Assembly: GCA_030447305.1 (NCBI GenBank)
Contig: JAUJPC010000004.1
Coordinates: forward strand, 1-64,000
Reading direction: 5' to 3'
DNA: 64,000 bases
From: Actinomycetota bacterium
GTDB lineage: Bacteria > Actinomycetota > CADDZG01 > JAHWKV01
Shown: piece by piece, positions 1-64,000 of the stretch
How positions within the stretch are numbered: the first letter of the stretch is position 1
Layout of the letters: each line of letters begins with the position of its first letter
The notes under the pieces: generated by a model
The model's input: only the letters and a program-made list of their open reading frames with translations
What the model was told of the DNA's origin: nothing
The model's database searches: none
Made by a program: the position numbers and the translations under genes

Positions 1-361
<361 letters not shown>

Positions 362-549
362 GATTTGAAACTGCCCGACAAACGCAATTAGTTGTGGTCC
401 TACCTTCTGTCGGACCAGCCGACAGACGAGGACCAGAACATGCGATTACCGAATTTATACCTTTGAACCCTCAATCGAGATCGTGTTCACACACTCCCTC
501 GAAGGAATTTCGGGGTCGTTCAAAGCAACACTAACTTTGCTTAGGGCAC

Positions 550-570
550 GCTGTTTAGTTCTCAAGGAAC
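550..570 (-). promoter_or_regulatory. boxA-like antitermination element in rrn leader
   Basis: On the minus strand, 570-550 reads GTTCCTTGAGAACTAAACAGC. This matches the boxA-type sequence I recall from actinobacterial and Bacillus rRNA leaders (consensus near GTTCTTTGAGAACT). It lies about 190 nt upstream of the 16S 5' end, where NusB/NusE-dependent antitermination would be set up. nusB itself is at 57934-58335. Assignment is by sequence resemblance only. Confidence 0.55.
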
Positions 571-589
571 ATCCGTCTGTTTGGAGGCT

Positions 590-670
590 TCACGAAGACT
601 TGGGTCCACTCCGACCTTGGGTCATTCGGGGCGCAAAAAACCGCTGGAACATATCGCCCAGCGGCATCAT
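590..670 (-). CDS. Possible 26-codon leader ORF in the rrn leader
   Basis: A full AGGAGG sits 4 nt upstream of tandem ATG codons (670-668 and 667-665) on the minus strand. The frame runs 26 codons to TGA at 592-590; the peptide begins MMPLGDMFQRFF and ends SGPKSS. Codons 3-12 are the two arms and the loop of the intrinsic terminator at 635-664. Translation would therefore compete with terminator folding. I know no family for this peptide. It may be chance, since rrn leaders are not normally translated, but the ribosome-binding site is as good as any in the window. Confidence 0.3.
   Translation of the reverse strand: MMPLGDMFQRFFAPRMTQGRSGPKSS
635..664 (-). terminator. Intrinsic terminator inside the rrn leader
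   Basis: On the minus strand a perfect 7-bp stem, CCGCTGG (664-658) with CCAGCGG (647-641), has a 10-nt loop and is followed at once by TTTTTT (640-635). This is a textbook rho-independent terminator. It lies between the promoter at 824-796 and the 16S gene. It could act as an attenuator, end a short leader RNA, or be read through by antiterminated polymerase. Confidence 0.7.
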
Positions 671-751
671 CGGTCCTCCTGAAGTTAGGTAGGGATCGAT
701 TTGGTGTTTGGCGTCCTCCTGTGAAGCTTTCAAACATCCCGACCGTACCGA

Positions 752-773
752 TTACAGGCAATTTGACCTGTAA
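752..773. promoter_or_regulatory. Inverted repeat just downstream of the rrn promoter (possible operator)
   Basis: TTACAGG (752-758) and CCTGTAA (767-773) form a perfect 7-bp inverted repeat with an 8-bp spacer. Its centre is about 27 bp downstream of the predicted start of the promoter at 824-796. This suits a protein-binding site or a short RNA hairpin in the leader. No regulator can be named. Confidence 0.4.
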
Positions 774-795
774 AGGCGCTTTAGGCCGGAGGATC

Positions 796-824
796 AATGT
801 ACACCCGCTCATCTGGCCCGTCAA
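796..824 (-). promoter_or_regulatory. Predicted sigma-A promoter of the rrn operon
   Basis: The minus strand reads TTGACG (824-819), a 17-bp spacer, then TACATT (801-796). This is a close match to the housekeeping consensus at optimal spacing. Transcription would start near 789 and give a leader of about 430 nt before 16S. I see no better promoter between here and 361. A TATAAA at 459-454 has no matching -35. Bases 825-955 between this promoter and the divergent gene hold nothing else I can name. Confidence 0.6.
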
Positions 825-955
825 ACCGTCCCGAAGGCTTTCGGCCTTAGATTCTCGGGTCCGCCGGGCTTAAGACTGGGCGGGCAATACACTGGGTTTT
901 CAACGGTACTGCAGCTTCGTCTATTCCGGCTCCCGACAAAAATTTGGGGGTTCTT

Positions 956-1936
956 GTGGCGCTCAAAGGCATCCACCACATCACGGCCATCACCGGCGAT
1001 GCCCCCGGCAACGTCGACTTCTACGTACGGGTTCTCGGGCTGCGGATGGTGAAGAAGACGGTCAATTTCGACGTCCCGGACGTGTACCACCTGTACTTCG
1101 CCAATGAGGCCGGGAGCCCGGGCAGCATCCTCACGTTTTTTGAGTACCCGGGCGCCGCCCGGGGGCGGCACGGTGCGGGAATGATTCACACCATCCAATG
1201 GGGAGTGGCCGGCCGGGAAGCCCTCGACTTCTGGGAAAGCCGGCTTGCCAAAGAAGGCTTCCACACCTCGAGGACCGGGGACCGCCTCCGGCTCGAGGAC
1301 CCCGAGGGCCTGGGCATCGAGCTGCTCATCGACCCTGAGGGGGAACCGCCTCTGGCTGCTTCCTGGAACGAGGTACCGGCAGAGTTCGCACTCCGCGGGT
1401 TCTCGGGGGTACGGGTCTATGGAGGGGTTGCCACCGCCCGGGAGCGGGAGCTCGCAGCAGCCGGCCACCAGATCATCGACAGCGACCACGTTCTGACCAA
1501 GACCCTCGGATTTGAGCGAGTTCCGGACCGGCCCACTGCCTACCGGCTGACCGGGGGGGTCCGGCGGGCCACCTACGCTTACGACGAGCCTCCTGCAGAA
1601 CGGGGTTACCAGGGTGCCGGCTCGGTTCATCACATTGCGTGGGCGTGCGACCCGGAGGACCAGCCCGGCTGGAGACAAACGGTGGCGGAGGGGCATCTCA
1701 ACCCGACACCGATCATCGATCGCCAGTACTTCTACTCAGTTTACTTCCGCGAGCCGAGCGGCGTGCTCTTCGAGATCGCGACCATCGGCCCCGGCTTTGC
1801 GATCGACGAGCCGCTGGATCGGCTCGGGGAGGCGCTTCAACTTCCGCCGCAGCACGAGTCGCGCCGGCCTCAGCTGGAAAAGCGCCTCACTCCTGTGACC
1901 AACCCCCGGACCAGCCGCCCGGCGCCCCGAAGCTGA
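956..1936 (+). CDS. Ring-cleaving dioxygenase, VOC family (MhqO-like)
   Basis: Likely non-haem-iron extradiol-type dioxygenase of the vicinal-oxygen-chelate superfamily, close to MhqO/PcpA-like proteins that act on hydroquinones. The N-terminal module begins IHHITAITGDAPGNVDFYVR. A second module near residues 210-270 has VHHIAWA and later LFEIATIGPGFAID, giving the expected His/His/Glu metal ligands. I start at GTG 956 (MALKGIHH), behind a GGGGG run 5 nt upstream; TTG 944 is a longer alternative. The next gene starts 4 nt after the stop and encodes a hydrolase, the MhqO/MhqD pairing known from Bacillus quinone detoxification. Substrate is inferred. Confidence 0.85.
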   Translation: MALKGIHHITAITGDAPGNVDFYVRVLGLRMVKKTVNFDVPDVYHLYFANEAGSPGSILTFFEYPGAARGRHGAGMIHTIQWGVAGREALDFWESRLAKEGFHTSRTGDRLRLEDPEGLGIELLIDPEGEPPLAASWNEVPAEFALRGFSGVRVYGGVATARERELAAAGHQIIDSDHVLTKTLGFERVPDRPTAYRLTGGVRRATYAYDEPPAERGYQGAGSVHHIAWACDPEDQPGWRQTVAEGHLNPTPIIDRQYFYSVYFREPSGVLFEIATIGPGFAIDEPLDRLGEALQLPPQHESRRPQLEKRLTPVTNPRTSRPAPRS

Positions 1937-1940
1937 GTTG

Positions 1941-2576
1941 ATGAGCGAGAACCTTGGCTTCGTCCACCGTTTCATCCCGGGCAAGGGACCACTGACGCTG
2001 CTGCTTCTGCACGGCACCGGCGGTGACGAGAACGACCTAGTTGGCCTCGGCCGAGCCCTTGACCGGGACGCCAACCTCCTCAGCCCCCGCGGCAAGGTGC
2101 TGGAGAACGGTATGCCCCGCTTCTTCCGGCGGCTCGCAATGGGCTTTTTCGATGTCGAAGACCTCGTTGCCCGTACCCACGAGCTGGCCGGGTTCGTTGA
2201 CAAAGCTGTAAAGGCGTACAGCCTGCATAATGGGCACATGGTGGCAATCGGTTACTCCAACGGCGCGAACATCGCGGCAAGCATGTTGCTGCTTCGCCCC
2301 GAGGTTCTCTCCGGAGCCGCGCTCCTGCATGCCATGCCTCCCTTTCAGCCGGAATCCGTTCCCGACCTGTCCGGCAAGCCGGTTCTGCTCACCGCCGGCA
2401 GGCACGACTCCATGGTCCCGGGCGACCGGGCCGAGCAGCTGGCACAGATCTACCGCAGGGCCGGAGCTCAGGTAACCCTCGAGTGGATGCCCGGCAGCCA
2501 CGAATTGACGCAACGAGAGGTTCAAGCCGCCACCGCCTGGCTGGACGGCATCCAGGAGAAGCTGGCGACCTCATGA
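1941..2576 (+). CDS. Alpha/beta hydrolase, phospholipase/carboxylesterase family (MhqD-like)
   Basis: A 211-residue serine hydrolase. LLLLHGTGGDEND is the oxyanion loop, GYSNGAN carries the nucleophile elbow (GxSxG), GRHDSMV supplies the Asp, and GSHELT the His. The size and motifs fit the YtpA/MhqD carboxylesterase group. It follows the ring-cleaving dioxygenase with a 4-nt gap. Its TGA overlaps the ATG of the secreted protease (ATGA), so the three form one transcript. The likely role is hydrolysis of ring-cleavage products or quinone-related esters, by analogy with mhqO-mhqD pairs. Confidence 0.85.
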   Translation: MSENLGFVHRFIPGKGPLTLLLLHGTGGDENDLVGLGRALDRDANLLSPRGKVLENGMPRFFRRLAMGFFDVEDLVARTHELAGFVDKAVKAYSLHNGHMVAIGYSNGANIAASMLLLRPEVLSGAALLHAMPPFQPESVPDLSGKPVLLTAGRHDSMVPGDRAEQLAQIYRRAGAQVTLEWMPGSHELTQREVQAATAWLDGIQEKLATS

Positions 2577-3511
2577 GATCCCGAGTGGTCGCCGTTGTTG
2601 CGGTACTCTGCCTCTTCTCGCTCCTGGCGCATGCGCAGGCGGCGACCGCCGCACCGACCTGGACGCCCGCCGACCAGGCAACCATCCGGCCCGGAGTCCC
2701 AACGATCACCGCAGGTCAGTCTCAGTGCACGTCGAACTTCGTATTCCATGACGGCGCCGACGTCTACATCGGCCAGGCAGCGCACTGCTCGATCGCCGGA
2801 GACGCCCTAACCGGAGACCCCCTGACCGACCCCCTCGCTCCAACCCCTCCGCAGGGATGCGCCCCGGCGTCCCTGCCGCTCGGCACTCCCGTGCAGATCG
2901 CCGGCGCAACGAAGCCGGGCAAGCTTGTGTACAACTCATGGATAACTATGCGGGAAGTCGGTGAAACCGATTCCAATGCGTGCACGTTCAACGACTTTGC
3001 CCTGATCAAGCTCGACCCGGCGGACATCGGGCGGGCGAACCCGACCATGCCGCACTGGGGTGGCCCTACCGGCCTGGCCGGGTCTACCGAGCCGGGTGAG
3101 AAAGTCGTGAGCTACGGAAGCTCTGAGCTGCGTTTCGGACTCGGCGATCTCAGCCCGAAGGAAGGGATCAGCCGGGGGCAGAGTATGGAACGCTGGAACC
3201 ACACGGTGGTCACTCTGACTCCCGGCATCCCCGGCGACTCGGGAAGTGGCTTCCTCGACTCCGAGGGGCGGGCGTTTGGTGTGCTGAGCACCCTGATCCT
3301 CATACCGCAGCCGGTTCACAACGGAGTGGGCGACCTCACCCGGCAGCTCCGATATATGCGAGCCCACACCGACCTGGACCGGGTCGTTCTGGCGACCGGC
3401 ACGGAGCCTTTTAACGGAAGCTCCCCTTCGGATGCCGCTCTGCCCCTGCTCGACCCGACCCTGGACCTGCTCGAAGTCCCCCTCGGTCTCCTGCAGGGGC
3501 TGGGGTTCTAG
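2573..3511 (+). CDS. Secreted trypsin-like serine protease
   Basis: About 312 residues. The start ATG overlaps the upstream stop and opens a clear signal peptide (MRSRVVAVVAVLCLF, then AHAQAATAAP). The mature part has a chymotrypsin-fold triad: His in GQAAHC, Asp in NDFALIKL, Ser in PGDSGSG. Cysteines near HC, GCAP and NACTF suggest disulfides and export. Physiological substrate is unknown. Its coupling to a dioxygenase/hydrolase pair is odd and may be simple transcriptional convenience. The C-terminal 40 residues are Pro/Leu-rich and show no domain I recognise. Confidence 0.85.
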   Translation: MRSRVVAVVAVLCLFSLLAHAQAATAAPTWTPADQATIRPGVPTITAGQSQCTSNFVFHDGADVYIGQAAHCSIAGDALTGDPLTDPLAPTPPQGCAPASLPLGTPVQIAGATKPGKLVYNSWITMREVGETDSNACTFNDFALIKLDPADIGRANPTMPHWGGPTGLAGSTEPGEKVVSYGSSELRFGLGDLSPKEGISRGQSMERWNHTVVTLTPGIPGDSGSGFLDSEGRAFGVLSTLILIPQPVHNGVGDLTRQLRYMRAHTDLDRVVLATGTEPFNGSSPSDAALPLLDPTLDLLEVPLGLLQGLGF

Positions 3512-3548
3512 CCAGGACGGTCGGGGCAACCCCCCGGCGGAACGCGCA

Positions 3549-4727
3549 TCAGGTTCGAGCTCGGTCTACGGCGGCGGCCATCCTTTCCACGATCTGCGTG
3601 ACTATCGCGCGGGAAGTGCCGAAGTTGAACCGCACAAACCCCTCCCCCTGGCTCCCGAAGTTCGGGCCGGCGCTGAAGGCGACCTTCGCTTTGTCGAGAA
3701 AGAAGGTAAACGGGTCGGGCTGCAGGTTGAGAAGTCGGCAGTCCAGCCAGCCCAGATAGGTCGCTTCGGGCATCGCGTAAACAATCTCGGGAAGATGTTT
3801 GCCGAGCAAATTGCCCAGGAGCCTGCGGTTGCCGTCGAGGTACGCCACCACCTCGTCGATCCATGGACCACCCTCGGTGTAGGCGGCCTCGGTGGCCGTC
3901 AGGCCGAGGATGCTGGCGCCGCCGAGCATGAGGTGTCCCAATGAACGGAGCTTCGCCGCCAGCTCCTGCGAGCCGCCGACCGCGTATCCGCACTTCAGTC
4001 CTCCGAAGTTCCACGCCTTCGAGCCTGCGGTCACTGTGATCGTCCGAGCGGCGACCTCATCGCCCAGGGTGGAGAAGACGGTATGCGGCACGCCCGGCAT
4101 CGTAAGAGCAGAGTGCACCTCGTCGGCGATGATGAACGCGTCGTGGCGGGCGGCCAGGCCGGCTATAGCCTGCAGCTCCTCCCGGCTGAACGCCCGCCCG
4201 GTCGGGTTATGCGGGTTGCACAGTATGAGGGCTTTCGCCCGGCTGAGAGTCGCGTCCAGGCCGGCGAAGTCCACCTCGAAACGGCCGTCCCGGAAAACCA
4301 GCGGGTTTTCGACTAGTGTCCGGCCGGTCTCTTTGACGACCCCGAAGAACGGCGGATACACCGGAGGTTGGATGACCACCCCATCGCCCGGCTCGGTCAA
4401 CACCTGGATTGCCACCTGGAGGCCGCGGACCACGTCGGGAAGAACCGTCACAGACTCCGGGTCGACTTGCCAACCGTAGGTGCGGTCCGCCCAGCCGGAG
4501 ACTACCTCGCCGAAGGCGCTGTCCTCGATAAAGGGTGGATAGCCTAAGTCGCTCCGCTCGACAGCGGCCGAAACGGCCCGGCGGATCGGCTCTGCCGAGG
4601 GAAAGTCCATCTCCGCCACCCAGGCCGGTATGACGTCCGGCGGGTAGTGCGTCCACTTGACGCTGCGACGTCGGAGGAGCTCATCCAGGCTCAGGTCGTC
4701 AAGGTGCAGGCCGTTCGGGTCGCTCAT
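3549..4727 (-). CDS. patB: PLP-dependent C-S lyase / aminotransferase (PatB/MalY family)
   Basis: A fold-type I PLP enzyme of 392 residues. It likely cleaves cystathionine or other cysteine S-conjugates to pyruvate, ammonia and a thiol. Family marks are RRRSVKWTHYPPDVIPAWVAEMDF at the start, CNPHNPTGRAF, ADEVHSAL and the PLP lysine in TAGSKAWNFGGLKC. Its ATG overlaps the stop of tyrS by 4 nt, so it is the last gene of polX-mpg-tyrS-patB. The family also includes regulators such as MalY, but the active-site lysine is kept. Confidence 0.9.
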   Translation of the reverse strand: MSDPNGLHLDDLSLDELLRRRSVKWTHYPPDVIPAWVAEMDFPSAEPIRRAVSAAVERSDLGYPPFIEDSAFGEVVSGWADRTYGWQVDPESVTVLPDVVRGLQVAIQVLTEPGDGVVIQPPVYPPFFGVVKETGRTLVENPLVFRDGRFEVDFAGLDATLSRAKALILCNPHNPTGRAFSREELQAIAGLAARHDAFIIADEVHSALTMPGVPHTVFSTLGDEVAARTITVTAGSKAWNFGGLKCGYAVGGSQELAAKLRSLGHLMLGGASILGLTATEAAYTEGGPWIDEVVAYLDGNRRLLGNLLGKHLPEIVYAMPEATYLGWLDCRLLNLQPDPFTFFLDKAKVAFSAGPNFGSQGEGFVRFNFGTSRAIVTQIVERMAAAVDRART

Positions 4728-6004
4728 CCGAAGCTCACCAGGTGGTGGTTCTTCTTGCCGCGGCGCAAAACCAGATACCGGCCGTGGAGAAGGTCCCCCT
4801 CGCCGACGGACCGGTCCACGTCCGTCTCCTTGGTGTTGTTGATGTAAACCCCCCCGCCGCCGATGAACTCCCGCGCGGTCTTGCGGGAAGTCGCCAGGCC
4901 GGCTTCAATTAGCAGGTCGACGAGAGGCGTTCCTTGAGCGAGCGAGCTATGCGGCCGGCGGGACGACGGGGCGTCGGCCAGCACATCCAGCAGCTCCGGC
5001 TCGGCGAGCTCCGTTATCTGTTTGCCGAACAGCGCCTGCGACGCCCGCTCAGCCCTTTCCGCCTCTTCCAGGCCGTGCACCAGAGTCGTCACCTCCCGCG
5101 CCAGGGCCCTGTGCGCGTCCCGACGCTGCGGCGCTCCCCGGAGCGAGCCTTCCAACTGCTCAATCTCCTCCTTGCCAAGGAAGGTGAAGAACCTCAGGAA
5201 CTGCCCGACCTGGGCGTCGTCGACATTGATGAAGTGCTGGTAGAAGCGGTACGGGCTCGTCTTCGCCGGATCCAACCAGACGTTCCCGCCGACGCTCTTG
5301 CCCATCTTCGCTCCACCCAAACCCTCTATAAGAGGCGAGGTAAGCCCGTACGCCTCGGCGCCGGCGACCTTGCGGATTAGCTCGATGCCGTAGGTGATGT
5401 TCCCCCATTGGTCGCTCCCGCCGATCTGCAGCCGGCAGTTGTGCTGGTTGTACAGATGCAGGAAGTCGTACGACTGCAGCAGCATGTAGGTGAACTCGGT
5501 GAACGAGATACCCTGCTCCCGGCTCTCCAGCCGGCTGCGGACCGAGTCCCGAGCCACCATCTGGTTGACGCTGAAGTGCTTCCCGATGTCGCGCAGAAAA
5601 TCGGTGAGCTTCAGCGGACGGAGCCATTCGGCGTTGTTAACCAGGATGGCCTGTGATGCGCCGGGTGAGAAGTCGACTATCCTCTCCGTCTGCCGGCGGA
5701 TATCGGCGATGTTGGCCTCCAGCACCTCGGGATCCAGGAGTGATCGTTCCGATTCCCGGCCGCTGGGATCCCCGATCAAACCGGTTCCGCCCCCCATGAC
5801 GGCAATCGGACTGTGTCCTGCCAGCTGCATTCTCCTCAGGCCCAGCAGCTGGATAAGCCCCCCCAGGTGCAGGCTGTCGGCGGTCGGGTCAAAACCGCAG
5901 TACAGGACGAACTGCTCCTGCGCCAGCCGCCTACCCAGCTCGGGATCCGTGGCCTGATGGATGAGGCCACGCCACTGTAGCTCTCGGTAGATGTCTTGAG
6001 GCAC
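4724..6004 (-). CDS. tyrS: Tyrosyl-tRNA synthetase
   Basis: Charges tRNA-Tyr. It is a class I synthetase of 426 residues, the usual bacterial size. It has YCGFDPTADSLHLGG (HIGH-type signature), GGSDQWGN, and KMGKS as the KMSKS loop. The C-terminal S4-like RNA-binding domain begins near PLVDLLIEAGLATSRKTAREF. The start is GTG 6004, 9 nt after the mpg stop. The mpg-tyrS neighbourhood is also found in mycobacteria (from memory). I see no T-box leader in front of it. Confidence 0.97.
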   Translation of the reverse strand: MPQDIYRELQWRGLIHQATDPELGRRLAQEQFVLYCGFDPTADSLHLGGLIQLLGLRRMQLAGHSPIAVMGGGTGLIGDPSGRESERSLLDPEVLEANIADIRRQTERIVDFSPGASQAILVNNAEWLRPLKLTDFLRDIGKHFSVNQMVARDSVRSRLESREQGISFTEFTYMLLQSYDFLHLYNQHNCRLQIGGSDQWGNITYGIELIRKVAGAEAYGLTSPLIEGLGGAKMGKSVGGNVWLDPAKTSPYRFYQHFINVDDAQVGQFLRFFTFLGKEEIEQLEGSLRGAPQRRDAHRALAREVTTLVHGLEEAERAERASQALFGKQITELAEPELLDVLADAPSSRRPHSSLAQGTPLVDLLIEAGLATSRKTAREFIGGGGVYINNTKETDVDRSVGEGDLLHGRYLVLRRGKKNHHLVSFG

Positions 6005-6013
6005 GCTCGAAGG

Positions 6014-6616
6014 TTACCCGATGGGTACGGCCGGCCCCGGAGGGGTCTTCCGGCCGCTGGTCCAAGGCCCGGCCTCGTAGAAGCGCCACGGCTGGTCGGT
6101 GCTCGCGTCCACCCCGATGCGGTAAGACCTATGAACCGCTCCCTCCACCCGGCGCTCGGTGCCCACCCACACGTCTCCGGCGGTCAGGTCGGTGCCGTTG
6201 TCGGTGCGGGACAGCCCGAACGCCTGGCACAACCGGCCGGGTCCCTTCGTCAGAAGCCGAGGATCGCTCACTCCCCGGCGGACCGCCATGAGGTCCAGGC
6301 CTTCCAACGGCTCGACCGCCCTCAGGAGGACGGCCCCGGCTACGCCGTCGGACTCGGTGACGATGTTCGAGCAGTGGTGAATACCGTAGGTGAAGTACAC
6401 GTAGAGCACGCCGGGAGGGCCGTACATGATCGAGCTCCTAGGTGTCCGCCGGAAGGCGTGACTGTTTGGATCGGCAGCTCCGCAGTAGGCCTCGACCTCG
6501 ACCAGCCGCCCTGAAACCAGACCCTCGGCGGTCGATCGGTAAAGCGTATGGCCCACCAGGGACTCCGCCACCTCGAGGGTCGGGCAGGCGAAGAAGTCCC
6601 GAGGCAGGCGTTCCAA
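6014..6616 (-). CDS. mpg: DNA-3-methyladenine glycosylase (AAG/MPG type)
   Basis: Removes alkylated purines in base excision repair. The 200-residue protein shows family blocks VEAYCGAADPNSHAFRRTPRS (catalytic Glu region), MYGPPGVLYVYFTYGIHHCSNIV and GPGRLCQAFG. The predicted start is TTG 6616, five nt past the polX stop; the ribosome-binding site is weak, so coupling to polX translation is likely. Context with a family X polymerase makes this a base-excision-repair pair. Assignment is firm from motifs and length. Confidence 0.93.
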   Translation of the reverse strand: MERLPRDFFACPTLEVAESLVGHTLYRSTAEGLVSGRLVEVEAYCGAADPNSHAFRRTPRSSIMYGPPGVLYVYFTYGIHHCSNIVTESDGVAGAVLLRAVEPLEGLDLMAVRRGVSDPRLLTKGPGRLCQAFGLSRTDNGTDLTAGDVWVGTERRVEGAVHRSYRIGVDASTDQPWRFYEAGPWTSGRKTPPGPAVPIG

Positions 6617-6620
6617 GGAG

Positions 6621-8339
6621 CTACCGCTTGGCCAGGATGTCCCGCAGCTTGTCCAGGGGCATGGTGTTGATCACCTCCGGCGCCGTGACCCAGCCGCGCT
6701 GCGCCATGCCGACTCCAAGCCGCATACGGCTCAGGTGTCCGGGGTTGTGGGAGTCGGTGTTGATCGCAAAACGCAGGCCGAACTCCTTCGCCAACCGGAG
6801 GTGGTCGTCCTTCAGGTCCAGCCGCGCGGGGTTCGAGTTGATCTCCATGGCCACCTGGTTCTCGGCCGCGGCTTCGAACACCGCCGCGAGATCGAACTCC
6901 GCCCCCTCCCGGGACCCCAGCCACCGCCCCGTCGGATGTCCGAAGATGGTGACCCTGGGGTGGCTCATCGCCCTCACGACCCGCCGGGTCTGAGCCTCGA
7001 CGTCCAGGCCGAACCGCCGGTGAATGCTCGCGATCACCAGGTCAACGAGGTCGAGAATCGAATCCGGCAGTGCCATCGTGCCCTCCGGCCCGATGTCGAC
7101 CTCCACTCCCTGCAGAACCGTGATCCGGCCTCCGAACTCCTGATTGACCGCCGTGATCTCCTCAGCCTGCTGCCGAATCGTATGGGCCGTGTGCGACTTC
7201 ACCCATGCATCCAGGTGGTCGGTGACGGCGAGGTACCTTCTGCCGAGCTCCATTGCCGTAATCGCCATCTCCCGCACGGTGGCCGATCCGTCCGAGTATC
7301 GGGTGTGCGAGTGCAGATCACCCTGAATGTCCTCGAGCTGCACCACTTCAGGAAGTTCTCCCTTCAGGGCCATCTCGATCTCTCCCCGGTTCTCCCGCAT
7401 GGTGGGCGGTGGCGTCTGCAGGCCCAGGACGCCGTAGATCTCCTCCTCGGTGGCTCCCGCCACTCTTGCGTTGTCCGACACCCGAAACAACCCGTATTCG
7501 GACAGCTTGTAGCCCTGCGTCACTGCGATCTCCCGTACCCGTACGTTGTGCTCCTTGGAGCCCGAGAAGTATTGAAGGGCCGCACCGAACTCCTCCGGCG
7601 CGACCACCCGCAGGTCCACCGAGAGCCCCTCGCGAGTGATAATGCTCGACTTCGTTGACCCGCTTGCGGCAACACCCTTGATGCCCGGCAGGCTGGTGAA
7701 CAAGCTCATGATCGCCGCCGGGTCGGTGCCGGTGGCCAGCAAGTCCAGGTCGCCAATAGTCTCTTTGCCTCGCCTCAGGCTGCCGCAGAACGCGGAATCG
7801 CTCACGATGGGAGACTTGTTGAGCTCCTCCAGCAAGCCCTCCGCAACCGAGAGGGCGACGTCGATCGGCACCCGCTCCTTTCTGCCCTTGAAGCGGCGAA
7901 TCGCTGCGGCCAGGTTCTTCTCGGTCTTGGTGCCCAGACCTTTGATAGTTCTCAGCTTCTGCTCCTTGATCGCCCGGTCAAGCTCTGAAAGGTTCGAGAC
8001 CCCCAGTTCGCTGTAAAGCATCAGGGCGGTCTTCGGACCTAGGCCGGGAAGGGCGGTCATGTCCCGGATGCCCGGCGGGACCGCCGCTCGAGCCTCTTCA
8101 AGCTTAGCCATGGTTCCCGTCTTGATGACTTCCCGGATCTTGGAGGCGGTTGCTCTGCCGACGCCTCGAAGAGCTGCCAGCTCCTTGTCGTCCAGCGTGG
8201 AGACGTCGCGGGCCAGCGCTGCAATTTCCTCGGCCACCCGGCGGTAGGCAACAACTCGAAACCGGTCGTCCCCGGCGATCTGCAACAGGTCGGCGAGCTC
8301 CTGAAACGCCTCAGCGACCTCGTCGTTCACTCGAGGCAT
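6621..8339 (-). CDS. polX: DNA polymerase/3'-5' exonuclease, family X with PHP domain
   Basis: The 572-residue repair polymerase has three parts. Residues 1-150 hold helix-hairpin-helix motifs (LRGVGRATASKI, LPGLGPKTALMLY). The nucleotidyltransferase palm has CGSLRRGKETIGDLDLL with the Gly-Ser and two metal Asp, plus VDLRVV for the third. The C-terminal PHP domain from about 340 has LHSHTRYSDG, TDHLD, GVEVDIG and NTDSHNPG. The PHP metal ligands are intact, so nuclease activity is expected. It is the first gene of polX-mpg-tyrS-patB and is divergent from a TetR regulator. Confidence 0.95.
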   Translation of the reverse strand: MPRVNDEVAEAFQELADLLQIAGDDRFRVVAYRRVAEEIAALARDVSTLDDKELAALRGVGRATASKIREVIKTGTMAKLEEARAAVPPGIRDMTALPGLGPKTALMLYSELGVSNLSELDRAIKEQKLRTIKGLGTKTEKNLAAAIRRFKGRKERVPIDVALSVAEGLLEELNKSPIVSDSAFCGSLRRGKETIGDLDLLATGTDPAAIMSLFTSLPGIKGVAASGSTKSSIITREGLSVDLRVVAPEEFGAALQYFSGSKEHNVRVREIAVTQGYKLSEYGLFRVSDNARVAGATEEEIYGVLGLQTPPPTMRENRGEIEMALKGELPEVVQLEDIQGDLHSHTRYSDGSATVREMAITAMELGRRYLAVTDHLDAWVKSHTAHTIRQQAEEITAVNQEFGGRITVLQGVEVDIGPEGTMALPDSILDLVDLVIASIHRRFGLDVEAQTRRVVRAMSHPRVTIFGHPTGRWLGSREGAEFDLAAVFEAAAENQVAMEINSNPARLDLKDDHLRLAKEFGLRFAINTDSHNPGHLSRMRLGVGMAQRGWVTAPEVINTMPLDKLRDILAKR

Positions 8340-8411
8340 TCCCCGATACTACCGGGGCTCTTCACCCGGTGGACGCCCGCTACCGCGCGTCGTACCATTA
8401 AGCGATTGTTG

Positions 8412-8425
8412 TAAACATTTGTTTA
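8412..8425. promoter_or_regulatory. Palindromic operator in front of the TetR gene
   Basis: TAAACA-TT-TGTTTA is a perfect 14-bp palindrome 19 bp upstream of the TetR start and 73 bp upstream of divergent polX. TetR proteins commonly bind such dyads in their own promoters. The AT-rich dyad stands out in this GC-rich background. Autoregulation of the TetR-SDR pair is the simplest reading. Confidence 0.55.
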
Positions 8426-8444
8426 ATTCGTCGGGAGGAGAAGA

Positions 8445-9050
8445 GTGGCCGGCACCAAGCAGCGCCTGGTGGAGGCAGCTTTGGCCACCATCAAAGAAGA
8501 GGGGTACAGCGGCACCACGGCTCGGGCAATCGCAGGCCGGGCCGGAGTCAATCAGGCCCTCATCTACTACTACTACGGCGACATCAAGAACCTGCTGCTC
8601 GCCGCGCTCGATGAGACGAGCGCCAAGAGGATGCGGAGTTACGAGGCCCTGCTGGAGAACACGGAGACTATCCAAGACCTGGTCCAGCTCGCCGGGGACA
8701 TCTATCGCGAAGACCTGGCCGCCGGTCACGTCACCGTCCTCTCCGAGCTCATTGCCGGGAGCCTGCAACACCCCGAGCTCGGGCCGGAAGTTCTAAAACG
8801 CCTGCGCCCGTGGATCGACTTCGCGGAGCAGTCCATTTACAAGGTCACTAAGGACACCGTACTGGAGGCGCTGATTCCGGCACGGGACGTAGCGGTTGGC
8901 ATTGTGGCGTTCTACCTGGGGATCGACCTGCTCCATCAGCTCGATCCGGCCGAATCCCCGGCCGACAGGCTGTTCGACCACGCTTCCCGGCTGGCTCCGG
9001 CACTTGGAATGCTAATGGCCTTTGGGACCCTCGAGGAGGAGGAGGTATGA
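8445..9050 (+). CDS. TetR family transcriptional regulator
   Basis: The 201-residue repressor-type protein has an N-terminal TetR helix-turn-helix (LVEAALATIKEEGYSGTTARAIAGRAGVNQALIYYYYGDI), residues about 8-50. The variable ligand-binding helices follow. The start is GTG 8445 behind GGAGGAG. The stop overlaps the ATG of the SDR gene (ATGA), so the two are co-translated and the SDR enzyme is the probable target pathway. The ligand is unknown. The palindrome at 8412-8425 is its candidate operator. Confidence 0.9.
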   Translation: MAGTKQRLVEAALATIKEEGYSGTTARAIAGRAGVNQALIYYYYGDIKNLLLAALDETSAKRMRSYEALLENTETIQDLVQLAGDIYREDLAAGHVTVLSELIAGSLQHPELGPEVLKRLRPWIDFAEQSIYKVTKDTVLEALIPARDVAVGIVAFYLGIDLLHQLDPAESPADRLFDHASRLAPALGMLMAFGTLEEEEV

Positions 9051-10003
9051 GCGCGGAAAACGATGTGGTGACCGGAGCCTTCAGCTACAGCGGCAAGGCC
9101 ATTGCCGCCAGGCTGCTGGAGCAGGGCCGAACGCTTCGGACCCTCACGCAACGGCCGGCCCCTCCGGACAGTCCGATCCGGGCGTACCCATTTAGCTTCG
9201 ACAGCCCGGATGCCCTGAAGGCCACCCTTCGGGGGGCAGACACCGTCTACAACACTTACTGGGTGCGCTTCGAGCGGGGACGGGTTGAGTTCTCCGAAGC
9301 GGTCGCCAACACCATCACGCTAATCAACGCCGCCCGGGACGCAGGCGTCAGACGATTCGTCCACATCAGTATCACCAGGCCCGCGCTGGACTCGCCCCTC
9401 CCCTACTTCAGGGGCAAGGCGATCATGGAGGAGGCCCTGATGGAGTCGGGCCTTTCCTACGGGATCGTCCGCCCGACGGTAATCTTCGGGCGCGGCGACG
9501 TCTTCATCAACAACATCGCCTGGATCCTTCGGCACTTTCCCGTCTTCGCGGTTGCCGGCGACGGACGGTATCCGATCCAGCCGGTTCACGTAGACGACGT
9601 TGCGGATATCTGCGTGGAGCTTGGTGCGATGGACTCCAACGTCATCCGGGATGCAGCCGGTCCCGAGACCTTCACGTTCGAACAGTTCGTCCGGGTTATT
9701 GGGCAGGGAATCGGCCACCCCCGGCCGGTGTTCCGCGTACCCGTTCCGGTGGCCCTGGGCATGAGCCGGCTCATCGGAAGCCTTGTCGGAGACGTGGTGG
9801 TCAACCGGCAGGAGCTGGACGGGTTGATGGCGGGGTTGGTGGCTTCGAACGAGGCGCCCGAGGGGCGTATACGGTTTACCGACTGGATTGAAGAGCGCGC
9901 CGAGACCCTCGGGGCCACCTACGCCTCGGAGATCGGGCGCAACTACGAGAGGGACAACGCCAGGAGGGTCTTCATTGGCTCAACCGCTCCTGCGGACATC
10001 TAG
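9047..10003 (+). CDS. Atypical short-chain dehydrogenase (NmrA/epimerase-like)
   Basis: About 318 residues with an N-terminal Rossmann fold (VVTGAFSYSGKAIAARLLEQGR), a variant of the TGxxGxxG motif. Further landmarks are NAARDAGVRRFVHISI, a region with FRGKAIMEEALMESGLSYGIVRPT (Tyr/Lys positions replaced by the PYFRGK arrangement) and HVDDVADI. These fit complex-I-assembly-like or NmrA-like atypical SDRs that bind NAD(P) without always being catalytic. It is coupled to the TetR gene by a 4-nt overlap. Substrate is not predictable. Confidence 0.8.
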   Translation: MSAENDVVTGAFSYSGKAIAARLLEQGRTLRTLTQRPAPPDSPIRAYPFSFDSPDALKATLRGADTVYNTYWVRFERGRVEFSEAVANTITLINAARDAGVRRFVHISITRPALDSPLPYFRGKAIMEEALMESGLSYGIVRPTVIFGRGDVFINNIAWILRHFPVFAVAGDGRYPIQPVHVDDVADICVELGAMDSNVIRDAAGPETFTFEQFVRVIGQGIGHPRPVFRVPVPVALGMSRLIGSLVGDVVVNRQELDGLMAGLVASNEAPEGRIRFTDWIEERAETLGATYASEIGRNYERDNARRVFIGSTAPADI

Positions 10004-10098
10004 CCGAGAATCACCCTAATGGGCGTTTGAACCGGCCTCAAAACAACCCAATCCCGGGCGATGAACGGCCCGTTACGGGACCCACGGGTTGACGCTGC

Positions 10099-10104
10099 AA
10101 TAAT
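10099..10104 (+). promoter_or_regulatory. -10 box placed for leaderless transcription of the CAP-domain gene
   Basis: AATAAT ends exactly 6 nt before the ATG at 10111. Transcription would then start on the A of the start codon. There is no Shine-Dalgarno in the 6 nt between. No clear -35 is visible 16-18 bp upstream; a TTGACG at 10089-10094 is too close to serve. The rest of the 107-bp gap after the SDR gene shows nothing clear. Confidence 0.45.
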
Positions 10105-10110
10105 GGCCCC

Positions 10111-11208
10111 ATGATTCACGCCCGAAGCGGCGGACTTCCGTGGCGAACCGAAGTCTGCCGGCATGCCCTTCTGCGCCTGGCAGCCTGCCTGGCCGGAATA
10201 CTTATGACCCTAGGCCTGCTGCCTTCCGTCGCATCGGCGGCAGTCTCGAATGCGTCCCTCAACAACCAGAAGATTCTCCAGTTCATGAACGCAGAGCGGG
10301 CGGCACGGGGCTTGAGCCCTCTCTCCCGTGACTCACGGCTCGACTCCCTGGCCCAATCCTGGGCCAACAAGATGGCTGCCAATCGGACCATGTACCACCC
10401 CAGCCAGCCACAGGCGATGGCATCGGCCGGTTACCGATCGGGGGCGCAGAACCTCGCCTGGCACGACGCCACGCTAACTGCCTCCTGGGCCCACAACTTC
10501 TGGATGAACAGCGCCCCCCACCGCAAGAACATCCTGGATCCGGCGTTTACTCACACCGGTATCGCCATAGCGTGCAACCCTTCGGGCGGCCAATACCCCT
10601 ATGTCTTTGCAACCGTCGAGTTCGGCGGCAGCTCTGCGCCCTTGACCTCCACCCCCCCGGCGTCACCCCATGTCGCCGGGGGGGAATCGGTAGCCGGCGC
10701 CGGCTGCGATGGATCCCGCGACGCGGCTCCCGAGCCGCCTCCTCCCGCCGCGCCGCCTCCTCCCGCGCCTCCGGCTCCTGCGGCCGCGCCGCCTGGCCTG
10801 GCCAAGGCGTCACCAAAGGGCTCGACTTCACCCGTAGCGCCCACCGGCAGCAAGAAAGCCTCTGCGGCACCATCTAGAAAGCCGTCGGCAACGGAAAAGC
10901 CGTCGGCAACGGGAAAGCAGGCACCGCCGGGAAAGCCGCTTCCCGTGCCCGGGCAATCGGTGGCCGCCGCCCTTAACACAGCAGCGGGAACTCCAACGCC
11001 GGTTCCGATGGATTCCGAGGGGAGGCCGGACCGCCGGCAACAGCCCCAGCTCGACCGGCTGGCAACCGCCAGCGCGGACCGTACAGAAGAAAACTCAACA
11101 GGGGCCCTGGTGGCTCTGCCGGCGGGAGTCTTGGGGATGTTCCTGCTGACTCGGATGCGCTCGAGGCGGCGTAGAGTGCCGCCGAAGCACGCAATTACCC
11201 GCCGCTAG
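10111..11208 (+). CDS. Secreted, membrane-anchored CAP/SCP-domain protein
   Basis: The 365-residue exported protein has a signal sequence near residues 18-44 (LAACLAGILMTLGLLPSVASAA). A CAP (SCP/PR-1) domain runs over about 50-180 with FMNAERAARGLSPLSRDSRLDSLAQSWANKMA, AQNLAW, WMNSAPHRKNILDPAFTHTGIAIA and YVFATVEFG. A long Pro/Ala/Ser/Lys linker with repeated KPSAT units (205-330) follows, then a C-terminal membrane helix (GALVALPAGVLGMFLLT) and an Arg-rich tail. This resembles a wall-spanning anchored protein without an LPxTG motif. Function is unknown. The start is probably leaderless. Confidence 0.85.
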   Translation: MIHARSGGLPWRTEVCRHALLRLAACLAGILMTLGLLPSVASAAVSNASLNNQKILQFMNAERAARGLSPLSRDSRLDSLAQSWANKMAANRTMYHPSQPQAMASAGYRSGAQNLAWHDATLTASWAHNFWMNSAPHRKNILDPAFTHTGIAIACNPSGGQYPYVFATVEFGGSSAPLTSTPPASPHVAGGESVAGAGCDGSRDAAPEPPPPAAPPPPAPPAPAAAPPGLAKASPKGSTSPVAPTGSKKASAAPSRKPSATEKPSATGKQAPPGKPLPVPGQSVAAALNTAAGTPTPVPMDSEGRPDRRQQPQLDRLATASADRTEENSTGALVALPAGVLGMFLLTRMRSRRRRVPPKHAITRR

Positions 11209-11266
11209 CGAGCACACCCGCGGAACGCATGGACAAAAGGCGTGACGGGTGATCCCAGTCGGCACC

Positions 11267-12682
11267 CTAACGACCGGGCCGGGCGCTCTGCAGCCAGCTA
11301 CGCTGCTCCCCGAGAATTTCCTCCAGGCGAGCACGCTGCGCCTCTACCTGCTCGGGAGCGGTTCCGCCGTGGGAGGCCCGTGAGGCGACGCTCCGCCGGG
11401 CGTCCAGGAGCTCCAGCATGCCGAGGCTCAGGTTCGGGTGTGCCTCCTGCAGCTCGCCGGCCGTCAGGTCGGCGAGGTCTTTGTCACGAGCGGCGGCCAT
11501 CGCGACCAGCTTGCCCACCGCTTGGTGCGCGTGGCGGAACGGCACCCCGTCTTTGACCAGGGCCTCGGCCAGATCGGTTGCCCCGGAGGCTCGTTCCCGC
11601 GCGGCCGCCTCGAGCCGCTCCACATTGAAGGCCAGGGTCTCAACCGTACCGGCGAGCGCCGCCAGGCACAGGCGGACCGAGTCGGCTGCGTCGAACACAG
11701 GCTCCTTGTCCTCCTGGAGATCACGGTTGTACGCCATCGGCAGACCCTTGACGACTCCAAGCAGATGGACCAGGTCGCCGATCACCCGCGCCGACTTGCC
11801 CCTCACCAGCTCGGCGACGTCCGGATTCTTCTTCTGGGGCATGATGCTGGACCCGGTAGAGAAGGCGTCGTCCAGTTGCACAAAACCGAACTCGGAGCTG
11901 GTCCACAGGACGAACTCCTCGCCGAGCCGGGACAGCTGAACTGCCAGGATCGCCGCTGCCGACAAGAACTCCAGGGCAAAATCCCGTGAGCCGACGGCGT
12001 CGGCGGAGTTGTCGAAGACCCCCCGGAATCCAAGGTCCGATGCAGTTTGCACCGGGTCCAATGGAAGGGTGGTACCGGCAAAGGCCGCGGCCCCCAGCCC
12101 CGAGACGTCGGCCCGGCGGTAAGCCCCCCTCAAGCGGTCGAAATCCCGCGCCAGGGCGAAGGCGTGAGCAAGCAGGTGGTGGGCGAGCAAGATCGGCTGA
12201 GCCCGCTGAAGATGCGTGTAGCCCGGCGCCAACGTGTCGGGGTGGGCTGAAGCCTGTCCCAGGAGCGCCTCCTGCAGCGAATGGACCCCTTCGGCGATTT
12301 CCGGAATGACATCCTTGAGCCACAGGCGCAAGTCCGTGACCACCAGGTCGTTGCGGGACCGCCCGGCGTGGATTCGGGCTCCCAGGTCCCCCAACTCGTC
12401 GATCAGAAACCTCTCCACCGCCGAGTGGATGTCCTCGTCGGACGGATCGAACCGGAACGAGCCGCCGGAGAACGCCTCAACAGCCCTGTCCAGCGCCTGG
12501 CTAAGCTCCACCTCCTCAACCTCCGAGATCAGGCCGGCCCGGCGGAGGTTACCGGCATGCGCGCGGGTGGCCGCTATGTCGTGCGGCCACAGGCGCTGAT
12601 CGAACTGAATCGAGCGGGACAGCTCGGCCAGGGCCTCGGAGGGTGCCTTCGAGAACCGCCCCTTCCAGAGCGGCGCGGTCAT
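11267..12682 (-). CDS. argH: Argininosuccinate lyase
   Basis: Last step of arginine synthesis: argininosuccinate to arginine and fumarate. The fumarase-superfamily signature GSSIMPQKKNPD is intact, as are AGRSRNDLVVTD and TPGYTHLQRAQP-like LAPGYTHLQRAQP. The start is ATG 12682 (MTAPLWKGRF), overlapping the argG stop by 4 nt; longer frames upstream are argG shadow. The 471-residue length is normal. It is the distal gene of argCJBDFRGH. Confidence 0.97.
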   Translation of the reverse strand: MTAPLWKGRFSKAPSEALAELSRSIQFDQRLWPHDIAATRAHAGNLRRAGLISEVEEVELSQALDRAVEAFSGGSFRFDPSDEDIHSAVERFLIDELGDLGARIHAGRSRNDLVVTDLRLWLKDVIPEIAEGVHSLQEALLGQASAHPDTLAPGYTHLQRAQPILLAHHLLAHAFALARDFDRLRGAYRRADVSGLGAAAFAGTTLPLDPVQTASDLGFRGVFDNSADAVGSRDFALEFLSAAAILAVQLSRLGEEFVLWTSSEFGFVQLDDAFSTGSSIMPQKKNPDVAELVRGKSARVIGDLVHLLGVVKGLPMAYNRDLQEDKEPVFDAADSVRLCLAALAGTVETLAFNVERLEAAARERASGATDLAEALVKDGVPFRHAHQAVGKLVAMAAARDKDLADLTAGELQEAHPNLSLGMLELLDARRSVASRASHGGTAPEQVEAQRARLEEILGEQRSWLQSARPGR

Positions 12683-13941
12683 TCCTTGTCCGGCTCCTCC
12701 CAGCCGGTGATCCCCTCCCAGGACCCTGCACCGGGAGGTGAGCCGGCATCGGCGCGCCTTGTGCGGGCCCAGGTCTTCAGCGGCAGGCCCCATAGCTTTA
12801 CGAAGCCTTCAGCCGCCTTGTGGTCGAAAGCATCGCCCCGGTCGTAGGTGGCCAGCGCCGTCTCGTACAACGACGCCGGAGACGACCTTCCGACCACCCG
12901 CACGTTCCCGGAGTCCAGCTTCATCCTCACAACACCGTTCACGTGGGTAGCAGTGGTCCGGATGAAGGCATCCAGGGCCTCACGAAGCGGCGAGAACCAC
13001 AACCCCTCGTAGGCCAGGTTCGCGTACGTCCGCTCGAGCCCCCTCTTGGTTCGTAGGACTGCCCTGTCAAGGGTGAGATGCTCAAGCTCGGCGTGGGCGG
13101 CGATGAGGGTGAGTGCGGCCGGCGCCTCATAGACCTCGCGGGACTTGATGCCGACCACACGGTCTTCGATCATGTCGATGCGTCCGAAGCCGTAGCTTCC
13201 CGCCAGCTTGTCGACCTTTCCAACCAGCTCCACAAACTCCATCGGCACGCCGTCCAGAGCGACCGGGAGACCGTGCCGGAACTCGATCTGTAGGTAAGTC
13301 GGTCCGGCGGGAGGCTTCGATGCTGGGGCGGTTCTCTCCCAGACGTCATCCGGAGGCTCTACAAAGGGATCCTCGAGGACGCCGCACTCTATGGCCCGGC
13401 CCCATAGGTTCTCGTCAATCGAGTAGGGAGCGGCCGGCCCCACCGGGATCGGCAGGTTGTGCTGCAGCCCGTACCCGACGGCCTGGTCCCTGGTCATGCC
13501 CCAGCCGCGACACGGGGCAAGCACCTCCAGGTCCGGCGATAGGGCTGCGAGTGAGACTTCGAAACGCACCTGGTCGTTGCCCTTGCCGGTGCAGCCGTGC
13601 GCAACGTACCGGGCACCGTAGTGGTGGGCCGCGTCGGCCAGGTGCCGGCAGATCAACGGACGGGAAAGCGCAGAGACCAGCGGGTAGCGGTCCTGGTAGA
13701 GCGCGTTGGCGTGGAGGGCGCGGGTCACGTACTCGTTGGCGAACTCCTTCCGCGCATCGACCACCTGCGCATCCAGGGCACCCGATTCCACCGCTCGTTT
13801 GCACAGGACCTCGGTATCACCACCCTGGCCCACGTCGATCAGCAGGGCCACGACATCCAGGTCCTGGGTCTGCTTGAGCCACCTCACCGCAACGGTGGTG
13901 TCAAGCCCACCCGAATAGGCGAGAACGACTCTTTCACTCAT
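12679..13941 (-). CDS. argG: Argininosuccinate synthase
   Basis: ATP-dependent condensation of citrulline and aspartate. The N-terminal pyrophosphatase-type P-loop is VVLAYSGGLDTTVAVRW. Further blocks include YVAHGCTGKGNDQVRFE and SIDENLWGRAIE. I start at ATG 13941 (MSERVVLAYSGG) behind an A/G-rich GAGAGGAAAACAG; upstream in-frame residues are not family sequence. It begins 13 nt after the argR stop, the only gap in the operon, and its own stop overlaps argH. Length is 420 residues. Confidence 0.97.
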   Translation of the reverse strand: MSERVVLAYSGGLDTTVAVRWLKQTQDLDVVALLIDVGQGGDTEVLCKRAVESGALDAQVVDARKEFANEYVTRALHANALYQDRYPLVSALSRPLICRHLADAAHHYGARYVAHGCTGKGNDQVRFEVSLAALSPDLEVLAPCRGWGMTRDQAVGYGLQHNLPIPVGPAAPYSIDENLWGRAIECGVLEDPFVEPPDDVWERTAPASKPPAGPTYLQIEFRHGLPVALDGVPMEFVELVGKVDKLAGSYGFGRIDMIEDRVVGIKSREVYEAPAALTLIAAHAELEHLTLDRAVLRTKRGLERTYANLAYEGLWFSPLREALDAFIRTTATHVNGVVRMKLDSGNVRVVGRSSPASLYETALATYDRGDAFDHKAAEGFVKLWGLPLKTWARTRRADAGSPPGAGSWEGITGWEEPDKE

Positions 13942-13954
13942 CTGTTTTCCTCTC

Positions 13955-14470
13955 TTAACGATCGTAGTTGCCTGCTTGGCGTGCTGCCTGTTCTTCACCT
14001 CCGAGCTCTGCACCCGGAAGGGACTCCACCATCGCCCGGAGCCTGCGCTCCACCTTCCGGGCCATCACTCCCTGCTTGCACACCACCAGAATGGTGTCGT
14101 CGCCCGCCACCGTGCCGGCCACTCCTTCGATGCCCAGCCGGTCCATCGCTCCTCCCACCATTCCGGCGTGCCCAGGCGGCGTTCTCACGACCACCAGGTT
14201 CCCGGTGGACTCCAGCCCCAGGACCGACTCGCTAAACATCCGGCTCACCGCGTCGCCGGCCGGAACGGAAACCGACTCGGAGGGGAGGGAGTAGACCACT
14301 TTGCCCTCCCGCCGAACCTTGACCGCCCCGAGCTCGTCCAGATCTCTCGAAACCGTGGCCTGGGTCACCGGAAAACCGGATCCTCGAAGCACTTTCACCA
14401 GCTCGGTTTGGCTGGTGATCGGCATCTGGCGGATGAGTCCGACGATCCTGCGCTGCCTGCCTGCCTTCAT
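13955..14470 (-). CDS. argR: Arginine repressor ArgR
   Basis: Arginine-responsive hexameric repressor/activator of 171 residues. The N-terminal winged helix has TSQTELVKVLRGSGFPVTQATVSRDLDELGAVKV. The C-terminal oligomerisation and arginine-binding domain has VVVRTPPGHAGMVGGAMDR and VAGTVAGDDTILVVC with the conserved Gly-Asp-Asp. The start ATG overlaps the argF stop by 4 nt. Its place inside the operon is typical of actinobacteria. The palindromes at 19784-19816 are its likely targets, giving autoregulation. Confidence 0.96.
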   Translation of the reverse strand: MKAGRQRRIVGLIRQMPITSQTELVKVLRGSGFPVTQATVSRDLDELGAVKVRREGKVVYSLPSESVSVPAGDAVSRMFSESVLGLESTGNLVVVRTPPGHAGMVGGAMDRLGIEGVAGTVAGDDTILVVCKQGVMARKVERRLRAMVESLPGAELGGEEQAARQAGNYDR

Positions 14471-15468
14471 CGCACCCGGCGACCGTCCTTGTCCTTCTCC
14501 TTTTGCGTTTTGTTGTTGGAGCTTGCCGGCGGCCGGGGCCCCCCGAGGTCCTGCGTCACCAGCCACTCCAGAAGCGCTTTTTGGGCGGGTAGCCGGTTGG
14601 CCGCCTGTTCCCAGATCACCGACCTGGGTCCGTCCATGACGTCGGACGCAATCTCCTCGTCACGGTGCGCGGGAAGGCAGTGCATGACGACCGCATCGGG
14701 CGAGGCGCCGGCCAGCAGCTGCGAGCTCAGCCGGTAGTCCTGGAAGACCCGTCGCCTCATCTGCTGCTCCTCTTCTTGACCCATGCTGACCCAGACGTCG
14801 GTATAGAGCACCTGGGCTCCCTTTGTCGCCTTGGCGGGGTCGTTCATGACCCGGATCCGGCAGCCGGTCTCCACCCCTATGGCGGCCGCCCGCTCGACAA
14901 TGGGCTCTATGGGCTCGAACCCCTTGGGACAGGCGGCGATGATCTTGCCGATGCCCGCCTTGGCGCCGGCGAGCAGCAGCGAGTGGCAGACGTTGTTCCC
15001 GTCACCCAGGTAAGCGACGGTCACGTTGGAGGGATCGGAGAAGTTCTCCATGATCGTCATGACGTCCGCCAGGGCCTGGCACGGATGCTCGAGGTCCGAC
15101 AGGGCATTCACCACGGGGATGGTGGAGGTCTCGGCAAGGGCATCGAGCCGCTCCTGGCCGAATGTCCTCAGGACAATGGCCGCCAGGTAGCCCGACAGGA
15201 CCTTGGCCGTGTCCTCCAGGGTCTCGCCCCGGTCGAGCTGCAGCTCCTCGGCTCGAAGGGCTATGGGATGGCCGCCCAACTCGAACACCGCAGCCTCGAA
15301 AGCGATGCGGGTGCGTGTCGACGGCTTCTCGAAGATGAGTCCAACCGAGCAGCCCTCCAGGACCCGGGACCCTACCCCCGGAGCCGTCTGCTTCATCTCG
15401 ATGGCCCGGTCGATCAGGACCGCCTGCTCGGCCGGCGAGAGATCGTCCGACGAAAGGAAGTGCCTCAT
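14467..15468 (-). CDS. argF: Ornithine carbamoyltransferase
   Basis: Makes citrulline from ornithine and carbamoyl phosphate. It shows the carbamoyl-phosphate motif FEKPSTRTRIAFE, HPCQALAD, and the ornithine-binding HCLPAHRDEEI. Length 333 is slightly long because of a charged C-terminal tail after LVTQDLGGPRPP. It overlaps argD and argR by 4 nt on each side. Carbamoyl phosphate would come from carAB at 48379-52986 in this window. Confidence 0.97.
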   Translation of the reverse strand: MRHFLSSDDLSPAEQAVLIDRAIEMKQTAPGVGSRVLEGCSVGLIFEKPSTRTRIAFEAAVFELGGHPIALRAEELQLDRGETLEDTAKVLSGYLAAIVLRTFGQERLDALAETSTIPVVNALSDLEHPCQALADVMTIMENFSDPSNVTVAYLGDGNNVCHSLLLAGAKAGIGKIIAACPKGFEPIEPIVERAAAIGVETGCRIRVMNDPAKATKGAQVLYTDVWVSMGQEEEQQMRRRVFQDYRLSSQLLAGASPDAVVMHCLPAHRDEEIASDVMDGPRSVIWEQAANRLPAQKALLEWLVTQDLGGPRPPASSNNKTQKEKDKDGRRVR

Positions 15469-16679
15469 GCCGGCAGAACCTGCGGCACCCTCGCGAGCAC
15501 TCCATCGAGGATTTCTATGGCCTCGTCACAGTCGGCCTTGGTCAGGATAAGCGGCGGGCACATCCGGATGGCCGAGGGCGACACGTCGTTGACCAAAAGA
15601 CCCTTCTTCAGGCAGGCCAGGACCACGTCGCGAGCGCAGTCGACGTCGAACTGCAGAGCCAGCAGCAGGCCCCGGCCACGCACATTCGAAGCCCCCTGGT
15701 GCCGGTGGGTCATTTCTTCCAGCCTCTGCTTCAGATAAGCGCCCACACTGCGCGCGTTATCCACCAGCCCGTCCTGTTCGATGGTGTCAATCACCGCCAG
15801 CGCAGCCGCGCATACCACCGGTCCTCCACCGATGGTGGTGGCATGGTCGCCCAGCTGAAAAGCCTCCGCCCACTCCCCCCGGGCCACGCAAGCCCCGACC
15901 GGAAGGCCGTTGCCCAGCGCTTTGGCCAGCGTGATCACATCCGGGACAGCTCGGGAGTGCTGATAACCGAACCACTTCCCGGTCCGCCCGAGCCCCGTCT
16001 GTACCTCGTCGATGATCAGTGCCAGGTCGTGCTCGTCGCAGATGCGGCGGACATGCTCAAGGTAGCCGTCGGTGGGCACCATCACCCCGGCCTCCCCCTG
16101 GATCGGCTCCAGAAGGACCGAGGACTCGGCGCCGGTTACCGCGTCCTCGAGCGCGCGGAGATGGTCATACTCGACGTGGGTGAAACCCAACGGAAGCGGG
16201 TGGAACGGGTTCCACTTCGCCGGCTGGCCGGTGGCCGCCAGGGTTTGAAGAGTTCGCCCATGAAATGCTCCCCAAGCCGCGATGGTTCCGTACCGGTTGC
16301 TGCCGAACTTGTCCCCAGCCCAGCGCCGGACCAGCTTCAGGGCACACTCGTTGGCCTCGGCCCCCGAGTTTGCGAAAAAGACCCGTCCGTCGCCCCACCC
16401 GAGCAGCCCGCACAACCGGTCGGCCAGCCGGGCCATCGGTCCGGTGTAGTACAGATTGGAGGTGTGGACCAGCGTGCCGGCCTGCTCGGCAATTGCGGAG
16501 GTCACCGCCGGGTGGGCGTGGCCCAGGGCATTCACCGCCACCCCGGCGACAAAATCCAGGTAGTCCTTACCGGCGTCGTCGTAGAGTCGAACGCCCTCGC
16601 CCCGGACGAAGGTCACGGGCAGGCGCCGGTAGGTGGGCATGGTGCGGGTGTCGGCCAGCGCCTGGATATCGGAGCTCAT
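15465..16679 (-). CDS. argD: Acetylornithine aminotransferase
   Basis: Class III PLP transaminase of 404 residues converting N-acetylglutamate semialdehyde to N-acetylornithine. Marks are FFANSGAEANECALKL, LIIDEVQTGLGRTGKWFGY, and the PLP lysine in TLAKALGNGLPVGAC. It sits between argB and argF with 4-nt overlaps on both sides. Position in the operon separates it from the related GABA or ornithine transaminases. Confidence 0.96.
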   Translation of the reverse strand: MSSDIQALADTRTMPTYRRLPVTFVRGEGVRLYDDAGKDYLDFVAGVAVNALGHAHPAVTSAIAEQAGTLVHTSNLYYTGPMARLADRLCGLLGWGDGRVFFANSGAEANECALKLVRRWAGDKFGSNRYGTIAAWGAFHGRTLQTLAATGQPAKWNPFHPLPLGFTHVEYDHLRALEDAVTGAESSVLLEPIQGEAGVMVPTDGYLEHVRRICDEHDLALIIDEVQTGLGRTGKWFGYQHSRAVPDVITLAKALGNGLPVGACVARGEWAEAFQLGDHATTIGGGPVVCAAALAVIDTIEQDGLVDNARSVGAYLKQRLEEMTHRHQGASNVRGRGLLLALQFDVDCARDVVLACLKKGLLVNDVSPSAIRMCPPLILTKADCDEAIEILDGVLARVPQVLPA

Positions 16680-17557
16680 GGCAGCACCATTGTGCCCGAT
16701 CCTTCATCGGTGAAGATCTCCACCAGTAGGCAGTGGGGCTGCCTTCCGTCGAGGATGTGAGCCTGGGGCACCCCCGACTCGAGGGCGTTCACCACACCCG
16801 AGATCTTCGGGATCATTCCCTTCGAAAGGTGCCGTCCGTCGAGCATGGCTCGCAACTGGGCGACCGTGGTCTCCGGGATGAGGCTGGACTCGTCACCGAA
16901 GTCCCTGTACAGCCCTTCGATATTCGTCAGGAAGACGATCTTTTGTGCCTGCATCCTGACCGCGATCGCGGCCGCGGCAAGGTCGGCGTTGATGTTGTGG
17001 GTGGCTCCCTCGGGCCCGCACCCCACCGGCGCAATGACGGGTATGCAGTCCTTGAGAAGCACCCGGTACAGCTGCCTGGGGTCGACCCCGACCACCTCGC
17101 CGACCAGCCCCAGATCCTCACCGCCGGGCCCGAGGAGCGTGCGGGTCTGTAGAAGGCCGTCTTCGTCGCCGGCCAAGGGGACGGCGTTGCCGCCGTTGCA
17201 GTCAATGGCCCAGGTGATGGCTTCATTCACGCCCATCATCGCCTTACGGACCACCGACACGGTTTGGTCGTCGGTGACCCGGTAGCCGCCGATGAAGCGG
17301 GGCTCCAGGCCGAGCTCCCGCATGGCCTGGCTTATCTGGTTGCCGCCCCCGTGAACCAGTATTGGGCGCATTCCGACGTACTTCAGGAGCGTCAGATCCG
17401 TCGCAAAACCTTTGAGAGTTTCGGGGTTGTCGGCGATCTCGCCTCCCACCTTGATTACCACCGTCTTGCTGGTCCACCTCTGGATGTACGGCAGCGCCTC
17501 CACCAGCACAGCGGACTTGCGCTGAGCCTCGGACCAGGTCCTGGTACCGGGACTCAC
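16676..17557 (-). CDS. argB: Acetylglutamate kinase
   Basis: Phosphorylates N-acetylglutamate; amino-acid-kinase fold, 293 residues. Motifs are TVVIKVGGEIADNPE, ILVHGGGNQISQAM (substrate loop), NINADLAAAAIAVRMQAQKIVFLTNIEGL and the ATP-site lysine in SKGMIPKISG. An N-terminal extension before VVIKVGG contains WTSKT, as in arginine-inhibited, hexameric forms, so feedback control by arginine is likely. Its TGA overlaps argD and its ATG overlaps argJ. Confidence 0.96.
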   Translation of the reverse strand: MSPGTRTWSEAQRKSAVLVEALPYIQRWTSKTVVIKVGGEIADNPETLKGFATDLTLLKYVGMRPILVHGGGNQISQAMRELGLEPRFIGGYRVTDDQTVSVVRKAMMGVNEAITWAIDCNGGNAVPLAGDEDGLLQTRTLLGPGGEDLGLVGEVVGVDPRQLYRVLLKDCIPVIAPVGCGPEGATHNINADLAAAAIAVRMQAQKIVFLTNIEGLYRDFGDESSLIPETTVAQLRAMLDGRHLSKGMIPKISGVVNALESGVPQAHILDGRQPHCLLVEIFTDEGSGTMVLP

Positions 17558-18735
17558 AGCTCATACTCCGCGTTCAGGCGGACGTAGTCGGCCGTCAGGT
17601 CGGTCGTGAGGATTACGGCTTCGGAGGGGCCCACTCCCAGATCGCACTCGATGGTGACCTCGTTCCGGCTCATCGCCGCCCGGGCGGCTTCGATGGCATC
17701 CATACCCTCTCCGGCTCCGCCGGTGAGAACCTGCACGCCGGCCATGGAGATCGTCAGACCGTCGAACCTCGCGTGCACCCCCGAGTTACCGACCGCGGCG
17801 GCGACCCGGCCCCAGTTGGCGTCCTCACCGAACAACGCCGTTTTGACCAGCGTCGACTCCGCAATGAACCGGGCAGCCCGAACGGCGTCCTGCTCGGTGG
17901 CCGCCCCCGTGACGCGGACGGTTACGAACTTGGAGACTCCCTCCCCGTCCGAGACGATCTGCCGGCTGAGTGAGTCGCACACGGCGAGGAGCGCCGCCTC
18001 CACCTCCCCAGCGTCCGGCCGGGCTCCCGACGCCCCGTTGGCAAAAGCCAGCAGCGTGTCGTTCGTGCTGGTGTCGCCGTCGATGGTGATTGAGTTGAAG
18101 GTCTTGTCGGCCACCCGCCGCAGCGCCGCCTGCAGCAACGCCGGCTCAACCTCGGCATCGGTTGTCACGAATGCGAGCATGGTCGCCATATTGGGCGAGA
18201 TCATCCCGGCCCCTTTGGCGATCCCACCCACCCGCCAGCCGCCGGGGTGCGCCACCGCCGCGAGCTTCGGGACGGTGTCGGTGGTCATGATCGCCTGAGC
18301 GGCGGCCTGGTCGTGGTCGCCCAGCATCGACGCCGCCCTGCCGATTCCGGCGCTGACCTTGTCCATGGGGAGGAACGATCCGATCAGCCCGGTGGAGCAC
18401 ACCAGGATCTCGCCTGCAGGCACACCCAGGGCGTCGCCGGCGGCTTCGGTCATCGCCACCGCGTCGGAAAGGCCCTGCTGGCCGGTGCAGGCATTGGCAC
18501 ACCCCGAGTTGATTACGACTCCCCTGCTGGCACCGGCGGCGACTCGCTCCCGCGAGACCCGGACCGGAGCAGCCGCAACCTTGTTGCGGGTGAACACACC
18601 GGCCACCGAGGCTGGGCGCGCAGAAACGAGCAGGGCCACATCGGCGGCTCCAGACCGTTTCAGACCCGCGCTGACTCCGGCCGCCAGAAATCCCTCCGGG
18701 GCACAGACGCCGCCGGTCGTCCCGATCAAGTTCAC
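17554..18735 (-). CDS. argJ: Bifunctional glutamate N-acetyltransferase / amino-acid acetyltransferase
   Basis: Recycles the acetyl group from N-acetylornithine to glutamate, and may also use acetyl-CoA. The protein self-cleaves at Thr in AKGAGMISPNMATMLAF (conserved ATML), giving alpha and beta chains. SGCANACTGQQG and STNDTLLAFANG are further family blocks. Length 393 is typical. With argJ present and no separate argA or argE here, the pathway is the cyclic version. It is coupled to argC and argB by 4-nt overlaps. Confidence 0.96.
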   Translation of the reverse strand: MNLIGTTGGVCAPEGFLAAGVSAGLKRSGAADVALLVSARPASVAGVFTRNKVAAAPVRVSRERVAAGASRGVVINSGCANACTGQQGLSDAVAMTEAAGDALGVPAGEILVCSTGLIGSFLPMDKVSAGIGRAASMLGDHDQAAAQAIMTTDTVPKLAAVAHPGGWRVGGIAKGAGMISPNMATMLAFVTTDAEVEPALLQAALRRVADKTFNSITIDGDTSTNDTLLAFANGASGARPDAGEVEAALLAVCDSLSRQIVSDGEGVSKFVTVRVTGAATEQDAVRAARFIAESTLVKTALFGEDANWGRVAAAVGNSGVHARFDGLTISMAGVQVLTGGAGEGMDAIEAARAAMSRNEVTIECDLGVGPSEAVILTTDLTADYVRLNAEYEL

Positions 18736-19763
18736 GGGACGAGCGGCCGGTCGCCCAGGCCGGTGGTCTCAGACAGTCCCAACATCAGGTTTGCATTCTG
18801 GACCGCCTGTCCGGCGGCACCTTTGCCCAGGTTGTCTATGGCACCAAAAGCCAGCACCCGGCCGGTCCGGGCGTCGAAGTGCACCGCCACCTCGGCGAAG
18901 TTGGTGCCGGACAGGCGCTTGGTATGGGGCACCCCGCCTAGGAGGACTCTCACAAACGGCTCGTCCCGGTAGGCATCGGCGAGCACTCCGGAGAAATCGC
19001 CCTCAGACGAACCCGGCACCGCCTGGGCGACACAGCTGGCCAGCAATCCCCGATTCATGGGGACAAGATGCGGTACGAAGCTCACTCGAGCCTGACGGCC
19101 GGCAGCCAGGGCCAGCTCCTGCTCGATCTCTGCAATGTGCTTGTGGCCGGTAACCTTGTAGGGCGACAGGTTCTCATTGGCGGAACAGAAGTCGAACCCT
19201 TCGCCGCCGGCCCTTCCGGCTCCTGAGACGCCCGATTTCGCATCGATATGGATCCTGTCCGGCTCTATCATCCCTGCGGAGACCAGCGGCAACAGGGCCA
19301 GAAGGGCGGCGGTGGGATAACAGCCCGGGTTTGCCACGCGGTCGGCGTCCGCAATCCGATCACGGTGGAGCTCCGTCAGCCCGTACACCCAGCTGCCCAG
19401 CGCGTCGGGGTTGGCGTGCGGCTCACCGAACCAGTCCCTGTACCTGCCGGGGTCGTCCAGCCGGAAGTCGCCTCCCAGATCCACCACCTTGGGGCCCTCC
19501 TGCAGCGAAAACAGCTCCATGCCGGCTTTTTGGGGGAGGGACGAGAAAACGATGTCGACATCCGACTCCAGCGCCTCCTCAACCGAGACAAAGCTCAGGT
19601 GAGCAAGCGATCGAAGCGCAGGATAGGCCTCGATCAACGCCTTCCCAACCTGGGATGACGCGGACGCGGCGGTCACCTGTATCTCCGGGTGCACCTCCAG
19701 GATGCGCAGCAACTCCGCCCCGGCGAATCCAGAAGCCCCCAGTACAGCAGCTCTAGTTCCCAC
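18732..19763 (-). CDS. argC: N-acetyl-gamma-glutamyl-phosphate reductase
   Basis: NADPH-dependent reduction of acetylglutamyl phosphate. It has an N-terminal Rossmann motif (AAVLGASGFAGAELLRIL), the catalytic cysteine in ANPGCYPTAALLAL, and HKHIAEIEQEL. I choose GTG 19763 because GAGGAG (19774-19769) lies 5 nt upstream; a TTG at 19775 would place the ribosome-binding site inside the gene. It is the promoter-proximal gene of the arg operon. Candidate ARG boxes lie directly upstream. Confidence 0.95.
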   Translation of the reverse strand: MGTRAAVLGASGFAGAELLRILEVHPEIQVTAASASSQVGKALIEAYPALRSLAHLSFVSVEEALESDVDIVFSSLPQKAGMELFSLQEGPKVVDLGGDFRLDDPGRYRDWFGEPHANPDALGSWVYGLTELHRDRIADADRVANPGCYPTAALLALLPLVSAGMIEPDRIHIDAKSGVSGAGRAGGEGFDFCSANENLSPYKVTGHKHIAEIEQELALAAGRQARVSFVPHLVPMNRGLLASCVAQAVPGSSEGDFSGVLADAYRDEPFVRVLLGGVPHTKRLSGTNFAEVAVHFDARTGRVLAFGAIDNLGKGAAGQAVQNANLMLGLSETTGLGDRPLVP

Positions 19764-19783
19764 GCCACTCCTCAAGGTGATTC

Positions 19784-19816
19784 TGCATAGAGATGCGTTT
19801 CAGCGGATAGATATCC
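19784..19816 (-). promoter_or_regulatory. Tandem candidate ARG boxes in front of argC
   Basis: Two palindromes sit upstream of argC. TGCAT-AGAG-ATGCG (19784-19797) has the half-site/4-nt-spacer layout of ARG boxes, with the TGCAT half-sites I recall from actinobacteria. GGAT-AGAT-ATCC (19805-19816) is a second, more degenerate dyad. Their centres are 20 bp apart, about two helical turns and close to the 21-bp spacing of tandem boxes in E. coli. The first box ends 20 bp before the argC start, so ArgR binding should block transcription. Confidence 0.6.
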
Positions 19817-19892
19817 AAAGTATCATGGATGCGGCGGTTCTACGGGTAGCCCGTCTCCGGTTGCCAGGTCATGTGCTTCCTGAGCACTTCGA

Positions 19893-20714
19893 TCACCTAG
19901 GCGGAGCCGGTCTGCGTCCGCCAAAACGTCTGGAAAGGTTCATCAGGCCGGACTTGGTAACCCACCTGATTCCTTCAACAACGATGTCTCCCGACATCTT
20001 CGATTTGCCGATGCTCCTCTCCCTAAAGACGATCGGAATCTCCTTGACCCGAAATCCCTTCTTCCAGGTTCGAAAGGCCATCTCTATCTGGAAGGCGTAG
20101 CCTTCGGAGGATGCTGTATCGAGGTCCAGATTCTCCAGAACCTCCCGTCTGTAGCACCGGAAGCCGCTGGTCGAGTCACGAACTGGAAAGCCCAACAGCG
20201 TTCGGGAGTAGGCGTTGGCAGACCGAGACAGCACGTGCCGGGCCAGGGACCACCCCTCAACCCCTCCACCCTTCGTGTAGCGGGAGCCGATCACGAGGTC
20301 CGCACCGGCCGCTGCTTCGATCAGCCGCGGAAGGTCGTCGGGGTCGTGCGACAGATCGGCGTCCATCTCGACGAGACGGTCGAAACCCCTTTCCAGCCCC
20401 AGCTTGAAGCCGGCAACATAGGCCTTGCCGAGTCCCTTCTTTGAAGGGCGATGGAGCACCTGGATGCGGTCGTCCGCGAGCGCTCGTTCGTCGGCGATCT
20501 TGCCGGTCCCGTCCGGAGAGTCGTCGTCTATGACCAGGATCTCGAGAGTTGGATGCGAGGCCAGAACCCGGTCAAGTAAAAGTTCGATGCCGGCAGCCTC
20601 ATTGAAGGTGGGGACCAGGACAAGGGTTTTCGGCCCTCTTTCCTCGCTGCCCTCGCTCGCCGCCACCATTCCCTCTTTTCCATCCACGGTTCCTCCAGCG
20701 GAAACCTCGCTCAT
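19893..20714 (-). CDS. Polyprenol-phosphate mannosyltransferase (GT2 family)
   Basis: Likely transfers mannose from GDP-mannose to polyprenol phosphate, supplying mannose for lipoglycans or protein mannosylation. The GT2 domain has VLVPTFNEAAGIELLLDR, LVIDDDSPDGTG, VEMDADLSHDPDDLP (DxD), VIGSRYTKGGG and FRCYRREVL. There is no membrane domain after residue 260, as in the catalytic half of mycobacterial Ppm1. The start is taken as ATG 20714 (MSEVSAGG); 30 low-complexity residues precede the domain. A glucose-specific relative is possible. Confidence 0.88.
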   Translation of the reverse strand: MSEVSAGGTVDGKEGMVAASEGSEERGPKTLVLVPTFNEAAGIELLLDRVLASHPTLEILVIDDDSPDGTGKIADERALADDRIQVLHRPSKKGLGKAYVAGFKLGLERGFDRLVEMDADLSHDPDDLPRLIEAAAGADLVIGSRYTKGGGVEGWSLARHVLSRSANAYSRTLLGFPVRDSTSGFRCYRREVLENLDLDTASSEGYAFQIEMAFRTWKKGFRVKEIPIVFRERSIGKSKMSGDIVVEGIRWVTKSGLMNLSRRFGGRRPAPPR

Positions 20715-20851
20715 CCCTTGCCCGACGGGACGAACATCCCGAGAGCGGCTCCTCGGACCGCCCGAGCACGGCGGCCGGTCGAAGCCCGCACACGGGTGAA
20801 TCGCCTGCCGGTTCCGGTATCGTGACAGAAGTGAATCCGGCATACGATCTT

Positions 20852-21877
20852 ATGGCTCTTCTGCGGAGGACTCGGTTACCTTGGGTTGTCTTGCTGTTGT
20901 GGCTTGCGCTGCTCGGGGCTTGTCGACAGGAGGCCAGCGATGGCGAGCGAGGCGCCGGTTCGGTGGAGGTCTCCAAGGACCCCGTACTCCTCCCGGGTGA
21001 CGCCCGCAAGATCGTCGACCAAGTCAACGAGGGGTCTGACCGGGCCAACGCAACGCTTGACGAGAGAATCCAGGCTTCCGTTGAGACGTCACCGGCACGT
21101 GACGTCGGCGACGCATTCTTCAAGCGGCTGAGGGCTCTGGGCAGAACGTCGATCGGCGGTGCCGGGGAGGTACGGGACGCCCGAACCTACGTTCCCAGGC
21201 AGACCAGCTACCCTGCTCGTTTTCTGGCCTTTGTTAACACCAGGGTACCGGGTGACCCTTCTGAGCCTGCCGAAAACTGGCTATGGCTCTACGAGAAGGA
21301 AGCGGCGGACCAACCGTGGAAGCTCGCCCTGTACGTCACCCTTCCTCCGGACTTCCCCGCACCCGACGTATCGGTGGATGGAGACGGCTTTGCTCAGATG
21401 GTGTCCCGGCAGGAAGCCGATGATCTGAAGCTTGCGCCGTCGCGGCTGCCCGAAGAGCTGGCAGAGTACCTCTCCGGCTACGCCGCCGGAAGCGACTCAT
21501 CCATCTTCGCTCCGGGTCCTCATACCAGCCGGCTTTCGCAGGCTTTGAAGGCTCAATCCGACAGGGATGCCGGAGAGGGAATCACCTCCTCGATTGAAGC
21601 AAAGGCGGGCCGGTTCCCCGTGCAGGCGTTCAAAACGGCAGACGGGAGCGCGCTGGCGTTGTTCTCCCAAAACATGGCGACCAAATACGCGGCCGCTCCC
21701 GGCAAGACCCTGAAGCCGCTAAGAGGGTCTGAGGGCCTCCTGGAGCCGGGCAACTACGCCACCATCCAAAGAAACGTCGTGAACATGGTTGCGGCCGTTA
21801 TCCCTCCTGCAGAGTCGGACGGAATGGTGCAAATTATCGGTTCCACGGGCGGAACGGTGTCCTTCGAGACGACCTAA
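20852..21877 (+). CDS. Lipoprotein of unknown function
   Basis: A predicted lipoprotein: MALLRRTRLPWVVLLLW then a lipobox ending LLGAC, with lipidated Cys at residue 24 from ATG 20852. GTG 20822 would add ten residues before the signal and is an alternative; neither start has a good Shine-Dalgarno. The mature part (about 318 residues) has segments such as ENWLWLYEKEAADQPWKLALYVTLPP and a repeated extracellular-domain look, but I recognise no catalytic motif. It may belong to an actinobacterial surface-lipoprotein family. Its stop overlaps the convergent gene by 4 nt. Confidence 0.75.
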   Translation: MALLRRTRLPWVVLLLWLALLGACRQEASDGERGAGSVEVSKDPVLLPGDARKIVDQVNEGSDRANATLDERIQASVETSPARDVGDAFFKRLRALGRTSIGGAGEVRDARTYVPRQTSYPARFLAFVNTRVPGDPSEPAENWLWLYEKEAADQPWKLALYVTLPPDFPAPDVSVDGDGFAQMVSRQEADDLKLAPSRLPEELAEYLSGYAAGSDSSIFAPGPHTSRLSQALKAQSDRDAGEGITSSIEAKAGRFPVQAFKTADGSALALFSQNMATKYAAAPGKTLKPLRGSEGLLEPGNYATIQRNVVNMVAAVIPPAESDGMVQIIGSTGGTVSFETT

Positions 21878-22614
21878 CGGCGGCTCTTCTCCATCTCCTC
21901 CGCCTCGGCGAGCCTCGCACTGGCAAGCTCCTGCGCTTTCCGAGCGATGTTGCCGAGCCTTTCAGCTCGCTCTTTAGCTGCGGCCGACGCCTCCGCGAGC
22001 TCCCTTGACTCCCTCGTTGCCCGCTCCGAGTCCGCCACTGCCTTCCGAGCCTCCGCGAGCTTCGCCTCCGCCTCGGCCCGAAGCCTGCCCGCCCGCTCGC
22101 TGATCCTCTGCTCGTCGCCGCCGGCCGGCGGAGGCTCAAACCCCGTGACCGGCCCACCGAATCCGCCCGGAATCGCCTCCTTGAGCAGTACCCCGCTCTT
22201 CAACCGCTGCCGAGTCTCGTCGTCGGTGGCTGCCGCCAGCAGCGTCTCAGTAAGCTTCTCCTTTACCTGGGCGGTGATCGAGCGTTCCTGATCGGCGAGA
22301 AGCGACACGGCCCGAGCGGTAATGGCGGCAATGGCCCGCTGGCGATCGGTCTTTGCGTCGTCCATGGCGGCCCGGGAGGTTGCCGTCCCCAGCCTTTCGC
22401 CGGCGTCCAGCAACCTGGTCACCAGGTCCGGATGCTGCCGGGCAACGAGGTTGAGAGCATAGGCGGCTGTGCTGGGGCGCTTCAGCCCTTTGACGGCCGC
22501 AGCCGCGACGTCATCGCCCGACTTCTTCAGCACCTTTGAGATGCGGTCACGCTCGGCCGTGAATTCCTCGGGCGGAAGCTCGAAGAGGGGTGCAGCAGCA
22601 TCGGGCAGGTTCAT
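21874..22614 (-). CDS. Conserved actinobacterial coiled-coil protein, function unknown
   Basis: The 246-residue soluble protein has two parts. The N-terminal part (1-100) has LFELPPEEFTAERDRISKVLKKSGD and LKRPSTAAYALNLVARQHPDLV. I recall this pattern (few residues, then LRKPSxxAWxxNxLAR) in many actinobacterial hypothetical proteins. From about 165 to 246 it is Ala/Glu/Arg-rich with a strong heptad pattern, a long coiled coil. It has no signal peptide or catalytic motif. It stands alone, convergent with the lipoprotein gene. Confidence 0.8.
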   Translation of the reverse strand: MNLPDAAAPLFELPPEEFTAERDRISKVLKKSGDDVAAAAVKGLKRPSTAAYALNLVARQHPDLVTRLLDAGERLGTATSRAAMDDAKTDRQRAIAAITARAVSLLADQERSITAQVKEKLTETLLAAATDDETRQRLKSGVLLKEAIPGGFGGPVTGFEPPPAGGDEQRISERAGRLRAEAEAKLAEARKAVADSERATRESRELAEASAAAKERAERLGNIARKAQELASARLAEAEEMEKSRR

Positions 22615-22711
22615 GGGCGAAATTGTATGCGGGTGGCCTGGGCGTTTGGGCTTGGCCCAGCCGGTTAGAGTTGCGGAGGAACTGCCGGCTCAGAAAGGGT
22701 GAGGCTACAGG

Positions 22712-23575
22712 ATGGATTGGCTGACGCAACCCGACGTTTATGTCGGCTTTTTGACACTGCTGGCGCTCGAGGTGGTTCTGGGAATCGACAACATCGTCTT
22801 CCTGTCCATTCTCGCCGGGAAGCTGCCCAAGCCCCAGCAGCGCAAGGCCAGGCAGGTGGGACTCGGGCTGGCGCTCGTCATGCGCATCGGCCTGCTGCTT
22901 ACGCTTTCTGCAATCATCAAGCTCACCAACCCGATCTTCACCGTCCTGGAGCAGGAGATTTCCGGCCGCGACCTGATCCTGCTCCTTGGAGGACTGTTCC
23001 TCATAGGCAAGAGCACCTATGAGATCCACGACAAGCTCGAGGGCCACGAGGGCCATGCCACGGCCAAGGCCGCGGCGTCGTTCACGAGCGTGATCATCCA
23101 AATAGGGATCCTGGACATCGTCTTCTCACTGGACTCGGTTATCACCGCAGTCGGCATGGTCGATCAGATCGGGGTGATGATCGCGGCGGTCGTCGTTGCG
23201 GTCGTCATCATGCTGATAGCCGCCGGTACCGTCAGCGCCTTCGTGGACCGCCATCCGACGGTCAAGATCCTGGCGCTCAGCTTCCTTCTCCTGATCGGCC
23301 TCAGCCTTATGCTCGAGGGCCTTCACCGGCACATTCCCAAGGGATACATCTACTTCGCGATGGGCTTCTCACTGTTCGTCGAGTCCATCAACCTGAGGGC
23401 CGGCCGCAAGAGGGCAGAGAAGGCCCTCGCGGACCAGCCGGTTCATCTGCGTGCCCGTTACTCGGAGCCCTCCTCGAAGGCCGGGAAGGCTCCGGCCAAG
23501 GTCGGGGCGGCAAAGGGCGGCAGCAAGGCCGGCGCGAGGCCGGCATCCAGGTCAAAAGACGGCCGCCGAAGGTAA
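22712..23575 (+). CDS. TerC family integral membrane protein
   Basis: The 287-residue membrane protein has about seven hydrophobic helices. The two TerC acidic blocks are present: LEVVLGIDNIVFLSIL in helix 1-2 and QIGILDIVFSLDSVITAVGMVDQIG in the middle. The Asp residues are thought to bind metal. Family members export Mn2+ or assist exoenzyme metallation. A Lys/Ala/Gly-rich cytoplasmic tail (after 235) is extra. The 97-bp upstream region shows no yybP-ykoY riboswitch. A terminator follows at 23615. Confidence 0.9.
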   Translation: MDWLTQPDVYVGFLTLLALEVVLGIDNIVFLSILAGKLPKPQQRKARQVGLGLALVMRIGLLLTLSAIIKLTNPIFTVLEQEISGRDLILLLGGLFLIGKSTYEIHDKLEGHEGHATAKAAASFTSVIIQIGILDIVFSLDSVITAVGMVDQIGVMIAAVVVAVVIMLIAAGTVSAFVDRHPTVKILALSFLLLIGLSLMLEGLHRHIPKGYIYFAMGFSLFVESINLRAGRKRAEKALADQPVHLRARYSEPSSKAGKAPAKVGAAKGGSKAGARPASRSKDGRRR

Positions 23576-23610
23576 GCACATCCCGAAGCGCCTGCGCCTT
23601 GAGTGAACAA

Positions 23611-23653
23611 AAAAACAGGGTGGCCAGCGATCCGGCCACCTGTTCTTTTGTTT
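23611..23653. terminator. Bidirectional intrinsic terminator between terC and the small secreted gene
   Basis: ACAGG-GTGGCC (23615-23625) pairs with GGCCAC-CTGT (23634-23643) with a one-base bulge. It is flanked by an A run at 23608-23615 and a T-rich tract (TTCTTTTGTTT) after it. It can stop transcription from terC on the plus strand and from the small gene on the minus strand. Confidence 0.8.
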
Positions 23654-23672
23654 GGTGCTTCACTGGTCTGTC

Positions 23673-23849
23673 TCAGACCGGACAGAACGGAGCTCTCGGA
23701 AAGCCTATCGTTCCCGGGGCGCCGCGATAGACACAGGCGTGGGACGCTCCTTCGCTCGGTGATTCGGCCGGCGGCTGAGCCCAGCTAGGGCCTGCCGTCG
23801 CCAGTAGGAAGACCATGCTGCATCCCACAGTGATCAGTCGCTTCTTCAT
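23673..23849 (-). CDS. Small secreted protein (58 aa), unknown
   Basis: ATG 23849 has AGGAGGT eight nt upstream, one of the best ribosome-binding sites in the window. The product starts MKKRLITVGCSMVFLLATAG and has a clean signal-peptidase site after PSWA. The mature 30-odd residues are QPPAESPSEGASHACVYRG and a tail ending FPRAPFCPV, with two cysteines that could form one disulfide. No family is recognised. It lies alone between terC and pheT with a shared terminator. The 186 bp upstream hold a TATATG but no convincing -35. Confidence 0.7.
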   Translation of the reverse strand: MKKRLITVGCSMVFLLATAGPSWAQPPAESPSEGASHACVYRGAPGTIGFPRAPFCPV

Positions 23850-24089
23850 CCAAGCCACCTCCTGGGATTGTTTGCGTTCGCCGATGCCCATATAGATCGG
23901 CAAGCGTGTCCTTCGCTCCCCGCTTACTTGAGGGACGATGTTCGGGCGATCCGGTGGCGGACACTGTCGCCGATTGCGCCGTCCGCGCGCGGACCAAGTA
24001 ACCCTTACCCACTTCTGAATAGCGTATGAGAGCTTTAGGACTTAGATCCAGCTTTGCGTGGATGGGACGGTGTGCGGTCCAGTGGTCTT

Positions 24090-26483
24090 CTATGCCCGGA
24101 CCTTGCCTCCGTGGCGCTCTCCGATGGCCCTGGCTATGGCGTCCCGAAACTCCAAAGCCTCCGCTTCGCCCAGGGTTCGTTCCTGGCTGCGGAAAGACAT
24201 TGAGATTGCGACGCTCTTGTTCCCTTTACCAACCTGTTCGCCGCGGTAGACGTCTATCAGGCGGACGCTCTCCAAGAGACCGCCTCCGGCGGCTTCGGCC
24301 GTTTTCAGGAGGCTCCCGGCATCCACCTTCTCCGGCACCACCACGGCCAGGTCCAGCAGGACTGCGGGGAACCGGCTCGGCGCGGGCGGCGGCAGTGGGC
24401 CGCCGGCCAGCGACAGCATGACATCCAGGGCAAACTCCCCGACGCCGAAGCGCGCCGGGACGCTCGCCCGGTTCGCAGCCTGGGCTTCCAGCTCGCCGAA
24501 GATCCCAAGCCGAGTGCCGTCCGGAGCGAACAGCCCTGCGACCCTGGTCGGGTGGTACGGGATCTCCTGACACTCCTCGAACGACGCGTCCCTGACGCTC
24601 AGCGCCCTCAACATTACCTCCACCGCACCCTTGAGGTCGTAGAAATCGAGCTCACGCGGCGGGGAGTACCACTGCTGAGGGCTCAGCCCTCCGATGGCGA
24701 TGGCCAGCCTCAGCTTCTCGGTGGGCGCCTCGACTCCGTTGGGGTGGAACGTCCTTCCTATCTCGAAAAGCCGTACGTCGCCGGGCCGGCGAGAGAAGTT
24801 GACGGCCGCAGAGCGAAGCAGCCCGGGAAGAAGGGATGGGCGCAGTAGTGACTCGTCCAGACTGAGAGGGTTGGCCAGCCGGGTAGCCCGATCCGAAGCG
24901 ACTCCTATCTTCTGAAGATCCGCAGGGCCGACGAGGCTGGAGGTACGAGCCTCGAACAGGCCGGCCCCTATCAGTGCGCGGCGCAGCTTACGGAGCAGCT
25001 TTTCCTCGCCGGACAGCTTCCCCGCTCGGTTTGACCCGGCCGGAAGGGTGGTCGGGATCTTGTCATAACCGATGACCCGGGCGACCTCCTCGATCAGGTC
25101 CTCCTCCGCTTTGATGTCCACCCGGAAGGTCGGAACGGTGGTCCGGATGGACCCGTTAGCGGTGTGGGGATCCAGGCCCAGCCGGTCGAGCGCGTCGGTC
25201 ATCTGTTCGGTCGAAAGGTCGACGCCGAGCAGGGCCCGAGCTCGCTCTGGACGCATGGTGATGATCTCCGGCTTCACCGGCTCCGGATATACGTCCACGG
25301 CTCCGGCGGCTGCCGGTCCGCCGGCCCAGCCGGCTATCAAGGCCGTCGCCAGCCGAGAGGCGGTCTCCACGCCGTTGGGGTCCACTCCCCGCTCAAAGCG
25401 AGCGGAAGCCTCGGAACGGAGCCCGTGCCGGCGCGAGGACCGGAAGATGGATCGAGGGTCGAATACCGCCGTCTCCAGGATCACCCGGCTGGTCTGGTCC
25501 GTTACCTCGCTGTCCTGGCCGCCCATGATGCCGGCCAGGGCGATGGGAGCCGACTCGTCCGCAATCACCAGGTCCTCCGGGTCCATACGCCGTTCAACTC
25601 CGTCTATAGACCTCATTACCTCCCCCTGCGTCGCCCGGCGGACCACGATCCTTCGGCCGGTCACCCGGTCCATGTCGAAGGGGTGCTGCGGGTGCCCGGT
25701 GATCAAAAGGGCGTAGTTCGTTGCGTCGACCACGGCGGATATGGGACGGATGCCGCTCAAGACGAGCCGCTGCTGCGCCAAGGCCGGGGCCGGGCCCGGT
25801 GCCACGCCCTCAATTACTCTCGCCATATAGCGAGAGCATCCTGCGCCGTCTTGGATTTCCACCTGGACCAGCTCGGTGGTCTGAGAGCCCGACGTATCGA
25901 ACTTGAGCATTGAACCAAAGTCCTTCAGCGCCGCACCGGTGCAGGCGGCGACCTCGCGGGCGACCCCGATCAGGCCCATCGCGTCCGGACGGTTGGGGTT
26001 GATCTCCAGCTCCAGCACCGCTTCGCCGAGACCGAGGACCTGCTTCAGATCGCTGCCGACGACCGCAGCCGAGTCCAGGACCAGAATCCCGGAGTGATCC
26101 TCTCCCAGGCCGAGCTCGGAAGCGCTGCAGAGCATGCCCTCGGAGGGCACGCCCCGGAACTTGCGGCGGCCGATCTCGCCCACCTTGGGCACCCGGGAGC
26201 CGGGCTGTGCCACCGGCACCTTGTCGCCCACCGAGAAGTTGCTGGCCCCGCAGACGACGCTGATGTCCATGCAGCCGGTCCGAACCTTCACCACGGAAAG
26301 CTTGTCGGCGTTGGGGTGAGCCGCGATCTCGCTTACCTCGCCGACTATGATGCCCGCGATGCCCTCGCCGGTCCGATTGATCTTCTCGACCTTCATGCCG
26401 GTGGCGGTCAGCCTGGCAGCGATCTCCTCGGGCGACCCGATTATCTCAACGAACTCGTCCAGCCAGGAAAGAGGAACCTTCAT
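24090..26483 (-). CDS. pheT: Phenylalanyl-tRNA synthetase beta subunit
   Basis: The 797-residue editing and tRNA-binding subunit of the alpha2-beta2 enzyme. An EMAP/OB-type tRNA-binding domain occupies about 40-150 (VGEVSEIAAHPNADKLSVVKV). B3/B4 editing region, B5 (DVYPEPVKPEIITMRPERARALLG) and the inactive catalytic-like core follow. The C-terminal anticodon-binding domain has SRFPAVLLDLAVVVPEKVDAG and KSVAISMSFRSQERTLGEAEAL. Its ATG overlaps the pheS stop by 4 nt. Confidence 0.97.
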   Translation of the reverse strand: MKVPLSWLDEFVEIIGSPEEIAARLTATGMKVEKINRTGEGIAGIIVGEVSEIAAHPNADKLSVVKVRTGCMDISVVCGASNFSVGDKVPVAQPGSRVPKVGEIGRRKFRGVPSEGMLCSASELGLGEDHSGILVLDSAAVVGSDLKQVLGLGEAVLELEINPNRPDAMGLIGVAREVAACTGAALKDFGSMLKFDTSGSQTTELVQVEIQDGAGCSRYMARVIEGVAPGPAPALAQQRLVLSGIRPISAVVDATNYALLITGHPQHPFDMDRVTGRRIVVRRATQGEVMRSIDGVERRMDPEDLVIADESAPIALAGIMGGQDSEVTDQTSRVILETAVFDPRSIFRSSRRHGLRSEASARFERGVDPNGVETASRLATALIAGWAGGPAAAGAVDVYPEPVKPEIITMRPERARALLGVDLSTEQMTDALDRLGLDPHTANGSIRTTVPTFRVDIKAEEDLIEEVARVIGYDKIPTTLPAGSNRAGKLSGEEKLLRKLRRALIGAGLFEARTSSLVGPADLQKIGVASDRATRLANPLSLDESLLRPSLLPGLLRSAAVNFSRRPGDVRLFEIGRTFHPNGVEAPTEKLRLAIAIGGLSPQQWYSPPRELDFYDLKGAVEVMLRALSVRDASFEECQEIPYHPTRVAGLFAPDGTRLGIFGELEAQAANRASVPARFGVGEFALDVMLSLAGGPLPPPAPSRFPAVLLDLAVVVPEKVDAGSLLKTAEAAGGGLLESVRLIDVYRGEQVGKGNKSVAISMSFRSQERTLGEAEALEFRDAIARAIGERHGGKVRA

Positions 26484-27514
26484 CGTGCATCAAGAAAGCG
26501 CAGGTCGTTCTCGTAGAACGAGCGGAGGTCGTTAACCGAGTACTTGAGCTTGGCAATCCGTTCGATTCCCATGCCGAAGGCAAACCCGGTGGTCTCGGGC
26601 GGGTAGCCGACCGCGCGGAACACGTTGGGGTGCACCATTCCGGCTCCCATGATCTCGATCCATCCCTCGCCCCGGCAGGTCGGACATCCACTGCCGTCGC
26701 ATGCGAAGCAGGAGACGTAGACCTCGGCCGAGGGCTCGGTGAACGGGAAGTAGCTTGGATGCATGCGAACGGTGAGGTTGGCGCCGAACATCTGCTTGGC
26801 GAAGACGTCCAGGACCCCCTTGAGGTCCCCAAACGTAATCCCTTCGTCTACGGCAAGCCCCTCGATCTGCATGAACTGCGCCAGGTGGTTGGCGTCGACC
26901 TCGTCCCGGCGCGCTACGACACCCGGCACCACGACGTAGAGCGGCGGCTTGGTCGTCTCCATCAGCCGCACCTGCATCGGGGAGGTGTGCGGCCGCAGCA
27001 CGAAGGGCTGCGGGTTGCCGGTATTCACGTAGAACGTGTCCTGCATCGAGCGAGCCGCATGGTCCTGCGGGATGTTCAACGCCTGGAAGCTGTAATAGTC
27101 GGTCTCCACGAGGGGCCCCTCGGCCACCTGGAACCCGAGGCCCACGAAGATGTCCACGACCTCCTCGAGCACCTCGGTCAGCGGATGAAGCTTGCCGCTT
27201 GGAGGGGTACGTCCGGGCAGCGTAATATCGAGGCGCTCAGCCTCCAGGCGTCCCGCTCGCTCCATGCGGTCAAGGTTCGCCAGCTTGGCGGCAATGGCGG
27301 ATTCGATCAACCCGCGGACGCGGTTCGCCGCCTGACCAACGGTTCTGCGCTCCTCCATGGGCAGCGTGCCCAGGGTCTTGCCCACCCGCGCAAGAGGACC
27401 CTTGCGGCCCAGGTAGGCGATCTCCAGCTCGCGCACCCGGTCGCTCGAGCCCGCACCCTGCAGAGCCCGCAGGGCTTCCTTTTCGATGTCCTCCAACTCC
27501 TGAACCGGCGACAT
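26480..27514 (-). CDS. pheS: Phenylalanyl-tRNA synthetase alpha subunit
   Basis: Class II catalytic subunit, 344 residues. It has an N-terminal coiled coil (1-90), then motif 1 near HPLTEVLEEVVDIFVGLGF, motif 2 VVPGVVARRDEVDANHLAQFMQIEG and motif 3 GFAFGMGIERIAKLKY. FACDGSGCPTCRGEGWIEIMGAGMVHP is the usual insertion, here with a four-Cys cluster. Its ATG overlaps the stop of the upstream kinase by one base (TGATG), an unusual partner for a synthetase gene. Confidence 0.97.
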   Translation of the reverse strand: MSPVQELEDIEKEALRALQGAGSSDRVRELEIAYLGRKGPLARVGKTLGTLPMEERRTVGQAANRVRGLIESAIAAKLANLDRMERAGRLEAERLDITLPGRTPPSGKLHPLTEVLEEVVDIFVGLGFQVAEGPLVETDYYSFQALNIPQDHAARSMQDTFYVNTGNPQPFVLRPHTSPMQVRLMETTKPPLYVVVPGVVARRDEVDANHLAQFMQIEGLAVDEGITFGDLKGVLDVFAKQMFGANLTVRMHPSYFPFTEPSAEVYVSCFACDGSGCPTCRGEGWIEIMGAGMVHPNVFRAVGYPPETTGFAFGMGIERIAKLKYSVNDLRSFYENDLRFLDAR

Positions 27515-28578
27515 CAGTCCACTGAGTCGTGGGTCAGGGGCAGGGTGAAGCTGAAGACGGCCCCTTTGTCTGTCCCGTCCTCCACCCAGATTCGGCCCCC
27601 GTGGGCCTCCACCAGTCCCTTGGAGATGTACAGGCCCAGGCCGGTTCCCGGGTTCTGGGCCTGCACCCGCTCGCGGAAGAACTTGTGGAACACCTGAAAA
27701 CGGTGCTCGGAGGCGATGCCCTCGCCCTCGTCGCTCACGCTCACGAGGACCGATGAGTCCAGGAGCGAACCCGCGACGCGAACCCGGCCCCCCGGCGTGT
27801 ACTTGACGGCGTTCTCGATCAAATTGGTCAGGACCTGCTCGATCTTGTCGGAGTCGGCGTAGACCTGCGGGAAGTGCTCGGGGAACTCAAAGGCTATCTC
27901 GTGATCGGCAGCCCGGGGCCGGATGCGCTCGACCACCCGGGAGGCGATGTCATCCAGCCTTATCATCCGCCGGGAAAGCGGCAAACGTCCCGCCTCCAGC
28001 CGGCTCACGTCCAGCAGCTCACCGATCAGGCGGGTGACCCGGTCGGCATCGGCGTTGATCGTGGCCAGCAGGTGCTTTTTATGGTCGTCGTCGAAACGCT
28101 CCCACCGGTGCAGAAGCGTGGAGGTGAACCCTTTCACCGACGTCAAAGGTGAGCGAAGCTCGTGCGCCACCGCCGAGATGACCTCCGACTTCGCTATGTC
28201 GATGCGCTTGCGGCGGCCGATATCGCGCATGACGGCCGTCGTCCGAACCACAGAGCCGTCGGCGCCGCGCTCGAAGCTCGAGGTTACGCCCACCCACAGA
28301 GGCCCCCCGGTCCTGGTCACGGTCAGCAGCTCCCGCTCCGGCGTTCCCTTGGTGATGGTCAGCTCCTTGTCCTTTGCCACGCGCCCTATGCAGGTGCGGT
28401 TTCCGTTCACGTCCTTGGGCTTAAGCCGCTCGTCAAGGTTGTGCCCGCGCATCTCCTCCGCCGACCAGCCGAACATCCTCTGGGCCGCGCCCAGCCACTC
28501 CTCAACACGTCCCTCAGAATCAAAGACAACTATCCCCTCGCGGATGTGGGCGATGATGCCCGCCAAGTCCGTGCTCAT
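27514..28578 (-). CDS. Orphan PAS-domain sensor histidine kinase
   Basis: A soluble histidine kinase of 354 residues with no membrane helix. A PAS domain covers about 8-125 (GIIAHIREGIVVFDSEGRVEEW ... TTAVMRDIGRRKR). The dimerisation H-box is SAVAHELRSPLTSVKGF. ATPase boxes follow: LTNLIENAVKYTPGG (N), VSDEGEGI (G1), FHKFFR (F), GTGLGLYISKGLVEAHGG (G2). No response regulator is nearby. It overlaps trmH by 4 nt and pheS by 1 nt, so it is made with the translation proteins. From memory, Streptomyces has a kinase gene at the same place. A link to amino-acid or translation status is inference. Confidence 0.9.
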   Translation of the reverse strand: MSTDLAGIIAHIREGIVVFDSEGRVEEWLGAAQRMFGWSAEEMRGHNLDERLKPKDVNGNRTCIGRVAKDKELTITKGTPERELLTVTRTGGPLWVGVTSSFERGADGSVVRTTAVMRDIGRRKRIDIAKSEVISAVAHELRSPLTSVKGFTSTLLHRWERFDDDHKKHLLATINADADRVTRLIGELLDVSRLEAGRLPLSRRMIRLDDIASRVVERIRPRAADHEIAFEFPEHFPQVYADSDKIEQVLTNLIENAVKYTPGGRVRVAGSLLDSSVLVSVSDEGEGIASEHRFQVFHKFFRERVQAQNPGTGLGLYISKGLVEAHGGRIWVEDGTDKGAVFSFTLPLTHDSVD

Positions 28579-29366
28579 CGGCTGGCCCTCCGCTGCCGGG
28601 CGGCCTCGAAGAGCAGGACCGTCGCGGCCATACCGACGTTCAGCGACTCCACGCTCTTGCTCATCGGGATACTCACCCTCGCATCCACCGCGGAGGCCAG
28701 CTCCGCAGGAACGCCCCAAGCCTCATTACCCAAAACCAAGGCGGTGCGCCGCCTGAAGTCGACCTGATCGTAATCAGTCTCACCGGCAGGATCCGCTGCG
28801 ACACGGTACAGGTCTAGATTGCCCAGTTCCGTCAAAACCCAGGGTATCTCAACCTTTCGGGAAAACGGGAGGGTGAACAGTGCTCCGGCAGTCGCCCGCA
28901 CTACCTTGGGGTTGTAGATGTCCACCGTCGTGTCGCCCAGGAATATCCCCTCCACACCCGCGGCGGCACAGCTGCGGACTATCGTCCCGGCATTTCCCGG
29001 GTCACGCACTCCTGCCAGCACCACCGCCAGAGTCAGGGGTTCCTTCAGGAGAGCCACGGGATCGCGGTCGACGAACCGGCTGATGGCGACAATCCCCGGC
29101 GGCGTCGTGGTCGACGAGATCGCCTCCATGACAACGTCGGAAACGGTCAGGACCTGCACGCCCCGGGCTTGCGCCTGCCGGGTCAGGTCCGGAAAGCCGT
29201 CGTCGAGACCTTGTACGAAGAGTATCGTCAGGGGCGCGCCGCTCTCAAGAGCTTGACCGACCCCGTTGGCGCCTTCCACCAGGAACTCCCGGGTGGCGTC
29301 TCGAACGGTGCGCTTGGCCAGCTTGCGTGCGGCCTGGATATGCGGGTTTCGCAGGCTGGTTATCAA
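28575..29366 (-). CDS. TrmH/SpoU family RNA 2'-O-methyltransferase
   Basis: SPOUT-fold methyltransferase of 263 residues, probably acting on 23S rRNA (TsnR/RlmB-like). An N-terminal substrate domain (ITSLRNPHIQAARKL, FLVEGANGV) is followed by the knot motifs: VVLAGVRDPGNAGTIVRSCAAAGVEGI, ALVLGNEAWGVPAEL and VSIPMSKSVESLNVGMAATVLLFEA. The start is TTG 29366, with GGAAGG upstream at somewhat long spacing. It sits after rplT in the order also found in mycobacteria. The exact target nucleotide cannot be read. Confidence 0.92.
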   Translation of the reverse strand: MITSLRNPHIQAARKLAKRTVRDATREFLVEGANGVGQALESGAPLTILFVQGLDDGFPDLTRQAQARGVQVLTVSDVVMEAISSTTTPPGIVAISRFVDRDPVALLKEPLTLAVVLAGVRDPGNAGTIVRSCAAAGVEGIFLGDTTVDIYNPKVVRATAGALFTLPFSRKVEIPWVLTELGNLDLYRVAADPAGETDYDQVDFRRRTALVLGNEAWGVPAELASAVDARVSIPMSKSVESLNVGMAATVLLFEAARQRRASR

Positions 29367-29432
29367 GACTGCTGGCGCCTTCCGGAGTTCCGATGCGCCC
29401 CCGCCGGCCCACGCCCCCTTCGGCGGTTGTGT

Positions 29433-29792
29433 CTAGTCTCCGAGCGCAGTTTTGGCGGTGCCGGCCAGGGCGGCGAAAGCCGCCTCATCGCTGACCGCGA
29501 TCTCGGCCAAAACTTTGCGGTCGACCTCGACCCCTGCTTTGGAGAGACCCTCGATGAGCCGGCTGTACGAGATGCCGTTGCTACGGGCGGCCGCGTTGAT
29601 CCGTGCGATCCAAAGACGCCGAAACTGGCCCTTTTTGTCCCGGCGGTCCCGGTAGGCGTAGGTCATCGAGTGGAGCAGCTGCTCGTTCGCCACCTTGAAG
29701 TGACGGCTGCGCGATCCCCCGTAACCGGAGGCCGCCTTGAGGACCGACCTGCGGTGCTTACGGCTGTGAACTGACCGCTTTACTCTGGCCAC
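29433..29792 (-). CDS. rplT: 50S ribosomal protein L20
   Basis: Primary 23S rRNA-binding assembly protein, 119 residues. The sequence starts [32 protein letters not shown] in the usual form and continues [36 protein letters not shown]. The start is GTG 29792, three nt after the rpmI stop. L20 can repress infC-rpmI-rplT operons in other bacteria; I cannot identify its leader site here. Confidence 0.97.
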
Positions 29793-29795
29793 CTC

Positions 29796-29990
29796 TTACA
29801 ACCCCAACATCTTTTTAACGCGCTTGGTGTCGGCCGGCGAGACCAGGCCGGGACGTTGAAGGCGCCTTCTCAAGGATCCGGGCTTGTGCTCAAGGTAGTG
29901 CTTGATGTGGCCCTGCTCTCGAACGATCTTGCCGGATCCGGTTGTGCGGAAGCGCTTGGCGGCACCCCGGTGAGTCTTCTGCTTCGGCAT
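29796..29990 (-). CDS. rpmI: 50S ribosomal protein L35
   Basis: A 64-residue basic protein: MPKQKTHRGAAKRFRTTGSGKIVR, then QGHIKHYLEHKPGSLRRRL and VKKMLGL. The start is ATG 29990, 23 nt after the infC stop; a longer in-frame start adds five non-family residues. The gene lies between infC and rplT as usual. Confidence 0.96.
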   Translation of the reverse strand: MPKQKTHRGAAKRFRTTGSGKIVREQGHIKHYLEHKPGSLRRRLQRPGLVSPADTKRVKKMLGL

Positions 29991-30013
29991 GTCAAACCTC
30001 TTCAATCCTGCGG

Positions 30014-30568
<555 letters not shown>

Positions 30569-30688
30569 CGGCTACCACTCCTCGTCTTACGCTGCAGATC
30601 AACCCCCCACGAGCCAGCATTCAACGACAGGGCAGGTTGCCAAGCGAAGCGAAAGACCCGTTCAAGTGATTCCTACACTACCACGTCC

Positions 30689-31573
30689 CTAATCGACGAT
30701 CTTGGTGATCGGCAGCTCGATGATGTCGGTCGCACCCTTGGTTTTCAGGGTCGGGATCAGGACGTTTATGACCTTCTTCTCGACCACGCTTTCCACCGCA
30801 TAGCCGTTGCCGTGGGCAAGCCGTGACACCGTCGGTGATCTCATCGCCGGGATAACCTCCAGCACCTGCTCCAGGTCGCCATTGCTCACGTTCAGCTTCA
30901 CCAGAGCCTTGCCCCGGGCGTCCACCGCTCCGAAGATTAGGATCTTCAGCTCTTCCAGAGCCCGGCGCTTCTCAGGGTCCGCCCAGGACTGCTTGTTGGC
31001 TATGAGCAGCGTCGGCGACCTCAAGATCGTGTGGATGATCCGCAGGCGGTTCTTGCGCAGCGTGCTTCCGGTCTCGGTCACGTCCACAATCGCATCGACG
31101 ATCTCCGGCACCTTCGCCTCGGTCGCCCCATAGGACATGAAGATCTTCACCGGGATGCCCAGGTCGTCGAACAGCTTCTGAGTGAGGTTGGGGTACTCGG
31201 TTGAGATCTTGGTCCCGTGCGGCATCTGCTCCACGCTGGTTATGTTGGTGCTGTCGGAGACTGCGAGAACGATCTTGACGATTCCCCGCTCCCCCACGTT
31301 CCCCTTGCTGTACGCCAGCTCCGCCATGGTCTGGACTTCGGCGCCGGTCTCCCTAACCCAGTCCAGCCCGGTCAACCCCACGTCGAAGAACCCCTCCTCT
31401 ACGTATCTCGGGATCTCCTGTGGGCGAAGGAGCGAGAACCGGTCCAGTCGAGGGTCGTCGACCGTGCCGTGATAGTCACGGTCGGAACCTCTCATCAGCC
31501 GGATGTCAGCGGCCTCGAAGAGGGCCAGGGTCTGGTTTTCGAGGCTCCCTTTGGGGATCACCAATCGGAGCAT
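30689..31573 (-). CDS. hisG: ATP phosphoribosyltransferase, long form
   Basis: First histidine enzyme: ATP plus PRPP to phosphoribosyl-ATP. At 294 residues it is the long, hexameric HisG with a C-terminal ACT-like regulatory domain (LKLNVSNGDLEQVLEVIPAMRSPTVSRL region), so histidine feedback is expected. The catalytic part has IPKGSLENQTLALF, DVGLTGLDWV and the PRPP loop DAIVDVTETGSTLRKNRLR. No other his gene is in the window; hisE often pairs with it. It shares a 31-bp divergent promoter region with sppA. Confidence 0.95.
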   Translation of the reverse strand: MLRLVIPKGSLENQTLALFEAADIRLMRGSDRDYHGTVDDPRLDRFSLLRPQEIPRYVEEGFFDVGLTGLDWVRETGAEVQTMAELAYSKGNVGERGIVKIVLAVSDSTNITSVEQMPHGTKISTEYPNLTQKLFDDLGIPVKIFMSYGATEAKVPEIVDAIVDVTETGSTLRKNRLRIIHTILRSPTLLIANKQSWADPEKRRALEELKILIFGAVDARGKALVKLNVSNGDLEQVLEVIPAMRSPTVSRLAHGNGYAVESVVEKKVINVLIPTLKTKGATDIIELPITKIVD

Positions 31574-31581
31574 GAGGCCAG

Positions 31582-31598
31582 ATCCTACCGTCTATAGT
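31582..31598. promoter_or_regulatory. Divergent -10 boxes in the 31-bp hisG/sppA gap
   Basis: Only 31 bp separate the two divergent ATGs. TATAGT (31593-31598, plus) ends 6 nt before the sppA ATG, which fits leaderless initiation on the A of ATG. TAGGAT (31587-31582, minus) ends 8 nt before the hisG ATG. Neither gene has room for a normal 5' UTR. The matching -35 regions would lie within the other gene's first codons and are poor. Confidence 0.5.
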
Positions 31599-31604
31599 GG
31601 CTCC

Positions 31605-32579
31605 ATGGCGTCCAAACGGGCAAAGCGCACATGGCTGATCATCGGGATCCTGGTGGTGGTCGCGGGCCTGTGGGGCGTGGCTCTGGCGATAAGCAGCTTT
31701 TCCGAAGGCGTCTCCGGGGGTTACGCCCGCGGAGCTGAGGACTACGAAGAGTCGATCCTGGAGGAGGGCGACTCCAGCGGCAAGGTGGTGATGATCAACG
31801 TCGTCGGCGAGATCTTCTCCGACCCCGAGGCCAGCGCCCTCGGCGCCACCGACACCAATATCATCACCCAGCTCGAGCTGGCCGAGGAGGACCCCGACGT
31901 CCAGGCGATCATCCTCAACGTCGACTCGCCGGGCGGCGGCGTTGTGGCCAGCGACGCGATCTACAACAAGGTCAGAGAGCTCGACGATGACATCCCCATA
32001 GTAGCCCTCATGGGTGACACAGCCGCCTCGGGGGGCTACTACATCGCCGCCGGCGCCCGGGAGATCATCGCCCACCGGTACACCTGGACCGGAAGCATAG
32101 GGGTCATCGCAATGATCCCGAACTTCACCGAGGCCTCCGACAAGCTGGGCGTGGCGGTCACCATGGTCAAGAGTGGAGCTTTCAAGGACATGGGCTCACC
32201 CTTCCGGGAGATGAACGACGAGGAGCGGGCGGTGTTCCAGGGACTCATCGACGACGCCTACGGCGGCTTCGTCAGCGTGGTCTCCGAAGGCCGGGATCTG
32301 CCCGAGGACCGGGTTCGGGAGATCGCCGACGGCCGCATCTACTCCGGTAACCAGGCCAGGGAGCTGGGACTGGTCGACCGCCTGGGCGACCGCGACACCG
32401 CCTTCAACCGGGCGAAGAAGCTGGGTAAGGACGACGACGCCTCACTGGTGGTTTACCAACCGGTGGAAGGGCTGTTCGACAACCTGCCGTTCCTGAGCGT
32501 GAGGAGCCCGGCGGAGGACCTGAAGCAGGAGCTGGGCATTCCCCGCAAACCCGGGGCCGCCTACCTGTGGATCCCGTAG
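31605..32579 (+). CDS. sppA: Signal peptide peptidase SppA (S49 family)
   Basis: A membrane-bound serine protease that degrades signal peptides, 324 residues. It has one N-terminal membrane helix (TWLIIGILVVVAGLWGVALAI). ILNVDSPGGGVVASDAIYNKV is the family core, the serine is in GDTAASGGYYIA, and the lysine dyad region is in KSGAFKDMGSPFR. SGNQARELGLVDRLGD is the C-terminal block. The single protease domain indicates the short (SppA 36K) form. It is convergent with ribH, 24 bp away, and its start is probably leaderless. Confidence 0.93.
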   Translation: MASKRAKRTWLIIGILVVVAGLWGVALAISSFSEGVSGGYARGAEDYEESILEEGDSSGKVVMINVVGEIFSDPEASALGATDTNIITQLELAEEDPDVQAIILNVDSPGGGVVASDAIYNKVRELDDDIPIVALMGDTAASGGYYIAAGAREIIAHRYTWTGSIGVIAMIPNFTEASDKLGVAVTMVKSGAFKDMGSPFREMNDEERAVFQGLIDDAYGGFVSVVSEGRDLPEDRVREIADGRIYSGNQARELGLVDRLGDRDTAFNRAKKLGKDDDASLVVYQPVEGLFDNLPFLSVRSPAEDLKQELGIPRKPGAAYLWIP

Positions 32580-32603
32580 AGGGGACGCCGAGGGGGCGGG
32601 CGG

Positions 32604-33062
32604 TCAGCCGATCAGCTTGTAGGTGTTCGCCAGCTCCACTGCGTCCTTAGCCACGTCGTAACCCTTGTGGCCCTTCGGCCCTCCGGTCCGCGCCAACGCC
32701 TGCTCGGAGTTCTCTGTCGTCAACACGCCGAAGGTCATCGGGACGCCGGAGTCCAGTGCGACCCGGATCATGCCCTCCTGGGCCGCCTTGCAGACGTAGG
32801 TGAAGTGCTCGGTCTCGCCCCGGAGCACCGCTCCGAGCGTCACGATCGCGTCCACCTTGTTCGCCAGCTTCTTCGCCGCCCCGGGGATCTCGATGGCGCC
32901 CGGGACCGACACCACGGTGACGTCGTCGGTATCCACGCCGCAGTCGTTGAGCGCCTGCAGCGCTCCCTCCAGCAGCCGGTCGGTAATCTCCCCGTTGAAC
33001 CGGCTGATCACAACGCCGATCTTCAGGCCTCTGCCGTCGGCCTGGCCGCGGAGGGTCCTCAA
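32604..33062 (-). CDS. ribH: 6,7-dimethyl-8-ribityllumazine synthase
   Basis: Penultimate riboflavin step, 152 residues, forming capsid-like oligomers in many bacteria. Blocks are IGVVISRFNGEITDRLLEGAL, VSVPGAIEIPGAAKKLA, VTLGAVLRGETEHFTYVC and GVPMTFGVLTTENSEQALAR. Its ATG overlaps the ribBA stop by 4 nt. It is the last gene of ribD-ribE-ribBA-ribH under the FMN riboswitch. Confidence 0.97.
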   Translation of the reverse strand: MRTLRGQADGRGLKIGVVISRFNGEITDRLLEGALQALNDCGVDTDDVTVVSVPGAIEIPGAAKKLANKVDAIVTLGAVLRGETEHFTYVCKAAQEGMIRVALDSGVPMTFGVLTTENSEQALARTGGPKGHKGYDVAKDAVELANTYKLIG

Positions 33063-34303
33063 ACCGATCCGCCCTCCGGAGTCGACTCGGTTCCCAGGCC
33101 CTCCAGTAGGTGCCCCAGCCGGTCCCGCTTGGTGCGCAGGTATGTGATGTTCTCCTCCGTGGGACTGGTCTCCAGCGGCACCCGATCCGTGATCGACAGA
33201 CCGTAACCCTCGATGCCGGCGAACTTCTGCGGGCTGTTGGTCATCAGCCGCATGCTGGTGATCCCAAGGTCCGACAGCACCTGCGCGCCGATGCCGTAGT
33301 CACGAAGGTCCGGGGCGAAGCCCAGCTCCTTGTTTGCCTCGATTGTGTCCCGGCCCTGGTCCTGAAGCTTGTACGCCCTTATCTTGTGCATGAGGCCGAT
33401 ACCCCGGCCCTCGTGGGCCATGATGTACAGGACGACCCCCTGGGCCGCCTCCTCGATCTTGTGCATGGCCTGGCGCAGCTGCGGGCCACAGTCACATCGG
33501 GACGACTGGAAAACATCGCCCGTCAGGCACTGCGAGTGGACCCTCACGAGCACGTTCTCCTTGCCCTGGACCTCTCCCTTGACGAACGCAACGTACTCCT
33601 GGCCGTCGATGGTGGACCGGTAGGCGTGGCAGACGAACTCGCCGAAGACGGTGGGCATCTTGGCGGTCCCCATGCGCTCCACCAGCTTCTCCCGCTGCCG
33701 GCGATAGGCGATCAGGTCCTTGATGGTGAGGATCTTCAGGTTGAACCTGCGGGCCAGCTCCTGCAGGTGAGGAAGGCGGGCCATGGTGCCGTCGGGGTCC
33801 ATGATCTCGGCCAGCACGCCGACCGGCGAGAACCCCGCCAGCCGGGCGAGGTCTGCCGCCGCCTCGGTGTGACCCGCGCGCTTGAGCACTCCCCCACTCG
33901 ATGCCCGGAGGGGAAAGACGTGCCCCGGCCGCGCGAGATCGCTGGGGACCGTGGCCGGATCGGCCAGAGCCCGGATGGTGACGGCCCTGTCATAAGCGCT
34001 GGATCCGGTGTGGCCGGGAATCTTGAGGTCCACCGAGACGGTGAAGGCGGTTCCGTGAGGGGCGGTGTTCTCCGACACCATCATCGGGATGTGCAGCTCG
34101 TCCAGGCGCTCCTGGGTCACCGCGGTACAGATCAGACCGCGGCCCTGGGTGGCCATGAAGTTCAGGTCGTCCGGGCTGATCTTCTCGCCGGGCATCACGA
34201 AGTCGCCCTCGTTCTCCCGCTCCTCGTCGTCCACGACGATGAGCATTCGCCCCTCCTTCAGCTCCTGGACGGCCTCTTCTACTGTTGCGAATTCCATCTT
34301 CAC
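33059..34303 (-). CDS. ribBA: Bifunctional DHBP synthase / GTP cyclohydrolase II
   Basis: 414 residues in two domains. The N-terminal RibB domain (1-200) has VVDDEERENEGDFVMPGEKI and the metal/catalytic blocks HVFPLRASSGGVLKRAGHTEAA. The C-terminal RibA domain has CLTGDVFQSSRCDCGPQL (three zinc cysteines) and YIMAHEGRGIGLMHKIRAY. Both active sites look intact, so it makes both riboflavin precursors. ATG overlaps the ribE stop by 4 nt. Confidence 0.97.
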   Translation of the reverse strand: MKMEFATVEEAVQELKEGRMLIVVDDEERENEGDFVMPGEKISPDDLNFMATQGRGLICTAVTQERLDELHIPMMVSENTAPHGTAFTVSVDLKIPGHTGSSAYDRAVTIRALADPATVPSDLARPGHVFPLRASSGGVLKRAGHTEAAADLARLAGFSPVGVLAEIMDPDGTMARLPHLQELARRFNLKILTIKDLIAYRRQREKLVERMGTAKMPTVFGEFVCHAYRSTIDGQEYVAFVKGEVQGKENVLVRVHSQCLTGDVFQSSRCDCGPQLRQAMHKIEEAAQGVVLYIMAHEGRGIGLMHKIRAYKLQDQGRDTIEANKELGFAPDLRDYGIGAQVLSDLGITSMRLMTNSPQKFAGIEGYGLSITDRVPLETSPTEENITYLRTKRDRLGHLLEGLGTESTPEGGSV

Positions 34304-34893
34304 CTCCGGGGCTCTTGTCTCGGGGCGTAGACGAGCAGCCGCTCGACATACTTCGCCAGGACATCGACTTCAATATTCACGGGATCTCCGATCGACTTGG
34401 TGTCGAAGGTCGTGCTCTGTAGCGTGTGAGGAATAAGGGCGACCGAGAAGCGGCCCGGCTGCAGTGTGGCCACCGTCAGGCTGACCCCCTCCAGGGTGAC
34501 CGAGCCCTTGGGGACCAGATAGCGCTCGAGCTCCTTCGGCATCGAGAAGTACAGCTCCACCGATCCGGCCAGCTCAACCACGTCCGCCACCCGGCCGACC
34601 CCGTCGACGTGGCCCTGCACGATATGGCCGCCAAACCGTCCGCCGGCCGGCATCGCCCTCTCAAGGTTCACCGGACTGCCGGGTTGCAGGGACCCGAGAC
34701 TGGTGCGACGGGCCGTCTCCTCCGATATGTCGGCGGTGAAGGCACCGCCCACCGGATGGGTGACGGTCAGACATACACCGTTGACCGCGACCGACTCCCC
34801 GGTCCCCAGGCCTTTAAGGTCCGACTCAACCCGTATGCGGGCGGCCGAAACCGCCGCCGCGGTGCCCACAGTTTCAACGATGCCGGTGAACAT
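34300..34893 (-). CDS. ribE: Riboflavin synthase, alpha chain
   Basis: Dismutates two lumazine molecules to riboflavin. The 197-residue protein begins MFTGIVETVG and has the two lumazine-binding repeats: GESVAVNGVCLTVT and GSVTLEGVSLTVA, each followed by the conserved barrel segments (GGHIVQGHVDGVG; VNIEVDVLAKYVERLL). Start overlaps the ribD stop by one base. Confidence 0.96.
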   Translation of the reverse strand: MFTGIVETVGTAAAVSAARIRVESDLKGLGTGESVAVNGVCLTVTHPVGGAFTADISEETARRTSLGSLQPGSPVNLERAMPAGGRFGGHIVQGHVDGVGRVADVVELAGSVELYFSMPKELERYLVPKGSVTLEGVSLTVATLQPGRFSVALIPHTLQSTTFDTKSIGDPVNIEVDVLAKYVERLLVYAPRQEPRR

Positions 34894-35996
34894 CAGCCCG
34901 CCTTCCGCACCGGGTGGGCGATCACCCTGAGGTCCGGCCCGATCCGCCTCGTTTCGGCGATGGAAAGGTTCATCGCATCGTGGATGGATGCGGCACCCCA
35001 GCCCTTGAGGGCCCCCGACGGCGACGAGCCCAACAGCTTTGGGGCCACATAAAAGACGAACCTGTCGATGAGCCCCTCTGCCGCGAAGCTGCCGGCCAGT
35101 GTGGCCCCGCCCTCGAGCAGCAGCGAGATGATTCCCCGTTCCGCCAGCACCCGCAGCATGTCCTGCAGGCAGACGCGGCCGTCGTCGCCGGGAGCACAGA
35201 CCACCTCGGCGCCCGCCTCCTTCAGCGACCTGACCCCCGCCTCGGCCTCACCGCTGCCCGTGAAGATCACCGTCGGAGCCTGGCTCGATAGAACCTGGGC
35301 CTTCACCGGGGTACGGGCCTGTGAATCGACCACGACTCTGAGAGCCGGGCGTGGCGAGGTAGGGCCCCGAGCGGTGAGCTCCGGGTTGTCGGCCAAGACC
35401 GTCCCGATGCCGGCACAGATCGCGTCCGACTGTGCCCGCAGACGGTGGGCATCACGCCGGGCCTCGTCGGAGGTTATCCACTGCGAGGATCCGTCCATCG
35501 CAGCCGTGCGGCCGTCGAGGGAGACGCCGGCCTTGTAGGTGACAAATGGCCGGCCGGTGGTCCGGTGGTGAACGTACTGCTCGTTCAGGCGGCGGGCCTG
35601 CTCTTCCAGGAGGCCGACCTCCGCGTCGATCCCTGCCTCCCGCAAAGCGGCAACTCCTTTGCCGGCGGTACGACGGTCCGGATCCTCCATCGCCGCCACC
35701 ACCCGAGACACTCCGGCGGAGATCAGTGCGTCGACGCAGGGTGGGGTCCGTCCGTATGAAGCGCAGGGCTCGAGGGTGACGAAGGCTGTGGCTCCCTTCG
35801 CCCGGCTGCCGGCGGACCTGAGGGCCATCACCTCGGCGTGCGGCTCGCCCGCCCGGCGGTGCCACCCGGAAGCGACGAGGGTGCCGTCTCTCACCACCAC
35901 GCAGCCGACCATCGGGTTCGGGCTTGTTCGGCCCCGGCCGCGGACGGCCAGGCGCAGAGCTGCCTGCATCCAGGACCTGTCGTCGGGCGCCGGCAT
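34893..35996 (-). CDS. ribD: Riboflavin biosynthesis deaminase/reductase
   Basis: Bifunctional, 367 residues. The N-terminal zinc deaminase has GEPHAEVMALRSAG and TLEPCASYGRTPPCVDALI (His, two Cys). The C-terminal reductase has KAGVSLDGRTAAMDGSSQWITS, LRVVVDSQARTP and LLLEGGATLAGSF. GAGG lies 8 nt before ATG 35996. It is the first gene after the FMN riboswitch, so the whole rib operon is FMN-controlled. Confidence 0.96.
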   Translation of the reverse strand: MPAPDDRSWMQAALRLAVRGRGRTSPNPMVGCVVVRDGTLVASGWHRRAGEPHAEVMALRSAGSRAKGATAFVTLEPCASYGRTPPCVDALISAGVSRVVAAMEDPDRRTAGKGVAALREAGIDAEVGLLEEQARRLNEQYVHHRTTGRPFVTYKAGVSLDGRTAAMDGSSQWITSDEARRDAHRLRAQSDAICAGIGTVLADNPELTARGPTSPRPALRVVVDSQARTPVKAQVLSSQAPTVIFTGSGEAEAGVRSLKEAGAEVVCAPGDDGRVCLQDMLRVLAERGIISLLLEGGATLAGSFAAEGLIDRFVFYVAPKLLGSSPSGALKGWGAASIHDAMNLSIAETRRIGPDLRVIAHPVRKAG

Positions 35997-36080
35997 TTGT
36001 CATCCTCAACCAGGACTCGCTTGGGGGGCTTTAGGAGGGCACGAATAGGACGCTGCGCTGTTGAGCGCGCGCCCCACTCC

Positions 36081-36206
36081 GCCGTCTTCTCCCATCCAGA
36101 CTTTAACTGTCGGCCCTGGAAACGAACCAGGTCCACCTCTTCCGAAAAGAAAGAGGGTCACGGGCTTTACCGCCGGTCCGGAATTTCACCGTGCCCCGAA
36201 GACGCG
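36081..36206 (-). ncRNA. FMN riboswitch (RFN element)
   Basis: On the minus strand the element opens near 36206 with the P1 strand GTCTTC and GGGGCACGGTGAAATTCC, then GACCGGCGGTAAAGCCC, GTGGACCTGGTTCGTTTCC, GCCGACAGTTAAAGTCTGG, and closes with ATGGGAGAAGACGGC. P1 pairs GAAGACG (36198-36204) with CGTCTTC (36083-36089). These are the hallmark segments of the RFN aptamer. It sits 85 nt upstream of ribD. No strong U-tract terminator follows, so translational control or a weak terminator near 36010-36040 is likely. Confidence 0.95.
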
Positions 36207-36263
36207 TCACTTACTTATCGGTAAAGAGTATGAACCATGGCGCACGTGCCGTCCCATCAGGGC

Positions 36264-36269
36264 TATCCT
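36264..36269 (+). promoter_or_regulatory. -10 box for leaderless transcription of the small VOC gene
   Basis: TATCCT ends 6 nt before the ATG at 36276, so transcription would begin on the start codon. No Shine-Dalgarno fits in the gap. No consensus -35 is visible. It is divergent from the FMN riboswitch, whose 5' end is about 58 bp away. Confidence 0.45.
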
Positions 36270-36275
36270 TGGCAC

Positions 36276-36611
36276 ATGTCATCCCCCATCTCATTGGTCG
36301 AGTTCCCTGCCGACGACCCCAAGCGGGCTCGCCGGTTCTGGACCGAGGTCCTGGGCATCACCCTTGATGACCGTAGCCGGGACGAAGGCGAGGGCTGGCA
36401 AACCCACTCTGGACAGACAGAGCTCGGCATGCACGCCCGGGGACGGGGTCCGGGTGACACCGTTTCGATTCCCTACTTCTCGGTGCCGGATCTGGCCGGC
36501 GCTCTTGCGAAGGTTCCCGAACTCGGGGGAACGGTGATTCATCCCGGCGACAAGTGGGCGATCTGCCGGGACTCCGAAGGCAGCCCCTTCGGCCTCACCA
36601 CTGCACCTTAG
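36276..36611 (+). CDS. Small VOC (glyoxalase-like) family protein
   Basis: A 111-residue single-module VOC protein: ISLVEFPADDPKRARRFWTEVLGI, GMHARGRGPGDTVSIPYFSVPDL and the closing WAICRDSEGSPFGL. It belongs to the glyoxalase/bleomycin-resistance-like group, where most members have unknown substrates. The first metal His of glyoxalase I is replaced (SLVEF), so enzymatic activity is uncertain. Start ATG 36276 is preferred to an upstream in-frame ATG at 36237. Confidence 0.8.
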   Translation: MSSPISLVEFPADDPKRARRFWTEVLGITLDDRSRDEGEGWQTHSGQTELGMHARGRGPGDTVSIPYFSVPDLAGALAKVPELGGTVIHPGDKWAICRDSEGSPFGLTTAP

Positions 36612-37064
36612 CCGGAACTTCCCTCCACCCCTGCGTGCATTCCCGGCATCAGCAACAGCCGTAGGTCGATCACTACGTGAACCAGCATCGCCACCACCAG
36701 CGAGCCGGAGGCCGAAGCCGCGAAAGACGAGCTCCTCGCCGACGCCGGCTGAAAGGGAGACGAGGGCATACCAGGACTTCTCTTCCCACTGACCGCAATA
36801 AGTGCTGCCACGTCGCCGACCAGAGGGAGCCCCTTTCCCCTCTTGAGACGGGCCGCCAGCGTCTGGGCAACCAACCCGAGGGCCAACCGGCGAGGGCCTC
36901 CGAAGATCACCGATTTGCCCATCGGCGCGAGGGTGAAGCAGAAAGCAGAGCTCGTGCGCAGAATGGCGAAACCGACAGCGGCCACTGCAAGCAAGCCTCC
37001 AACGGTCTCGCCAAGGACGGTCCAGGCACCACGGCCGCCGCAGCAGCCAGTCGACAGGGCTCAC
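36608..37064 (-). pseudogene. Broken CPBP (CAAX protease / bacteriocin-processing) membrane protease gene
   Basis: Two reading frames together encode parts of a CPBP protease. One frame gives an N-terminal hydrophobic part (LLAVAAVGFAILRTSSAF ... LPLVGDVAALIAVSG) and the final helix LVVAMLVHVVIDLRLLLMPG. The other gives the active-site segment WYALVSLSAGVGEELVFRGFGLR with the EExxxR motif (about 36780-36700). The frames switch near 36790 and again near 36710. The middle region with the second catalytic motif (FGxxH), about 60-70 residues, is missing between FRGFGLR and the last helix. Indels plus an internal deletion suggest a decayed gene. Confidence 0.7.
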
Positions 37065-37128
37065 GCGATCTCCCTACCCAATCGCCATCACTACGACAAA
37101 AGTCCCGGTCGGGTTACGGTGTGGTGGG

Positions 37129-38043
37129 ATGCACCTTTCTGAAGTTTTTTCTCGCCGGTCCCTTACCGGGCTGCTGACTGCCCTCCTCCTAGTGCTTGCG
37201 GCCTGTGGGAACGAAGCATCCGACACCCCTCGGGCGGCCCCTACCATGGGACAGGCAACTCCCGTCGAGTCCCCCGGCGAGGCTTCGCCCTCGCTCTCGC
37301 CCATCCCCAGCGGCACTCCTGCTTTGGACCCCCCCGAGGATGTCGCCACCGACCTGATCGCTGCAGAACGCGGCATCCGAAGCGCCGACACGGATCCGGC
37401 GCGGATCCCCCGGCTCGCGCGCATCCAGCAAGCTGCCTACCGCAAAGCCGTGGCAGATCCGGCTGTTAAGCAGGCAGTCCTGGATCGGGCGCCTGCGGAG
37501 TTGCGGGAAACCTTCGAAGCCAACATCGTGGCCGGAGAGCAGCTGCGCAAATTGACAAAGCCGGGAACCAGCCTCCCGGACTGGAAGATCGTCGAGCCGT
37601 CACCCGCGGAGGAGCTGCGCCGTTACTACAACGAAGCGGAAGCTGAGTTCGGCATCCCATGGGCATACCTGGCCTCCGTCCACCTCATCGAGACCCGCTT
37701 CGGCCGCATTCGGGGCACCAGCACCGCGGGCGCCCAGGGACCGATGCAGTTCATGCCCCCGACATGGGCGGCTTACGGCAAGGGCGACATCAACAACACC
37801 CGTGACGCCATCTTCGGCGCCGCCCGGTACCTGAAGGCCTCCGGAGCGCCGGGCAACATGGGCAAGGCTCTGTACGCCTACAACCACAGCCAGCTCTACG
37901 TCGACGCCGTCACCCTTTACGCCAAGGAGATGTTGAAGGATGAAAGTGCCTTCATCGCCTACTACCACTGGCAGGTGTACTACCGGATGCCGAACGAGGA
38001 TGTCCTGCTGGAGCAGGGTTACTCCGCTCCGGCAAGCCCCTGA
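37129..38043 (+). CDS. Lipoprotein lytic transglycosylase (MltB/SLT-like)
   Basis: Cleaves peptidoglycan glycan strands. The signal ends in the lipobox VLAAC (Cys 26). A Ser/Pro-rich linker (30-70) follows. The catalytic domain from about 150 has FGIPWAYLASVHLIETRFGR (catalytic Glu) and STAGAQGPMQFMPPTWAAYG, then DAIFGAARYLKASG and KALYAYNHSQLYVDAV. The motif set is of the MltB/lysozyme-like type. Upstream, ACGACA-N16-TACGGT (37093-37120) could be its promoter, leaving an 8-nt leader. It is convergent with fmt, 5 bp apart. Confidence 0.9.
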   Translation: MHLSEVFSRRSLTGLLTALLLVLAACGNEASDTPRAAPTMGQATPVESPGEASPSLSPIPSGTPALDPPEDVATDLIAAERGIRSADTDPARIPRLARIQQAAYRKAVADPAVKQAVLDRAPAELRETFEANIVAGEQLRKLTKPGTSLPDWKIVEPSPAEELRRYYNEAEAEFGIPWAYLASVHLIETRFGRIRGTSTAGAQGPMQFMPPTWAAYGKGDINNTRDAIFGAARYLKASGAPGNMGKALYAYNHSQLYVDAVTLYAKEMLKDESAFIAYYHWQVYYRMPNEDVLLEQGYSAPASP

Positions 38044-38048
38044 GCCAG

Positions 38049-38975
38049 TCAGCCGAGCACTCCCGGCAGCGCAGACCCGTAACCCCGGACGAAGTCGTCG
38101 GCGGCCATCCGGGCCCTGCCCTCCGGCTGAACCTCCCGGGGTAGGAGCCTCTCGGAGCCGGTATCAACCACCAGCTGCTCACCGTCCAGGGTCACAGTGC
38201 CGGGGACCGCTTCAGAAAGCTCCGGGGCAAGATCCGCCTGCCAGATCTTCAGGCGCTTACCGTTCAGGGTCGTCCAGGCTCCCGGCCTTGGGTTGAACGC
38301 CCTTATACGGTTGCGAATGACTTCTGCCGGCATCGACCAGTCGATATGAGCATCCTCCGGGGCGAGCTTAGACGCATAGGTGACACCTTCCTCGGGCTGA
38401 GGAGTGGCAGTCACCCGATCCAACCGGTCGAGGATGCCGGGAAGCAGTCCCGCACCCAACGCGGACAGCCGGTCGGCCAGGGTGCCGGATGTGTCGTCGG
38501 GCCTGATGGGCTCCTCCACCGTCTCGAGCACCGGCCCCGTGTCCAGCCCCGGGTCCATCTGCATGAACGTCACACCGGAGCTTCGGTCGTCCTCCAGGAG
38601 CGCCCACTGCACCGGTGCAGCCCCGCGCCAGCGAGGAAGCAGGGAGAAGTGGACGTTGATGCACCCGAGCGGCGGAATATCGAGCACCGCCTTCGGCAGT
38701 ATCAGCCCGTAGGCGACAACGACGAAGGCATCGGCGCTCTCTTCCCTCAGCGCCTCCTGCGCCTCCTCGGAACGCAGGGTCGGCGGCTGGAGCACCCGAA
38801 GACCGGCACTCACCGCGAGGGCCTTCACCTCCGAGGGCTGCAGGTTCATGCCCCGGCCTCTGGGCCGGTCGGGCGCGGTAACCACCGCTGCGACCTCGTG
38901 ACTTGAGTCGATCAGTGCCTGCAGCGCTGGTACGGCGATGCCGGGTGTTCCGAAGAAGACGACCCTACGGCTTAC
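38049..38975 (-). CDS. fmt: Methionyl-tRNA formyltransferase, non-canonical start (GTA or ACG)
   Basis: Formylates initiator Met-tRNA. The family N-terminus is fully encoded (RRVVFFGTPGIAVPALQALIDSSHEVAAVVTAPDRPRGRG, split here over 38969-38850), but no ATG/GTG/TTG precedes it. The first standard start is GTG 38885, which would remove 30 residues including the first Rossmann strand. The codon at the expected position is GTA 38975, 7 nt after AGGAGG (38988-38983); ACG 38978 is the other option. INVHFSLLPRWRGAAPV and the C-terminal domain are normal. With GTA the protein has 308 residues. GTA overlaps the def stop (GTAA), as if a former GTGA had mutated. Confidence 0.88.
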   Translation of the reverse strand, partial: VSRRVVFFGTPGIAVPALQALIDSSHEVAAVVTAPDRPRGRGMNLQPSEVKALAVSAGLRVLQPPTLRSEEAQEALREESADAFVVVAYGLILPKAVLDIPPLGCINVHFSLLPRWRGAAPVQWALLEDDRSSGVTFMQMDPGLDTGPVLETVEEPIRPDDTSGTLADRLSALGAGLLPGILDRLDRVTATPQPEEGVTYASKLAPEDAHIDWSMPAEVIRNRIRAFNPRPGAWTTLNGKRLKIWQADLAPELSEAVPGTVTLDGEQLVVDTGSERLLPREVQPEGRARMAADDFVRGYGSALPGVLG

Positions 38976-39484
38976 CGTGCGGCCTCCTGCAGAGCCCAGG
39001 TCTCCTGCAGCTCCCGCAGCACCCCGATGGCCTCCTTGCGAAGGGCCGGCGGCAGGTGATCGATGAACAGCACGCCGTTGAGGTGGTCGATCTCGTGCTG
39101 GATGATCCGGGCGGTCAGATCCTGCGTCTCAAGCTGCACCTCGTCGCCGTTCTCGTCGATGCCCTCGACGACGATGAACTGCGAGCGCACCACCGGGTAG
39201 GTGATGCCCGGCATCGAAAGGCACCCCTCCTCGCCCTCCACGGACCCGTCTTGCTGGAGCATCACGGGGTTGGCCAAACAGCCGCGGTCCTCCTCGTTCT
39301 CCCAGACGATGATCCGGCGCAGCACTCCGACCTGCGGAGCGGCCAGCCCGATACCGGGAGCCTCCCTCATGGTGTCGGTCATGTTCTCCATCAGGCGCCT
39401 TGCACCCCGGTCCACCCGAGAGACCTTCGAGGCGCGAGCTCGCAGAACCGGGTCACCAAAAAGCCTGATCGGAAGAATTGCCAT
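38972..39484 (-). CDS. def: Peptide deformylase
   Basis: Removes the formyl group from nascent proteins; 170 residues. The three motifs are present: GIGLAAPQVG, EGCLSMPG (metal Cys) and IIQHEIDHLNG (metal His pair and Glu). The start is ATG 39484 (MAILPIRLFGDPVLR). It lies 10 nt after priA, and its TAA overlaps the fmt start region. The def-fmt pair is a common arrangement. Confidence 0.96.
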   Translation of the reverse strand: MAILPIRLFGDPVLRARASKVSRVDRGARRLMENMTDTMREAPGIGLAAPQVGVLRRIIVWENEEDRGCLANPVMLQQDGSVEGEEGCLSMPGITYPVVRSQFIVVEGIDENGDEVQLETQDLTARIIQHEIDHLNGVLFIDHLPPALRKEAIGVLRELQETWALQEAAR

Positions 39485-39494
39485 CGGGAACCTG

Positions 39495-41168
39495 TCACCA
39501 GTCCTTGGGATCCACCTCAACGAGAATCCGCTGAGGTGCCGTCGAAACAATCGTACCCAAAGGATCGAGGATAGTCTCCAAACTGTCGGCCTTGAGCAGG
39601 ATCTCGAAACCGAGGCTCCCGCCGGTTACCGGCCCCAACACTCGGGTTGCCGGCAGCTGCCTCAACCGGTCGAGCAGCTGAGGACTCGGGTCGGGAGTCT
39701 GAAGCCGGATCAGCGACCTGTACGGCGGGGCCTCCGCCAGCCGTCGAGCCTCGAGCTCTTTGCGGACGAAAAAGCGGTAGTCCCCGCGGACCAACGCCTC
39801 GATCCCGTGGTGCTCGCCGCTGTGCACCTCCAGGATCATCCGGCCTTTGGGCCTCCTGCCGGAGACCAGGCCGGCCAGCGCCCACAGCGAAGCGATGGCA
39901 TCCTCGGCCGCCCGTCCCCTCGGTTTGGCGAAGTAGCCGTCGACACCGAGCGCAATCGCCACGGAGACCTCGGGACGGGGGACGTCTGCCAGCGCCGCCT
40001 CGGTGGCGATTACGATGTCTGCAGTGAGCGCCGCCTGCAGGGCGCCTGGATCGTTGCCGAGCCCGGGGCGGTCCGCTCGGGCAACCCGGGCGCCGGGGAC
40101 CACTTTGGGTACGAAGGCGGCGAGCTCCTCAGGTCCCGGTCCCGACGCCGTCGCCTGGGTCCGGGGCAGCAGGATGATTGAGCGCTCCCCGCGCCCGCGG
40201 GCATCGAGGATGCAGGCGATGGCCCTCTGAGGCAGGGCCCGCCGGGGCGGCGGCACCACCTCCACGGCAGGCCAGGCGGCTCGCTCGGTGAGCCGGTCCG
40301 GCTCCTCCACCGTCCACCCGGTCGTGATGGACCATTCACGCGGCGACCAGTAGGCCGGGTTCATCGAGGGCGTGGCACTGGCGAACCGCAGCCGGGCGCC
40401 GGTTACGGCCGCGCGTTCCTCCGCCACAACCCGGGCGTCGTAGTACGGCGACTGCTGTTCCTTGAAGGAGGGGTCGTGCTCCTGGTGCATGATGATCGCC
40501 CCGAGGTCGAATGCAGGAGCGAAGAGAGCAGCTCGGCCTCCCAGCACCAGGCGGCGTAGGCCTGAAGCCACCTCCCACAGCGCCTTCGACCGCTCGGCCG
40601 GCCCCACTCCGCTGTGGATTATCGCTGCGTCGCCGCCGAATAAATCCGCCAAAGCCCCGAGCACGCGGGATCCCTCCCGCACCTCCGGCACCGCGACGAT
40701 CGCCCCCCGTCCTGCGGCGAGCTCGGCGGATATCAGCTCGGCATACCCGGCCACCGGGTCCTCCCCCGGCTTGAGACGCCACAGCACCTTTTCGCGGGCG
40801 CGACCGACGGCTACGGCCGCCCTCTCCGGCCACAGGGTGCCCCGGCGGCCGAACCGCACCGGCGTGAACAGGGACAGGAACGCGCTGAGCGGATGGACGT
40901 AACGGCGGGCGAGAACCCGCGACATGGCCAGAAGCTGAGCGTCAAAGACGGGCCCCCGCCCACTGACCGCGGCAATTGGCACGACGCCCTCGGGAGCCGC
41001 CGCGTCCGGCTCCACGCTCACCACCCAGCCGCGGACCCGGCGGTGGCGCAGCGGCACCCGCACTATCGAACCAATGCGGATTCGCTCCGCCAGGTCAGGG
41101 GGAACCGAGTAGGTGAGCTCCTTATTCAATCCCCAGACGGGGAGATCGACTATTACCCCGGCCAGCAC
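39495..41168 (-). CDS. priA: Primosomal protein N' (PriA), helicase motifs degenerate
   Basis: Replication-restart protein. The N-terminal 3'BD domain is clear (LAGVIVDLPVWGLNKELTYSVPPDL ... VRVPLRHRRVRGWVVSV). In the helicase part the Walker A of E. coli PriA (GVTGSGKTE) is replaced by WRLKPGEDPVAGY, and the DEEH box by HQEHD. The zinc-binding cysteines are absent; only one Cys is left in the region. At 557 residues it is short. From memory, actinobacterial PriA proteins share this loss, so a structural role in restart is likely. The start is GTG 41168, 35 nt after metK. Confidence 0.85.
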   Translation of the reverse strand: MLAGVIVDLPVWGLNKELTYSVPPDLAERIRIGSIVRVPLRHRRVRGWVVSVEPDAAAPEGVVPIAAVSGRGPVFDAQLLAMSRVLARRYVHPLSAFLSLFTPVRFGRRGTLWPERAAVAVGRAREKVLWRLKPGEDPVAGYAELISAELAAGRGAIVAVPEVREGSRVLGALADLFGGDAAIIHSGVGPAERSKALWEVASGLRRLVLGGRAALFAPAFDLGAIIMHQEHDPSFKEQQSPYYDARVVAEERAAVTGARLRFASATPSMNPAYWSPREWSITTGWTVEEPDRLTERAAWPAVEVVPPPRRALPQRAIACILDARGRGERSIILLPRTQATASGPGPEELAAFVPKVVPGARVARADRPGLGNDPGALQAALTADIVIATEAALADVPRPEVSVAIALGVDGYFAKPRGRAAEDAIASLWALAGLVSGRRPKGRMILEVHSGEHHGIEALVRGDYRFFVRKELEARRLAEAPPYRSLIRLQTPDPSPQLLDRLRQLPATRVLGPVTGGSLGFEILLKADSLETILDPLGTIVSTAPQRILVEVDPKDW

Positions 41169-41203
41169 GACGATGCCTGCCTCCCGCCCGCCACGGGGAC
41201 CGG

Positions 41204-42409
41204 CTAAAGATCGGCTGCGGCCTTGGCGAACTCCTCGGCACGGTCGGTCTGCTCCCAGGAGAAGTGTTTCTCGCTCCGGCCGAAGTGCCCGTACGAGCTG
41301 CTCTCCTTGAAGATGGGACGACGAAGGTCGAGATCCCGGATGATCGCGGCGGGACGGAAGTCGAAGAACTCACCGACCAGCTTCTCCAGCTTGTTCGGAT
41401 CCACCTTGCAGGTGCCCCGGTCGTCGAGGCTGATGGAGACCGGGTGGGCCACGCCGATGGCGTAGGCAACACGGATCTCGCATGTGTCCACGACCTCGGA
41501 GGCCACCAGGTTCTTCGCAACGTAGCGGGCGAAGTAGGCGCCGGTACGGTCGACCTTGGTAGGATCCTTGCCGCTGAACGCACCACCTCCGTGGCTGCAG
41601 AAGCCGCCGTAGGTGTCGACGATGATCTTGCGGCCCGTGAGGCCGGTGTCTCCCATGGGACCGCCGATCTCGAAGCGGCCGGTGGGGTTGACGAGGAACT
41701 CGAAATCTTCGGACCAGAGGACATCGGGCACGATCGGCTTGACCACGTACTCCAAGAGGTCGGGCTTGAGGAGGGTTTCGATGTCCACCTCCGGCTCGTG
41801 CTGGGCTGAGATCAGGATGTTGCCGATGCCGACGGGCACCCGGTCCTCGTACTTGATGGAGACCTGTGTCTTGCCGTCCGGACGCAGGTAGGGCATTCGC
41901 CCACTCTTGCGCTCCTGGGAGAGCCGGTGGGCCAGCCGGTGGGCCAGCCAGATCGGCGTGGGCATCAGCTCGGTGTCGAGGTCCGGGCGCTCCCGGCTGG
42001 CGAACCCGAACATCATGCCCTGGTCGCCGGCTCCCAGGGTGTCGAGGTCGTCCTGCGCCCCCGCCTTCGCCTCATACGCAGTGTCGATACCCAGCGCGAT
42101 GTCCGGAGATTGGCCCTGGATGGCGAGAAGCACTCCGCAGGTGGCGCCGTCCAATCCGTACCTGGCGTCGGTGTAGCCGACCTCGGTAATGGTGTTGCGG
42201 ACGATCTCCCGGGCCTCGATATAGGTGTCGGTCGTGATCTCACCGGCAACAATCGCCTGGCCGGTGGTAACCAGCGTCTCGCATGCCACCCGCCCGTAGG
42301 GGTCATCGGCCATGATTGCGTCCAGGATTGCGTCCGAGATGCGGTCGGCCAGCTTGTCGGGATGACCCTCGGTTACGGACTCGGACGTAAACAGGTTACT
42401 GCGTGCCAT
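41204..42409 (-). CDS. metK: S-adenosylmethionine synthetase
   Basis: Makes SAM from Met and ATP; 401 residues. Signature blocks are [37 protein letters not shown], and [33 protein letters not shown] lies 6 nt before ATG 42409. The promoter (TATAAT at 42443-42438) is its own, so metK-priA-def-fmt can be transcribed apart from coaBC. I found no SAM riboswitch in the short leader. Confidence 0.97.
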
Positions 42410-42437
42410 TAGGGCTCCTTTGGGCGAGATCAAGAAG

Positions 42438-42443
42438 ATTATA
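42438..42443 (-). promoter_or_regulatory. metK promoter -10 (TATAAT)
   Basis: A perfect TATAAT (42443-42438, minus strand) lies 28 nt upstream of the metK ATG. The -35 position 17 bp further is GCTGGG, a poor match, so the promoter may need an activator or rely on the -10. The predicted leader is about 22-25 nt and contains the AAGGAG site. The rest of the 169-bp gap to coaBC (42444-42578) is GC-rich with no terminator or riboswitch that I can identify. Confidence 0.55.
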
Positions 42444-42578
42444 TGGGCGAAAGCGCGTGCCCAGCCCCTGGCGCAACATGCCTGAACAAGCCGGTGGGAC
42501 GCCTTAACGCTATCGCTGAACGGGGGTCAATGCAACGCTCGCGGGCGCAAGAGCCGTCGGCCCGACTTCGTCGTGGGC

Positions 42579-43811
42579 TCAAGCGGGGCCGGATAGCCGC
42601 TCAGCCACGCGGTCCAGCACGCGGCGGGCCAGCACCTTCTTGCTGACCAGTCCGAGCTCGTCGAGGTTCCCCTCCCGGTCCAGCATCAGAGCCTGAAGGG
42701 TCGACAGGCCAACACCGGAATCCTCCGATCCGACCAGGTTGGCCACCGCCAGATCAAGCGACTTGCGCTTCAGCTTCTTGGCGGCCGCCTCCTGCAGGTT
42801 CTCGGTCTCGGCGCAGTATCCGACGAGAACCTTGAGGTCGACAAGACCGCCACTCCGACGCGCCTCCCCCACCTCCGCCAGGATGTCGGGAGTGCCCTCC
42901 AGCTCCAGCCGTGGAGGGCCGCTCGACTTGCTCAGCTTCCCGGAGGAGCTCTGCACCGGCCGCCAATCGGAGACGGCAGCCGCCATTATCAGCACCTCGG
43001 CAGACTCCACGGCCTTGGTAACCGCTTCCTGCATCTCGGCGGCGGTGACGACGTGGATCACCGTGGCGGCATCGGGCGGGGTAAGGTGGGTCGGCCCGGT
43101 GATCAGGGTAACCCGGGCCCCGCGCCGGACCGCCTCATACGCCAGTTCGTGTCCCATAAGGCCCGAAGAGGCGTTGCCGATGAACCGCATAGCGTCGACC
43201 GGCTCACGGGTACCAGCCGCAGTGATCACCACCGAGTAGCCGGACAGCTGTACCCGGCGGCCCAGCTCCTCGTCGGCCGCCTGCAGAATCTCGGACACGT
43301 CGGCCATGCGCCCCACGCCGGCGTCCGGTCCGGCCAGGGGCCCGACCGCCGGACCAACCAGCCGGAGGCCTCGCCCGGTGAGGGCGGCAACGTTCTGCCG
43401 GGTGGCCTCGTTCTGCCACATCTCGGTGTGCATTGCCGGCGCCATGACGATCGGACACGCGGCCGATAGCAAAACGGCCGACATGAGGTCGTCGGAGATG
43501 CCCTGCGCGCACTTGGCAATGGTCTTGGCAGTGGCGGGGGCGATGATCACCAGGTCCGAGGTCCGGCCGAGGTCGGTGTGCGGGATCTCGGTCGGAGCGG
43601 TGGAGGGAAACAGCTCGGTCCGCACCGGGTTGCCGGTGAGCGTGGAAAAGGTGATGGGCCCCACGAAGTTGGTAGCGGAGGGACTCATGATCACCCGGAC
43701 GTCGGCCCCCGCCTGAGTAAGCTCGCGGGCCAGCCCAGCTACCTTGTATGCGGCGATACCACCACATACGCCGAGGGCAACCTTGCTACCGGCTAGATTT
43801 TTCAAGGTCAT
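42579..43811 (-). CDS. coaBC: Bifunctional phosphopantothenoylcysteine decarboxylase/synthetase
   Basis: Two steps of coenzyme A synthesis. The N-terminal flavin decarboxylase (CoaC, 1-185) has ALGVCGGIAAYKVAGLAREL and the substrate motif PAMHTEMW. The C-terminal CoaB ligase has VVITAAGTREPVDAMRFIGNASSGLMG and AAAVSDWRP, KKLKRKSLDLAVAN. Length 410 is typical. It lies 21 nt after rpoZ in gmk-rpoZ-coaBC. Confidence 0.96.
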   Translation of the reverse strand: MTLKNLAGSKVALGVCGGIAAYKVAGLARELTQAGADVRVIMSPSATNFVGPITFSTLTGNPVRTELFPSTAPTEIPHTDLGRTSDLVIIAPATAKTIAKCAQGISDDLMSAVLLSAACPIVMAPAMHTEMWQNEATRQNVAALTGRGLRLVGPAVGPLAGPDAGVGRMADVSEILQAADEELGRRVQLSGYSVVITAAGTREPVDAMRFIGNASSGLMGHELAYEAVRRGARVTLITGPTHLTPPDAATVIHVVTAAEMQEAVTKAVESAEVLIMAAAVSDWRPVQSSSGKLSKSSGPPRLELEGTPDILAEVGEARRSGGLVDLKVLVGYCAETENLQEAAAKKLKRKSLDLAVANLVGSEDSGVGLSTLQALMLDREGNLDELGLVSKKVLARRVLDRVAERLSGPA

Positions 43812-43832
43812 GGATTCGGCGAGCGGCTGGAA

Positions 43833-44087
43833 CTACTTGATGCGGGACTCAACCTCAAGCGGGCGGTCCCAACTGAACTTGCCCTGTGCGATCTCCTCCA
43901 GGGCTACCGAAAGCGCCTTGGCGTTGTCGCCCAGGCCGGACACCTGCGGCGGGACGAAGTCCCGGATGCCCTCGCCCAGCTGGTAGTAATAGGAGTTGAT
44001 CTGCCGAGCCCGCTTGGCGGCCAGAATGACCAGCGTGTAGCGGCTGTCGACCTTGTCCGCAAGCTCTTCAATGCGTGGATATATCAA
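43833..44087 (-). CDS. rpoZ: RNA polymerase omega subunit
   Basis: An 84-residue protein assisting RNA polymerase assembly. It has the omega core [18 protein letters not shown] and a later [19 protein letters not shown]. The start is TTG 44087, with AAGGAA 5 nt upstream. The gmk-rpoZ-coaBC order is standard for actinobacteria. Confidence 0.95.
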
Positions 44088-44129
44088 AGGGATTCCTTAC
44101 TTGGGAACAATTGAGGCCAAAAGGGAAAA

Positions 44130-44723
44130 CTAACGGCTGTCCATCAAAGCTAACACTTCTTTGACGGCTTGTTCTACCTCCACGTTCACCACAACGCCGT
44201 CGAACGACTCCTTCTTCCGCAGCTCGTCGTAGGCGTCGGACAGCCGCCGAACCTGGGCGTCCTCCATCTCGGTGCTGCGCCTGCGCAAACGCTGCTCCAG
44301 GATCTGCATTGAGGGAGCCTCAATGAATATCAGTCGGGCTTCGGGCATCACGCTTTTGACCTCGGCCGCGCCCTGAACATCGATCTCCAGGATGACGTCG
44401 TACCCTTCCGCCAAAAGACCATCCACAACCTTCCGGGGGGTGCCGTACATGCTGCCGTGAACCTCCGCCCACTCCAAAAACTCGCCCCGGTCCCGGCGCT
44501 CGGCAAACTCCCGCTCCGAGATGAAGAAGTAGTGCACTCCTTCTTTCTCCATTGGGCGAGCCGGCCGAGTGGTGCAGGACACCGAGAGCTTGGTGTTGGG
44601 CCGCTCCTCCAGCAGGCGTTGCACGATGGTCCCCTTGCCGGCGCCGGAGGGGCCCGAGATTATGAATAAGCGCGAGTTTGCGATGAAGACCCCTTCAGGC
44701 GGACCAGAAAAGCGAAGCCCCAA
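44130..44723 (-). CDS. gmk: Guanylate kinase
   Basis: GMP to GDP kinase, 197 residues. P-loop FIISGPSGAGKGTIVQRLL, GMP-site SVSCTTRPARPMEKEGVHYFF and GEFLEWAEVHGSMYGTPR, plus VILEIDVQGAAEVK. The start is TTG 44723 with GGAAGG 6 nt upstream; this gives 14 residues before the P-loop strand, slightly longer than usual. No mihF gene lies upstream, unlike the pyrF-mihF-gmk order in mycobacteria. Confidence 0.95.
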   Translation of the reverse strand: MGLRFSGPPEGVFIANSRLFIISGPSGAGKGTIVQRLLEERPNTKLSVSCTTRPARPMEKEGVHYFFISEREFAERRDRGEFLEWAEVHGSMYGTPRKVVDGLLAEGYDVILEIDVQGAAEVKSVMPEARLIFIEAPSMQILEQRLRRRSTEMEDAQVRRLSDAYDELRKKESFDGVVVNVEVEQAVKEVLALMDSR

Positions 44724-44797
44724 GCCTAACCTTCCAGATGGACAAAATCCTTGGAGGGGCGATGTCGCGAAACCTCAACCCGGAAGATGCACCGCCG

Positions 44798-44847
44798 ACA
44801 GGGGATTATTTCACCGAGCGTGGCGGAGAGGCCACACGATCCCCTGT
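44798..44847. repeat. Nested inverted repeat upstream of the beta-domain protein
   Basis: ACAGGGGAT (44798-44806) and ATCCCCTGT (44839-44847) are perfect 9-bp inverted arms. Inside, GTGGC (44820-44824) and GCCAC (44831-44835) form a second 5-bp stem with a 6-nt loop. The outer right arm ends 7 bp before the -10 box at 44855, so it covers the -35 region. It could be a two-site operator or a structured upstream element. There is no U-tract, so it is not a terminator. Confidence 0.6.
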
Positions 44848-44854
44848 GTCGCGG

Positions 44855-44860
44855 TACCCT
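44855..44860 (+). promoter_or_regulatory. -10 box for leaderless transcription of the beta-domain gene
   Basis: TACCCT ends 6 nt before the GTG at 44867, so the first transcribed base would be the G of the start codon. No Shine-Dalgarno is present. The -35 region overlaps the inverted repeat at 44798-44847. Confidence 0.45.
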
Positions 44861-44866
44861 TGTTAG

Positions 44867-45901
44867 GTGAAACCGGGCCAACTGTTTCCTAACTTCAAGG
44901 CATGGTCGAACTTCGGGCTCATGGTGGTTATGGGCAGCCTCGCGACGATCCTTACGCTGGCACTGGGCGCCGTCGTAGTGCGGGCTGCGCTATCCAACGC
45001 TGATGAGCCCGCCGGACGCGCTGACAGGGCCGAAGCTGCCCGCGAATCCAACGCAGCTGCCGGCGGCGGCCAACGAAACCTTCAAAACGAGATTCAGGCA
45101 GGCACCGCTACGTCCCCCGGCAACCCGGCTCCGCCCCTGGATTCGGGAGAGGCCTTCAGGATCTCCTGCCTTGCCGGTAACTCAACCGACACCCAGAACA
45201 CGTGCCAGGTCGAGTCGTTCAGCGGCTTCGCCGGCCGCGTCGACCTGTCCTGCGCCGATCTGCCCTCCAACCTAAGCTGCACTTTGACACCCAGCTCGGT
45301 GTTTCCCAGGCCCAACGGGTCGACCACCTTCCGGCTGGAGCTTTCCGCCGGCGACGTGGCCCCCGGCAGCTACGTCTTTGATGTGGTCGGCCGCAGCGGC
45401 AACCAGGTTCGGACCTACCGGTATCCTTGGGGGCTCACAGCGCCACGGGTCGCGGTAGCTCCGCCTGCGGTCAATCCGCCTCCGGGAGCGTCGCCGGCTC
45501 CTGCGGCTGCCCAAAGTTCAGCGGCTGGCCCCGAGCCCACATTCAGGTTTACATGTGGATCGCTGACCGAGGGCAGCAAGCTGGAGTGGTCACTGGCCAA
45601 GGATGGTCCGAGGGCAAAGATCAAGTGCTTTTTGACTCCACTGGACGGCTTCAACGAGCCGGTTACCTTTACGTACTCCGAGACGGGCAATCTTGCGAAG
45701 CCGGAGACCGTCGCCTTCGCCCCCGTCGATCAACTCGACCCGAGGAAGCCGTTCGACCTGAACTTCGAGTTAAGCGACGCGGTGAAGGACTTGCCGCCGG
45801 AGCAGCTTAAGGCCGGCAGAGACTACACATTCAACGTCACGGGAACGTCGGCTAGCGGCAAGAAAATGACCCTCCCCGTAACCCTGACGGTCAAGGAGTA
45901 G
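44867..45901 (+). CDS. Membrane-anchored protein with two Ig-like beta domains, unknown
   Basis: 344 residues. It has one N-terminal membrane helix (GLMVVMGSLATILTLALGAVVVRAAL), an Ala/Glu/Gln-rich stalk (45-85) and two extracytoplasmic beta modules. The first (about 90-185) has FAGRVDLSCADLPSNLSCTLTPSSVFP and GSYVFDVVGRSG, the pattern of a bacterial Ig-like repeat with paired Cys. The second (about 220-344) has FTCGSLTEGSKLEW, KIKCFLTPLDGFNEPVTF and YTFNVTGTSASGK. A Pro/Ala hinge joins them. No enzyme motif is seen. It sits, on the opposite strand, between pyrF and gmk. Confidence 0.8.
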   Translation: MKPGQLFPNFKAWSNFGLMVVMGSLATILTLALGAVVVRAALSNADEPAGRADRAEAARESNAAAGGGQRNLQNEIQAGTATSPGNPAPPLDSGEAFRISCLAGNSTDTQNTCQVESFSGFAGRVDLSCADLPSNLSCTLTPSSVFPRPNGSTTFRLELSAGDVAPGSYVFDVVGRSGNQVRTYRYPWGLTAPRVAVAPPAVNPPPGASPAPAAAQSSAAGPEPTFRFTCGSLTEGSKLEWSLAKDGPRAKIKCFLTPLDGFNEPVTFTYSETGNLAKPETVAFAPVDQLDPRKPFDLNFELSDAVKDLPPEQLKAGRDYTFNVTGTSASGKKMTLPVTLTVKE

Positions 45902-45921
45902 AAGCCTGATCCGTTCTGCCG

Positions 45922-46614
45922 TCAGGCGCCGGCGGACAGCTCCCTCAGAATTGCCTCCGCAGCCTCCCCCGGATTCTCGGCATCGGTTATGGGACGGCCC
46001 ACCACTACGTAGCTGGCACCTGCCGCAGCTGCGCCGGCCGGGGTCATGACCCGGGCCTGGTCGCCCACCTCTGCCCCCGCAGGACGGATTCCCGGACTCA
46101 CCAGCACCAAAGCCGGCCCAAGCTGCTGCCGCAGCAAGGCGATCTCGTCCCCCGAGCAGACCAAGGCCGTGGCGCCGGCCTCAACGGCGGTCCGGCCCAG
46201 ACGAACCACCTGCTCCTGCGCATCGCCATCGACGCCCATCTGGACGAGATCGGCGCGGTCCAAACTCGTCAGGACCGTGACCGCAGCCACCAGCGGAGGG
46301 TTCTGCGAGGCCGCAGCGGCCTTCGCCGCTGCCCTCACCATCGCCCTACCGCCCGACGAATGAACTGTGAACATCCAGACGCCCAACCCGGTCAGCCGGC
46401 GGGCCGCCAGGCCGACCTGGTGAGGGATGTCGTGGAGCTTCAGATCGCAGAAGACGGGTCCGTGGGCGCCTATGCGCCTCAGCGCTTCGGGGCCGTAGCC
46501 GGCGAAGAGGGTGAGACCAACCTTGAAGGCCGCCACCTCGCCGGACAGCTTTTCAGCCAGAGCTTCCGATTCGTGCAGGTCCGGGCTGTCGAGCGCAACG
46601 ATGAGGCCCGTCAA
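45922..46614 (-). CDS. pyrF: Orotidine 5'-phosphate decarboxylase
   Basis: Final step to UMP, 230 residues. Active-site motif VFCDLKLHDIPHQV, plus FKVGLTLF, LVSPGIRPAG and YVVVGRPITDAENP. This is the type 1 (short) family, whereas mycobacteria use the longer type. The start TTG overlaps the pyrD stop by 4 nt. It ends the pyr operon. Confidence 0.95.
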   Translation of the reverse strand: MTGLIVALDSPDLHESEALAEKLSGEVAAFKVGLTLFAGYGPEALRRIGAHGPVFCDLKLHDIPHQVGLAARRLTGLGVWMFTVHSSGGRAMVRAAAKAAAASQNPPLVAAVTVLTSLDRADLVQMGVDGDAQEQVVRLGRTAVEAGATALVCSGDEIALLRQQLGPALVLVSPGIRPAGAEVGDQARVMTPAGAAAAGASYVVVGRPITDAENPGEAAEAILRELSAGA

Positions 46615-47537
46615 CCCTCCACCTTCACCCGCCCCCTGATGGATGCCAGATTGTTGACACCCTTCTCACGCATGTAACCGGCGATACCTTCGTTCACCTT
46701 TGTGGTGGACCGGGGATCGATGAAGTTGGCGGTTCCGATGGCCACCGCTGTAGCCCCGGCAAGGATGAACTCCAGCGCGTCTCCGGAGTTCATGATGCCC
46801 CCCATCCCGATGATCGGGACATGCGGAAACGCCCGGAACACGTCAAAGACACAGCGGATTGCGATTGGACGGATGGCCGGTCCGGACAGCCCGCCCACCA
46901 CTCCGGCGAGCTTCGGCAGACCGGTGTGGATGTCGATGGCCATTCCCATCACCGTGTTGATCAGGCTGATGCCCTGGGCCCCGTTGTCCAGAGCGGCGCC
47001 GGCGATGTCGGTCAAGTTCGTCACGTTCGGCGACAACTTGGCGAACAGCGGCACCTCCAGCGCACGCCGCACCGAAGCCAGCACCGAAGCGGTCGCCTTC
47101 GGGTCGTGGGAGAACATGTTGTTGCGGTCCTCCAGGTTCGGACAGGAGATGTTGACCTCGACGGCGATAACTCCGGGAGCGCCCCGCAGCCGCTCGGCCA
47201 CATAGATGTACTCCTGCACGGTGTTTCCGGCGATGCTGGCGATCACCGGCACGTCGACCCTGCTCAGCCACGGAAGGTCGACCGCAAGAAAGTGCTCCAC
47301 TCCGTGGTTCTGCAAACCTATGGCGTTCAGCATGCCGGATGGCGTCTCCGCCATCCGGGGCGTCGGCTTGCCGGGCCAGGGCTCCATGGTCATGGACTTG
47401 ACCACAACCGCGCCTATCTCCTTCAGGTCGACGAACTCCGAGGCCTCCTTACCGGACGCAAAGCAGCCGGAGGCGGTGACGACAGGAGACCGCAGGCGGA
47501 TGCCGGCCAGGTCGATCGACAGGTCGGGTGCCGGCAT
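46611..47537 (-). CDS. pyrD: Dihydroorotate dehydrogenase, class 1B catalytic subunit
   Basis: Oxidises dihydroorotate to orotate with FMN. 308 residues with class 1B marks: ASGCFASGKEASEF, NAIGLQNHGVEHFL, the catalytic cysteine in VEVNISCPNLED, and MGMAIDIH. Class 1B enzymes pass electrons to NAD through PyrK, encoded just upstream and overlapping by one base. Many actinobacteria instead use the quinone-linked class 2, which makes this pair informative. Confidence 0.95.
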   Translation of the reverse strand: MPAPDLSIDLAGIRLRSPVVTASGCFASGKEASEFVDLKEIGAVVVKSMTMEPWPGKPTPRMAETPSGMLNAIGLQNHGVEHFLAVDLPWLSRVDVPVIASIAGNTVQEYIYVAERLRGAPGVIAVEVNISCPNLEDRNNMFSHDPKATASVLASVRRALEVPLFAKLSPNVTNLTDIAGAALDNGAQGISLINTVMGMAIDIHTGLPKLAGVVGGLSGPAIRPIAIRCVFDVFRAFPHVPIIGMGGIMNSGDALEFILAGATAVAIGTANFIDPRSTTKVNEGIAGYMREKGVNNLASIRGRVKVEG

Positions 47538-48378
47538 CAGTTGCCCACCGGAGCGGCCCGGATTCCCGGGTCGGAGGCAAAGGCGTCCCAGGCGATACGG
47601 GCGCCGTTGAACACCGGACCGTCAACGCAGGTCCTAACGTGGACGATCTGATCCCTGGCCCGGTTCCACACCGGCTGGACGCAGGTCATGCAGATGCCGT
47701 ATCCGCAGCCCATCAGAGCCTCCATGGCGACCTGCACCGGTATCCGGTGCTTCTGGCCCATTCGGGTCACTGCCTCGAGCATGCTGTTTGGTCCGCAGGC
47801 GTAGATGACCTCGGTGCCGCATTTGGCCAGCAGCTCGTCCATGACATCGGTGACCCTTCCCTTTACTCCTTCGCTGCCGTCCTCGGTAGTGAACACCGCC
47901 TGCGCGCCGAAGCGCTTGGCGTCGATGGGGTTCAACAGCTTGTGAGCGGTCTGGGCGCCCCACAGCACGTCAACCCGCTTGCCGGCGCCCTTCAGCTCCT
48001 CCGCCAGGTAGAACAGCGGGACCGCGCCGATTCCTCCACCGACCAGCAGGCACGACTTACGGGTCTTGGGAATGGCGAACGGCCGGCCGATGGGGCCGAC
48101 GATGTCGATCATGTCGTGAGCTCGAAGAGATGCCAGAGCGGCAGTGCCGCCGCCCCGGATGTCGAAGACCACCTCGATTGTGGCCGCCCACTCCCCACGG
48201 CGGTTGACCTTGTAGATCGAGAAGGGCCTGCGAAGGATGAACTGACGGTCTGCGGGCGGCCGGATGTTGACGAACTGGCCGGGCTTGGCGGTCTCGGCGA
48301 TCTCCGGCGCGACGATCGTCAGCAGGTAATAGTCGTCCCGCAGCTTCTTGTAAGAAAGGATCTGAGCAACCTGTTGGA

Positions 48379-48382
<4 letters not shown>
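47537..48382 (-). CDS. pyrK: Dihydroorotate dehydrogenase electron-transfer subunit
   Basis: Ferredoxin-reductase-type FAD/2Fe-2S protein, 281 residues. FAD site near [12 protein letters not shown] site [21 protein letters not shown], and the [2Fe-2S] cysteines in [15 protein letters not shown] plus a fourth Cys in VRTCVDGP. It pairs with class 1B PyrD. The ATG overlaps the carB stop by 4 nt. Confidence 0.94.
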
Positions 48383-51696
<3,314 letters not shown>

Positions 51697-51725
51697 TGCC
51701 TGCAACGCCCTCCTAGTTGCCTTTT

Positions 51726-51839
51726 TTAGGACTTCTTTCTTTCCTGACCCTTGACTACCGATTTGGCCTTGTCTCTGGCCTTCTTGCGGTCTTGCCGCTT
51801 GGCCTTCCATCTGACCTTGGGACGGTCACCTCGACCCAT
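51726..51839 (-). CDS. Small very basic protein (37 aa) between carA and carB
   Basis: An overlooked short gene. ATG 51839 is preceded by GGAAGGAGGTGAAC, an ideal ribosome-binding site lying inside the carA 3' end. The frame runs 37 codons to TAA at 51728-51726, 29 nt before carB, and overlaps carA by 14 nt. The product starts [20 protein letters not shown] and ends KGQERKKS. Seventeen of 37 residues are Lys or Arg and there is no Cys. The MGRGD start recalls ribosomal protein bTHX, but the rest differs. Nucleic-acid or ribosome binding is an inference; no family is confirmed. Confidence 0.75.
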
Positions 51840-52986
51840 GTTCACCTCCTTCCATCAATTGCAGAAACTCGTCGAACAGGTAACGGGAGTCATGCGGGCC
51901 CGGGCCCGCTTCCGGGTGGTACTGGACGCTGAAGGCGGGCTCGTCCAGCAACCGGAACCCCTCCACCGTGTTGTCGTTGAGGTTGAGATGCGTGAGCTCG
52001 GCCCTGCCGTGCGGCGTGTCGCCGACCAGGCCCGCCGGAGCTCTCCCCCTCCCGGGATCGTAGCCGAACGCGGACTCCACCACCGCGAAACCGTGGTTCT
52101 GCGTGGTGATCTCGACCTGGCCATCGTCCAGGCGCACCACCGGGTGGTTCGCTCCATGATGTCCGAACGGAAGCTTGTAGGTGCCGAAGCCGGCGGCCAG
52201 CGCCAGCAGCTGGTGCCCCAGGCAGATGCCGAAGACCGGGGTCAGCCCGAGCAGGTTCCGAATCGACTCGATACCGTAGTCGACGTTCTCCGGGTCACCC
52301 GGGCCGTTCGAGATAAACACACCATCGGGGCTGTCCCGCAGGATCTCGGCGGCCGTGGTCCGGGCCGGGTAGACGGTGACCTCGCATCCCAGGGCGGTCA
52401 ACTGGCGCAGAATGTTGTGCTTGATGCCGAAGTCGAACGACGCCACCTTGAACCGCGTGGCGTCCTCCGGCTTCCACACCTGGGCGTCGGGGGTCGTGAC
52501 CATGCCCACCAGATCGCCTTCCGAGATGGAGGGAGACAGCCGGGCCCGGATGCCAAGCGCCTTTGGGTCCAGGTTGGTGGTGGAGATCACCCCCCGCATG
52601 GCGCCCTTGTCCCGGATGTGGCGGGTGAGCCGGCGGGTGTCGACCTCGGTGATGCCCACCACGCCGTGCCGGCGCAGATACTCGTCCAGCCCCCCGGTGG
52701 CCCGCCAGTTGGAGAAAATCGCCGGCAGGTTGCGAATGACGAATCCGTTGACCCGGGGAGTCGGGCTCTCCGGGTCCTGGTCGTTCACCCCATAGTTGCC
52801 GATGTGGGGGTAGGTCATCACGACGATCTGTCCTTCGTAGGACGGGTCGGTCAGAACCTCCTGGTATCCGGTCATCCCGGTGTTGAAGACCACCTCGCCG
52901 GTGGCTTCGGCGTCGGCGCCCAGGGCCTCACCGAAGAAGGCGGCGCCGTCCTCCAGCACGAGCAGCGCGGGTCTGGTGGGGCTCAC
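51826..52986 (-). CDS. carA: Carbamoyl-phosphate synthase small (glutaminase) subunit
   Basis: Supplies ammonia from glutamine to CarB. The 386-residue protein has an N-terminal CPSase domain (LLVLEDGAAFFGEALGADAEATGEVVFNTGMTGYQEVL) and a class I amidotransferase domain with the nucleophile in FGICLGHQLLALAAG, PFGHHGANHPV and the closing YHPEAGPGPHDS (His, Glu). The ATG overlaps the pyrC stop by 4 nt. The last codons carry the ribosome-binding site of the 37-codon gene. Confidence 0.96.
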   Translation of the reverse strand: MSPTRPALLVLEDGAAFFGEALGADAEATGEVVFNTGMTGYQEVLTDPSYEGQIVVMTYPHIGNYGVNDQDPESPTPRVNGFVIRNLPAIFSNWRATGGLDEYLRRHGVVGITEVDTRRLTRHIRDKGAMRGVISTTNLDPKALGIRARLSPSISEGDLVGMVTTPDAQVWKPEDATRFKVASFDFGIKHNILRQLTALGCEVTVYPARTTAAEILRDSPDGVFISNGPGDPENVDYGIESIRNLLGLTPVFGICLGHQLLALAAGFGTYKLPFGHHGANHPVVRLDDGQVEITTQNHGFAVVESAFGYDPGRGRAPAGLVGDTPHGRAELTHLNLNDNTVEGFRLLDEPAFSVQYHPEAGPGPHDSRYLFDEFLQLMEGGEHGSR

Positions 52987-54338
52987 CGGGGCCCTCCGGC
53001 CATCGCGGTTGCCGCCGAGACGGCAGCCTCGTACTCCGCGGCTATTGCCCCGCTGCGGACCACCAGGTCACCGCCAAACACCGTGTGCAAAATCTTTCCC
53101 TTCACCTTCCTGCCCTTGAAGGGTGTGTTGCGACTCTTCGAGGCGAAGCTGTTGGGGTCCACCACCCACTCGGCTGCCGGATCGAAAACCGTCAGGTTGG
53201 CGGCTGTTCCCTCCGTAACGGGACCCCCCTGGCCGTTGAGCCTCAGGATGCCCGCCGGCAGGGTCGACATCCGCCTGACCAGCTCCGTCAGACCCAGCAC
53301 TCCCCCCTCGACGATCTCTGTGATCATCAGCGCGAGCGCCGTCTCCAGACCGATCATCCCCGGAGGCGCCAGCTCGAACTCGTACTCCTTCTCCTCCGGA
53401 GAGTGGGGAGCGTGGTCGGTGGCGATGGCATCCAGCGTACCGTCCGCCAGCCCGATCCGGCAGGCTTCCACATCGGAGGCCGCCCTCAGCGGCGGATGCA
53501 CCTTGTTGACCGGATCGAAGCTCTGCAGCTGTGCGTCGGTGAGGATCAAGTGGTGCGGCGTCACCTCGGCGGTGACGCGTACGCCCTGCGCCTTGGCCTG
53601 GCGGATCAGCTCCACCGATCCCCTGGTCGACACGTGAAGGGCGTGGAACCGGACGCCGGTAAGGCGAGCCAGAACCAGGTCGCGGGCCAAAGCGATGTCC
53701 TCTGCCGCGGCCGGAATACCCTTCAGGCCGAGCAGATCTGAGTAGTACCCCTCGTGCATCTGTCCACCCTCGGAGAGGGCTGCGTCGTCGCAGTGCTCGG
53801 CGCAGATGGCATCGAACCCCTTGATGTATTCCATCGCCCGGCGCAGGATCCGGGAGTCCTGGACCCCCTTGCCGTCGTCGGTGAACATCCGGACACCGGC
53901 AGAGCACATGACCATCTCGCCAACCGGCGTTATGTAGCGACCCTCCAGCCCCTTGGTGAGGGCCCCGGCGGGGATGACCTCGCACAGCCCCGCGCGGCGG
54001 GCGGCGGCGGAGACCTTGTCGGCGACGGCGGCGTTGTCACACACCGGGTCCGTGTTGGGCATGGCTCCCAGGGCGGTGAATCCGCCTCGGGCGGCCGCGG
54101 CCGAGCCGGAGGCAACCGTTTCCTCATCCTCCCGGCCGGGTTCCCGCAGGTGGGCGTGCAGGTCGACGAATCCCGGGCAGATGACTGCTCCCGTGATGTC
54201 GATCGTCTCCGCCTCGACGGATGACAGCCCGGTGCCCACCTCCACCACCTTACCCTTGGCGACGAGGACGTCCGATGTTGTGTCGACCCCGGATGCCGGA
54301 TCGATCAGACGGCCGCCCTTGAAGAGAATCCTCGCCAT
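52983..54338 (-). CDS. pyrC: Dihydroorotase (class I)
   Basis: Zinc amidohydrolase, 451 residues, closing the pyrimidine ring. Metal motif GFVDLHAHLREPGREDEE, later ICAEHCDDAAL, HALHVST, EVTPHHLILTD and IATDHAPHSPEEK. I start at ATG 54338 (MARILFKGGRLIDPA), overlapping the pyrB stop by one base (TGATG). Long upstream in-frame sequence is the shadow of pyrB. Confidence 0.96.
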   Translation of the reverse strand: MARILFKGGRLIDPASGVDTTSDVLVAKGKVVEVGTGLSSVEAETIDITGAVICPGFVDLHAHLREPGREDEETVASGSAAAARGGFTALGAMPNTDPVCDNAAVADKVSAAARRAGLCEVIPAGALTKGLEGRYITPVGEMVMCSAGVRMFTDDGKGVQDSRILRRAMEYIKGFDAICAEHCDDAALSEGGQMHEGYYSDLLGLKGIPAAAEDIALARDLVLARLTGVRFHALHVSTRGSVELIRQAKAQGVRVTAEVTPHHLILTDAQLQSFDPVNKVHPPLRAASDVEACRIGLADGTLDAIATDHAPHSPEEKEYEFELAPPGMIGLETALALMITEIVEGGVLGLTELVRRMSTLPAGILRLNGQGGPVTEGTAANLTVFDPAAEWVVDPNSFASKSRNTPFKGRKVKGKILHTVFGGDLVVRSGAIAAEYEAAVSAATAMAGGPR

Positions 54339-55282
54339 CAGCTGTGCTCGGGAGCGGGAAGCTCCTGGGACCCGCCAAGCATGAGATACATCAGAGAGGC
54401 CCTGACGGCGATGCCGTTGCTGACCTGGTCCGCCACGATGAACCGCTCCATCTCGGGCAGGTCGCCGGCGACCTCGACGCCCCGGTTGATCGGTCCGGGG
54501 TGCATGATCAACGCCTCCGGCTTCATCAGATCCACCCGCCGGCGGTCCAGTCCCCAAAACAGCGAGTACTCCCGCAAGCTCGGGAAGAACTGCTCAACCT
54601 GACGCTCCTTCTGCACTCGAAGCAGGTAGACGATGTCGAGCTTGGGAAGAAGGGCGTCCAGGTCGGTGGTGATGTCAATCCCCCAGCTTCCGGCGGTGAC
54701 GGGGAGCAGCGTCGGAGGCCCGATGGCCGTCACCTGTGCCCCCATCTTGGTCATCGCCTTGATGTTCGAGCGGGCGACCCGGGAGTGGGCGATGTCTCCT
54801 ACGATTCCGATTCGCAACCCCTCGATGCCACCGAAGCGCCGGCGAATCGTGTAGAGGTCGAGGAGGGCCTGGGTTGGGTGCTCGTTCGCGCCGTCGCCGG
54901 CATTCAGGACCGAAGCGTCGACCCACTGCGACAGCCTCTTGGGTGCGCCGCCGGACGTGTGTCGTACCACGATGGCGTCCAGTCCCATCGCCTGCAGGGT
55001 CAGAGCGGTGTCTTTGAACGACTCTCCCTTGGAGACCGACGTTCTGGAGTCGGCGGTGAAGGTGATGACGTCGGCGGACAGCCGCTTGGCCGCCAGCTCG
55101 AAGGACAGCCGGGTCCGGGTGGAGGGCTCGAAGAACAGATTGCAGACGGTACGGCCTCTGAGGGCCGGGACCTTCTTGATGGTTCGGGTACCGACCTCCC
55201 CGAAAGAGTCGGCGGTCTTGAGGATCAGGTCGATCTGGTCGGTGCTCAGCTGGTCGATGGAAAGCAGGTGCTTGATCATCAT
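54338..55282 (-). CDS. pyrB: Aspartate carbamoyltransferase catalytic subunit
   Basis: Carbamoyl phosphate plus aspartate to carbamoyl-aspartate, 314 residues. Motif FFEPSTRTRLSFELAAKRL, later GDGANEHPTQALLDLYT and MHPGPINRGVE. No pyrI regulatory subunit is present, so control is through PyrR. Tandem ATGs begin the gene; the first overlaps the pyrR stop by 4 nt. Confidence 0.96.
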   Translation of the reverse strand: MMIKHLLSIDQLSTDQIDLILKTADSFGEVGTRTIKKVPALRGRTVCNLFFEPSTRTRLSFELAAKRLSADVITFTADSRTSVSKGESFKDTALTLQAMGLDAIVVRHTSGGAPKRLSQWVDASVLNAGDGANEHPTQALLDLYTIRRRFGGIEGLRIGIVGDIAHSRVARSNIKAMTKMGAQVTAIGPPTLLPVTAGSWGIDITTDLDALLPKLDIVYLLRVQKERQVEQFFPSLREYSLFWGLDRRRVDLMKPEALIMHPGPINRGVEVAGDLPEMERFIVADQVSNGIAVRASLMYLMLGGSQELPAPEHS

Positions 55283-55827
55283 GAGCTTTCTGTAGCCTCC
55301 CCCAGTACCCGGGGGTCGTAGACGACAACCGAGTCGACCCCGTCGGTCTCTTCTACGTGAACCCGCACCTCCTGCGCCTTGGAGGTCGGGATGTTCTTGC
55401 CGATGAAATCGGCCCGTATGGGAAGTTCCCGATGGCCCCGGTCGACCAGAACCGCCAGGCGAACCAGGCGCGGCCTTCCGAAGTCAACCAGAGCGTCGAT
55501 GGCTGCTCTCACCGTGCGGCCGGTGTACAGGACGTCGTCCACCAGCACCACGGTCTTGTCGTTAACGTCGAAAGGGAAATCGGTGGTTGAGACCTGTTGG
55601 GGGCTGCGGATGCCGACGTCGTCCCGGTAAAAAGAGACGTCGAGTGCGCCGACGGGCGGCGCCATTTTCTCGATCTCGGTGATGCGGCTGCCGACTCGCT
55701 CTGCCAGGGGGACTCCCCGGGTGTGGATGCCCACCAGAACCAGCTCGCCGGTGCCCCGATTGCTCTCCACGATCTCGTGGGCCATGCGGACGAGGGCCCG
55801 CTTCACATCGAGCTCGTCAAGCACCAC
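55279..55827 (-). CDS. pyrR: PyrR, pyrimidine operon attenuation protein / uracil phosphoribosyltransferase
   Basis: UMP/UTP-sensing RNA-binding regulator. LDVKRALVRMAHEIVESNRG starts the family sequence; VGIHTRGVPLAERV and the PRPP loop VVLVDDVLYTGRTVRAAID follow. The start is uncertain. TTG 55902 would begin inside the U-tract of the attenuator with no Shine-Dalgarno and add 25 Pro/Gly-rich residues. GTG 55827 gives 182 residues, the normal length, and is chosen here, though its ribosome-binding site is weak. It should control its own operon by binding the leader at 55959-55996. Confidence 0.92.
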   Translation of the reverse strand: MVLDELDVKRALVRMAHEIVESNRGTGELVLVGIHTRGVPLAERVGSRITEIEKMAPPVGALDVSFYRDDVGIRSPQQVSTTDFPFDVNDKTVVLVDDVLYTGRTVRAAIDALVDFGRPRLVRLAVLVDRGHRELPIRADFIGKNIPTSKAQEVRVHVEETDGVDSVVVYDPRVLGEATESS

Positions 55828-55900
55828 CCAGGCCCGTCCAGTCTCGTCGGCTCCGCCGGCCGGAAGGTTAGGAATGCCCGAGGGCAGAGGCTGCGGGCTC

Positions 55901-55934
55901 AAAAAAGAAAGCCGTCCCAGGTAGTGGGTACGGC
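55901..55934 (-). terminator. pyr operon attenuator terminator
   Basis: On the minus strand GCCGT-A-CCCA (55934-55925) pairs with TGGGACGGC (55919-55911) around a 5-nt loop with a single bulged base. TTTCTTTTTT (55910-55901) follows. It lies directly before pyrR and about 25 nt after the PyrR-binding element, so it is the operon's transcription switch. Confidence 0.85.
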
Positions 55935-55958
55935 GGCGTGGTTACAGCTCAGTTTTGC

Positions 55959-55996
55959 AGCTCTCCTTCCTGGCCTCTCTGGACCAGTCCTTAAAG
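55959..55996 (-). promoter_or_regulatory. PyrR-binding element in the pyr leader
   Basis: The minus strand reads CTTTAAGGACTGGTCCAGAG, then AGGCCAGGAAGG. This matches the PyrR-binding anti-antiterminator of Bacillus pyr leaders (UCCAGAGAGGC loop between short arms, with the CUUUAA lead-in). With UMP-bound PyrR the stem should stabilise and let the downstream terminator form. Confidence 0.88.
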
Positions 55997-56079
55997 GTTG
56001 AGCGAAGCGGTACACGATTATGGGGAAGACCCGGCTTCGTTGCATCCCAGCTTACACCGAGAGCAGCCGGCTCCGTCGG

Positions 56080-57372
56080 TTACTCGAGCTTAGGCGGATC
56101 GGAATTCTGGGCGTCGACGATCGCGTCTATCACGTATCCCAGATTCATTCGATCCCCGTCCCATCCGGAACAGAGGCCGTAGGGTTCGACGGTCACCGAT
56201 CGGGCGTTCTCCGACTCCACTGTGCCGGTGTGGCTACTTCGCGCGGTGGGGTTTGGAGGCACCCGGGATCCGTCCGGACGGTAGAAATCGAAGTCTTCGC
56301 CGTCCGGCACGACGTTGTAGCCCCCTTCGTGGACCAGCCCATGATGGAAATGGCACAGATGGAGCACATTGCTGATACAGGTCTCGCCGCCCCTCATCCA
56401 GTGATGAACGTGATGACCCTTTAGGTACCGATGCCTCGTGCAGCCGGGAAACCGACACCCTTTGTCCCGGGCCTGGAGAGCGCGGCGCAACCCGATAGGG
56501 ATTGACCGGGTCCGCCGGCCGATGGAGAGCGGATTGCCTTCACCGTCCTGGATGAGGGGCACGAGAGCGGCGTCGCACGTGAGCCGGAGGGCGGTTGACG
56601 GGGCCAGAGCCACACCGTTCTCCAGGTGGCAATCCTCTCCACCTCCCTTGGTCAGAGCGTCGAAGTCGAAGTGCACGACCACCTCCGGCAGGGTGGCGGT
56701 GGGTTGGTCCTGAGTCTCGGCGGCCAGGTACTCCCGCGCCATCTGGGCGAGGGCGTCGGCCTGGCGGGCACCGTGGTGCTCGAGTACATTACCCGGCGGG
56801 TCCTCCCTGGTCGCATGCGGACGTGGCGGCGCCGGCATCGTCTCCATCGCCCGGCGGAGTGCCGTTTCGACCACCGCCCCATCTTCGGGGCACAGGCGCC
56901 CGCGAATGATGAAGAACCCGTCTTCGTCAAACCAGGTGGTCAAGCTTCTTCCCTCGCTGCGGGCCCGGGTATCTGCCTCGGACTCCAGGAACGAACGGTA
57001 GGTGCCGACCACTCGAGCGAGCTGGCCGACGCTGGAGGAGCGTGCGATGTGGAGCAACACCCGTTCGGTGTCCGGAGTGGCGACCCTGGCGAGCATCTTC
57101 ACCTGCGAGTACGACAACCTTCCGTGGGAGAAGTCATCGGTGATCCGCGGCAGAGCCTTCAGCGCCCCAGCCACCTTTACGTACTCGGTTGCAGTCCTGA
57201 TGTGGAGGCTGCACCGCCAGCTCAGCCAGGAGGCGACCGAGTAGAAGTCTTTCATCTCACCACTGCCGTCGAGATCAGCGATTGCCAAAAGCCATTGGCA
57301 CTGCGCGGCTGCAATCTGACCGGCCGCATTGACCAGTGCATCTTCTGCCCGGCTCAAACCCTGAGAACGCAA
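56080..57372 (-). CDS. DUF222 / 13E12-repeat protein with HNH nuclease domain
   Basis: 430 residues. The N-terminal DUF222 part (1-300) has AAGQIAAAQCQWLLAIADLDGSG, SVASWLSWRCSLHIRTATEYVKVAGALKALP and FSHGRLSYSQVKMLARVATP. The C-terminal HNH has CRFPGCTRHRYLKGHHVHHW, ETCISNVLHLCHFHHGLVHEGGY, with paired Cys and the catalytic His, Asn and His. Such genes are multicopy in actinobacteria and their role is unclear. Start TTG 57372 is tentative; TTG 57357 is close by. It interrupts the nusB-pyrR order, which suggests insertion. Confidence 0.88.
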   Translation of the reverse strand: MRSQGLSRAEDALVNAAGQIAAAQCQWLLAIADLDGSGEMKDFYSVASWLSWRCSLHIRTATEYVKVAGALKALPRITDDFSHGRLSYSQVKMLARVATPDTERVLLHIARSSSVGQLARVVGTYRSFLESEADTRARSEGRSLTTWFDEDGFFIIRGRLCPEDGAVVETALRRAMETMPAPPRPHATREDPPGNVLEHHGARQADALAQMAREYLAAETQDQPTATLPEVVVHFDFDALTKGGGEDCHLENGVALAPSTALRLTCDAALVPLIQDGEGNPLSIGRRTRSIPIGLRRALQARDKGCRFPGCTRHRYLKGHHVHHWMRGGETCISNVLHLCHFHHGLVHEGGYNVVPDGEDFDFYRPDGSRVPPNPTARSSHTGTVESENARSVTVEPYGLCSGWDGDRMNLGYVIDAIVDAQNSDPPKLE

Positions 57373-57465
57373 GTAACCTGGACTGTCGAACCTGGTGTTC
57401 GATTACATCGCGTCGGGGTGACCGTTCCGGCAGAAATGGGCCCGGTGGGCCGAAAAGTTTGCCGG

Positions 57466-57846
57466 CTAAAGATCCCTGTCCGGAAGCTTGTCCCTGCGGG
57501 GACGTTCCACCTTGGGCTGGCGGTCGGAGAAGAAGTAGCTCAGCACCAACGTCAACATCGGGACCGCCAGAGCCACCACAAGCAGCTGGATCAACCCTCT
57601 GATGGACTCGAACCGTTGCTGGCGAAGCTGCTGGTAGGTTTCCACGGCATTCTCGTTGCCGACGACGGCTCCCAGCTCCTCCACAGTGGGCGAGGTTGGC
57701 TCCCCGTCGTCGAGGCCGACGAACAGCAGCACCCCGATGAGAATCAGGATACCCACCGCCACGCCGATGCTGATCATCACCAGCAGGTGCCCGGTCACCA
57801 TGGAATCGCCGCGGGGTTTGCGCTCTCGGGTTGTCACCATGGGCAC
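57466..57846 (-). CDS. Small protein with two membrane helices, unknown
   Basis: About 126 residues. Helices are near 20-45 (LLVMISIGVAVGILILIGVLLFVGL) and 86-108 (LIQLLVVALAVPMLTLVLSYFF). Between them is an acidic exposed loop with VEELGAVVGNENAVETYQQL, then RQQRFESIRG. The tail is Arg/Lys-rich. The start is GTG 57846 or ATG 57840; neither has a good ribosome-binding site. It lies 87 bp after nusB on the same strand. Nothing similar comes to mind. Confidence 0.7.
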   Translation of the reverse strand: MPMVTTRERKPRGDSMVTGHLLVMISIGVAVGILILIGVLLFVGLDDGEPTSPTVEELGAVVGNENAVETYQQLRQQRFESIRGLIQLLVVALAVPMLTLVLSYFFSDRQPKVERPRRDKLPDRDL

Positions 57847-57933
57847 GCAGTCACGATCATCCGGACAGCCACTCCTTCAGCTGGGGATTGCTAATTGTTC
57901 GGTCCTAAGTCCGGCATGTTATCAAAACAGCGT

Positions 57934-58335
57934 TTAAGCTCCCCGGCTCGACAGCTCAGCCGAAACCGATCCCAAAAGCCCGTTCACGAACCGGCTCGAG
58001 TCCTCCGTGGAGTAGATTTTCGCCAGCTCCACAGCCTCATTGATCGCGACGGGACCCGGGATGTCCTCCAGATGCAGCATCTCGAAAAGGGCCATCCTCA
58101 GCAGGTTCCGGTCGATCACCGGCATCCTCTCGATAGACCAGTCCTTGGCATGCCTGGATATCAGTTCATCGAGCTCAGGACCATTCTCGACGACTCCCCG
58201 CACGAGCTGAGAGGCGAAGGGGTATCCGGGGTTCGTGGAGTAGCGCTGCAGGATCTCTCCGGTTGGGAGGCTTCTCATCTCGTGCTCGTAAAGCACATCC
58301 AGCGCAAGCTTGCGAGAACCTCTTCTGTGCGCCAA
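57934..58335 (-). CDS. nusB: Transcription antitermination factor NusB
   Basis: 133 residues, all helical. RGSRKLALDVLYEHEMR, VRGVVENGPELDELI, WSIERMPVIDRNLLRMALFEML and PVAINEAVELAKIYSTEDSSRFVNGLLG are family blocks. With NusE it binds boxA in rRNA leaders; the window's own boxA-like site is at 550-570. The start is TTG 58335, 18 nt after the efp stop. The efp-nusB pair is conserved. Confidence 0.95.
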   Translation of the reverse strand: MAHRRGSRKLALDVLYEHEMRSLPTGEILQRYSTNPGYPFASQLVRGVVENGPELDELISRHAKDWSIERMPVIDRNLLRMALFEMLHLEDIPGPVAINEAVELAKIYSTEDSSRFVNGLLGSVSAELSSRGA

Positions 58336-58353
58336 CTCAGCCGTTGACCGGCA

Positions 58354-58914
58354 TTACTTGACCCGCGTTACGTACTGGCCGGTCCGGGTGTCGATCCGGA
58401 TCTTCTCCCCCTGCTGGAGGAAGAGCGGCACCATGACGGTGGCTCCTGTCTCGACGGTGGCAGGCTTGTTGCCGGCGGAGCTGCGGTCGCCCTGAAGACC
58501 GGGGTCGGTCTGTGTGACCACGAGCTCCACCGTCGGCGGGAGCTCGACGCCCGTGGGAGTTCCCTGATACAGCTGCACGGTCACCACCTGCTCCTCTTTG
58601 AGGTAGCCCGCCAGGTCCCCCAGGAAGTCCCGGTCGATGGTGATCTGCTCGTACGTCTCGTTATCCATGAAAACGTAGCCGGACTCGTCCGAGTACAGGT
58701 ACTGCATCTCACGCTTGTCCAGGCGGGCCAGGGTCACCTTCTCGTCGGCACGGAAGGTCCTGTCGACCACTGCGCCGTTTCGAATGCTCTTCAGCTTCGT
58801 CCGCACCATCGCGCCGCCCTTGCCCGGCTTGTGGTGTTCGTATTTGACGATGTTGTAGAGCTCGCCGTCCAGGTCAAGCGTCTGGCCCGGCCGCATGTCG
58901 TTGGTCGAAATCAT
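58354..58914 (-). CDS. efp: Elongation factor P
   Basis: Helps ribosomes through polyproline stretches; 186 residues in three OB/KOW domains. The loop that enters the ribosome is HHKPGKGGAMVRTKL, with the tip lysine at about 32. No EpmA/EarP-type modification gene is seen. The C-terminal GDRSSAGNKPATVETGATVMVP is the EFP signature. It begins 26 nt after pepQ. Confidence 0.96.
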   Translation of the reverse strand: MISTNDMRPGQTLDLDGELYNIVKYEHHKPGKGGAMVRTKLKSIRNGAVVDRTFRADEKVTLARLDKREMQYLYSDESGYVFMDNETYEQITIDRDFLGDLAGYLKEEQVVTVQLYQGTPTGVELPPTVELVVTQTDPGLQGDRSSAGNKPATVETGATVMVPLFLQQGEKIRIDTRTGQYVTRVK

Positions 58915-58940
58915 CTAAATCCCTTTTTCTCACCGGCTGT

Positions 58941-60050
58941 CTAGAGAACTATAAGGTCCTTGGGCGCGGTCGACAGTACCTCCAGGCCTGTCTCCGTGAC
59001 CACTGCCAGATCCTCCACCCGAACCCCACCCCAGCCCTCGAAATATGCGCCGGGTTCGATGGTGATCACGTAACCGGGGTCCAGCTGTTCGGTAAATCCG
59101 GTCTTGAGGCTGGGCGCCTCGTGGATCTCCAGGCCTACGCCATGACCGAGCCCGTGCATGAACGCCTCGGGATAGCCGGCCTTGGTGATCACCCGCCGGG
59201 CAACCGCGTCAACGTCACCGCACACAACGCCGGGTCCCGCGGCCTCGATACCGGCAACCTCCGCTTGGAGCACAGTTTCGTAGACCTCACGATGGCGATC
59301 GTCAACCGGACCCACCACGACCGTCCTCGTCATGTCGGAACAGTAGCCGTCGGCCACACACCCGAAGTCGAACAGAAGGTAATGACCCTTTTCGACCTGG
59401 CGGTCGGTTGGGCGGGCATGCGGGAGCGCACTCCGCTCGGCTGCGGCGACTATGGGATCAAAGGAAACCCCTTCCGACCCCATCGACCGAAGATGGAACT
59501 CAAGGTCCAGCGCCAGCTCGCGCTCGGTCATGCCCGGCTTCACCCGGTCGAGGATGTATTCAAATCCGGCGTCGCCCATCTGTGCGGCGGCCCGTATGGC
59601 TGCGATCTCTTCGGCATCCTTGATCTTACGCAGCTCCTCCACCCACCCCTGGGTGGCGACCAGCTCTGCTCCCTCGAAGTACGTCATCACCTTGTCCAGG
59701 CCGGGCGGTGGCTCCCACGCGGCCCCTCTGCTGGACACCGTGACGTGGGTGCCTTCGTAACCCACCCGGGCAAGCTTGAGGTCGTTGGTCAGGGAGTTCA
59801 GTTGACCGACCACCTCCGCGTGGTTTCGGGCGATGTAGATCTCGCCGCTTTTGACCATCTGCGACGCCTGGGTGGCGTAGCGACCGTCCGTGTAGAACCA
59901 GGTGGCATTCCGGGTGAGGAACAAGTAACCGTTGGTGCCCGCGAAGCCGGTCAGGTAGCGAACATTGGTCAGGTTGGTGATCAGCAGAGCGTCCAACCCC
60001 TCCGCCTCCATGCGGCCGCCAAGGTTCTGCTGACGTTCAGCTACTCCCAG
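58941..60050 (-). CDS. pepQ: Xaa-Pro dipeptidase/aminopeptidase (M24 family)
   Basis: Creatinase-like N-terminal domain ([20 protein letters not shown]) and a pita-bread catalytic domain with metal ligands: [18 protein letters not shown] (two Asp), [14 protein letters not shown] (His), [19 protein letters not shown] (two Glu). No ATG/GTG/TTG sits at the homologous N-terminus. CTG 60050 is 7 nt after AAGGGGG (60064-60058) and is my choice; TTG 60104 (no ribosome-binding site) and GTA 60044 are alternatives. It is followed by efp and nusB, as in mycobacteria. Confidence 0.9.
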
Positions 60051-60224
60051 AACTTCACCCCCTTGAGTTCGCCATAGAGTGTTGCATTCCCCACAAAAGC
60101 CCAAATGAAAAACTCAAATGATCGTTCTGCCTTGCGCCCAATTGAACCCACTGGCAGTTACTTTGTGTCGCCACTCAGCGTGAGGGGTAGATACAAAACC
60201 ATCAACTAACAAAGGGCTATGACC

Positions 60225-60257
60225 ATGAACAAGCAAAGAGCCGAGGTGATCTATTGA
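60225..60257 (+). CDS. Possible 10-residue leader peptide before the DJ-1/PfpI gene
   Basis: ATG 60225 has AAGGG eight nt upstream and encodes MNKQRAEVIY. Its TGA (60255-60257) overlaps the ATG of the downstream gene (TGATG). The ribosome-binding site of the downstream gene (GAGGTG, 60243-60248) lies in the leader. This layout suits translational coupling. The upstream region (60105-60218) is AT-richer than its surroundings and holds a TAGATA at 60188-60193 as a possible -10. Confidence 0.35.
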   Translation: MNKQRAEVIY

Positions 60258-60775
60258 TGGCACGCGTCGCCTTCATCATGGACAACATGTTCGAAGACTC
60301 TGAATACGAGGTCCCCGCAGATCGGGTCCGAGAGGCAGGACACGAGCCGGTGGTGGTGGGGCTCGAGGCAGGCAAGAAGCTGACCGGCCTGAAGGGAAAG
60401 ACGGTTCACACCGATAAGGCGATCCAGGAGGTCGTCCCCGATGAGTTTGACGCGGTTGTGATCCCGGGCGGCTACTCTCCCGACAAGCTCCGGAGCAGTC
60501 CGGAGATGGTGGATCTACTCCGCGCCGCGTACGGGGCCGGCAAGCCGGTGGCCGCCGTATGCCACGCGCCCTGGTTGCTGGCCGAAGCAGGACTCACAAA
60601 GGCACATACCGTAACTTCCTGGCCCTCCATCCGGACGGACCTGGTGAATGCCGGAGCCGAATGGGTCGACGAAGAGGTGGTGGAGCACGGCAACCTGATC
60701 ACCTCCCGGAACCCCGACGACCTGGAGGCCTTCAGCAAGGCGGTACTCTCTCAGTTGGAGGGTCGAAACAACTGA
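60257..60775 (+). CDS. DJ-1/PfpI family protein (general stress / deglycase-like)
   Basis: A 172-residue class I glutamine-amidotransferase-like protein. FEDSEYEVPADRVREAGHE includes the conserved acidic residue, VIPGGYSPDKLRSSPEMV the core, and Cys102-His103 lie in AAVCHAPWLLAEAG. SWPSIRTDLVNAGAEWVDEEVV is typical of the PfpI/YhbO branch, which protects against carbonyl and oxidative stress. The start is ATG 60257 behind GAGGTG. It is on the opposite strand, between aroQ and pepQ. Confidence 0.93.
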   Translation: MARVAFIMDNMFEDSEYEVPADRVREAGHEPVVVGLEAGKKLTGLKGKTVHTDKAIQEVVPDEFDAVVIPGGYSPDKLRSSPEMVDLLRAAYGAGKPVAAVCHAPWLLAEAGLTKAHTVTSWPSIRTDLVNAGAEWVDEEVVEHGNLITSRNPDDLEAFSKAVLSQLEGRNN

Positions 60776-60790
60776 CGGCGGGGGGCCGGC

Positions 60791-61237
60791 CTACGCCTCG
60801 CTACGGTCTCTCAAAATGCGCGCCAGCGCCTCGATCGCGCCGACATAGCCCCAGATTCCGAGACCCGAGATCACACCCACCACCACCGCGGAGATCACCG
60901 ACTTCGCTCGGAACTCCTCACGGGCGTGGATGTTCGATATATGCACCTCAATCACCGGCACATCACAGGCGGCGATGGCGTCCCGCAGCGCAAGCGAGTA
61001 GTGCCCTAAGGCCGCCGGATTCAGGACGACCCCGGAGGCCGCCGTTCGGGCCTCCTGCAGCCAGTCGACCAGCTGCCCCTCGTCGTTGCTCTGGCGGAAT
61101 TCGATCTCCAGCCCGAGCTCCGCCGCTCGCCCCTCACAGATTGTTTGGACGTCCTCCAACGTGGCGAGGCCGTAGATGTCCGGCTCCCGCTGTCCAAGCA
61201 GGTTCAGATTCGGTCCGTTCAAAACGAAGATCGTCAT
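60791..61237 (-). CDS. aroQ: 3-dehydroquinate dehydratase, type II
   Basis: Third shikimate step, 148 residues. [20 protein letters not shown] includes the active-site loop Arg and Tyr, [17 protein letters not shown] the Asn, [27 protein letters not shown] the His. I start at ATG 61237 ([10 protein letters not shown]), overlapping the aroB stop by 4 nt. Confidence 0.96.
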
Positions 61238-62328
61238 GGTGTCCCCCTCATCGGCGAGGACAGCTGGACCGCGGGCAGCGCCTCCTCGATGTGCGTCGTC
61301 GTTACGTCGGAGCGAACCACCGGATTCTGGAGACCCTGAAGCAGCACCCAACGTTGGGTGTCCTGAAACTTCTTGTCGATCAACCAGGCGCCGACGACCT
61401 CTTTAGGGTCGAACTGGCCCTGTACCGGCAGCCCCACCCGGTCCAGGGTCCTGCGGTGAACCTCCACTCCCTCCTCGTCCAGCAGGCCCATCACCCTGGC
61501 AAGATTGGCAGCGAACATCATCCCCAGTGAGATGGCCTCACCATGCAGCCAAAGCTCGTATTCCCCGGCCGCCTCGAGCGCATGGCCGAAGGTGTGTCCG
61601 TAATTCAAGATGATTCTGGCGGAGTTGTCGGTTTCGTCCTGCGCCACCACCCTGGCTTTGATATCGGCACAACGGCCGACGAGGTCCTCCATCACCGAGG
61701 GTTCGCTCGACTCGATTGCCTGCGTCTGGTTGTGGACGACGTCCAGGATCCCCGAGTCATAACAAAAGCCGTACTTCACGACCTCCGCCATACCGGAGCG
61801 GAGCTGGCGGGAGGGAAGGCTCTTCAGCACCGATACATCGCACAGCACCGCCGACGGCTGGTAGAAGGTCCCCGCCAGGTTCTTGCCCGCGGGGAGGTTC
61901 ACGCCGGTCTTGCCCCCGATGGCGGCGTCCACCTGGCCGAGCAGCGTGGTCGGGATGTGGATCAGCGACACGCCCCGCTGGTAGACGGAAGCGGCAAAGC
62001 CCCCAAGGTCGGAGGCCACTCCCCCGCCGAAGGTCACGATCACGTCATTGCGGCGGACCTTGAGCTCCGCCAGGCGGCTCAAGATCTCTCCCGCCTGGCT
62101 CCACGACTTGGCGGTCTCGGTGGACGGGACAAGGATTCGGTGAACTTCGCCCACGGAGGAGAGCGACCTGGACAGGCGGTCGCCGTAGCGCTCGTCGACC
62201 GCCTCGTCGGCAATCACCGCCACACTGCTCGGAGTGCCGGTAACGTACTCCGATGCGGAATCGACCAGCCCCTGTCCTACGTGGATCTCGTAGGAGCGGC
62301 GACCCAGATCCACCTTCAACGTCTTCAC
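61234..62328 (-). CDS. aroB: 3-dehydroquinate synthase
   Basis: Second shikimate step, NAD- and zinc-dependent, 364 residues. [51 protein letters not shown] and [11 protein letters not shown] are the signature blocks with metal ligands. The start is GTG 62328 (MKTLKVDLG), overlapping the aroK stop by 4 nt. Confidence 0.96.
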
Positions 62329-62975
62329 TGCCGGGGGGCGTCCCCCCGAAGCGAGAAGCCGAACCGCGGTCCGCATACTGCCTCCCAGACCTCTACCAGG
62401 GCATCCACCACATCCTCAAGCTTGCCGTCCGCATTCAGCTCGTAGTGCGCCGCCCGGCGGTACAGGTCCTGGCGGTCCTCGATAAGCTGGGCGATGCGGT
62501 TGCCCAGGGGGGTGCCTTCCAGCAGAGGGCGGCCCTCACCGGATCCCAGCCTCGCCGCGGCCACCGCCGCACTGGCCCGAAGGTAGATGACCTGTCCGGA
62601 GGAGCGGAGTGCCTCGACGTTGCGTGGATCCAGCACAACGCCGCCGCCGGTGGCGATGACCGCTCCCGGAACCGCGGCCGCTTCGACCACCGCCTCCGCC
62701 TCTTTGGCCCGGAAGGCCGTCTCCGATTCCTCCGAGAAGATATCGCTCACGCTCCGCCCGTCTCTTTCAACCACCAACGCGTCCGTGTCGATCAGGGGCC
62801 TTCCAAGGCGCTCCGCGAGGCGGCGTCCCACCTCGGTTTTGCCGGCGCCCATGGGGCCGATCAGAGCAATGGTGGGTAGGTTAATGCCTTCGGCATCCGG
62901 ATTACGGTTACTGATCCGGGGCGGGTTCGGCTTTGGTGCTCTTGCGGGTTTGCTCCTGCGGCGATCAGCGCCCAT
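62325..62975 (-). CDS. aroK: Shikimate kinase
   Basis: Phosphorylates shikimate, 216 residues. P-loop IGPMGAGKTEVGRRLAERL, the DTD motif in LIDTDALV, FRAKEAEAV, TGGGVVLDP and the lid GEGRPLLEG. About 30 residues rich in Arg and Pro precede the fold from ATG 62975; that start overlaps aroC by 11 nt. A shorter start is not visible in frame. Confidence 0.94.
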   Translation of the reverse strand: MGADRRRSKPARAPKPNPPRISNRNPDAEGINLPTIALIGPMGAGKTEVGRRLAERLGRPLIDTDALVVERDGRSVSDIFSEESETAFRAKEAEAVVEAAAVPGAVIATGGGVVLDPRNVEALRSSGQVIYLRASAAVAAARLGSGEGRPLLEGTPLGNRIAQLIEDRQDLYRRAAHYELNADGKLEDVVDALVEVWEAVCGPRFGFSLRGDAPRQ

Positions 62976-64000
62976 CGATTCGCTGCTGGTAGGCCGCCAT
63001 GGCCGCCTGGATATCGCCCAGGTGGTCGGACCCGAACTTCTCCAGGATCTCGCCGGCCAGCACCAGGGAGACCATCGACTCGCCGACCACTCCGGCTGCC
63101 GGAACCGCACAGGTGTCGGTGCGCTCCTTGAAGGCGGTGACCTGCTCCTTGGTCTTCACGTCGACCGTGCGAAGCGGCTTCTTCAATGTCGAAAGAGGCT
63201 TCATGGCCGCCCGCACCCGCAGCGTTCCGCCCATCGAAACCCCGCCCTCCGTCCCCCCGGCCCGGTCGGTGGTCCGGGTGAACTGCCCGTCGGTGTAGAA
63301 AATCTCGTCGTGCGCCTGGGATCCTCGTAGCGCGGCATTGCGGAACCCGTCGCCGATCTCCACGCCTTTTATGGCGTGGATCGACATGACCGCCTGCGCG
63401 AGCCGGGCATCGAGCTTGCGGTCCCACTGGACGTACGAGCCGAGGCCCACCGGGACCCCGTACGCCAGGACCTCGAAGATTCCACCCAGGGAGTCCTTGG
63501 CCTCGGTGGCCGCTTCGATCTCGGCGATCATCCGGGCCTCAGCCTCGGTGTCGAAGCAGCGAACCTGCGATGCGTCGATTGCCTCGAGGTCGTCGGGCGT
63601 CGGCCGGAGGTCGCTAGGAGCCTCGGCGGACCCGATTGAAACGACGTGCGAGATCACCTGGATGCCCACTTGGGACAGAAAGAGCTTCGCCAGGGCGCCG
63701 CCCCCGACCCGGGCTGCCGTCTCCCGGGCGCTGGAGCGCTCCAGGACGTTGCGGGCGTCCTCAAAGCCGTACTTCTGCATGCCGACCAGATCGGCGTGGC
63801 CGGGACGGGGCTCGGTAAGGACGTTGCCCGCCGGCGACCCTTCAGGTGACATCACCCGCTCCCACTTCGACCACTCCGAGTTGCGGATCACCAGCGCGAT
63901 GGGACTGGCGAGACTGAGGCCGAACCGCACACCGGAGAGCAGCTCAAGCTGGTCCTGCTCGATCTTCATGCGGGGACCCCGGCCGAATCCGAGCCGCCGC
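62965..64000 (-). CDS. aroC: Chorismate synthase (partial, N-terminus off the window)
   Basis: FMN-dependent final shikimate step. The visible part, read from the window edge, begins RRLGFGRGPRMKIEQD and includes the conserved GHADLVGMQKYGFEDARNVLERSSARETAARV, VRCFDTEAE, GGIFEVLAYGVPVGLGSYVQWDRKLDARL and RTTDRAGGTEGGVSMG. About 35-50 N-terminal residues are missing. It leads aroC-aroK-aroB-aroQ. Confidence 0.96.
   Translation of the reverse strand, partial: RRLGFGRGPRMKIEQDQLELLSGVRFGLSLASPIALVIRNSEWSKWERVMSPEGSPAGNVLTEPRPGHADLVGMQKYGFEDARNVLERSSARETAARVGGGALAKLFLSQVGIQVISHVVSIGSAEAPSDLRPTPDDLEAIDASQVRCFDTEAEARMIAEIEAATEAKDSLGGIFEVLAYGVPVGLGSYVQWDRKLDARLAQAVMSIHAIKGVEIGDGFRNAALRGSQAHDEIFYTDGQFTRTTDRAGGTEGGVSMGGTLRVRAAMKPLSTLKKPLRTVDVKTKEQVTAFKERTDTCAVPAAGVVGESMVSLVLAGEILEKFGSDHLGDIQAAMAAYQQRIDGR

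Follow-up and report, generated by a model that had tools for sequence, protein, structure and literature searches.

An apparent non-canonical start codon for fmt at its overlap with def in a class of Actinomycetota

Introduction

Methionyl-tRNA formyltransferase (Fmt) is an enzyme of an essential pathway. Natural, conserved non-canonical start codons are few, being known for infC, pcnB and sigR and for some genes from profiling. The window analyzed here, a 64,000-nt stretch of DNA from an actinomycetotal genome, contains an fmt gene that overlaps the end of def and has no canonical start codon where its product should begin. The locus therefore raises the question of where fmt translation starts, and whether the start is a genuine feature of the gene or an artifact of the sequence. 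An earlier note on this DNA had named two codons, GTA and ACG, as candidate starts and had explained the former by a single G-to-A change.

We compared the genome carrying the window (G000) with three other species of its genus (G001 to G003), with G004, G006 and G007 from three further genera of its order, and with a class sample of 24 genomes, in 23 of which the fmt start was readable. A census of overlaps and starts took in 464 kb from G000 and 380 kb from G017, a member of the sister family f3; the scan of G017 for coding sequence ahead of the first canonical start extended as far as an N run, and its overlap census was complete. The features of the locus are collected in Table 1. Also present on the minus strand of the window are an FMN riboswitch (RF00050, 111.8 bits) at 36080-36207 and a partial 16S rRNA gene (model positions 1-361) at 1-361, cut by the contig start.

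Table 1. Genes, candidate start codons and ribosome-binding site at the def-fmt junction, and the infC start (window coordinates)
Feature	Position	Strand	Remarks
fmt, methionyl-tRNA formyltransferase	38049..38975	minus	308 codons from GTA to stop; stop 38051-38049
def, peptide deformylase	38972..39484	minus	ATG start 39484; TAA stop 38974-38972
GTA, likeliest fmt start codon	38973..38975	minus	4-nt overlap with def stop (GTAA)
ACG, alternative fmt start codon	38976..38978	minus	invariant in 4/4 genus members
AGGAGG Shine-Dalgarno site	38983..38988	minus	within def reading frame
CTG, third and least likely fmt start candidate	38997..38999	minus	in frame, 4/4 genus members
GTG, first canonical start in fmt frame	38883..38885	minus	30 codons inside protein
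ATA, infC (IF3) start codon	30566..30568	minus	behind GAGGAG

Results

The G000 junction reads, on the minus strand, CAGGAGGCCGC-ACG-GTA-AGC-CGT-AGG-GTC-GTC-TTC-TTC-GGA. Upstream of GTA, the fmt frame continues for 51 codons without a stop, and no ATG, GTG or TTG was present in it upstream of the conserved RRVVFFGTP. Our frame scan agreed with the earlier note that the next canonical start is the internal GTG and that initiation there would mean loss of the first Rossmann strand. GTA and ACG proved to be the right candidates, although the note had omitted the in-frame CTG. The AGGAGG site ends 7 nt upstream of GTA, as the note had read from the sequence, and 4 nt upstream of ACG. As had also been claimed, stop and start overlap in the NTGA manner, and the arrangement is of the coupling type: the def stop and the fmt start codon have bases in common, and fmt lies in the -1 frame.

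The Fmt protein scored 290 bits against the NCBIfam equivalog TIGR00460 (cut-off, 201.5), with residues 4-300 aligned to positions 2-305 of the 315 in the profile, and N107, H109 and D145, which we take to be the active-site residues of the family, were invariant in an alignment of relatives. The score above the cut-off and the retained Asn, His and Asp residues place the protein among the methionyl-tRNA formyltransferases. Def matched NF001159 (172.7 bits) and TIGR00079 (135.8 bits), both above cut-off. G000, which is 98% complete, contains one fmt; a second Formyl_trans_N match, on another contig (C4:691747-692304), is probably purN. Sequence comparison gives good support to an fmt gene that is intact and has a non-canonical start codon.

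The earlier note had proposed comparing the junction in sister genomes, and fmt was found to lack ATG, GTG and any other canonical start in G001, G002 and G003 alike. Their junctions read AGGAGGTCGC-ACG-GTA-GCC (G001), AGGAGGTCGC-ACG-GTA-GGC (G002) and AGGAGCTGGC-ACG-ATA-AGC (G003), with def stops of TAG, TAG and TAA, respectively. Across the four species, the canonical start is therefore replaced by ACG-GTA in three and by ACG-ATA in one, and the overlap with the def stop takes the forms GTAA, GTAG and ATAA. The Shine-Dalgarno site is AGGAGG in G000, G001 and G002 and AGGAG in G003, and the def stop is never TGA (chance probability, 0.055). No further genus members were found in a search of genome contigs. 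The Fmt proteins of the genus are 71-73% identical, whereas the 4-fold degenerate sites of their genes are just 34-55% identical; since third positions have diverged while the protein was kept, fmt is under purifying selection. The proposed G-to-A change at 38973 was a fair description of the relation between the TAA stop and the GTA codon, but not as a single recent event, as A is common to all four species. Because this A is shared by the genus and also stands beside a TAG stop, the NTA state dates back at least to the origin of the genus.

The pattern extended to the class. In the sister family f3, fmt starts with CTG in 13 of 15 genomes, and in every case the CTG lies at the canonical start position and forms CTGA with the def stop; the two exceptions (G010 and G021) have ATG and lack the 4-nt def-fmt overlap, and two of the 13 (G009 and G022) have an extra GTG two or three codons downstream. 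Several f3 members carry AGAGGA or CGAGGA as the Shine-Dalgarno site, which is weaker in others. Overall, a non-canonical codon occupies the fmt start position in 17 of the 23 readable class genomes, 15 of which have no canonical start nearby. Where the fmt start overlaps the def stop, it is non-canonical in 17 of 18 cases and TTG in one, whereas all five starts that do not overlap are canonical (ATG or GTG); the association is significant when relatedness is ignored (Fisher p = 1.8e-4). Weak fmt starts are thus the rule in this class. The description of fmt as having lost its canonical start, given in the earlier note, holds for G000 and is too narrow for a sister family that carries CTG at this position.

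Outside the class, the fmt start was canonical at 114 of 116 loci in other Actinomycetota and in 78 of 78 distant bacteria, indicating that the missing canonical start in the class is more than chance. The two exceptions (L187 and L214, in G039 and G053) come from one genus of another family; their ATA overlaps the def stop in the form ATAA, and the weak fmt start seems to have arisen there independently. Many genomes outside the class have ATGA, GTGA or TTGA overlaps between def and fmt, so the overlap permits a weak codon but does not force one.

These comparisons bear on several explanations that dispense with a weak start codon. An assembly or base error at 38973, with GTG as the true sequence, would restore a normal GTGA overlap by a single base change; however, A occupies the same place in all four genus members, three of them separately assembled from G000, and two have TAG as the def stop (GTAG), which leaves an error with next to no probability. 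Because the weak start is common to the four species and to most of the sister family, it represents a real feature and not a sequencing error. A def-fmt fusion protein, produced by AGGAGG-guided -1 frameshifting at the end of def, would suit the -1 frame of fmt and the Shine-Dalgarno-like site ahead of the stop, an arrangement also seen at known frameshift sites, but it is very improbable: a slippery heptamer is absent from the site (GCA CGG TAA), neither X-XXY-YYZ nor a similar sequence occurs there in G000 or at the junctions of its relatives, the genus relatives and f3 have no slip sequence in common, and relatives without the overlap possess an ATG of their own. The internal GTG, finally, is the first canonical start and the one that a gene caller would probably pick. 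Its use would remove RRVVFFGTP and the first strand, which are conserved in all relatives, and both this start and the view of fmt as a pseudogene are scarcely credible for the sole fmt of a nearly complete genome, evolving under the purifying selection described above.

With regard to the codon itself, GTA is probably the fmt start in G000. The canonical starts of the three other genera of the order (GTG in G004, ATG in G006 and G007) align gaplessly with the GTA/ATA codon, through to FFGTP, and their position in this column favors GTA. If ACG were the start, GTA would merely be codon 2, and the initiator tRNA would pair with its first and third bases and be mismatched at the second. ACG is identical in the four species while the codon after it varies between GTA and ATA; however, it lies on a def Ala codon, GCA, and of the nine def columns that are Ala throughout, one has GCA in all four species, so that the conservation of ACG counts for little. 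Its distance from AGGAGG is short, and the ACG column contains no start in any relative outside the genus, whereas the GTA column contains ATG or GTG in three. We therefore regard initiation at ACG as rather unlikely and GTA as the likely choice between the two. CTG, or some other codon, is an improbable start; the CTG arises from ACC TGG, the Thr-Trp codons of def, and no well-placed Shine-Dalgarno site was found for it.

Weak starts were also found elsewhere in G000. The non-standard infC start reported in the earlier note was seen again: it is ATA in all six genomes of the same family, and ATC or ATA is present at or near the same place in the rest of the class. An rdgB-like gene in the C4:136613 region (locus L232, about 16613-17260, plus strand) has no canonical start and carries CTG behind GGAGG, and a lemA-like gene at C6:125351-125899 (locus L218:1351-1899, minus strand) reads GAGGAGGTCCTACGATC, with ATC as the candidate start and none that is canonical. 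Given these two candidates, start selection in G000 may simply be loose. A general habit of the class was rejected: apart from G000, every class member read has a canonical rdgB start, and the lemA-like gene starts with ATG, TTG and GTG in three relatives, so both non-canonical starts are private to G000. A glycosyltransferase-like frame (C4:72239-73282, minus strand) carries ATC behind AGGAG, and its apparent N terminus has no canonical start nearby.

The motif AGGAGGTCNNACGRTH was considered as a shared signal and rejected; beyond the fmt genes of G001 and G002, its only matches were the start of the lemA-like gene and, in antisense, a site within a helicase gene of G000. An altered initiator tRNA was also rejected, as the one initiator-like tRNA-Met among the 30 tRNA loci examined in G000 (42 genes called; 46 genome matches) is ordinary, with a CAU anticodon, a GGG/CCC stem and a 1-72 mismatch. 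RNAalifold detected no compensatory changes that would point to a conserved RNA structure at the junction.

Discussion

The mechanism that we somewhat favor is a translation of fmt that is coupled to def, is aided by re-initiation and starts from a codon kept deliberately weak, GTA, with probable sensitivity to IF3. A ribosome terminating def at UAA would sit with AGGAGG and GUA already in place, and the initiator fMet-tRNA would pair with GUA through G-U and U-A, leaving a third-base mismatch as in the AUA of infC. Re-initiation at GUA would be of low yield, so that the weak codon would hold Fmt below Def, and fmt translation would be made dependent on both IF3 and the available formylated initiator tRNA.

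Several published results have bearing on these steps. In Streptomyces, sigR starts at GTC with a strong AGGAGGTG site and is repressed by IF3 (PMC5472188). Re-initiation in Escherichia coli requires formylated initiator tRNA and is lowered by excess IF3, and mutations in IF3 increase initiation of a coupled recJ mutant (PMC2268962), the start codon of which is GUA according to the title of reference 19 in that paper (Haggerty and Lovett 1997). Yields from weak codons are about 0.86% of AUG for CUG in E. coli (PMC11497404) and about 10% for AUA/AUU in Staphylococcus aureus (PMC13009471). From these results on IF3, re-initiation and weak codons, we infer that Fmt supply is low, dependent on def and sensitive to IF3.

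The closest likeness is to sigR, which, like fmt, has a GTN start with a third-base mismatch and a strong Shine-Dalgarno site (PMC5472188), is conserved within one Actinomycetota genus and sits in one operon with a gene to which it is translationally coupled. The two differ in gene order, sigR being upstream in its pair and fmt downstream and overlapping, and in the codon, which is GTC or GTT in sigR and GTA, ATA or CTG in fmt; IF3 control has been measured for sigR, whereas for fmt it is suggested by likeness of sequence. Weak infC starts are AUU in E. coli, ATC in Streptomyces and AUA in S. aureus (PMC5472188, PMC13009471). Both infC and fmt belong to the initiation machinery and have a weak start, and the same codon, ATA, is found in infC of G000 and fmt of G003; however, IF3 acts directly on its own infC start, whereas Fmt would act only via formylation of the initiator tRNA. 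By the title of the cited study and the description in PMC2268962, the recJ mutant resembles fmt in having a GUA start on a gene described as coupled to an upstream reading frame, but this GUA is a laboratory mutation without a Shine-Dalgarno site, whereas the GTA of fmt is natural, conserved and preceded by AGGAGG. The ATGA-type termination-reinitiation overlaps treated in PMC6728339 have a 4-nt geometry identical to that of def-fmt and start with ATG, GTG or TTG, in contrast to CTG, GTA or ATA here. A near-cognate codon, a strong Shine-Dalgarno site and conservation across species are the sequence traits of the infC, pcnB and sigR type, and fmt has all three. By these traits, the fmt start would work like those of infC and sigR, with a putative sensitivity to IF3, and the link that the earlier note had offered as speculation between the fmt start, infC and IF3 appears reasonable.

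The weak codon may instead be tolerated and not selected, tight coupling to def supplying the ribosomes and leaving the start codon free to drift. As far as regulation is concerned, this is the strongest alternative to our interpretation, and it invokes the same initiation mechanism; the confinement of non-canonical starts to the overlapping arrangement agrees with it. We consider it possible but doubtful, because drift should often yield GTG or ATG, whereas f3 has CTG in 13 of 13 overlaps. The last def codon before TGA in f3 is CTC in all ten cases of Leu and TTC or ATC in three; a silent G or A at this point would give GTGA or ATGA, and neither arises. As CTC accounts for 39% of Leu codons in G017, ten of ten would have a probability of 0.39^10 = 8e-5 if the cases were independent, although conservation within f3 and within the genus reflects shared ancestry in part. 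Moreover, fmt starts in the overlaps of other bacteria remain ATG, GTG or TTG, and 84 same-strand gene pairs in the 464 kb of G000 have canonical 4-nt overlaps. The CTC bias, together with the lack of TGA in the genus, favors upkeep of the weak start; the case is clearer for f3 than for the genus. The weak fmt start is probably a regulatory feature.

At the level of the class, we tentatively suggest that a weak, def-coupled start makes Fmt synthesis report on the state of the initiation machinery and forms a second homeostatic loop beside that of infC; low IF3 or an altered fMet-tRNA supply would then change Fmt output. If this is true, GTA, together with ATA, would be a natural, conserved bacterial start codon, for which we found no earlier documentation. 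As far as our literature search showed, three things are new: a GTA start that is natural and conserved, an fmt gene with a weak start, and the link to a stop/start overlap. For annotation, gene callers that seek ATG, GTG and TTG would trim 30 residues off Fmt or miss its start. The presence of GTA, ATA or CTG at one overlap, as opposed to ATG in non-overlapping relatives, provides a testable comparative case that bears on how overlap, re-initiation and IF3 shape the choice of start codon. If the suggested homeostatic loop exists, the formylation step in these bacteria would come under control like that of IF3 itself.
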